The position numbers were made by a program, and so were the translations under genes. Positions 1-29,808 of a stretch of 29,808 nt of DNA are shown in pieces (positions within the stretch are counted from its first letter, which is position 1; every line of letters begins with the position of its first letter). The stretch is from a bacterium (GTDB lineage Bacteria > Elusimicrobiota > Elusimicrobia > UBA1565 > UBA9628), in NCBI GenBank assembly GCA_021796015.1, contig JAJYOT010000019.1, positions 1 to 29,808 on the forward strand, written 5' to 3'. The notes under the pieces are model-generated. The model was given only the letters and a program-made list of their open reading frames with translations. It was not told the origin of the DNA and did no database searches.

Positions 1-3000
1 CCAGGCCGCGAAGACGCCGTGAACGGCCAGGCTTAAGAACACGCCGAGGCCCCCCACTAAGACCGCCCAGCCGCTGCCGACGAACCAGATTTTATTTTTC
101 GTCAAGATCGCCCGGGGAAGCATCAGTAGATTCCCCAGCGCTCCCATGAAAAAGCTGGGCAGCGCGAGACCCCCGACGCCGGCCGGGTTGACGAAGATGC
201 TGTGAATCTGCGCCAGCGGCATGAACATGAAAAGCGCGGTCGCAAGCCACGCCCCGATATCCTTCCAACGGCTGCTCCATTTCTCGGAAAGTTTTCCGCG
301 CGATTCGGCGATCATCAAGCCCAAGCCCGCAAAAGCCGCGACGGAACCCAGAATCAAGGGCAGCCCGAGAGAGACTCCTCCGGCCGCTCCCGCGAACATC
401 ACGCTGACCCCCGCCGGAAGAAGGAACATTCCCGCCAGCGTCAGAAATTTCTGCCAGGAGTCCCAAATCGAAACGCCGGCGATTTTCTCGGGAAGCTTCC
501 CCGCCCACTTAAGGGCGTTGACGGCCAAGTGCGTCAAAATCAAGGGCAAGGCCGCGAAATAGACCGCCAAGGGAACGAAGCCCGCCCAGGCGACCTGGCT
601 TAAGACCAAGCTCGCCATCACAACCCCGATCGTCTGGACGACGGACGAGGCCATCTCTTTTTGGCCCGTGTAATACGACATCAAAATCCCGTCGGCGAGA
701 ATGCCGGACAAAACGCCCATGAAGGGAATTCCCGATATGGCCGTCAAATGCCCCGCCGAAACGCCGAACAAAGACAGCGCGGATTTCAGAAAAGGATGAA
801 CCTGGGCGAGGTTGACGAAATTTTGCCAGAGTTGCGGCAATTGAAGAAGCCCGAAAACTCCCCACGAGGCCTTAACGAGATTTTGCGTCGCCAAATCCCA
901 ATTTCCCGGGATGGACGCAACCGGAGGTTTCCCCGCGGGCGGTTCCCCGGCAATAGGGAAATGAGAGACGATCCCCAAGCGCGGAACAATCGCTCCAAGC
1001 CGCCTATCTGGAAAATCAAGCCCCGATTTCGGCGGCGGCAAGACCTCCTCGACCTCAAAGAGTTGCGTTCCCCCCGCGTCCAGGCCGATATAAAGGCCGT
1101 TTTTGAGCAGTTCCGCCCCGCTGCGGCGGTAAACGGTCGGAGTTCCGTCTTTCTGGAGATTCAAAACGTCGCGCAAAATATAATCGCGATCCGCTCTCGG
1201 CTTGAAAGCTCCAAAGGCCTCAAGCGTCGGGGAATCCATGTTGAAAAACGCGCCGGATTTTTCCCCGAAATTGGAAACCCCGATGAGCGCCTTTTGAACC
1301 CCGTTTTCGGCATAGCCGGAAGACCAAGCGACGAGGGAAGTCCGAGTCTTCGGAGACAAAACCTCCAAGGCCTTTCCGAGCGCGCCTTTATACTTTTCTC
1401 CCACGCTCCAAAGGGTTTCCAGGTACTTCTGATTGTCGGGATTTGAATTTTTCCAATTGATGAGGACGGGAATGTCGAAGGGAATGGCTTTTTGGGTGTC
1501 GACCGATTTGGAAAGATCTCCGATGAGGTTTTCCGCCTGGCCCACCCCTTGTTCGAGTCCGTTATAGGTGAGAAGCGGGCGGAACAAAAGCGCGGTCAAG
1601 GCCGCGGCCTTGAAATAGCGTCCGAATTTATCGACGGGGTTTCCCTCGCCGCCGTCGTGGGTGCCGATAAAATTAAGTTCGCCGGCCCCCCCTTTCTGCC
1701 ACATGCGGAAACAGACGTTTTTTAAGGCCTCTCTGAGAATATCAACCGAACCCCCGGAGGAAGCCGAGACCATCGCGTCGTAAAGCCCGTATTGCCCGCG
1801 GCTCCCGTCGTGGGTGTTCTTATTGTAGACCGCGCTCGAGCCCGCCCGCGACAGAGCGCTGAAATCCGTATAGGCTTCGTCGAAAAGAGCCGCCGAGGGA
1901 TTTTCTTTTCTCGCGGTTTGGGCCATTTGGGCCATGAATTCCTCGCCGTTCAAATTTTTCCAGCGCGCTTTGAAATCCTCGATGAACCGGGTCAAGGCAT
2001 CCCGCATCCAGCCCCGGGAAGAGTCTCTTTCATGCTCTAAAATAAAAAGCCACCGGGGAAAATAGCGGGCGTTTAAAATTTCATAGGCCATGTCCCGGCG
2101 GACGAAATTCAAGCTCCAGGGGCCGAACATCTTGGCGGTCTGATCCAGTTCCCACTGGCGCGTCTCGGGACGACTGTAATCCATTTGGGCCAAATCCGTC
2201 CACATATCCCCGCCGTAATCGGTGATTGGATATTGAACGAGAATTTTCTTGGACACGAACTTTCCGTTTTCCGGATAATGGTCTGAGTGAAGAAGATAAA
2301 AAGCAGGCTTGCCGTTGCCGTGAAGAGGAACCTGGGCCATGATTTCCTCATCCGACAAGTTCTGGGGCGGCACGACGTGCATGACCCCTTCCGGGAATTC
2401 CTTGATAAAATCGCCGTCCAACGAAACATGATTGGGAATGAAATCGACGCCGACTTTAATCCCCATTTTTTGCGCGCGCTCGATCAGATTTTTAAGCCCC
2501 TCGTCTCCGCCCAATTCCGGCTTGACATGGTAGCCCTTGATGGAATAGGCCGATCCGCCGCCCGTTCCCCAGCGGTGAATTTCTCCAATCTCGAAAATAT
2601 CCATCAGCCACAAGGAATCGGCCTTGATTTGATTCCGAATGCGGGAAAGTTCCGTCTCATCCAGAGAATCCATGAAATTTTTTCCGGATTTAAGGCGATT
2701 ATAGGCGCGCGCGAAAATGAGATAGATGGAGGCTTCTTTCGCCCACAAGGAAGGGTCCAGAAGCTCAAGTTGCGATTGATACTTGGAAACCGTTGAAACC
2801 AGCCAATCGTTTAATCGCGCGTTTTTTTGCTGGGGCGGCAACGAGGAGGAATGAATTTTTTCAAGAGACTTCAAGTCCGGGACCGCGAGTCCCATGGGAG
2901 ACAAAAGGGAATCGAGATAATGGAAATAATCCTCCAGCTGTTCCAGATTTCCCTGGCCCTGTTTTTCCAATTCCAGTTTCGAGTAGAGGAACCCCTCCAG

Positions 3001-3546
3001 ACCCTCGTCCCGAGCCGAGGCCCATTGCCCGGAAGGCAGATGAAACGAAAAAGGGCTTAGGCTTTGACCGGGGAATTTGGGACCGTCGGACAAAACGCCT
3101 TTAAGTTCGGAAACGCTGGGCGCGCTTTTGGCGCCGTTTCCATCAAAGTCAATCCGAGGAGAACCGTGGATTGTCCTTAACTGACCCGATTGATGAATCG
3201 GAGAAAAATTGGAAACCTCCGGGCGCCCTAGCAAGGTCGTCGGAAGCGGGGAAAGAGGCCCTTCCCGCGCGCGATGTCTCTTTTTTTCACTGCGGCTCAA
3301 GCTCCGGCCCGCCGTTATTTTGTCAGGAATCTGCTGATGAATAGTTAGGGACAGTCCCCAACTATTTGAAATTTCCGTTTCCGCGGGAAGAAGAGAACTG
3401 CCCGGCTCGGAAAGGGGAATAGCGACTCGAACAGAAGAAACAGGATCAAAACTATTTTTAATCTCAGCGGCCCATGCGGAAGAATCAAAACCGTTTCCAA
3501 GAAGAATAAGGCCCACGCACAAAAAAGCGGTCGTCTTTTTAAACAT
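1..3546 (-). CDS. Exported GH13 alpha-amylase-like protein fused to a PQ-loop/SWEET-like membrane domain (C-terminus beyond window)
   Basis: Reading from ATG 3546, 1182 codons stay open to base 1, so the stop lies off the left edge. A signal peptide (about residues 1-26, ending AWA) leads into a linker and a helical region, then a GH13 TIM barrel. All four GH13 regions are visible: D368-FIPNH, nucleophile D485 in VRRDMA, acid/base E557 in FDEAY and H630-D631 in GTHDGG, so the enzyme should be active on alpha-glucosidic bonds. A beta-sandwich-like part follows (about 660-810). From about residue 893 the chain is hydrophobic, with eight or so membrane helices and three PQ-loop/SWEET-like units: P904-Q905 in LPQLWQNF, P1044 in FLLPAG, and P1110/Q1113 followed by GVGGLALPSFFMGALGN. 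The start is fixed by AGGA overlapping the upstream stop at 3555. Family calls come from motifs; transport is inferred. Confidence 0.85.
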   Translation of the reverse strand, partial: MFKKTTAFLCVGLILLGNGFDSSAWAAEIKNSFDPVSSVRVAIPLSEPGSSLLPAETEISNSWGLSLTIHQQIPDKITAGRSLSRSEKKRHRAREGPLSPLPTTLLGRPEVSNFSPIHQSGQLRTIHGSPRIDFDGNGAKSAPSVSELKGVLSDGPKFPGQSLSPFSFHLPSGQWASARDEGLEGFLYSKLELEKQGQGNLEQLEDYFHYLDSLLSPMGLAVPDLKSLEKIHSSSLPPQQKNARLNDWLVSTVSKYQSQLELLDPSLWAKEASIYLIFARAYNRLKSGKNFMDSLDETELSRIRNQIKADSLWLMDIFEIGEIHRWGTGGGSAYSIKGYHVKPELGGDEGLKNLIERAQKMGIKVGVDFIPNHVSLDGDFIKEFPEGVMHVVPPQNLSDEEIMAQVPLHGNGKPAFYLLHSDHYPENGKFVSKKILVQYPITDYGGDMWTDLAQMDYSRPETRQWELDQTAKMFGPWSLNFVRRDMAYEILNARYFPRWLFILEHERDSSRGWMRDALTRFIEDFKARWKNLNGEEFMAQMAQTARKENPSAALFDEAYTDFSALSRAGSSAVYNKNTHDGSRGQYGLYDAMVSASSGGSVDILREALKNVCFRMWQKGGAGELNFIGTHDGGEGNPVDKFGRYFKAAALTALLFRPLLTYNGLEQGVGQAENLIGDLSKSVDTQKAIPFDIPVLINWKNSNPDNQKYLETLWSVGEKYKGALGKALEVLSPKTRTSLVAWSSGYAENGVQKALIGVSNFGEKSGAFFNMDSPTLEAFGAFKPRADRDYILRDVLNLQKDGTPTVYRRSGAELLKNGLYIGLDAGGTQLFEVEEVLPPPKSGLDFPDRRLGAIVPRLGIVSHFPIAGEPPAGKPPVASIPGNWDLATQNLVKASWGVFGLLQLPQLWQNFVNLAQVHPFLKSALSLFGVSAGHLTAISGIPFMGVLSGILADGILMSYYTGQKEMASSVVQTIGVVMASLVLSQVAWAGFVPLAVYFAALPLILTHLAVNALKWAGKLPEKIAGVSIWDSWQKFLTLAGMFLLPAGVSVMFAGAAGGVSLGLPLILGSVAAFAGLGLMIAESRGKLSEKWSSRWKDIGAWLATALFMFMPLAQIHSIFVNPAGVGGLALPSFFMGALGNLLMLPRAILTKNKIWFVGSGWAVLVGGLGVFLSLAVHGVFAAW
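3341..3365. repeat. REP-like palindrome inside the GH13 reading frame
   Basis: The arms ATAGTTAGGGAC and GTCCCCAACTAT pair with one mismatch around a central A, with the same GGGACAGTCCC core as 28688-28712. It is read in frame as about residues 61-69 (NSWGLSLTI) in the linker behind the signal peptide of the GH13 protein. Confidence 0.55.
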
Positions 3547-3554
3547 AACAAATC

Positions 3555-4598
3555 CTACTGCAACAAAATCACTCCTCCAGGCTCAAGAGACAAAGGCGGG
3601 TTCTTTCGACCGTTTTGGTCTGAGTTAGCCTTTTTCCCACCTGGGCCTATATAAAACGGAAGAGAAAAACCTGTTTGAGCGATCCAGGCTTGCCCCTTGT
3701 CCGGCCCCGCCGCTTCGACCTCTCCGTTGAAAAACCAATTGGCCCAGGAACGATTCAGTTGCGCGCCAAAAATAACGCTGGCATTATTAGCCGCCGGGCC
3801 GCTGTTTGCCGCCCCCTCAATAGGGCCCAAATTGCCGCTTAAGTCAACGGCCGTCATTCCCGCGTTGACAAGTCCCGTCACGTAGTTGTATCCCAATCCC
3901 ACGAAAGGAATCCAAGCCCCGAATTTCTGGCTGACGATGGCGTTGAGCCCGAAGCTGTTGACGTTCCATCCCAAATTGCCCGACACGTTTTCATTGACCG
4001 GGGTGTTCGAGCCTCCCACGGTGGGAAGATTCCCGGAAAACGAAGTCGCATATCCGAAACGCCCGAAGACGTGATTATAATTCGCCGCGAAAGTCAGCAG
4101 AGGCTCTCCGTCTTCCCCAAAGCAATGCTTCCGCAAGGTGGCTCCAATGGAATTAGACTGCCCGTTTCCGGTCAAGGAATTCGAGAGTCGATAAGACGAC
4201 GGCGTCGTCATATCGGCAAAGCGAAAGGCAAAATCCGATCGCCAGGGAAGCCCGGCTCTTAAATGCATGGTCAGATTTGGGAACAACACCGAATCGGGGA
4301 AGAAATTCTCGACGCCGACCGTCTGAAGAGAGGAATCGAGTTGGGGAAACTGCGCCTTATTAAACGGCATATTTCCAATACCCAGGGATAAATCGGTCTC
4401 GATGCGGCGGCTGGTCACTTCCCGGGGAGGGTCGAAGGTTTCTCCGGCGTTAAAGCCAAGGCCGTTGGCCAATTGTCCGCTCATCCAACCCATCATGTTG
4501 GTAAAATCAGTATCCAGATTTGGATTGGCGACCGTGCCTGCCTGAACAAATTCCAAAGTCATAAACAATAACCCGAATAAAAAAGCCGCCGCCTTCAG
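3555..4598 (-). CDS. Putative outer-membrane beta-barrel protein, apparent CTG start
   Basis: This 347-residue exported protein has alternating hydrophobic/polar, Gly- and Asn-rich strands typical of outer-membrane barrels (GLGYNYVTGL, GAQLNRSWANWFFNGEVEA). The first in-frame ATG (4733) would add 45 residues that only mirror the upstream gene in another frame. Starting at CTG 4598 gives a textbook signal peptide (KAAAFLFGLLFMTLEFVQA, then G) placed 8 bases after AGGAG, which is fused to the upstream gene's TAG stop. The last predicted strand ends TGFSLPF, but about 25 Gly/Pro/Asn-rich residues follow instead of a terminal Phe. It ends 8 bases before the GH13/PQ-loop gene, so the two are translationally coupled. 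A porin-like role for glucans is inferred from that position only; the family is not recognised. Confidence 0.75.
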   Translation of the reverse strand: MKAAAFLFGLLFMTLEFVQAGTVANPNLDTDFTNMMGWMSGQLANGLGFNAGETFDPPREVTSRRIETDLSLGIGNMPFNKAQFPQLDSSLQTVGVENFFPDSVLFPNLTMHLRAGLPWRSDFAFRFADMTTPSSYRLSNSLTGNGQSNSIGATLRKHCFGEDGEPLLTFAANYNHVFGRFGYATSFSGNLPTVGGSNTPVNENVSGNLGWNVNSFGLNAIVSQKFGAWIPFVGLGYNYVTGLVNAGMTAVDLSGNLGPIEGAANSGPAANNASVIFGAQLNRSWANWFFNGEVEAAGPDKGQAWIAQTGFSLPFYIGPGGKKANSDQNGRKNPPLSLEPGGVILLQ

Positions 4599-4609
4599 GC
4601 GGAAAGCTC

Positions 4610-4792
4610 CTATTTCTCGAGCAAACAAGTTCCGCGCTTGATAACCCAGTGATAGCTCTCCTTTAATGTGTCGAAAGAACCGAGAGTCATTTGGCGACCA
4701 ATGACCACTACGGACTTTCTCCTGTTTGACCACTCAAGACGAACTTTGGACGAATGTTTCCGTCTATGTTGATTTTGGTCTAAGGGATTCAT
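4610..4792 (-). CDS. Small basic 60-residue protein of unknown function
   Basis: The start is ATG 4792 behind a strong GGAGG sequence with 9 bases spacing; a longer version from 4828 would skip that site. The protein is basic (HRRKHSSKVRLEWSNRRKS) and has one possible hydrophobic strand (VVVIG). It has no signal peptide or membrane segment. I do not recognise it. Its TAG stop forms the ribosome binding site of the following outer-membrane gene (TAGGAG). It is therefore the first gene of the operon that includes the GH13/PQ-loop protein, 23 bases after a TATATG box and just downstream of the 16-bp motif described at 4815-4881. It could be a small regulator, or a translated leader whose main job is to couple translation into the next gene. 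Confidence 0.6.
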   Translation of the reverse strand: MNPLDQNQHRRKHSSKVRLEWSNRRKSVVVIGRQMTLGSFDTLKESYHWVIKRGTCLLEK

Positions 4793-4814
4793 AGCATTTT
4801 CCCTCCTCTCCTTA

Positions 4815-4881
4815 CATATAACATTCAATGAGGAAGAAAAAATGGGCCAAAGGACCTAGAAAATTTCCGGCAAAAGACCTA
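4815..4881 (-). promoter_or_regulatory. Promoter with 16-bp motif, copy A, for the GH13 operon
   Basis: On the minus strand the motif CTAGGTCCTTTGGCCC (4859-4844) lies exactly 23 bases before TATATG (4820-4815). A second half-site, TAGGTCTTTTG, begins at 4881, which is 23 bases upstream of the TAGGTC at 4858. The position where a -35 box should be reads ATTTTT, so the promoter probably needs an activator at the motif. The same motif and spacing occur at 22554-22613 and 24560-24626. Confidence 0.6.
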
Positions 4882-4920
4882 CTTCCGAAAAGATGAAATT
4901 GGCGAAATCAACTCACTGTT

Positions 4921-7900
4921 TTAAGCCGCGACGGGGGTCTCGCTGATCGAGGAATCCGCTGTTTGAGCCGGATTTGGTTGAGCTTGGGAACGCTCCCTGC
5001 TCTTAAAGTCCACGCTGATAAGTTGACTCACGCCCATTTCTTCCATCGTGACACCGTAAATCGCGTCGGCCGCCTCCATCGTGCGTTTGTTATGGCTGGC
5101 GATTAAAAACTGCGTCCGGGACTCAAATTCCTTGAGAAGCCCCACGAAGCGCTCGACATTAGCATCGTCTAATGCCGCGTCGGCCTCATCCAACATACAA
5201 AAAGGCGACGGACGCACCATGAAGAACGCGAACAAAAGCGCGACCGAGGTCAAAGCCTTTTCCCCACCCGACAAGAGAGACAAACTCTGAAGCTTCTTCC
5301 CCGGAGGCTGGGCCATTATTTCAATGCCGGTCTCTAAAATATTTTCCGGATCGCTCAAAACAAGATCGGCTTCGCCCCCCTCAAAAAGAGTCCCATAAAG
5401 TTTCTTAAAATGTTCCCTGATTTCATTAAAGGTATTGCGGAAATTTTCTCTGGTCGAATCGTTGATGGTTTGAATCGCGCGCTTTAAATCTTCCCGCGCA
5501 TGAGAAATGTCTTCAATCTGGGAATTAAGAAAAGATTGCTTCTGGGTCAGATCCTGATATTCCTCTGGGGCCGCCATATTGACGTGGCCAAGATTGTTAA
5601 TGCGCTTTCTTAAAAATTCTAAACGCTCGGGATTGACTTCCTCCTGAGACTCGTATTTCGATTTTGCCTCTTCATAGGTCAACTGCCATTGATCCCATAA
5701 GCGCGACTTGAGGCTATCCTGCGCGCTTTTAGAAGCGCTGGCTTCGACATCCAAAGCATGAAGCTCTTCTTGAACAGCTTCGGCATTCGCCTTGAGAATT
5801 TTCAAGGACTCGCCTTTCTGATGAATGTCCAATTCCAGCTGCTGAAGTCTCTCCATCACCGCTTTTAACTCAGACTCGGAAGCGGACAAATCACGGTAGA
5901 GGACATCCAACTCCTGCCGGCCCTGGGCGATACTTAAAGCGCATTCTTCCTGTTTGGAAGACAGGGAAGAAATCGCTTCCACCGCACGCGCGATGGACTG
6001 ACGATGAGATTCTTTTTCCTTTTCAAGGCGTTCGCAAGAACGCTTTAACTGGAAAGCCTGCCCCTCCAACGCCTCAAGCCGGGCTTTTACGGCGCCCTGC
6101 TTAGCTTTTTCCTCAACCAGTTTATCTTTGAGGATGGAAAGGGCTTTCAAAGATTCTTCCTGGGACAAACGAGCCGCTTCTTCCGCGCTCCGAAAAGCCC
6201 CTAAAGCATTTTCGAGATCTTTGAGCTTATCAGCGGAAACAGACCACTCTTTTAAGCCTTCCACCGCCTCGGTCTCCACGATCAAACTATTTTTTTGCCG
6301 CGCGGCTAAAACCGCTTCTTTCTCCGCCACCTGGGCGGCCAAGGATTCCCGGCGCCCCAAATCTTCAGTCATTTTCCGGGACGCGTCGCGAAATTTATTT
6401 TCCCATTCGCCAATTGAAGCGGAAACGGTTTGCTTTTGAATGGCCATGTCGGCCAAACTCGTTTTTAAGGATTCCAAATCTCTCCGAAGGCGCTCGATAT
6501 CCGCCAAGGATAACCCTTCATGAGGAGAAAGAAGGGCGCCGCCAAATACCCAATGATCGCCAAAAACCAAAGGCCCTAGAGCGTAGCTTTCCGCGAAAAG
6601 AAAGCGCATCAAAGGCTCATAGCGCGAGTCAAACTTGATTTTAGACAAAAGCGGCATCGCTTCTTCGGGATAACTTCTCTCAGAAACGCCCAAGGGAATG
6701 GAGCTAAGAACTAAAAACCGACAGCGCCCACGGTTCGATGCTTTTAAGAAATCAATCGCATTCCGGGCGGCGGAAGAATCCTCGCACACCACCGCATGAA
6801 GTCTTTCTCCCAAAATATCCTGAATTTTAACCCGAAGAGACTCCTCCACCTCAAAAAGAGATTGCAAGGTTCCCACGATTCCCGGGAGACCGGCGCGCGC
6901 CACCGTCTGGGCCCCCACCCAATAAGCGTCCTGTTCGCCGCGAGCTTCCAAAGCTTTGAGCTGGGCCTGCGTTTCAGCGACTTGAGAATGGAGACGCAAA
7001 TTTTCCGCATCCAATTCTTTTTCTTTAAGCCGCGCGTTCTCTAGCTCCGCCTGTGTTGTTTCCAAATCCGCTTTTGAGGCTTCTAAAATATTTTCGCACT
7101 GTTTAAGTTCTGCGCGCGCCGATTCCAGCGCCGCGAGTAAAGAAGCCGCCGCCTCTAAATCCTTCCCATATTCCCTCAAGGAAGAACGTATCCTCGCTTC
7201 TATCCGAGTCAAATCCGACTCGCCTTCAGAGACCTTGCGCGTCTCAACTAGAAGCCGCTCGGAAGCCTCAAGCGTCTTTCGCCCCTTCTCTTCCCATTCC
7301 GACTGGGCTTGAGAAACCTGCAAAGACAAACCTTCCATTCTTTCCGTCTCGCCTTCCACTTCCTGATGAACAACCTCAAGCTGCGCTTCTAATTTCTCTA
7401 AATCCACGCGCGTCCGATCTAAATCTTCATCTGTCGAGGCTATTTTTTCTTTCAGGGTCATTTCTTCGGTTTGAAGAGACTTCACCCTTTCCGCGGCGGA
7501 AGCGGCTTCCCGCTCCCAAGACTGAATTCTTTCTTCAAGGCGCGCCACTTGCGCCTTAATCTCGGAAGATTTTTTGCCCGCTTCCATCGCCTGCGCCTGG
7601 GCTTGGGCTTGTTCTAAATTTAAGGCGGAAGTCTCCGCGCCGGCGACGTCAATTTCAACTTTCTTCTGGCCCAGAGATTCTTCCAACGGCTGGCGCTTGA
7701 GGCGACCTTCTTCCAGCAGAGATTCAAGCCGAGAAATCTCTTTTAGAATTTGCGAGGCTTCCGCCGCCGACAGCTCTTCCTTATATTTCTGGAATAGATT
7801 CGCTTTTTTGGCGTCCGAGTCAAGTTTCTTGACCTGTTCATCCACCAGGGCGCGAGCGTCCATCACGCGCGCCATATCCGCTTCAACGCGCTCAAGTTTT

Positions 7901-8436
7901 TTAAGGGCTTCTTCTCTTCTCGCGTTATATTTGGCAACGCCAGCCGCTTCTTCAAAGAACGCGCGCCGTTCATCAGGTTTGGCTGAAATCATCATTTCCA
8001 CGCGCCCCTGATCGATGACGGCATATCCGCCGCTTCCAAGCCCCGTATCTAAAAAGAGATCGCGCACGTCTTTAAGTCGGCATTGGCTTTTATTTAAGAA
8101 ATAAAGAGATTCCCCCGATCTAAAAAGGCGGCGGGTCACCGTCACTTCAGAAAATGGAATCGGAAGACCTTGAGAGGAATTGTCAAAAGTTAAAGTCACT
8201 TCACAAAAAGACAAGGCGGGTTTTCGAGCGGTCCCGGCAAAAATGACATCGGTCATCGCATCCGCCCGCAAGGACTTCCAGGAGCTTTCTCCCAAACACC
8301 AGCGAATGGATTCCATGATGTTGGATTTTCCACAGCCATTAGGGCCAATGATTCCATTAATTCCCTGTTGAAGGTCCAAATGGGTTTTTTGGGCGAAAGA
8401 TTTATACCCAAAAATGTCCACCGTTTTTAAGTGCAT
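4921..8436 (-). CDS. smc: Chromosome segregation protein SMC
   Basis: This is a full-length SMC ATPase of 1171 residues. Walker A is GPNGCGKS at 31-38. Two long coiled-coil arms flank a hinge at about 505-650. The ABC signature LSGGE starts at 1055 and the Walker B LDEADAALDD at about 1082, followed by an SHN switch (about 1114). Dimers with ScpA/ScpB entrap and organise the chromosome; neither partner gene lies in this window. A short Pro/Ala-rich tail (about 1150-1171) extends past the ATPase head. The start ATG is supported by AGAGGAAA with suitable spacing. The gene is divergent from the lipoprotein gene at 8528. Rad50 or SbcC is excluded by the globular hinge in place of a zinc hook. Confidence 0.96.
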   Translation of the reverse strand: MHLKTVDIFGYKSFAQKTHLDLQQGINGIIGPNGCGKSNIMESIRWCLGESSWKSLRADAMTDVIFAGTARKPALSFCEVTLTFDNSSQGLPIPFSEVTVTRRLFRSGESLYFLNKSQCRLKDVRDLFLDTGLGSGGYAVIDQGRVEMMISAKPDERRAFFEEAAGVAKYNARREEALKKLERVEADMARVMDARALVDEQVKKLDSDAKKANLFQKYKEELSAAEASQILKEISRLESLLEEGRLKRQPLEESLGQKKVEIDVAGAETSALNLEQAQAQAQAMEAGKKSSEIKAQVARLEERIQSWEREAASAAERVKSLQTEEMTLKEKIASTDEDLDRTRVDLEKLEAQLEVVHQEVEGETERMEGLSLQVSQAQSEWEEKGRKTLEASERLLVETRKVSEGESDLTRIEARIRSSLREYGKDLEAAASLLAALESARAELKQCENILEASKADLETTQAELENARLKEKELDAENLRLHSQVAETQAQLKALEARGEQDAYWVGAQTVARAGLPGIVGTLQSLFEVEESLRVKIQDILGERLHAVVCEDSSAARNAIDFLKASNRGRCRFLVLSSIPLGVSERSYPEEAMPLLSKIKFDSRYEPLMRFLFAESYALGPLVFGDHWVFGGALLSPHEGLSLADIERLRRDLESLKTSLADMAIQKQTVSASIGEWENKFRDASRKMTEDLGRRESLAAQVAEKEAVLAARQKNSLIVETEAVEGLKEWSVSADKLKDLENALGAFRSAEEAARLSQEESLKALSILKDKLVEEKAKQGAVKARLEALEGQAFQLKRSCERLEKEKESHRQSIARAVEAISSLSSKQEECALSIAQGRQELDVLYRDLSASESELKAVMERLQQLELDIHQKGESLKILKANAEAVQEELHALDVEASASKSAQDSLKSRLWDQWQLTYEEAKSKYESQEEVNPERLEFLRKRINNLGHVNMAAPEEYQDLTQKQSFLNSQIEDISHAREDLKRAIQTINDSTRENFRNTFNEIREHFKKLYGTLFEGGEADLVLSDPENILETGIEIMAQPPGKKLQSLSLLSGGEKALTSVALLFAFFMVRPSPFCMLDEADAALDDANVERFVGLLKEFESRTQFLIASHNKRTMEAADAIYGVTMEEMGVSQLISVDFKSRERSQAQPNPAQTADSSISETPVAA

Positions 8437-8489
8437 ATTCTTTTCCTCTGTTTTCTAGCGATTCAGAATCCGCCATATTCTAGCTTTTT

Positions 8490-8519
8490 TTGACAAGAGA
8501 ATGACTCATTTATTAAAAT
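8490..8519 (+). promoter_or_regulatory. Sigma-70-type promoter of the lipoprotein gene
   Basis: A consensus -35 TTGACA (8490-8495) is followed by an 18-base spacer and TAAAAT (8514-8519). The start codon ATG 8528 comes 8 bases later with no Shine-Dalgarno sequence, so the transcript would start at or next to the codon (leaderless). Confidence 0.6.
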
Positions 8520-8527
8520 TAATCTTG

Positions 8528-9097
8528 ATGAAAACGCTCTCTTTTTGGAACGGCCTCTTTCTCACGCTCAGTTTGAGCCTGATTCTCGCAGCCTGTCATA
8601 AAAGCAGCACAAGCTCTTCCAGCAACCCATTGGCAGGGGCTTTAAGCGCTTTTTCTCAAACAGCGCTGCAAAATACTTTTATGATTAATTTAGACCCAAG
8701 TGGCCCCTGTATTAACTATATTAGCGGCGGCTTTAGTTCGAGAGGAAGTGGCGCCTGTCTTCCTGAAACTGGCTCTCTTAAACTTGCCTTTTCTAGCGCG
8801 CCCGCCAGTTGTGCCATTGACAGTTATTTGTTTGCCAGCACCGTCACTATCGCTGCAGGTAGTAATTTAACTGAATGTGTTTATACGAGCAGTAATACAA
8901 CGCAAGGCTCTGTCACAATTTCAGGCGCACCTTTCAATGTCTCAGGACCAGGGCTCAATCAGACATGCGCTGTCAACCTTAATCTTTCCTCTGTTAATGG
9001 AGTAGCGCAAGACTCTAATCATGTTGCCACTCCCGCAGTCTTTCACGGTTCTGGAACCGGAACTTGCGGTTCTAGCTCCGTCAACATTAGTTTTTAA
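8528..9097 (+). CDS. Putative lipoprotein of unknown function
   Basis: The protein has 189 residues. The N-terminus is a classical lipoprotein signal peptide with lipobox LAAC, the lipidated Cys being residue 23, followed by a Ser-rich linker. The mature part is rich in Ser, Asn, Gly and Cys and looks like an extracytoplasmic beta-structured domain, perhaps with disulfides. I chose ATG 8528 over ATG 8501 because it gives the compact signal peptide and because 8501 falls inside the promoter spacer. The gene stands alone between SMC (divergent) and the promoter at 9114. No family was recognised. Confidence 0.8.
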   Translation: MKTLSFWNGLFLTLSLSLILAACHKSSTSSSSNPLAGALSAFSQTALQNTFMINLDPSGPCINYISGGFSSRGSGACLPETGSLKLAFSSAPASCAIDSYLFASTVTIAAGSNLTECVYTSSNTTQGSVTISGAPFNVSGPGLNQTCAVNLNLSSVNGVAQDSNHVATPAVFHGSGTGTCGSSSVNISF

Positions 9098-9113
9098 TTT
9101 CGCGCAAAAGCCC

Positions 9114-9150
9114 TTGACAGCCCGTCTCATTTGCGATACGATTTTCGTAT
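9114..9150 (+). promoter_or_regulatory. Consensus promoter with inverted repeat over the -10 box and start codon
   Basis: The -35 TTGACA (9114-9119), a 17-base spacer and TACGAT (9137-9142) form a near-ideal sigma-70 promoter. ATG 9149 follows after 6 bases, so transcription should begin at the start codon. A perfect inverted repeat, ATACGA-TTT-TCGTAT (9136-9150), covers the -10 box and the first bases of the codon and could be a repressor operator. Confidence 0.65.
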
Positions 9151-10012
9151 GCTGATTCATCTGCTTAAAGACGTCTGGTTCTATATTTCAGCTGGAGGTT
9201 TTCTTGCCAGCCTCATCTTATTTGTCTTTCTTCTGGGGCAATATCGCCTCGCGGTTGAAGCCGAAGAGGAAAACACCGAAGATAATGAAGAAGCTTTGGA
9301 ATCCGTAGAGCCTCAAGAAAAATCACAAGAGCCGATCCAATCGCAAACCGAACGAGAACAATTTGAAATTGCGCCGGAAACTCTAGCCGAAGAATCGGCT
9401 CCCACTCTTATCTCGCCTGAACCATTGGAAGCGCCGCTCCCCTCTCCATCGCAAGAGAGCGTCCCTTCTATTCCAATTGCAAAAGAAGAAATGAAAGAAG
9501 CCCCTCGTTTGAATGAGGAAATCAAAATTCTCAGCGAAGGGATGAATAAGCTCGCGGAACAAATGAACTCCTTAGAAAAAGTTTTTATCGCAGAATCTCG
9601 GAGTAATCTCAAGGCGCTGGAAAAAATCTCCGCCCTTCTTAAAGAACAGACAGAAAAAATGTCCACATTGAGCGCCCCTTCGCTGGTGAAAGAAGAAGAA
9701 ACTTCCTCTTCTAAAAAAATAAAACTTAAAACTCCCAAAATCGAGGAAACGCTCGTTCTCAAGCCTGAAAATGAATCGAAAGATCAAAAAACGGAAGTTA
9801 CAGAACCCCAACAATTAGAACTTTCCATCAAAGAAACTCCGGAAATGAAACTCGCGAAAGCCGAAGAAACCTCGCCGAAAACAAACATTGAACCGGCCAA
9901 AGAGCCTGCGGAAAAAAACAAAAGCCCCCTTAAAATCAAAGACCCAAAGGATCTGGACGCCATTGATGAGAATACGCTTTCGACTCGGAAGGGCCCCGTC
10001 TGGCCCATCTAG
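9149..10012 (+). CDS. Single-pass membrane-anchored acidic coiled-coil protein
   Basis: The start at ATG 9149 (not 9131) is set by the promoter 6 bases upstream. The 287-residue protein has one N-terminal membrane helix at about residues 9-30 (VWFYISAGGFLASLILFVFL). A long Glu/Pro/Ser-rich region follows, then a short coiled coil at about 115-170 (LSEGMNKLAEQMNSLEKVF), then a Lys/Glu-rich low-complexity region. Its last residues are KGPVWPI, which resembles the WPPI-containing tail of the coiled-coil protein at 26909-28642. The shape suggests an inner-membrane tether reaching into the periplasm or cytoplasm. It overlaps the PorV-like gene behind it by 13 bases, so the two are probably co-expressed. 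No named family was recognised. Confidence 0.75.
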   Translation: MLIHLLKDVWFYISAGGFLASLILFVFLLGQYRLAVEAEEENTEDNEEALESVEPQEKSQEPIQSQTEREQFEIAPETLAEESAPTLISPEPLEAPLPSPSQESVPSIPIAKEEMKEAPRLNEEIKILSEGMNKLAEQMNSLEKVFIAESRSNLKALEKISALLKEQTEKMSTLSAPSLVKEEETSSSKKIKLKTPKIEETLVLKPENESKDQKTEVTEPQQLELSIKETPEMKLAKAEETSPKTNIEPAKEPAEKNKSPLKIKDPKDLDAIDENTLSTRKGPVWPI

Positions 10013-10956
10013 TCTTTCTCCTCGCCGTCGCCTTTGCCCCCTTGGCTCACGCGACTTTTTTTTTGCCTTCCAATCCTTTTACCAGTGGCGGAATAGGAAC
10101 AACCGGAGCGGAATTTCTTCAAATTCCAACCGGATCGAGAGTTCCCGCGATGGGAGGCGTCGCGGCAGCCTCGGTCGAGGGCGCCGACGCTTTATTTTGG
10201 AACCCCGCAGGCTTGGCGAGACTCGAACCCGAGGATCCATCAGAAATTGATCTCGGCTATAACAGTCTTCTTCAAACGACTTACGAAGGTTCTGCCTCTT
10301 ACGCACTTCCACTCTCCAACGGAGGCGTCTTGGGAGCGGGGCTTCTTTATTTCTCGCAAGCCCCTCAAACCGCCTACGACAATATCGGAAACTCCGTCGG
10401 CAGTTTTACCCCTTATGACATGGCAATGAATCTCTCCTATGCCCAGCATTGGAAATCGCTTTTAATCGGCGGTGGAGTCAACATCATTCGCTCTCAAATT
10501 GACACCGCCGAAGCCGCCGACATCGCGCTAAATTTGGGAGTTCAGGCGCTTCACGTAACCGATATCGGAAACCGACCCGTTGATCTGGGAGCTTCGATCA
10601 CCAATCTCGGCCCCCCCATCCAGGTTGGGAGCGTCGCTTCCCCATTGCCGACTGAGCTGAGAGGCGGATTTATCTGGCATTTATCCGAAATTCTTAATGC
10701 CGGAATGGACCTCGTCGCCGATTCCAACCAAGCCCCGTATCTCAGCGTCGGTTTAGAAAGCGTGTTTAAAGACAATGAGATGAGCGGGGCTCTTCGAATC
10801 GGATATAACCAAAGCTACGCGCGCGGAATTAATGGGCTGAGCGGCATCGCGGGAGGCGGCGGCCTCGATATCGGAAAATTTCGGATTGACTACGCCTGGG
10901 TTCCCTTTGGGCTTTTGGGCGTGACGAATCGTCTTGATCTGACTCTTAGGTTCTAA
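10000..10956 (+). CDS. PorV/PorQ-family (UPF0164-like) outer-membrane protein, apparent CTG start
   Basis: The diagnostic N-terminal block of the family is present (GAEFLQIPTGSR, AMGGVAAASVEGADALFWNP, AGLARLE). The C-terminus ends in a strand closing with Phe (LDLTLRF), as expected for an outer-membrane barrel. PorV-type proteins act in type IX secretion in Bacteroidota, but relatives without that system are common, so the role here is open. The first conventional start, TTG 10042, would destroy the signal peptide. Extending upstream gives AHLVFLLAVAFAPLAHA starting at CTG 10000, the only start-like codon before an in-frame stop (9967). A GGAAGG sequence lies upstream. An alternative is a -1 frameshift from the preceding gene at GGGCCCC (9991-9997). 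Length from CTG is 318 residues. Confidence 0.85.
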   Translation: MAHLVFLLAVAFAPLAHATFFLPSNPFTSGGIGTTGAEFLQIPTGSRVPAMGGVAAASVEGADALFWNPAGLARLEPEDPSEIDLGYNSLLQTTYEGSASYALPLSNGGVLGAGLLYFSQAPQTAYDNIGNSVGSFTPYDMAMNLSYAQHWKSLLIGGGVNIIRSQIDTAEAADIALNLGVQALHVTDIGNRPVDLGASITNLGPPIQVGSVASPLPTELRGGFIWHLSEILNAGMDLVADSNQAPYLSVGLESVFKDNEMSGALRIGYNQSYARGINGLSGIAGGGGLDIGKFRIDYAWVPFGLLGVTNRLDLTLRF

Positions 10957-10969
10957 AAGCGAAGAAATT

Positions 10970-11764
10970 TTAAGCGAGTTCTTCCTGCGGACCTTGGATA
11001 TTTTTAATCGCAAGAGCGATGTAGATTGAAGTCACCGCCAACGAAATCGGAGCGGCTCCGGGCAAGGGACCGGGCATAAAAAGAAAAATCGCCCGAACAA
11101 TCACCATTAGGGTCTGGGCATAGGCCGCTATGTTAAAGAGGGCATTGTAGGGTAATTGCGCGTTGAGCAAGGAATTCATCATCATCCCCACCAGCGAATA
11201 AAACAAAGACGCTAGGACTTTCCAGACTACAAACAAGGTAAAAACCAAAACCAAGATGAAGGGATAAAGAATTTTATCGAGGAAACGGCGGGAGGACTCA
11301 TAAAAATCCTGGTTGATGACCAAGGGCTTACTCATCGGCTTTTGAGACGAAAAATCAAATACTCGAAGTTCTCCTGGACGACGCATAACGTAAAGGGCGT
11401 TTGAAGTTACATAAGCCATGACCTTTTGGCTTTCCAGCATTTGTGGAGTCACCGGATCCACCCGCATCGTGTCAATGGTCAAGGCCACATCAGGATCATC
11501 GGGATGGCGCAGGGTGAGTGGCGCGGTCAGATTGGAAGTCATTTTGCCGTTGGATAAGGTCAAGACCGGCATGGATTTTTCAAGCCAGAAGAAGGTCTTG
11601 TCAATCTCAGGGCCAACGCGCAATTTAAAGGCAACGGTTGCGATGAGAGAAAATACAAAAGCGACATAGCACAAATACCCGACCGTGCGCGCCCACGACT
11701 GCTGGGCCACTTTCTTATAAAACTGAATTGAGGTAACGGCATTAACCGGATCTAATATCATCAT
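10970..11764 (-). CDS. DUF1189-like integral membrane protein
   Basis: The protein (264 residues from ATG 11764) starts with the pattern typical of DUF1189 proteins (FYKKVAQQSWARTVGYL). One membrane helix follows at about residues 27-47. A soluble, probably extracytoplasmic domain covers about 50-165, and roughly four more helices fill the C-terminal half. The function of DUF1189 is not established. I reject the longer start at 11773 because that ATG is part of the -10 box TATAAT; the next ATG (11764) is 7 bases after that box with no Shine-Dalgarno sequence. The gene is convergent with the PorV-like gene (13 bases between stops) and sits downstream of the GtrA operon with its own promoter. 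Confidence 0.8.
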   Translation of the reverse strand: MMILDPVNAVTSIQFYKKVAQQSWARTVGYLCYVAFVFSLIATVAFKLRVGPEIDKTFFWLEKSMPVLTLSNGKMTSNLTAPLTLRHPDDPDVALTIDTMRVDPVTPQMLESQKVMAYVTSNALYVMRRPGELRVFDFSSQKPMSKPLVINQDFYESSRRFLDKILYPFILVLVFTLFVVWKVLASLFYSLVGMMMNSLLNAQLPYNALFNIAAYAQTLMVIVRAIFLFMPGPLPGAAPISLAVTSIYIALAIKNIQGPQEELA

Positions 11765-11771
11765 GAGAGAC

Positions 11772-11801
11772 ATTATACTATACCCTAGGGGTTCGTGACG
11801 A
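11772..11801 (-). promoter_or_regulatory. Promoter of the DUF1189-like gene
   Basis: On the minus strand TCGTCA (11801-11796, 4 of 6 matches to TTGACA), an 18-base spacer and a perfect TATAAT (11777-11772) lie 7 bases before ATG 11764. The arrangement predicts a leaderless transcript. Confidence 0.6.
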
Positions 11802-11807
11802 AATAAA

Positions 11808-12230
11808 TTAACTCGTCTTAAAGGAAAAGCGATTATGAACCACGTAGCTGAGGATGACGGTAATCGGAAGCAAAACAGCTTGAGCCAAAACCGGGCTCAG
11901 GGAAGTTTTGTGAACCAAAAGGGGCAAGGCAAAAAAATTGAAAATAAAAATAACCCAATAAACTCCGGAAAAACGGATATACTCTCGAAGATACCCCCCC
12001 TTAGTTTTAAAAACGAAATGCTTGTAGCCTAAATAGGCGTTGGCAATCCCTAAGAATTGGCTGATGAGAAGAGCGACCAAGTAATGACGACGCATCCAAT
12101 CTCCCGCGTGGTAAAGAGAGACAAAACAAACATACCCAAAAAAAGTGTTCCAAGCCCCCACAAATAAATAGCGAATTTTTTTCTCATGGCGGCGCGCGAA
12201 GTCCTTGGCCTTGACGATTTTCTTTTTCAC
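11808..12230 (-). CDS. GtrA-family membrane protein
   Basis: This 140-residue protein has four predicted membrane helices and the family hallmarks near the N-terminus (RYLFVGAWNTFFGYVCF), in the middle (GIANAYLGYKHFVF) and at the end (VVHNRFSFK). GtrA-like proteins are thought to help flip or position polyprenyl-linked sugars for cell-surface polysaccharide modification. It starts with GTG 12230, whose bases overlap the TGA stop of the GH63-like gene (GTGA), so translation is coupled. It is the last gene of the five-gene operon headed by the amidase at 16291. No polyprenyl glycosyltransferase partner is adjacent. Confidence 0.88.
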   Translation of the reverse strand: MKKKIVKAKDFARRHEKKIRYLFVGAWNTFFGYVCFVSLYHAGDWMRRHYLVALLISQFLGIANAYLGYKHFVFKTKGGYLREYIRFSGVYWVIFIFNFFALPLLVHKTSLSPVLAQAVLLPITVILSYVVHNRFSFKTS

Positions 12231-13540
12231 GGACGAGACAGCGGCGAGGGGCTTTTGACTGTCGGGATAAAAGCGGGGTCAAACCCCGATAAAGCTTCTT
12301 CTTTCATGTGTTCGGCGAGTAAATTCCAGCTGACAAAGTGCCCGCCCGCAGTCGGCCCTCCGGTTTCGGGATTATAATTTTCATTCATCCCCCCGCTGTT
12401 TTTAAAATCTCGAATCAGCAAAGACTGTGTTTCTTTAGCCAAATCAAGAGCCTCTTTTTTATAGCCGTAGTTTAAAAGGCCGTGCATCATCAAATAATTA
12501 GAAAGAACCCAGACCGGTCCTCGCCAATATCCCGCACGCGGATCATAGAGGACTTCGGTCTTAGACAAACTCCGAATGCCGTTGGGAGACCAAAACTCGG
12601 CCGGATTAAGCAGATGTTTTTGAATCATTTCTTGCGCCTGTGTGGCGGTCGCGATTTTTGTCCAGAGGGGAATAAAATTGGTCCAGGTCTTAATCTTGAC
12701 CATTTTCCCCGTCCGAGAGTCGATGTTCCAATAACTTGCGTCTTTCTCAGACCACATTCGTTTGCGAATGAGTTCTTTAAGCGCAGCGGCCTTGGAAAGG
12801 TAAAGAGAAACGTCATTGGGAAGCTTGAGCTTTCCGGCCAGAAACGCCATCGCCAGATACTCGCGGTAAATATAACACTGCAAATCCACGCCCTCGGTGA
12901 TTTGACTGGGATGATTGGAGACCGCGGGGTTATTGTCAATACCGCTTTCTACTCCGTTATACCAAACAAAAAGCCCGTCCGGAGCCCGCCGATTATTCTC
13001 CCAAAAAGAAAGCATATCTTTGAGCTTATGGTAATAGGAACGCCTGGGGGCCGCATCCGGACGTTCAAAAATTTGAAGTTTCCGGTAACGCGGGTTTGAG
13101 GAAGGCGGAGTATCGGAATCTTTCAGCCAACTAAAATCTCCTGATTCCAAAGAAGCGCGAACAGCCGCCTGAGCCATGAACGGCTTACACATTTCGGGAA
13201 GAGCCCATAAGGCTTCCGGCGCAATTTCCCGGGGCGCGTAACCCGTCCAGTTGGCAAACTCATCCACAAAAGATAAAAAATCCTTGACCGAACCGATTAC
13301 CGGGCGGGACACGTGATCATAACTAAGAGCCACCGACATAAAATACATATCCCAGTCGAAAAGTTGGAAATACGGGCCGTAGGGAACGATATACTCGTGT
13401 TTTAAAATCCCGCGCGGGCTTTTGACAATTTCATTTTTAACGTGATACTTTTCAAAAAAGAATTTTAAGTCCTGAGCCTTCCGAACCGCGCTCCAAGAAG
13501 GCGAGACAAGAAGAAAAAAAGAGACAATTATTTTTTCCAT
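12227..13540 (-). CDS. Exported GH63/GH37-like (alpha/alpha)6-barrel glycosidase
   Basis: The 437-residue protein begins with a short signal peptide (EKIIVSFFLLVSPSWSA). Motifs of the trehalase/GH63 clan are visible: FDWDMYFMSVAL near the start, GVESGIDNNP with the likely acid D202, GYWRGPVWVLSNYL, and NENYNPETG with the likely base E387. Members hydrolyse alpha-linked di- and oligosaccharides such as trehalose, kojibiose or mannosylglycerate; the substrate cannot be read from sequence. ATG 13540 is preferred over 13552 because it starts the signal peptide directly. The gene overlaps the end of the redoxin gene by 13 bases and the start of the GtrA gene by 4. It is probably periplasmic. Confidence 0.82.
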   Translation of the reverse strand: MEKIIVSFFLLVSPSWSAVRKAQDLKFFFEKYHVKNEIVKSPRGILKHEYIVPYGPYFQLFDWDMYFMSVALSYDHVSRPVIGSVKDFLSFVDEFANWTGYAPREIAPEALWALPEMCKPFMAQAAVRASLESGDFSWLKDSDTPPSSNPRYRKLQIFERPDAAPRRSYYHKLKDMLSFWENNRRAPDGLFVWYNGVESGIDNNPAVSNHPSQITEGVDLQCYIYREYLAMAFLAGKLKLPNDVSLYLSKAAALKELIRKRMWSEKDASYWNIDSRTGKMVKIKTWTNFIPLWTKIATATQAQEMIQKHLLNPAEFWSPNGIRSLSKTEVLYDPRAGYWRGPVWVLSNYLMMHGLLNYGYKKEALDLAKETQSLLIRDFKNSGGMNENYNPETGGPTAGGHFVSWNLLAEHMKEEALSGFDPAFIPTVKSPSPLSRP

Positions 13541-14055
13541 TTGATCGTGCATCCAATGGCGTGGGTTTCCGGCAAGCGAACAGGCTTATCCGCCAACAAA
13601 TCGTCCAGCGCGTCCTTCAGGTATCGTTTTTGAACCAAGGAGGGATTTTCCCAATTGTCGTCGATTTTTCCAGTATAGGCCAGGCGTCTGCCGGAATCGA
13701 AAACGAAAAGATGCGGAGTATGAGTCGCCTGATAGGCCCTGGCGGTTATTTGTTCCCTGTCATGCAGATAGGGAAAATTAAACCGTTTTTCCTGGGCGCG
13801 CTTGACCATTTCCTCAAATGAATCTTCCGGGTAACCGAAGGAATCGTTAGAATTGATGGCGATAAGTTGAACTTTTTTATTCTGATAGTCCCGCTGAATT
13901 TCAATCATGCGGTCCTCATACGCCTTGACATAAGGGCAATGATTGCAGGAAAAAATAACGACCAAGGCCTTGGCCTCGGAAAAAGAAGATAAAGAGTAAT
14001 TTTTTCCATCTATTCCTTTAAGCGAAAAATCTACGGCTTTATCTCCTAATTTCAT
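13528..14055 (-). CDS. Thioredoxin-fold AhpC/TSA-type redoxin
   Basis: This 175-residue protein has the redoxin N-terminus (GDKAVDFSLKGIDGK), an active-site CxxC in SCNHCPYVKAYEDR (C37, C40), the cis-proline region THTPHLFVFD and a C-terminal GCTIKWKK with a further Cys. It belongs to the cytoplasmic CNHCPYV-type thioredoxin-like proteins, whose substrates are generally unknown. It has no signal peptide. The ribosome binding site AGGAGG is fused to the PAS gene's TAG stop and lies 5 bases before ATG. It is the third gene of the amidase-PAS-redoxin-glycosidase-GtrA operon. Confidence 0.88.
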   Translation of the reverse strand: MKLGDKAVDFSLKGIDGKNYSLSSFSEAKALVVIFSCNHCPYVKAYEDRMIEIQRDYQNKKVQLIAINSNDSFGYPEDSFEEMVKRAQEKRFNFPYLHDREQITARAYQATHTPHLFVFDSGRRLAYTGKIDDNWENPSLVQKRYLKDALDDLLADKPVRLPETHAIGCTIKWKK

Positions 14056-14064
14056 CCGAGCCTC

Positions 14065-14430
14065 CTATCTTGCCGGCGTAATATCCTGAAAAGTGATCGC
14101 GACTCCCATCAAACGAGACAGTGCATCCCGCAACACCATGGTCCCATATCCAATCAAGCGACGGCGATTTCCGTGAAGCCAACTTATCTCGCTTCTCTTA
14201 ATCGGATTGCGCGTCGCCAAGGTATCCAATAAAATTTTGGCAAAATCAGGCGCGCCGATTAAAACCTGATCCACCGGCAAATCCAAATTTAACCCTTCCG
14301 GAAGATCTAAAATACGGCGGGCCGCCGGATTTAAAATCATAATGCGCCTGGTCTCATCAATTGCGATGAATCCGCCCGTTAAATTTTCGAGAATGGCCGC
14401 CAAAAGCCTGGACTCATGACTTTCTTGCAT
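14065..14430 (-). CDS. Stand-alone PAS-domain protein
   Basis: This 121-residue protein is one PAS fold with nothing else: a helix, then the typical block GGFIAIDETRRIMILNPAARRILDLP, a central helix region, and the final strands GTMVLRDALSRLMGVAITFQDIT. It resembles the sensor PAS of NtrB/PilS-type kinases but lacks a kinase or other output domain. It may therefore act by binding a ligand or a partner protein. The start ATG is preceded by GAGGAG and overlaps the end of the amidase gene by 17 bases. Its stop doubles as the redoxin gene's ribosome binding site. Confidence 0.82.
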   Translation of the reverse strand: MQESHESRLLAAILENLTGGFIAIDETRRIMILNPAARRILDLPEGLNLDLPVDQVLIGAPDFAKILLDTLATRNPIKRSEISWLHGNRRRLIGYGTMVLRDALSRLMGVAITFQDITPAR

Positions 14431-16291
14431 GAAGTTTGCTCCTCTTTCTAAGGGTTTTGCTCTTTTTTCGTTTGTGTCTAAAAGAGACTTTTACTTTCCG
14501 CTTGGGATGAAAGACCGGAGCCGCGGCTACAGCCGCATTTTTACGCGAAGGCGTTAACCTTAAGCGGTTAAAGAAAGACCTTATGCCGTCAACAATTGCG
14601 TTCGCAATTTTATTTTGAAAAGAAGGCGTCAAAAGCTCCGCTTCTTGCGCGGGATCGCTTAAATAAGCCGATTCCGTCAAAATGGCCGGCATTTCCGTCA
14701 TTCTCAAGACCAAATAATTTCCATAGCGAGTTCCCTCATCGGGAAGGGGGACAAGTTTCTGATATTCCTTTTCAACCGCGCGAGCCAAACTCAAGCTTTG
14801 GGGAAGGTAATAAAAAATTGAAAATCCGTGTTCCGATTTGAACGGATTTTCTCCTGGCGAAAGAGTATTATTGTGAATGCTGACAAAAACATCCGCCCGG
14901 CTTTCCCACGCCAGTTTTGGGCGTTCGGCAAGCCCTACCTCTTCCGTATCAGTCTGATGGCTTAAAATGACTTTCGCCCCGTTTTTTTCCAAAATCTTCG
15001 CGGCGCACTGGGCAATGGCGAGGTTCACTTCCATTTCCTGAGTTCCCAGGCCTCCAATCGCCCCGGGAGCCGACGGCATGTGCCCCGGATCCAAAAAAAT
15101 CGTGCGCCCTTTAAGAGAGTTGGAAGAGGTAATCAATGGAGGCCGTCTCATTTCAATCAAGAGAGAATTCCCTTCAAAAGAAGCGTGGTATCCCCATAAA
15201 TGTTTCCCATGCCTTAAATCAAGAGTAAGTTCCACCACATTCTTGGCGCGCTGCCAAATACGGGCTTGACGAACAAACGAATCATCCTGATAGACAATCC
15301 AATTGGTATGGATATGCGCGTAATAGACCAGGACTTTCAAGCGCGTTAAATCCGCGGACTCTTCCATCTCAAAGGGAACCCGCTCGGACATGACAAGAAT
15401 CGCTTTCGCTCCGCCCGTGGAATTTTTGACGATGACGCTCCCCGTTTCCGCGGACGGAAGGGAAGAATTGACCGGCAACAAATCGAGATGACGAGTTTCA
15501 ACCCATCCGGCCTGATCCCAGCCGAGCGGAACATAGGTCCACGGGCCGATGGATTTTCCCGCTCTGACTCTCGTCCCGGGCAAAAGGGTAAACATTTCTC
15601 CCGCATCCGGCAAAGACTTCATCATCACGGGATATTGCCCTTTCACGAGCGCCGCTCTCGCTATTCCCCGATCAAAAGAAACCTTTGCCTTGGTGTAAAT
15701 TTTTCGGCCGCTCAAATAAAGTTCAATAGAAGAAGGCTTAAGAGAATCTTTTTCTAAAACCCGGTAAAAACCCTGATAGAGGCCGAGGGACGGGTCGTAT
15801 TCCAGCATCTTCACCCATGAATGATGCGGAATTTTAAACCACGCCTTCCCGCCGGGGCTCCCCTGAAATGCGACGCGCAAAACATCTCCCGCGAGTAAAG
15901 ACTCATTCGATGCTGGAACAATGCTTGCGGCATCGATGGCGATGGGGCGTTTCGGCATCGGCATGGGCGGCGGTTGAATGACGATATCGCGGTCGTAAGC
16001 GTAACCGGTATTTCCGACGCTCAAGGCCGCATGAAAAGTAAAGGTCCCGGTTTTAACCGGAAGCCAGGCGATAAAAGCCCCCGTTTTATAAACCGAAACG
16101 CTCGATCCGTTAATCTCAAAACGGCCCTTCGGGTTCGAGACGGAACCCAAGACGAACTGATGGGAAGTAAAGGCGAAAGAATCGTTTTCATGCGGAAAAA
16201 CGATCATGATCGGGGCCGTCGACTGCCGCAGAGAAACGCCGGGTTGGGCGAACGCCGGCGGCGACAAGAATAAAAACAGCAAAAATGCCAT
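14414..16291 (-). CDS. Exported N-acetylmuramoyl-L-alanine amidase (Amidase_3 type)
   Basis: The 625-residue protein has a signal peptide (AFLLFLFLSPPAFA). Ig- or AMIN-like beta domains and an SH3-like stretch (VRAGKSIGPWTYVPLGWDQAGW, about residues 238-262) follow. The catalytic domain spans about 395-590. Zinc ligands are H404 (DPGH), E419 (TQEMEVN) and H473 (SIHNN), and E540 (LTESAYLSDP) is the catalytic glutamate. It cleaves the MurNAc-L-Ala amide bond of peptidoglycan in the periplasm. The last 50 or so residues are strongly Lys/Arg-rich, which is unusual and could bind the wall or teichoic/LPS phosphates. It heads a five-gene operon. No Shine-Dalgarno sequence is present; TAAAAT lies 6 bases before ATG. 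Confidence 0.9.
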   Translation of the reverse strand: MAFLLFLFLSPPAFAQPGVSLRQSTAPIMIVFPHENDSFAFTSHQFVLGSVSNPKGRFEINGSSVSVYKTGAFIAWLPVKTGTFTFHAALSVGNTGYAYDRDIVIQPPPMPMPKRPIAIDAASIVPASNESLLAGDVLRVAFQGSPGGKAWFKIPHHSWVKMLEYDPSLGLYQGFYRVLEKDSLKPSSIELYLSGRKIYTKAKVSFDRGIARAALVKGQYPVMMKSLPDAGEMFTLLPGTRVRAGKSIGPWTYVPLGWDQAGWVETRHLDLLPVNSSLPSAETGSVIVKNSTGGAKAILVMSERVPFEMEESADLTRLKVLVYYAHIHTNWIVYQDDSFVRQARIWQRAKNVVELTLDLRHGKHLWGYHASFEGNSLLIEMRRPPLITSSNSLKGRTIFLDPGHMPSAPGAIGGLGTQEMEVNLAIAQCAAKILEKNGAKVILSHQTDTEEVGLAERPKLAWESRADVFVSIHNNTLSPGENPFKSEHGFSIFYYLPQSLSLARAVEKEYQKLVPLPDEGTRYGNYLVLRMTEMPAILTESAYLSDPAQEAELLTPSFQNKIANAIVDGIRSFFNRLRLTPSRKNAAVAAAPVFHPKRKVKVSFRHKRKKSKTLRKRSKLHARKS

Positions 16292-16297
16292 GGCTTT

Positions 16298-16303
16298 ATT
16301 TTA
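16298..16303 (-). promoter_or_regulatory. -10 box of the amidase operon (leaderless start)
   Basis: TAAAAT on the minus strand is separated from ATG 16291 by the six bases AAAGCC, with no Shine-Dalgarno sequence. No good -35 is visible; TTGAAA occurs upstream at a 20-base spacing. Confidence 0.45.
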
Positions 16304-16318
16304 CTATTAATCTAATTT

Positions 16319-17497
16319 CTAATTTTCAAAGGCATGAAACACGAACCCGCTTGAGACCTTGGGATAAAAATAAGTCGATTTAGGAGGCAAAAGCCCCAGG
16401 GCCTGAGCGGCCTTTCTGACCTCGGAAACGGAAAACGCTTTAACTAAAATCGCCGTTCCTTCTAAAGAGTCCGCCGTTTTTTGGGCCTCATGAGCGTCAT
16501 ACGTATAGCGCAAATCCTGGGGAGAAACTTTGGAAAGAATATTGCGATTGAGCCACTCAAGGGTTAAGCGGCTTTTACAGCCTTTTTGGTTTTTGGGCAA
16601 GGCCAAGAAGAAACGCCCCTTCTCATAAATCCCAAAGGCATAAGGATTAATTTCTTTCTTAAGAGCTCTTTCAAGAGAAGGCACGTTCTTTTCTTTTTTC
16701 AGTTCGCAGGAAATTTTGACTTGGTCTAAAATTTTTTGAGGCAAGACGCGATGCGTAGGAAGGACCAAAAGCCCGGGGTCATCTTCGGCGCAAAGGTAAG
16801 CGAGAATTTTTCCCGATTCAGGGTTTCCATTTTTCTTAAAATAATCGCAAGCCGCGCCGAGGCGATGATGGCCGTCCGCGACAAAGAGCGGCAATTTTTT
16901 TAACGCTTGCTGGATTTCCGCGATTTGAAGAGAATCGCTAATCCTCCACAAACGACAATCGGTATGGGGAAGAACCTGAAGCCGCCCTCTTTTGAATTCT
17001 CTTTTTTTGACAAAACCCCGGACCATGTTTTCGATGCGCCCCTTTGGGTCTGGATAAACGGTAAAAATGGGACTTAGATGGGCCTTGACCCTCTCAAGAA
17101 CCTTCAAGCGATCGGCTCGGGGAATGGGAAGAGTTTGTTCATGCGGAATGATCTTAGAAAGGTTTTTTGAACTCAAACTGACAAGAGCCAAAAAACCCAT
17201 CCGGCGGAAATTTCTCTTTCCGTAGCGAAAACGCTCCTCTAAAATATAAATGGCGGAAGAGTCGTCTTGGGTAACAACTCCGGTTTTTCTCCACAAATCC
17301 CACAATTTGGCCGCTTCCCGGTATCCATCTTTCTTGACTCCCGCCGACAAGTCTAAGTGGATAGAATTAAATTTTTTAGCGCGCAAAACTTTTTCTTCCC
17401 GCGGGCCGATAGCGTCATAGGGCGGACACAAAACCGCGCTCAAGGAAATTTTTCGGGTACTAAAATGAAATCCCTGAAATGGAAAAATATCGGGCAT
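16319..17497 (-). CDS. DUF1015 family protein
   Basis: The protein has 392 residues, the usual length of the family. The diagnostic motifs are the N-terminal LCPPYDAIGPREE and the central ADGHHRLGAACDYF. The family is cytoplasmic and widespread, and its biochemical function is not established. The gene is divergent from kpsF. A promoter TTGAGA-N17-TAAACT lies 10 bases before the ATG, so the leader would be only a few bases long. The stop lies 27 bases before the amidase start, so it could also feed transcription into that operon. Confidence 0.92.
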   Translation of the reverse strand: MPDIFPFQGFHFSTRKISLSAVLCPPYDAIGPREEKVLRAKKFNSIHLDLSAGVKKDGYREAAKLWDLWRKTGVVTQDDSSAIYILEERFRYGKRNFRRMGFLALVSLSSKNLSKIIPHEQTLPIPRADRLKVLERVKAHLSPIFTVYPDPKGRIENMVRGFVKKREFKRGRLQVLPHTDCRLWRISDSLQIAEIQQALKKLPLFVADGHHRLGAACDYFKKNGNPESGKILAYLCAEDDPGLLVLPTHRVLPQKILDQVKISCELKKEKNVPSLERALKKEINPYAFGIYEKGRFFLALPKNQKGCKSRLTLEWLNRNILSKVSPQDLRYTYDAHEAQKTADSLEGTAILVKAFSVSEVRKAAQALGLLPPKSTYFYPKVSSGFVFHAFEN

Positions 17498-17507
17498 GAT
17501 AACGATT

Positions 17508-17536
17508 AGTTTATGATATTAGGCCTTGAGTCTCAA
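17508..17536 (-). promoter_or_regulatory. Promoter of the DUF1015 gene
   Basis: On the minus strand TTGAGA (17536-17531), a 17-base spacer and TAAACT (17513-17508) precede ATG 17497 by 10 bases. There is no Shine-Dalgarno sequence, so the leader would be very short. Confidence 0.5.
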
Positions 17537-17554
17537 TACAGCCTTTCTCAAATT

Positions 17555-17562
17555 GCTAAAAT
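17555..17562 (+). promoter_or_regulatory. Extended -10 of the kpsF/gutQ gene
   Basis: The extended box TGC-TAAAAT uses bases 17554-17562. Six bases (GAGCGG) separate it from the GTG start at 17569. There is no Shine-Dalgarno sequence and no clear -35 box, which suits an extended -10 promoter with a leaderless transcript. Confidence 0.5.
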
Positions 17563-17568
17563 GAGCGG

Positions 17569-18549
17569 GTGAGGAAAATATCCGAGCGCGAGGCGAAAAA
17601 AGAAATCGAGCGCACGCTTAAAATCGAAGCTGACGCGATTTTAAGAGCTAGAAAATCCGTGGGCCCGGAATACTTCAAGGCTTTGTCTCTTCTTATTAAC
17701 TGTAAGGGAAAAGTCATTTTCATGGGCGTCGGAAAATCCGGCCTCATCGCGCAGAAAATAGCGGCGACCTTCTCTTCCACCGGCACCCCGGCGATGTTTC
17801 TCGATCCCACCGAAGCCAAACACGGCGGAATTGGTTTTATCCAAAAACAAGACCTCATCATCTGCTTGGGAAAATCGGGAGAATCGGAAGAATTAAACGA
17901 GCTTTTTCCGGCGCTGAAATCTATTGGAGTCTCTATCATCGCCATTACCGCTAACGCCTCTTCCACGCTCGCTAAAAACTCAAAAGCCGCCATTATCACT
18001 CCCATTCAAGAAGAAGCCTGCCCTCTTAATCTGGCGCCGACCGCATCCACGACCGCGGCCTTAGCGGTCGGAGACGCCTTGGCCGTCGCCTTGATGAAGG
18101 CGCGCAAATTCGGCCCAAAAAATTTCGCCCAAAACCATCCGTCCGGACGAATTGGCAAAAGACTTCACGGACTCGTCAGAGACGTCATGCGCTCGGGAGA
18201 AATGAACCCCGTGGTTGATGCGGAATGGCCCCTTCGCCACGCCTTGGTTGAAATTACGCGTCTTCAAGCCGGTGCGGCTTCAGTGAAAGACCGTCACGGG
18301 CGTTTTGTCGGGCTGATTACCGATTACGACATCCGCGTCGCCCTTGAGAAGAAAAAAAACATCCTCGATTTGCCGGTTAAAAAAATTATGAACCCCAAGC
18401 CGACTTTTATTACGCCGGAGAGTTCCATCTTTAAAGCGATCGCCGTCATGGAAAATAGACGCAACCCTTTTAACGTTCTTCCGGTTGTGGAAGGCGGTCG
18501 TCCGGTGGGCCTCATCCAGGTTCACGATTTAAAAGCCCGCGGCCTTTAA
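17569..18549 (+). CDS. kpsF: D-arabinose 5-phosphate isomerase, KpsF/GutQ family
   Basis: This 326-residue protein has an N-terminal SIS sugar-isomerase domain (VGKSGLIAQKIAATF, SSTGTPAMFL, EAKHGGIGF, GKSGESEEL, ASTTAALAVGDALAVALM) and two C-terminal CBS domains starting at about residue 205 (VRDVMRS and VKKIMNP blocks). It interconverts ribulose 5-phosphate and arabinose 5-phosphate, the first step to Kdo, so it implies an LPS-bearing outer membrane. KpsF, KdsD and GutQ cannot be separated by sequence alone. The start is GTG, leaderless. Its 3' end overlaps the convergent IMPase gene by 21 bases. No other Kdo gene is nearby. Confidence 0.93.
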   Translation: MRKISEREAKKEIERTLKIEADAILRARKSVGPEYFKALSLLINCKGKVIFMGVGKSGLIAQKIAATFSSTGTPAMFLDPTEAKHGGIGFIQKQDLIICLGKSGESEELNELFPALKSIGVSIIAITANASSTLAKNSKAAIITPIQEEACPLNLAPTASTTAALAVGDALAVALMKARKFGPKNFAQNHPSGRIGKRLHGLVRDVMRSGEMNPVVDAEWPLRHALVEITRLQAGAASVKDRHGRFVGLITDYDIRVALEKKKNILDLPVKKIMNPKPTFITPESSIFKAIAVMENRRNPFNVLPVVEGGRPVGLIQVHDLKARGL

Positions 18550-19368
18550 AACCAGGTCCCTGGGAAAGCGAAGTCCTCTAAAAAAAGAAAGCATCTCGGA
18601 ATGAATGCGTCCGTTCGTAGCCAAGGTCTGAGGGCCAAACACGTTGGGACTTAACCAGCGCTTCCCGCTAAAATCAGTGACTTTTCCTCCGGCTTCTTCC
18701 ACCAAAAGCCATCCCGCCGCCACATCCCAAGGGTTTAAGCGAAATTCCCAAAAGCCGTCCGCTCGCCCGCAAGCAATCCAAGCCAAATCAAGGGCGGCGC
18801 TGCCGCTGCGGCGAATATCATGAGAGGCGAGAAGAAAACGCCTTAGGCGTTCCACGTAAAAATGAGAATGCCGGTGACGATCATAGGCAAAGCCCGTAAT
18901 CAAGAGAGATTCTTTGAGCGATTTGGTCTTCGAAACGAAAATTCTTTTTCCGTTAAGAAAAGCACCCTTTCCTTTTTCGGCGATAAAACATTCTTCCCGA
19001 AAAGGATCAATAATTCCGCCCAGCAATGGTTCTTCCTGAAACAAGAGGACAATCGAAACGCAAGAAGCGGGATAACCGTGGGCGTAATTAGTCGTTCCGT
19101 CCAAGGGATCAATGACCCAGCGAAAAGGAGAACCGGTATTTCGAACGGCGTTTTCTTCCGCCTGATAGTCATGCAAAGGCGCTAAGCGGCCAATCACCGC
19201 TAAAACGGCTTTTTGGCTGAGAAAATCCGCCTCCGTGACTAAATTGGCGCGCCCTTTATACTGAAAGGCGACCTTAAGAAATTTCTTTTTCAGAACCTTT
19301 GCTCCGGCCAATAACGCTTTAAGCAGAATTTCGCGAAATTGCGCCTTTTCTTTTGTTGAGATTTCCAT
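18529..19368 (-). CDS. Inositol monophosphatase family protein
   Basis: The 279-residue protein carries all IMPase metal and substrate motifs: LVTEADFLSQK, the glutamate in QAEENA, WVIDPLDGTTNYAHGYP, and the C-terminal LNPWDVAAGWLLVEEAGG. Such enzymes dephosphorylate myo-inositol phosphates and related sugar phosphates using Mg2+; SuhB and PAP phosphatase (CysQ) are relatives, and the exact substrate is open. ATG 19368 overlaps the TGA of the HemD gene (TGATG) after GGGAGAAGG, so it is translationally coupled. It is the last gene of the run glycerol kinase-HemD-IMPase. Confidence 0.92.
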   Translation of the reverse strand: MEISTKEKAQFREILLKALLAGAKVLKKKFLKVAFQYKGRANLVTEADFLSQKAVLAVIGRLAPLHDYQAEENAVRNTGSPFRWVIDPLDGTTNYAHGYPASCVSIVLLFQEEPLLGGIIDPFREECFIAEKGKGAFLNGKRIFVSKTKSLKESLLITGFAYDRHRHSHFYVERLRRFLLASHDIRRSGSAALDLAWIACGRADGFWEFRLNPWDVAAGWLLVEEAGGKVTDFSGKRWLSPNVFGPQTLATNGRIHSEMLSFFRGLRFPRDLVLKAAGF

Positions 19369-20138
19369 CACCTTCTCCCTTGACTTAATACTTTTTGAAT
19401 GATTTTGATCAGCCCTTCATCATCCGGGGTCCGGGACCGAAAACCGTTGATTCCGTAAGACTTAAGCTCCTCAAGGGTCACCCCGCCGATACAAATGGCC
19501 GGAATTTCTAAAAACAATCTTCTGGATTTTAAAAGGCCATACGCCTTTATAAATTCTTTAACCGCTCGTCCCGAGCTAAAAATAACGGCGTCAAAATTTT
19601 TTCTCGACATTCTCTTAAGTTTCGACAAAGATTTTTTATGCGGCCAAACCTGATAGACCACGGGAACATAAACCTGGGCCCCGCGCTTCTTAAGCGTCTG
19701 GGGAAGAATTTCTCGCGCCTCTTTCGCCCGCGGAATCAAGATTTTATTTCCGCTCACATGTCTGAGTTCACGCAAAAGCCCTTCGGCGCGGGATTCTATA
19801 GGAAGTTTAATTTTCCGAAATCCCGCCGTTTTGAGCGTTTTTGCGGTTTGCGCCCCAATGGCGTAAAGAATTCGAGGTTGATGCAGCCGAATCTTAAGGG
19901 ATTGAGCCCTCTCTAAAAAAAATCTAACCGCAAGGGAACTGGTGAAAATAACAAAATCGAAACTATCCCATTTTTTAAGAGCCTCATCCATCAAGCGAAA
20001 AGATTTGGGCGGCACAATTTGAGTCAAGGGAAGAATCACCGGAGAAAATCCCAAGTCTCTGAGTTTTTGAGGAAAATGGGATAATTTTTCTTCCGGGCGC
20101 GTAATTAACAGGGACAGTTTCTTTTTCTTGTCTCTCAT
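19368..20138 (-). CDS. hemD: Uroporphyrinogen-III synthase (HemD)
   Basis: The 256-residue protein starts with LSLLITRPEEK and shows the HemD pattern of two similar alpha/beta domains: DFVIFTSSLAVRFF in the first half, DAVIFSSGRAVKEFIKAYG and AICIGGVTLEELKSYGI in the second. It closes hydroxymethylbilane to uroporphyrinogen III in tetrapyrrole synthesis. ATG 20138 overlaps the stop of glycerol kinase as ATGA; the longer start at 20165 lies inside that gene. No other hem gene is adjacent, which is odd since hemC or hemB is often next door. HemD diverges quickly, so the call rests on fold pattern. Confidence 0.87.
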   Translation of the reverse strand: MRDKKKKLSLLITRPEEKLSHFPQKLRDLGFSPVILPLTQIVPPKSFRLMDEALKKWDSFDFVIFTSSLAVRFFLERAQSLKIRLHQPRILYAIGAQTAKTLKTAGFRKIKLPIESRAEGLLRELRHVSGNKILIPRAKEAREILPQTLKKRGAQVYVPVVYQVWPHKKSLSKLKRMSRKNFDAVIFSSGRAVKEFIKAYGLLKSRRLFLEIPAICIGGVTLEELKSYGINGFRSRTPDDEGLIKIIQKVLSQGRR

Positions 20139-21634
20139 TGCGCCCGCCGAATCGCTTGATGCCAAGCCTCAATCCGCGCTTTTCTTTCTTCTGCGCTGAG
20201 GGCGGGAATAAATTCTTTTTCCTTCTTCCAGACTTTTTTAATCTCCTTGAGGTTCTTCCAAAATCCCACTCCGAGTCCCGCCATGAAAGCCGCACCCAGG
20301 GCGGTGGTCTCAATCATCTTGGGGCGCTCAAGACGAACTCCCAAATAATCAGCCTGGATTTGCATCAAAAGATCATTGGCGGAAGCTCCGCCGTCTACTC
20401 GCAATATTTTTATCGGACGATTAAAATCCTTGCCCATCGCGCGCAAGATATCTACGTTTTGAAGCGCAATTCCCTCTAAAGCGGCCCGCGCAATATGCCC
20501 CTGCTCAGTCCCCCGGGTCAACCCGCAAAGAAGCCCTCGCGCCTCCGGCTTCCAATAAGGAGCTCCTAGTCCCGCGAACGCCGGCACGAATTGAACTCCT
20601 CCATTATCTGAAACGGAAGACGCAAGCTTTTCGATTTCAGGGGCCGAACGAATGATTTGAAGCCCGTCCCGTAACCATTGAACGGCCGCACCGCAGATAA
20701 AAGCCCCGCCTTCAAGGGCGTAACTAGCCTGACCCTTCCAATAAAAAGCCAAGGTCGTCACATTTCCCGATCGGCTAAAAACCGGGATCGCCCCCGTTTG
20801 AAGCAAAATAAAACTCCCAGTTCCAAAAGTGCATTTGACATCCCCCAGGGAATTTCCGCCTTGCCCGAAAAGCGCCGCTTGCTGATCTCCGGCCATTCCA
20901 GAAATCGGAATTCCATCTGGAATATGCGGCGCTTTTTGGGTCCGCCCCAAAACTCCCGCATTCGGGCAAATCTCAGGCAGAATTTTAATTGGAACGCCTA
21001 AAATAGAACAGAGCCGCTCATCCCAAGATAAGGTCTTGATATCCATTAAAAGCGTACGGGAAGCGTTCGTCGCGTCAGTTTTATGAATTTTGCCTCCCGT
21101 TAGCTTCCATAAAAGGAAAGAATCTATCGTGCCAAAAGCGATTTCTCCTTTTTGGGCGCGCGTTAAAACGCCGGGAACATGATCTAAAACCCAGCGTATT
21201 TTGGTCCCGGAAAAATAGGGGTCTAAAAATAGCCCGGTCTTTTGGTGGAAAAGTTTTTCCCAACCCGCTTTTTTGAGAGAAGCGCATAAGGGCGAGGTTC
21301 TGCGGTCTTGCCAAACAATCGCCGGATAAACCGCGCGCCCACTTTTGCGATCCCAAAGAAGCGTTGTCTCTCGCTGATTGGTGATTCCAATGCCCGCAAT
21401 TTGGGAAGCGGAAATTTTTGCGTCTTTGAGAGCCTTAGAGATTCCCTTTAAGACGGAATCCCAAATATCGTCCGGATTGTGCTCCACCCAGCCCGGTTTT
21501 GGAAAATTCTGCTTAAATTCATGCGTCACCCTGGAAAGAAGCCGCGCGCGGGAATCAACGATAATGACGGTGGTCCCCGTCGTTCCTTGATCAATAGAGA
21601 GAATGAACTGTTGAGAATGAGGAACTGTCCCCAT
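20135..21634 (-). CDS. glpK: Glycerol kinase
   Basis: This 499-residue FGGY kinase has the expected length and motifs: SIDQGTTGTTV, GWVEHNPDDIW, GITNQRETTLLWD, WQDRRTS, GMAGDQQAALFGQ, CTFGTGSFILL, GLGAPYWKPEARG, GLTRGTEQGHIARAALEGIA and DGGASANDLLMQ. It phosphorylates glycerol with ATP to sn-glycerol 3-phosphate. No glpF or glpD is adjacent. The first eight residues (MGTVPHSQ) are encoded by a GGGACAGTTCC palindrome that carries the ATG, so the native start may have been replaced or moved. The gene begins 6 bases after the stop of the HExxH protein gene. Confidence 0.95.
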   Translation of the reverse strand: MGTVPHSQQFILSIDQGTTGTTVIIVDSRARLLSRVTHEFKQNFPKPGWVEHNPDDIWDSVLKGISKALKDAKISASQIAGIGITNQRETTLLWDRKSGRAVYPAIVWQDRRTSPLCASLKKAGWEKLFHQKTGLFLDPYFSGTKIRWVLDHVPGVLTRAQKGEIAFGTIDSFLLWKLTGGKIHKTDATNASRTLLMDIKTLSWDERLCSILGVPIKILPEICPNAGVLGRTQKAPHIPDGIPISGMAGDQQAALFGQGGNSLGDVKCTFGTGSFILLQTGAIPVFSRSGNVTTLAFYWKGQASYALEGGAFICGAAVQWLRDGLQIIRSAPEIEKLASSVSDNGGVQFVPAFAGLGAPYWKPEARGLLCGLTRGTEQGHIARAALEGIALQNVDILRAMGKDFNRPIKILRVDGGASANDLLMQIQADYLGVRLERPKMIETTALGAAFMAGLGVGFWKNLKEIKKVWKKEKEFIPALSAEERKARIEAWHQAIRRAQ

Positions 21635-21635
21635 T
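21616..21635. repeat. REP-like palindrome over the glycerol kinase start
   Basis: The 20-base element is an inverted repeat with arms AATGAGGA and TCCCCATT (one mismatch) around ACTG. Its core is close to the GGGACAGTCCC element at 28688-28712. It contains the ATG used by the glycerol kinase. Confidence 0.5.
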
Positions 21636-21640
21636 TCCCG

Positions 21641-22546
21641 TTAGGCTCCGGGAGAACTGGGGGTTCCGTCGGAATTATAAAGTTTGTTGACGAGTTCCCT
21701 AATTTTTTGATCGTCTCCGCCCGTGCGGTAAATATCGTAGATATTTTTTATGAAATTCATGGATTCCCGAATCACGGGACTGGCCCCGGCCGCCTGAGCC
21801 GCGTTATTGAGCTGTTGGTAGGTGGTCAACAACTCTTCTCCGGTGGGATAAATCGCCTCGATGCAGTCATATTCCCGGTGAAAGGCGTAACTCTCAACGT
21901 CTTCGGTTGATTCATGACAAATATTCCGGTCGGAAGCGTGTCCCGCCTCGTGAAAGAGAACACAGGCCGCTAAGGGACGCCCGACCGCGACCGAAATAAC
22001 GGCCAAATGGTTATGAAGATTAATCGTGCCGGCCCGTTTTCCCATTTTTTGCCCGCCGCAAAGCTTATTATAAACTCCGAGTTCATTGGACGGAAGCTGG
22101 GCGTAGGAAATACGCTTGTGAGATTCCATCTCGTCAATTTTAGACAAAGTCGCTTCCACCGTCGAATTGGAATTTTGATTTCCATTATTTTCAATTCTAT
22201 CGCGGGCGGCGGAAATTAAGTCTTCAATCGTCGCGGGAGGTTCCCCTAAGGTCGGTTCGATTTTATAGGGGTGGAGATGCGGCCGAATTAAAATCGCGGC
22301 GCCCGGCATCCCGAATTCATAATCGTTCTCGGCTTTCTGATGGATGGCGAAAACGGAAGCGTTTTTGTTCGCGACCAGGCTCATAATTTTTTGGGTTTCT
22401 TGTCCTAAATCCAAGGCATTGGAGGAAGGGATGTTACCTCCAGAGGAGAGATACATGGGGTTTGCGTAAAGAGATGAAGCGGCAAAAGAAAGCGCAAGAG
22501 AAAGCAGGCAACCATACAGACTCTCTATTCTCTGTTTTTGTTCCAT
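21641..22546 (-). CDS. Exported HExxH protein, putative zinc metalloprotease
   Basis: The 301-residue protein has a signal peptide at about residues 1-28 (CLLSLALSFAASSLYA). The centre holds HEAGH at 199-203 (LFHEAGHASD), the zinc-binding and catalytic motif of gluzincin/metzincin-type peptidases. A candidate third ligand is E218 in DVESYAFHREYD. Several Cys residues could pair outside the cytoplasm. No named family was recognised, and HExxH alone does not prove protease activity. ATG 22546 is preferred over 22579 because TATATT lies 7 bases upstream and the signal peptide then starts cleanly. It sits under copy C of the 16-bp motif. Confidence 0.75.
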   Translation of the reverse strand: MEQKQRIESLYGCLLSLALSFAASSLYANPMYLSSGGNIPSSNALDLGQETQKIMSLVANKNASVFAIHQKAENDYEFGMPGAAILIRPHLHPYKIEPTLGEPPATIEDLISAARDRIENNGNQNSNSTVEATLSKIDEMESHKRISYAQLPSNELGVYNKLCGGQKMGKRAGTINLHNHLAVISVAVGRPLAACVLFHEAGHASDRNICHESTEDVESYAFHREYDCIEAIYPTGEELLTTYQQLNNAAQAAGASPVIRESMNFIKNIYDIYRTGGDDQKIRELVNKLYNSDGTPSSPGA

Positions 22547-22553
22547 CAATATT

Positions 22554-22613
22554 AATATAGCAAAGAGACCCCTTTCCATCCTGGGCCTAAAGGCCTAGAA
22601 CTTCTAGGACCTA
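22554..22613 (-). promoter_or_regulatory. Promoter with 16-bp motif, copy C, for the HExxH protein
   Basis: On the minus strand CTAGGCCTTTAGGCCC (22598-22583) is exactly 23 bases before TATATT (22559-22554), which is 7 bases before ATG 22546. An upstream TAGGTC half-site begins at 22613, only 16 bases from the next, and lies within the last codons and stop of the RlmD-type gene. No -35 box is visible. Confidence 0.6.
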
Positions 22614-23992
22614 AGTTTTCGCTCGAAAACTCCAACGGTCTCGACATGGGCAGTTTGTGGAAATAAATCCACCGGCTGCACCGAACGCAGAGAAAAGCCT
22701 TCTCGGCACAACAGAGAAGCGTCCCGGCTAAAAGTCGCTAAATCGCATGAAATGTAAACCAATTTTTTGATGGGGAAGCGCCCCAAAACCTTGGGCAAAT
22801 GCGGCGCAAGCCCCGTGCGCGGAGGATCGCATAAAACGGCGGAACCTTCTTTAATTTCATGCCTGATTCGAGAAAGAACCGTTTCAGATTTTCCGGCTAA
22901 AAACCGGATGCGATTGATTTTGTTGAAGCGCGCGTTTTCCCAGGCATTGGCCACCGCCTGAGGGTTTTCCTCGACCCCAATGACTCTCTCAGACACTTGA
23001 GAAGCCCAGAGGCTGGTGGTTCCAACGCCGCAGTAGAGATCTAAAACCAGGGGAAGACGTCCGCCTTCGGCAAGCCCTTCCACCGCCGTCTGGTAGAGAA
23101 TTTCCGCGGCCGGAGTATTGACCTGGAGAAAAGAGCCTGCCGAGACCTTAAAGACAAAAGAGCCAATTTGCTCCGTCAGCGTTTCCTGACCCCAAAGCTT
23201 TTTCCACTTTCGCCCTAAAATAACCGAGGTATTAAGCGGTTGGATATTTTGATGGATTCCCACGATTTCAGGAAACTCTTGGCTCAGAAAGTCAAGAAAC
23301 GATCCTTTGGGAAAATAATCGTTTCGCGTAATAAAAGCGAGCAAGGCTTTTCCCTCATGATTTGAACGAATGAGTAAATGCCTCAGCCAACCGCTTCCGC
23401 TGGCTTCGTCATAAATCGGCCAATTTCCCGCCTGGGCCAGAGATTTGACCTTAAGGGCGATACGAACCGAAATATCCGACTGAACCGGACAACCGGAAAA
23501 ATCTACAATCCGGTGGCTTTGCGTCTCATAAAAGCCGCAAATAATTTTTCCTTCTTTTTTCCCAAAGGGAATTTGGACTTTATTGCGATATGTCCATACC
23601 TTAGGCGAAGAAAGAGTCTCTTTAACCTGGGGATTTTTAAACCCGCCGATTTTTTTGAGCGTATCAACGACAAGTTTTCTTTTTTCTAAAAGTTGCGTGG
23701 AATAATCCAAATGCTGCCAATTGCATCCGCCGCAAGCGCCCATTTTTCGGCTTTCAGAAAAATGAAGAGAACAGGCAGGGTTTGCGCGGCCCGGCCCCGG
23801 AGAAAGAATTTTAAGCAATTTTCCGCGCGCGAAATTTTTCTTGGATTCGGTAATTTCAATCTGAACCCGATCTCCCGTCGCGGTAAAAGGAACAAAAATA
23901 ATGGGACCGGTTTTGCCCTCGGGAACGGCAAGCCCGGCGCCTTCAACCGCCAGACCTTTAATGACTGCCGTGATTTGCTGACCCAAGGTCAA
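22604..23992 (-). CDS. rlmD: 23S rRNA (uracil-C5)-methyltransferase, RlmD/RumA type
   Basis: This 462-residue protein has an N-terminal TRAM-like beta domain (TAVIKGLAVEGAGLAV), four Cys for a 4Fe-4S cluster (C74, C87, C90 in ACGGC, C168 in FSGCPV), the SAM site VLDLYCGVGTTSLWAS, the DPPRTGL loop, nucleophile C416 in ISCDLATF and E451 in HVETVGVF. It methylates uracil C5 in 23S rRNA; RlmD, RlmCD and TrmA paralogues are hard to separate. Only TTG (23992 or shortly after) or ATT codons are available as starts, and no good Shine-Dalgarno sequence precedes them. It is in frame with the response regulator upstream and separated from it by 36 bases. Confidence 0.92.
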   Translation of the reverse strand: MTLGQQITAVIKGLAVEGAGLAVPEGKTGPIIFVPFTATGDRVQIEITESKKNFARGKLLKILSPGPGRANPACSLHFSESRKMGACGGCNWQHLDYSTQLLEKRKLVVDTLKKIGGFKNPQVKETLSSPKVWTYRNKVQIPFGKKEGKIICGFYETQSHRIVDFSGCPVQSDISVRIALKVKSLAQAGNWPIYDEASGSGWLRHLLIRSNHEGKALLAFITRNDYFPKGSFLDFLSQEFPEIVGIHQNIQPLNTSVILGRKWKKLWGQETLTEQIGSFVFKVSAGSFLQVNTPAAEILYQTAVEGLAEGGRLPLVLDLYCGVGTTSLWASQVSERVIGVEENPQAVANAWENARFNKINRIRFLAGKSETVLSRIRHEIKEGSAVLCDPPRTGLAPHLPKVLGRFPIKKLVYISCDLATFSRDASLLCREGFSLRSVQPVDLFPQTAHVETVGVFERKLRS

Positions 23993-24028
23993 GGGAGAAG
24001 AAAAAGCGTTTTCAACTTGAATAGGAGG

Positions 24029-24553
24029 CTACCGCCCGCGTTTAAGGAGAGACTCAATTTCCGTCCACAAATTTTCCATGGTGATAGGTTTGGAAAGGAA
24101 AATGGAGGCTCCGGCCAACAATCCCTCCACCTGATCTCGCGGATCGTTATAGCGGAAAGAAGCCGATAAAAGAACTAAGGGAATCGTTTGGAAACCGTCC
24201 ATCCGGCGAATCAGACGACACAAATCAAAACCGTGAATATCAGGCAAGCGAACATCCACAATGATGACCGCCGGACGAGCAAGCTGAAGTTCTTTTAAAG
24301 CCTCAACCCCGGATGCCGCGCTTTTCGCTTCAACCCCGCGCAAAGACATCACATCTAAGAAAGTCTCGCGAAAATGGGCGTCATCGTCAATAAGATAGAC
24401 AAATAATTTTTTTGAGGAGGGGACCCGGGCAGGCTTTAATTTGCCTAGAGACTTCGGAAGTTCTTTAGCCCCTCCCACCGGAGAAATTCGGTCCTGGCGC
24501 GAGAAAGCGCCTAATTCAACCGCCTTTTCCGATTTTAATTCCATCACGTTCAT
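24029..24553 (-). CDS. Single-domain response regulator (REC only) with N-terminal extension
   Basis: The 174-residue protein has about 47 polar residues and then one receiver domain: acidic cluster D56-D58, phospho-acceptor D100 in IIVDVRLPDIHG, S130 in LLSAS and K155 in LSKPI. No DNA-binding or enzymatic output domain follows, so it should act by binding a partner, as CheY or Spo0F do. The N-terminal extension could carry targeting or a docking site. ATG 24553 is chosen because TATAAT lies 6 bases upstream; the ORF could be extended to 24691 but would then read through the promoter. No histidine kinase is in the window. Confidence 0.85.
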   Translation of the reverse strand: MNVMELKSEKAVELGAFSRQDRISPVGGAKELPKSLGKLKPARVPSSKKLFVYLIDDDAHFRETFLDVMSLRGVEAKSAASGVEALKELQLARPAVIIVDVRLPDIHGFDLCRLIRRMDGFQTIPLVLLSASFRYNDPRDQVEGLLAGASIFLSKPITMENLWTEIESLLKRGR

Positions 24554-24559
24554 ATTTCT

Positions 24560-24626
24560 ATTATATCCTGATTTAAAAAATTCCCTATGGGCCGAAAGTC
24601 CTAGATTTTCAGAGAAAAAGGACCTA
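24560..24626 (-). promoter_or_regulatory. Promoter with 16-bp motif, copy B, for the response regulator
   Basis: On the minus strand CTAGGACTTTCGGCCC (24604-24589) is exactly 23 bases before a perfect TATAAT (24565-24560), which is 6 bases before ATG 24553. A TAGGTCC half-site begins at 24626, 23 bases upstream of the next TAGG, the same spacing as in copy A. There is no -35 box (ATAGGG). Confidence 0.65.
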
Positions 24627-24705
24627 GTCCCCTTCCGCAATAATCTTGAGGTAGGGACAATGCCGCCCGTATGATTATTGGGAAGAGGCATAGAAGGCTA
24701 GGCCT

Positions 24706-25818
24706 TTATTGGTTCAGATTCTGAGCGTGCCGTAAAAATTCCTGATGCATTTCCTGCTCAAGATTATCCATCTGGCGCATCTTTTTAAGAAGAAGTTGCC
24801 GACGGTTATAGGGACGGCTTTCGGTAATCGTCACATGGCGGATAGGGATCGGTTTTGCGGAGGCCACTTGCGGCGTGGGCTTTTGCGGTGGATTGACAGA
24901 CGACTTGGGAGAAACAGGAATTTTCTTGGTGACTAAGGCTGAATCAGACATGGGAGTTGATGGTAAAGAAGGCTGTTGTTGATGAGTTTGATTAGAGACT
25001 GAAGACTCAGAACCGTTCTGGGCCACTTCCTCAGATTGAGGAACGGAGTTTGAAGGCGAGTTTGCGGGAGCGGCATAGGCGATATCCATTCCGGCATTCG
25101 CATTGAGCCAAGCTTTAATGACGTCCGAACGGATCGCGAAATTAACCGCGGTAATGGCGAGCCCATCCGGGGCACGACGCGCCATCATCGTATTCATCCC
25201 CACGATATCGGCATTCGCATTCAGAAGCGGTCCGCCGGAATTTCCACGGTTAATCGAAGCGTCGGTCTGATAACCGTAGCGGCCCTTGACTCCGCCGAGA
25301 TTGGCGATGACCGCGCTGATGATTCCGGTCGTCAAGGTCCAAAGCCCCCCGTCCTCGGGATCCCCAATCGCGGCCACGGGATCTCCCACAGAAACGCTAT
25401 TGGGATTGGCTAAAGACAAAACCGGACGGCCGGAAGCAGGATGGTCTAGTTCTAAAAGCGCCAAATCAAGCGAGCGGTCATAAAAAGCCACATGAGCCCG
25501 AATCGCGTGGTTAAGATCTTTATCCGGATTTCCGGTCATATGTTTGGGCTTCAGATAAACGCGAACCAAGGGCCACGGGCGCCCCGTTGATTTATGGATG
25601 ACAACATGGGCGTTGGTCAAAACCTTGTTTTCGGCAATCAGACTCCCGCTTCCCAGTTCTCCGTTTCCGCCTTCTGGACCGCTACAGATGACAGTCACGA
25701 CCGCCGGAGAAGCCTTATCGTAAATTTTTCTAGGGGAAAAATTTCCCTCATGGGCCAAGGCCAAATTTGGCGCCCACAACAAGCCCGTCATTCCAATCGC
25801 CAATATTTTTTTCATCAT
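24706..25818 (-). CDS. Exported trypsin-like (S1C/HtrA-like) serine protease without PDZ domain
   Basis: The 370-residue protein has a signal peptide (about 1-22, ending ALA) and a chymotrypsin-fold domain with the full triad: H71 in LTNAHVV, D118 in RSLDLALLELD and S194 in GNSGGPL. The next 110 or so residues are a Ser/Pro/Gln-rich linker, and the end is a short charged coiled-coil (RRQLLLKKMRQMDNLEQEM). HtrA/DegP proteins normally carry one or two PDZ domains here; none is visible. It is likely a periplasmic protease, perhaps with narrow specificity. The start has AGAGAGG six bases upstream, and a consensus promoter lies at 25836-25864. Confidence 0.9.
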   Translation of the reverse strand: MMKKILAIGMTGLLWAPNLALAHEGNFSPRKIYDKASPAVVTVICSGPEGGNGELGSGSLIAENKVLTNAHVVIHKSTGRPWPLVRVYLKPKHMTGNPDKDLNHAIRAHVAFYDRSLDLALLELDHPASGRPVLSLANPNSVSVGDPVAAIGDPEDGGLWTLTTGIISAVIANLGGVKGRYGYQTDASINRGNSGGPLLNANADIVGMNTMMARRAPDGLAITAVNFAIRSDVIKAWLNANAGMDIAYAAPANSPSNSVPQSEEVAQNGSESSVSNQTHQQQPSLPSTPMSDSALVTKKIPVSPKSSVNPPQKPTPQVASAKPIPIRHVTITESRPYNRRQLLLKKMRQMDNLEQEMHQEFLRHAQNLNQ

Positions 25819-25835
25819 AAAGCGCCTCTCTTTAG

Positions 25836-25864
25836 AATGTATCAGGAGATTTCCATCCTGTCAA
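25836..25864 (-). promoter_or_regulatory. Consensus promoter inside the end of the nuclease gene
   Basis: On the minus strand TTGACA (25864-25859), a 17-base spacer and TACATT (25841-25836) form a strong sigma-70 promoter for the serine protease gene. The TGA inside TTGACA is the stop codon of the S1/P1 nuclease gene. Confidence 0.65.
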
Positions 25865-26847
25865 CGCCCCCAGGCGGACACCGCCGGGAAAACCAACTTT
25901 TGAATGACGGGCAACTTCCCTTTTAGAGAAATGGGCTCATAAGAACTCGGAAGAATGACCGGGGCCGGAGCAAAAGCCTTGTTTAAAAGAGCGGCCAAGC
26001 GCACGCCGGCTTTTTCAAGGCGCACATAGACGACCGGGCGCATTTCATCCTCATAAGCGGAGGTCACGACGTCGCCGCCGGGCGCGTGATAATCAGGATA
26101 AATTTGATTCTGGGCGATGGAATATCCCTCCAACGCCATGTCGGCCAAGCTGGCATTAGCCCAAAGGGCTGCGTCTTGATCGGAAATTTCGCCCTCCAAG
26201 GTTTGGGCCAAGCTTTCCGGATCCATGTTTTTGGCTTCGGAAGCGGGTTCAATGAGATCATCCCACAGAGCGTGAAGATTCGTCGCCTTGCCGCCCGACT
26301 CAAAGCTCATTTTCTTAAGATTTCCGCCCCGATCAGAGGTTCCGTTCGGCAATATTTCGGTCGCGTTGTGAAGCGGCTGGTGAAGGTCTCCCACTAAATG
26401 CGTGACAAACATGAGGGCCTGTTGTTTTTGATCCAAAGAGGCGGAAGCGTCCGAGAGAATTTGAAGATGAGATTCGATCTGGTCAATCGAACACTGCCCG
26501 TCCGGCCCGCAAGCGGAACTAATCGCGCCGGAAGGGTCTTGGCTGTTGATGGGAATATCGATAAAATGCCAGCTGGCTGTTTCCGGCATCGGCGGAAGGC
26601 TGAAATTCCCGCAGGAAACGTCTTGTTTGGCGTATTTAATCCAGTCCGCGCAGTTAGCGATTTCCTCTAAATTTCCATCGGAGCCTAAGATAGCGGCGAC
26701 TTGATTTTTAGCCGCAGGGCTTAAGCGTGACTGCGCAATCAGAGCGACCACGTCATGCCCCACAGGTCCCCAAGCCCAAAGTTTTGACTGAAAAAGAAAT
26801 AAGACCGAAATTAAGAAGGAGATGACCGTCGCGCGGCGCGTATTCAT
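25861..26847 (-). CDS. Secreted S1/P1-type zinc-dependent nuclease
   Basis: The 328-residue protein has a signal peptide ending at about residue 25, so the mature N-terminus is W26-GPVGH. In this family the N-terminal Trp and the following His bind zinc. Further ligand motifs are visible: ADWIKY, WHFIDIP, FVTHLVGDLHQPLHNA, DRGGNLKKMSF and NLHALWDDLIE. These enzymes cut single-stranded DNA and RNA and can remove 3' phosphates, outside the cytoplasm. ATG 26847 is fixed by GGAGG with 6-base spacing and by the signal peptide. An upstream extension to 27093 would run into the neighbouring coiled-coil gene. A nutrient (phosphate or nucleotide) scavenging role is inferred. Confidence 0.92.
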   Translation of the reverse strand: MNTRRATVISFLISVLFLFQSKLWAWGPVGHDVVALIAQSRLSPAAKNQVAAILGSDGNLEEIANCADWIKYAKQDVSCGNFSLPPMPETASWHFIDIPINSQDPSGAISSACGPDGQCSIDQIESHLQILSDASASLDQKQQALMFVTHLVGDLHQPLHNATEILPNGTSDRGGNLKKMSFESGGKATNLHALWDDLIEPASEAKNMDPESLAQTLEGEISDQDAALWANASLADMALEGYSIAQNQIYPDYHAPGGDVVTSAYEDEMRPVVYVRLEKAGVRLAALLNKAFAPAPVILPSSYEPISLKGKLPVIQKLVFPAVSAWGR

Positions 26848-26908
26848 GGTTTGCCTCCGAGAATAATTAACGGCTCTTAGGCTTATTCTATCACAGGCGC
26901 ACGGTTTT

Positions 26909-28642
26909 TTAGCGCCACTGGATGGGAGGCCACAGACCGCCGCCGGAGGATTCCAAAGAAGTCTCAGACGCTTTAGAGGCCTCGGCTTTGACGCGGGCTT
27001 CAAGCTTTGAGTGGTAGGCTTTAAGGCGAGATTCCAGAATTTCTCGTTCCTTATTCCACATCTCTTTTTCGTGATTAAATTGCCCGCCCTCAAGTTCTCG
27101 AACTTTTTCTTCTTTTCTTAATTTTTGTTCAAGCTCTGAAATATTTCTTTCCAAGGCTAAATTCCCGATGACGGCCGCCTCGATTTCCTTTCTCAATTTT
27201 CCCACTTCTTCCAGCGCGGCCTGGCGCTCGTTTTTGAGAATGTCCATTTCTTTTTGCGCTCCGGCAAGCTTTAAATCGGCCGCAACGGCCGCCTGCCGCG
27301 CTTGAGACAAACTCTTTTCTAAATCAATCAAGCGAGACATTTGATTGGCGCTGAGCTCCCGCGCTTCTTTAAATTCCGCGCTTAACGCTTCATGCCTTTG
27401 GATAAAATCCGCCAACTCTTTTTTCATCCGCCCTTCATTGGATTTTTCCCGCTCTTCAAGCGTTTGGGCGCGCTCAAGGGCTTCGGTCAGAGAGTTTTGA
27501 AGCTCCAGGGATTTTTTCCAAAGCTCTTCGTTTCTCTTTCGGCTTGAAGCAAATTCTTCCGACAAAATTTGAATTCGTCCTTTTAAATTTTCAATTTCCT
27601 TGTCCGCAACCTTAGAATGAGTATCCGCCGCGCCTAATTTCGTCTTGAGATCCTGAGATTCTTCAAGAAATTCCAACGCCTGTTTGCGCCACATTTCCGA
27701 ATCGTGAACAAGCCCTTTCTTGTCCGCCTCATAAGCGGCTCTTTCGGACTCCCGGGCAATGGCCATGCGGTCTAAGCTTGCCTGAATTTGGAGATTTTTT
27801 TCCTCAGACAACGCTAGAAATTTTTCCAGGTCGATATTTTTGGGCCCCAACTCTTTAACCCTGGAACGCCAGCTCTCAATTTCCCGGATTAAAAGCGCGC
27901 GTTCCTCCGAATGAACTTTCTCAAGAGATTCCCGCCTCTCCTCCAAAACGCGCTCGGCCATTTGAGAGCGCAAAGCCACTTCTTCCTTAATTTCCTCACG
28001 GAAACCTTTGAGGGCCGCTTGAAGATGCGCCCGCTCTTCCTTATAATAACTCTCAAAGTGGGTTTTCCTTTCCTCCAAATGCTTGGAGTCGGCATTCAAC
28101 TGCGCCCTTTTATCGGCGAGTTCCGCGTTTTTAGACAAAAGCTCTTCTTCAAGGGCCGTTCGCCTCGCTTCCAGAGACGCTTCCGCGCGGCGCCGAACAT
28201 CGCGCGTTTCCCCTTCCATTTCCGTTCTCAGCCGGTTAAAATCCCGCTCAATGGTTTCCTTGCGGGAGGCAAAATCTTTTTCCAGATGCGCCTGCTTTTG
28301 TGAAAGCATCTCTTGAAGCTGGGATACTTCCAATTCTTTTTTCGCGAGCAAGGCAACATCGAGTTTCCCATCTAGTTTTAAGGACAGATATTCTTCAAGT
28401 TTCGCGTAATAAAGTTCGCGCTGAGTCGCTTCCGCGTTTTTAAGCCCGATTGTTTTTTGAAGGGAAATGAGATTTTCCTGGGTTTTTTCGCGCGCGCGTT
28501 CCTCTGCGCTAATTTTTTCAGAAAGCCCGGCCTTGTCTTTTTCGAGAGACTGAATTTTTTCAAGGGCCCATCTCAAAGCCAAGCGCGCGGTGTCAAGGCT
28601 TTGAATGGATTCTATATCTTGAAGAGATTTTGGCTCATCCAC
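26909..28642 (-). CDS. Long cytoplasmic coiled-coil protein with WPPI tail
   Basis: Almost the entire 577-residue protein is a charged heptad-rich coiled coil (Glu, Lys, Leu, Ala, Arg). There is no signal peptide, membrane helix or nucleotide-binding motif. The first 35 or so residues are less repetitive (SLQDIESIQSLDTARLALRW). The final residues GGGLWPPIQWR are a sudden aromatic, Pro-rich tail resembling the KGPVWPI end of the coiled-coil protein at 9149-10012. A cytoskeletal or scaffold role is possible but not shown. The start is GTG 28642, 7 bases after TTAAAT; TTG 28648 is the alternative. The nuclease gene follows after 61 bases. Confidence 0.78.
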   Translation of the reverse strand: MDEPKSLQDIESIQSLDTARLALRWALEKIQSLEKDKAGLSEKISAEERAREKTQENLISLQKTIGLKNAEATQRELYYAKLEEYLSLKLDGKLDVALLAKKELEVSQLQEMLSQKQAHLEKDFASRKETIERDFNRLRTEMEGETRDVRRRAEASLEARRTALEEELLSKNAELADKRAQLNADSKHLEERKTHFESYYKEERAHLQAALKGFREEIKEEVALRSQMAERVLEERRESLEKVHSEERALLIREIESWRSRVKELGPKNIDLEKFLALSEEKNLQIQASLDRMAIARESERAAYEADKKGLVHDSEMWRKQALEFLEESQDLKTKLGAADTHSKVADKEIENLKGRIQILSEEFASSRKRNEELWKKSLELQNSLTEALERAQTLEEREKSNEGRMKKELADFIQRHEALSAEFKEARELSANQMSRLIDLEKSLSQARQAAVAADLKLAGAQKEMDILKNERQAALEEVGKLRKEIEAAVIGNLALERNISELEQKLRKEEKVRELEGGQFNHEKEMWNKEREILESRLKAYHSKLEARVKAEASKASETSLESSGGGLWPPIQWR

Positions 28643-28687
28643 GCTCAAAATTTAACAGAAGCGTGTTACAAATTTAAGTCACGAGAG

Positions 28688-28712
28688 GGAGATAGGGACA
28701 GTCCCTATCTCC
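28688..28712. repeat. REP-like perfect palindrome (GGGACAGTCCC core)
   Basis: Arms GGAGATAGGGAC and GTCCCTATCTCC pair perfectly over 12 bases around a central A. The element starts right after the stop codon of the exported protein gene at 28714 and could cap its mRNA. The same core occurs at 3341-3365 and, altered, at 21616-21635. Elements of this look are typical of REP sequences moved by RAYT-type transposases; no such gene is in the window. Confidence 0.6.
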
Positions 28713-28713
28713 T

Positions 28714-29688
28714 TTAATCCTTGGACGAGGCGTCGCCCATTTGGGAGATTCCCTTGGCGATCACGGGAAAACCCGAGAACGGAATTTTGACGCCGAGCTT
28801 GTAGATGTTGTAGTTGGTAAAGCTCGCCGGCTCTTCGACGGCGCCGCCGGCATTCGAGTAGATCGAGCTTGGAAAATAGCTGAAATAGGTGTATTGATAC
28901 CCAAAGAAAACCCACAAAGCGGTCATCGCGTGCCAATCGGCTTCAAGGCCCAAATTGATAAACGGTTCTTGCCCCAAGGGCGCATTACTCGGCATGGGTG
29001 GGTTGGCAATCGGAACCGTAATATTAGGCCCGATGGTTTCTCCGATTCCCGCATTTCCTTCCAAAACAATGTCGTTGTGATGCAAGATATGAATGGGCGG
29101 AACATACTGAATCATCGCCCCGCCGTCTAAATAATCATTTTGATAGTCTTCCCCAAACTGATTAGCCCCACCTCCCAAGTCCAGATCTCTCTGCCAAAAA
29201 TGATTTCCAAACTCGATATAGGGAGTCAATAAAACTCTCTGGTCCTCGCTCAAAGTGACACCCTTGCCGAATTTTAAATCCCAATCCCCAATGCGGGCGC
29301 CAGAGGTATCCTGAACCGGAGTCCCTCCTTGGGTTGCCCCATTATAATTGAGATGTCCGGATGCAAATTGATAGGAAAGATGACCATAGAGCTTCATTTT
29401 TGGGCTCATGTAATCAACAGAAAACCCGTCCCCAAAAAGCCCTCCGGATTCCTCATCGGAATAATTCGCGCAGGATTTGCCATTGGCGCAATTATTCACG
29501 CTCCCATTGGGTTCCACATAATTAACGTTTTGAACCGGAATCAGATAAACCCCAAAACTGTTATTAACCGAGAGAAGAGCCTCATCCGGGGTTTGGCTTT
29601 GCCAGGCCCAGGACTGAGACCAGAAACCAGCAAGAATGAGCGCGCAAACAACATTAAAAAATTTCCCCTTCAAAGAAAATTTTCCCAT
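28714..29688 (-). CDS. Exported beta-strand-rich protein, putative outer-membrane barrel
   Basis: The 324-residue protein (from ATG 29688, GGAG ten bases upstream) has a signal peptide ending WSQSWA at about residue 29. The mature chain has alternating strands rich in Tyr, Gly, Phe and Asn (LYGHLSYQFASGHLNY, LWVFFGYQYTYFSYFP) typical of outer-membrane barrels. Its final strand YKLGVKIPF is followed by about 24 residues rather than ending in Phe, the same architecture as the protein at 3555-4598. Two Cys (in NNCANGKSCANY) may form a loop disulfide. No family was recognised. Confidence 0.75.
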   Translation of the reverse strand: MGKFSLKGKFFNVVCALILAGFWSQSWAWQSQTPDEALLSVNNSFGVYLIPVQNVNYVEPNGSVNNCANGKSCANYSDEESGGLFGDGFSVDYMSPKMKLYGHLSYQFASGHLNYNGATQGGTPVQDTSGARIGDWDLKFGKGVTLSEDQRVLLTPYIEFGNHFWQRDLDLGGGANQFGEDYQNDYLDGGAMIQYVPPIHILHHNDIVLEGNAGIGETIGPNITVPIANPPMPSNAPLGQEPFINLGLEADWHAMTALWVFFGYQYTYFSYFPSSIYSNAGGAVEEPASFTNYNIYKLGVKIPFSGFPVIAKGISQMGDASSKD

Positions 29689-29744
29689 GAACAATAGTCT
29701 CCGTTTATTAAATACCGTCGTAATCCAAAAAATTTTACAACATT

Positions 29745-29808
29745 CTAAGACGCTTCCGCGTTTTGGGGAATCCAGCTATCGCGACGATGAGGCGGGGAAT
29801 ACTCATAC
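29745..29808 (-). CDS. C-terminal fragment of a gene entering from the right edge
   Basis: On the minus strand one frame is open from the edge to TAG 29747-29745 and encodes YEYSPPHRRDSWIPQNAEAS. Only 20 codons are visible, so the function is unknown and coding status is tentative. The 56 bases between this stop and ATG 29688 hold an AT-rich stretch that could carry the next promoter. Confidence 0.35.
   Translation of the reverse strand, partial: YEYSPPHRRDSWIPQNAEAS

Follow-up and report, generated by a model that had tools for sequence, protein, structure and literature searches.

A palindromic box at a fixed distance from the -10 element marks a candidate regulon of exported proteins in Elusimicrobiota

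Three promoters sharing one box

A short motif, CTAGGNCYTTNGGCCC, occurs in three exact copies, all on the minus strand (4859-4844, 22598-22583 and 24604-24589), in the 29,808-nt stretch of DNA analysed here as a whole and referred to as the window. Exactly 23 bp separate each copy from a downstream -10-like hexamer, namely TATATG in promoter A, TATATT in promoter B and TATAAT in promoter C, as had been claimed by a previous reading of this DNA based on its letters (hereafter, the sequence-only reading). This arrangement was borne out: in the shuffle control the chance expectation for the exact motif was 0.00, and three copies were reached in none of the 100 shuffles. When up to three mismatches were allowed, seven matches were found in the window versus 5.3 expected by chance, that is, no excess, and therefore the signal resides in the exact copies. 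The count at chance level would be in line with a merely fortuitous likeness of three sequences within one window, an explanation that we consider hardly credible in view of the shuffle result and that is already refuted by the phylum-wide recurrence of the box with fixed spacing described below.

The hexamers found at the -35 position of the three promoters (ATTTTT, AGGATG and ATAGGG) are all non-consensus when read from the sequence, again as previously proposed, and a sigma-70 scan of positions 4500-4900 of the window returned no -35/-10 pair. In addition, the TAGGTC half-sites that had been claimed upstream of each box are present, but their distances had been interchanged between promoters B and C: from the start of TAGGTC to the TAGG of the box there are 23 bp in A, 16 bp in B and 23 bp in C. 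A search of the window against Rfam, with gathering thresholds applied, gave no match and the box sits upstream of the -10 element, so that an RNA element is unlikely. A phage origin of the box was also considered and set aside, with 0 matches among viral contigs.

On promoter A, the proximal box CTAGGTCCTTTGGCCC (4844..4859, minus strand, as all features described for the three promoters) is an exact match and is kept in the related loci L024, L001 and L003. It is accompanied by a distal box, TAGGTCTTTTGCCGGA, arranged as a direct repeat 23 bp upstream (4866..4881), and by the -10-like TATATG 23 bp past the box (4815..4820). The first ORF after the promoter (4610..4792, 60 codons) is preceded by a purine-rich, ribosome-site-like stretch (GGAGGG) and is conserved in the same three loci, most strongly at its C-terminal SYHWV.KR.TCL.EK, while no match to it was found in Pfam or NCBIfam. 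A terminator-like hairpin with a T tail, recognised by consensus match only, follows at 4586..4602. The second ORF (3555..4733), whose start codon is uncertain, is beta-barrel-like and shows a weak match to DUF6588 below the Pfam cut-off; the third (1..3546) combines a signal-peptide-like start with an alpha-amylase domain match and extends beyond the window. The sequence-only reading had placed a GH13 operon under promoter A. The ORF with the alpha-amylase domain is indeed there, but its link to the promoter is indirect, the 60-codon ORF, the terminator-like hairpin and the beta-barrel-like ORF coming first.

As a separate observation, the protein encoded at 1-3546 on the minus strand of the window and exported proteins of loci L093, L096 and L099 share one layout, in which a signal-peptide-like start and a long low-complexity segment precede an enzyme domain; these domains are of the LOG or FtsH type, often cytoplasmic elsewhere, or of the peptidase/amylase type.

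Promoter B carries the exact proximal box CTAGGCCTTTAGGCCC (22583..22598), with TATATT 23 bp past it (22554..22559). Its upstream element, TAGGTCCTA, also contains an inverted half-site, GGTCCTAG (22604..22611). The gene (21641..22546), starting 7 nt past the -10 element, encodes a 301-aa HExxH protein with a signal-peptide-like start and no match in Pfam or NCBIfam. On promoter C, the exact proximal box CTAGGACTTTCGGCCC (24589..24604) is preceded by the distal box TAGGTCCTTTTTCTCT as a direct repeat 23 bp upstream (24611..24626), and TATAAT follows 23 bp past the proximal box (24560..24565). In this case, the start codon lies 6 nt past the -10 element, and the gene (24029..24553) encodes a 174-aa protein with a receiver domain, in which the domain scan found no DNA-binding domain.

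The window is close to genome G003, which has an SMC protein 93% identical (locus L024) and a protein A 91% identical to those of the window. As G003 is listed in one phylum with genomes that bear the name Elusimicrobia, the window is assigned to Elusimicrobiota. Promoter B is kept in all five near relatives (G001-G005), with one base changed in G003, and promoter C is recognisable in the same number, its box differing at one or two positions while the 23-bp spacing, TATAAT and start are unchanged. The homologue of gene C in G180 keeps 12 of 14 box positions together with the spacing, the distal box and the start, and no promoter of such design was found at the homologue in G009.

Spread of the box and architecture of its promoters

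A scan for the box followed at 23 bp by TATA, carried out on 84,980 genomes with one genome per species, returned 34 loci. Thirty-one of these belong to Elusimicrobiota (18 with Elusimicrobia-type names and 13 placed in the same phylum), and the remaining three (Methylobacter, Parvularculaceae and Neobacillus) were taken for chance matches. The core TAGGNCYTTNGGCCC, defined as the box pattern without the -10 condition and without the first C, is found 4-29 times per genome in ten genomes versus 0-2 times for the reversed pattern. Across 340 genomes of the phylum, 200 contain the core, 183 have at least two copies and 159 at least three; for the reversed pattern the range in this set is 0-4 per genome, and therefore genomes with only one to three cores are not individually secure.

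We then considered 50 sites collected without a -10 condition from G003 (29), G006 (17) and G010 (4). A TAnnnT hexamer stands at offset 23 in 20 of the 50, versus a mean of 1.06 over 52 other offsets (a background that leaves out offsets 22 and 24; offset 24 has three). All sites except one, which falls inside a gene, are intergenic (49/50), compared with about 18% of random positions, and the next gene behind the site shares its strand in 34 cases, lies on the opposite strand in 13 and is out of view in 2. A second box is frequently located upstream: as a direct repeat at 23 bp in 12 and at 24 bp in 3 of the 50 sites, or inverted at a distance of 17 in 11 and of 18 in 7 (18 in total by pattern count), with the proviso that one pair may be scored from both sides. 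The random placement or loose -10 spacing that would have spoken against the regulon proposed by the sequence-only reading was not what the scan of the motif in relatives showed, and the regulon turned out to be broader than claimed, extending over a large part of the phylum and consisting mostly of genes for exported proteins.

A promoter profile was compiled from 68 promoter-type sites after removal of the three loci outside Elusimicrobiota; since many of these sites come from the scan that included TATA, this element is partly selected in the profile. T and C precede the box, and an A/T base directly behind it, at -35, is present in 68 of 68 sites, although the search pattern did not require A/T. 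The distal box appears at about -73 to -58, and the -35 hexamer leaves just a weak trace. If the -10 element spans -12 to -7, the centre of the palindrome RGGNC-N4-GNCCC is at -42.5. As far as sequence geometry goes, this is the layout of a class II promoter, in which the activator site abuts or overlaps the -35 region, at a fixed distance from the -10 element and with a poor -35 hexamer.

These data point to the box as the proximal site of a dimeric class II activator, most likely a NarL/LuxR-type response regulator of the group termed II below, which we regard as the best explanation and as probably correct. Specifically, a dimer bound to the proximal box, centred at -42.5, would adjoin the -35 position of a promoter that has no good -35 hexamer. 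A second dimer would bind one 23-bp step upstream, at about -65.5, in direct or inverted orientation and probably in a cooperative manner, and both would bring the housekeeping RNA polymerase to the -10 element, which is TATAAT-like. An activator next to the -35 position had already been suggested for the window, and the geometry supports it through the spacing peak at 23, the poor -35 and the persistence of promoters B and C in five of five relatives; it is from this layout that we infer activation.

Other readings of the same architecture have to be weighed. The boxes may be repressor or dual-function sites, or may mark another DNA transaction, of which inverted pairs lacking a -10 element would be the purest form. 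This would accommodate the 30 of 50 sites with no TAnnnT at offset 23 and the several sites that are inverted pairs with no same-strand gene behind; however, the sharp 23-bp step to the -10 element and the missing -35 hexamer fit activation, and a same-strand gene lies behind most sites, as counted above, so that we hold this reading to be improbable. More improbable still is that an alternative sigma factor reads the box directly as a part of the promoter, with no separate activator. The fixed distance to the -10 element and the lack of a -35 consensus would suit such a factor, but the -10 element is of the ordinary TATAAT type, and the palindrome, located well upstream of the sigma region, recurs at a 23-bp step beyond it in one or the other orientation, as would be expected of a protein that binds DNA as a dimer.

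In G006, full-box inverted pairs at a fixed offset were observed at loci L065, L070, L073, L074 and L075, the two boxes of L070 facing each other. For one or both boxes, several of the pairs of this genome have no gene following on the same strand, and they have no -10 element at the 23-bp step; terminators, decoys and repressor sites are all candidates for what these pairs represent.

Candidate regulator and its likeness to known NarL-family systems

Regulators were compared between 12 box-rich and 12 box-free genomes, and the LuxR-type proteins were then split into groups by reading their sequences. A LuxR-type HTH is encoded in all 12 box-rich genomes, yet also in nine of the 12 box-free ones. 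In contrast, the NarL-type response regulators that form group II are present in 12 of 12 box-rich genomes (in G003 and G009 they were called on reading the second match, and in G086 on reading its match) and give a strong match in 0 of 12 box-free genomes, where the best matches are at 1e-16 or weaker, or missing altogether. In G180, group II is the only LuxR-type group found.

The search was extended to the 340 genomes of the phylum with the C-terminal part of group II (profile A1), matches weaker than 1e-30 being scored as negative. Regulator and box occur together in 184 genomes, the regulator alone in 15, the box alone in 16 and neither in 125, which corresponds to an odds ratio of 96, a figure that ignores phylogeny and includes many probably incomplete genomes. 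The fifteen genomes with a strong group II match and no exact box are G099, G101-G103, G106-G109, G114, G115, G124, G125, G147, G179 and G183. A relaxed core is scarce in regulator-positive, box-negative genomes (0-6 per genome, compared with 35 in G003 and 18 in G006), and this relaxed pattern is noisy in large genomes (43 in G198 versus 33 for the control). In these fifteen genomes either the box is altered or the regulon has been lost.

The group II protein of locus L156 matches PF00072 and PF00196 above cut-off, that is, a receiver followed by a C-terminal LuxR-type HTH. In L153, the regulator adjoins a kinase in which receiver, HisKA and HATPase domains only were found, and in several of the 41 regulator loci viewed the upstream ORF starts, judging from its first residues, like a receiver-kinase protein. 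The putative activator would thus be encoded beside a receiver-histidine kinase in several genomes. Autoregulation was considered and rejected, as a box near the group II gene was seen in just one of the 41 loci, some of which are repeats. Downstream of the regulator, many of the loci viewed (L153:1862-3058, L154, L156, L166 and others) encode a protein whose N-terminus carries a hydrophobic segment of the QILLPAVLLAPIFILVIYLLFETSK type; neither Pfam nor NCBIfam gave a match for the copy in L153.

The boxes might instead be bound by a different activator with a similar spread over the clade, from a further family or from LuxR-type group I. Four regulator families were compared, and a shared clade pattern alone cannot single out one gene, which gives this alternative some weight. 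However, at least two of the 12 box-rich genomes (G006 and G023) lack CRP-type regulators, five lack OmpR-type regulators and all 12 lack LytTR, the latter being missing from all 24 genomes of the comparison; group I was not found in the many-box genomes G002, G003, G009 and G180 and has, by eye, residues other than K/K/N in its recognition helix. We therefore deem another activator unlikely and, from co-occurrence and the likeness to DosR set out below, infer that group II is the binder. Against this assignment stand the 15 and 16 discordant genomes, the LuxR-type HTH proteins of other groups in nine box-free genomes, the rarity of the box at the regulator genes and the 30 sites that have no TAnnnT at offset 23.

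The residues just mentioned come from the comparison with DosR (DevR), whose base contacts are made by Lys179, Lys182 and Asn183 (PMC4082495). By alignment with 3c3w, taking the chain numbering as native, positions 69, 72 and 73 of profile A1 correspond to DevR residues 179, 182 and 183 (profile position 96 being residue 206, and part 32-96 being ungapped against 1zlk). K69, K72 and N73 are kept without exception in the group II proteins (11 of 11). The K/K/N combination is frequent among NarL-family proteins, and therefore its presence in group II is no proof of specificity.

The DosR box is given as GGGACTTNNGNCCCT, with a weak form RRGNCYWNNGNMM (PMC6448022), and it has the same register as TAGGNCYTTNGGCCCW here; AGGNCYTTNGGCC fits the weak consensus and fails the stringent one at the first G, which is A here. 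The primary DosR site overlaps the -35 region and acts with a second site through cooperative binding (PMC5360333). DosR is a NarL-family regulator with the same base-contacting K/K/N by alignment, whereas the genes of the box regulon code mostly for exported proteins. The domain scan of one neighbouring kinase (L153) found no heme-sensor domain of the kind that goes with the response of the DosR system to hypoxia or NO. In addition, the group II profile matches VraR, GerE and other NarL-family structures better than DevR, which does not indicate orthology to DosR, and group II does not reach the cut-off of any NCBIfam model among the matches listed (best 25 of 117 and of 124). The promoter would work in a DosR-like manner; on the features compared, it does not belong to the DosR regulon.

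Other members of the family offer partial parallels. OsdR of Streptomyces coelicolor recognises the 16-nt palindromic box AGGGCCGATCGGCCCT (PMC5069765), equal in length and register to the box here; the OsdR centre is symmetric, while that of the present box is an asymmetric YTTN, and the two systems have different target genes. In Escherichia coli, NarL activates ogt through two sites, with centres at -44.5 and -77.5 (PMC7419079). NarL belongs to the same protein family as group II, which scores 142 bits against the NarL model with a cut-off of 250; its box differs from the one described here, and its signal presumably differs as well. GerE of Bacillus subtilis has a LuxR-type HTH, and its structure, 1fse, is matched by the group II profile. 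The GerE site, TRGGYY, resembles the half-site TAGGYC; GerE has no receiver domain and acts on sporulation genes.

Genes under the box and significance of the regulon

Downstream genes were assessed on 63 promoter-type sites followed by a gene of at least 90 codons. According to a crude hydrophobicity rule used as a signal-peptide test, 49 of the 63 box-gene proteins carry a hydrophobic N-terminal stretch, versus 44 of 156 other genes from the same sampled loci, a background that rises to 56 of 156 if any early Met is allowed as start. Several of the 14 box genes without such a stretch look like wrong start calls. Thirty hand-picked downstream proteins were scanned with Pfam: 13 had no match, and a transglycosylase, amidases, an amylase, M1 and M20 peptidases, an FtsH-type protein, SpoIID, a diguanylate cyclase and a LOG-type enzyme were among the matches, with a thioredoxin-like one below cut-off. 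The regulon would consist mainly of exported envelope and surface proteins.

In 34 of the 63 box genes the start codon lies 6 nt (25 genes) or 7 nt (9 genes) past the -10 element, so that the transcript would be leaderless; many regulon transcripts would then begin with the AUG itself or with the base just ahead of it. Genes with no box, taken from the window and from loci L081-L100, were also slightly enriched in -10-like hexamers at 6 nt from the start codon (7/134). Since these genes peak at 6 too, leaderless starts are not peculiar to the regulon, and such transcripts may be common in the clade.

In the Elusimicrobiota literature searched, mostly at abstract level, with PMC10783764 included and subscription papers and preprints scarcely covered, a description of this motif or its regulon was not found, nor was any regulon for Elusimicrobiota.

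In a wider sense, one two-component system may act as a common secretome switch for a large part of Elusimicrobiota, a proposal that we put forward tentatively and hold to be somewhat less probable than its contrary. A single promoter code, made of two dimer boxes spaced by a 23-bp step, with no -35 element and often a leaderless start, would place fast-changing exported proteins under one regulator, and the box would have been retained, or arrived at independently, in the form that the dormancy box has in Actinobacteria. This raises the question of why two phyla so far apart, with different targets, both have a DosR-type box and recognition helix. Most of what is known about Elusimicrobiota comes from metagenomes, and the box allows the regulon to be listed in many genomes from sequence alone; it could also predict the start sites of exported-protein genes nearly to the base and offers one named regulator for testing.
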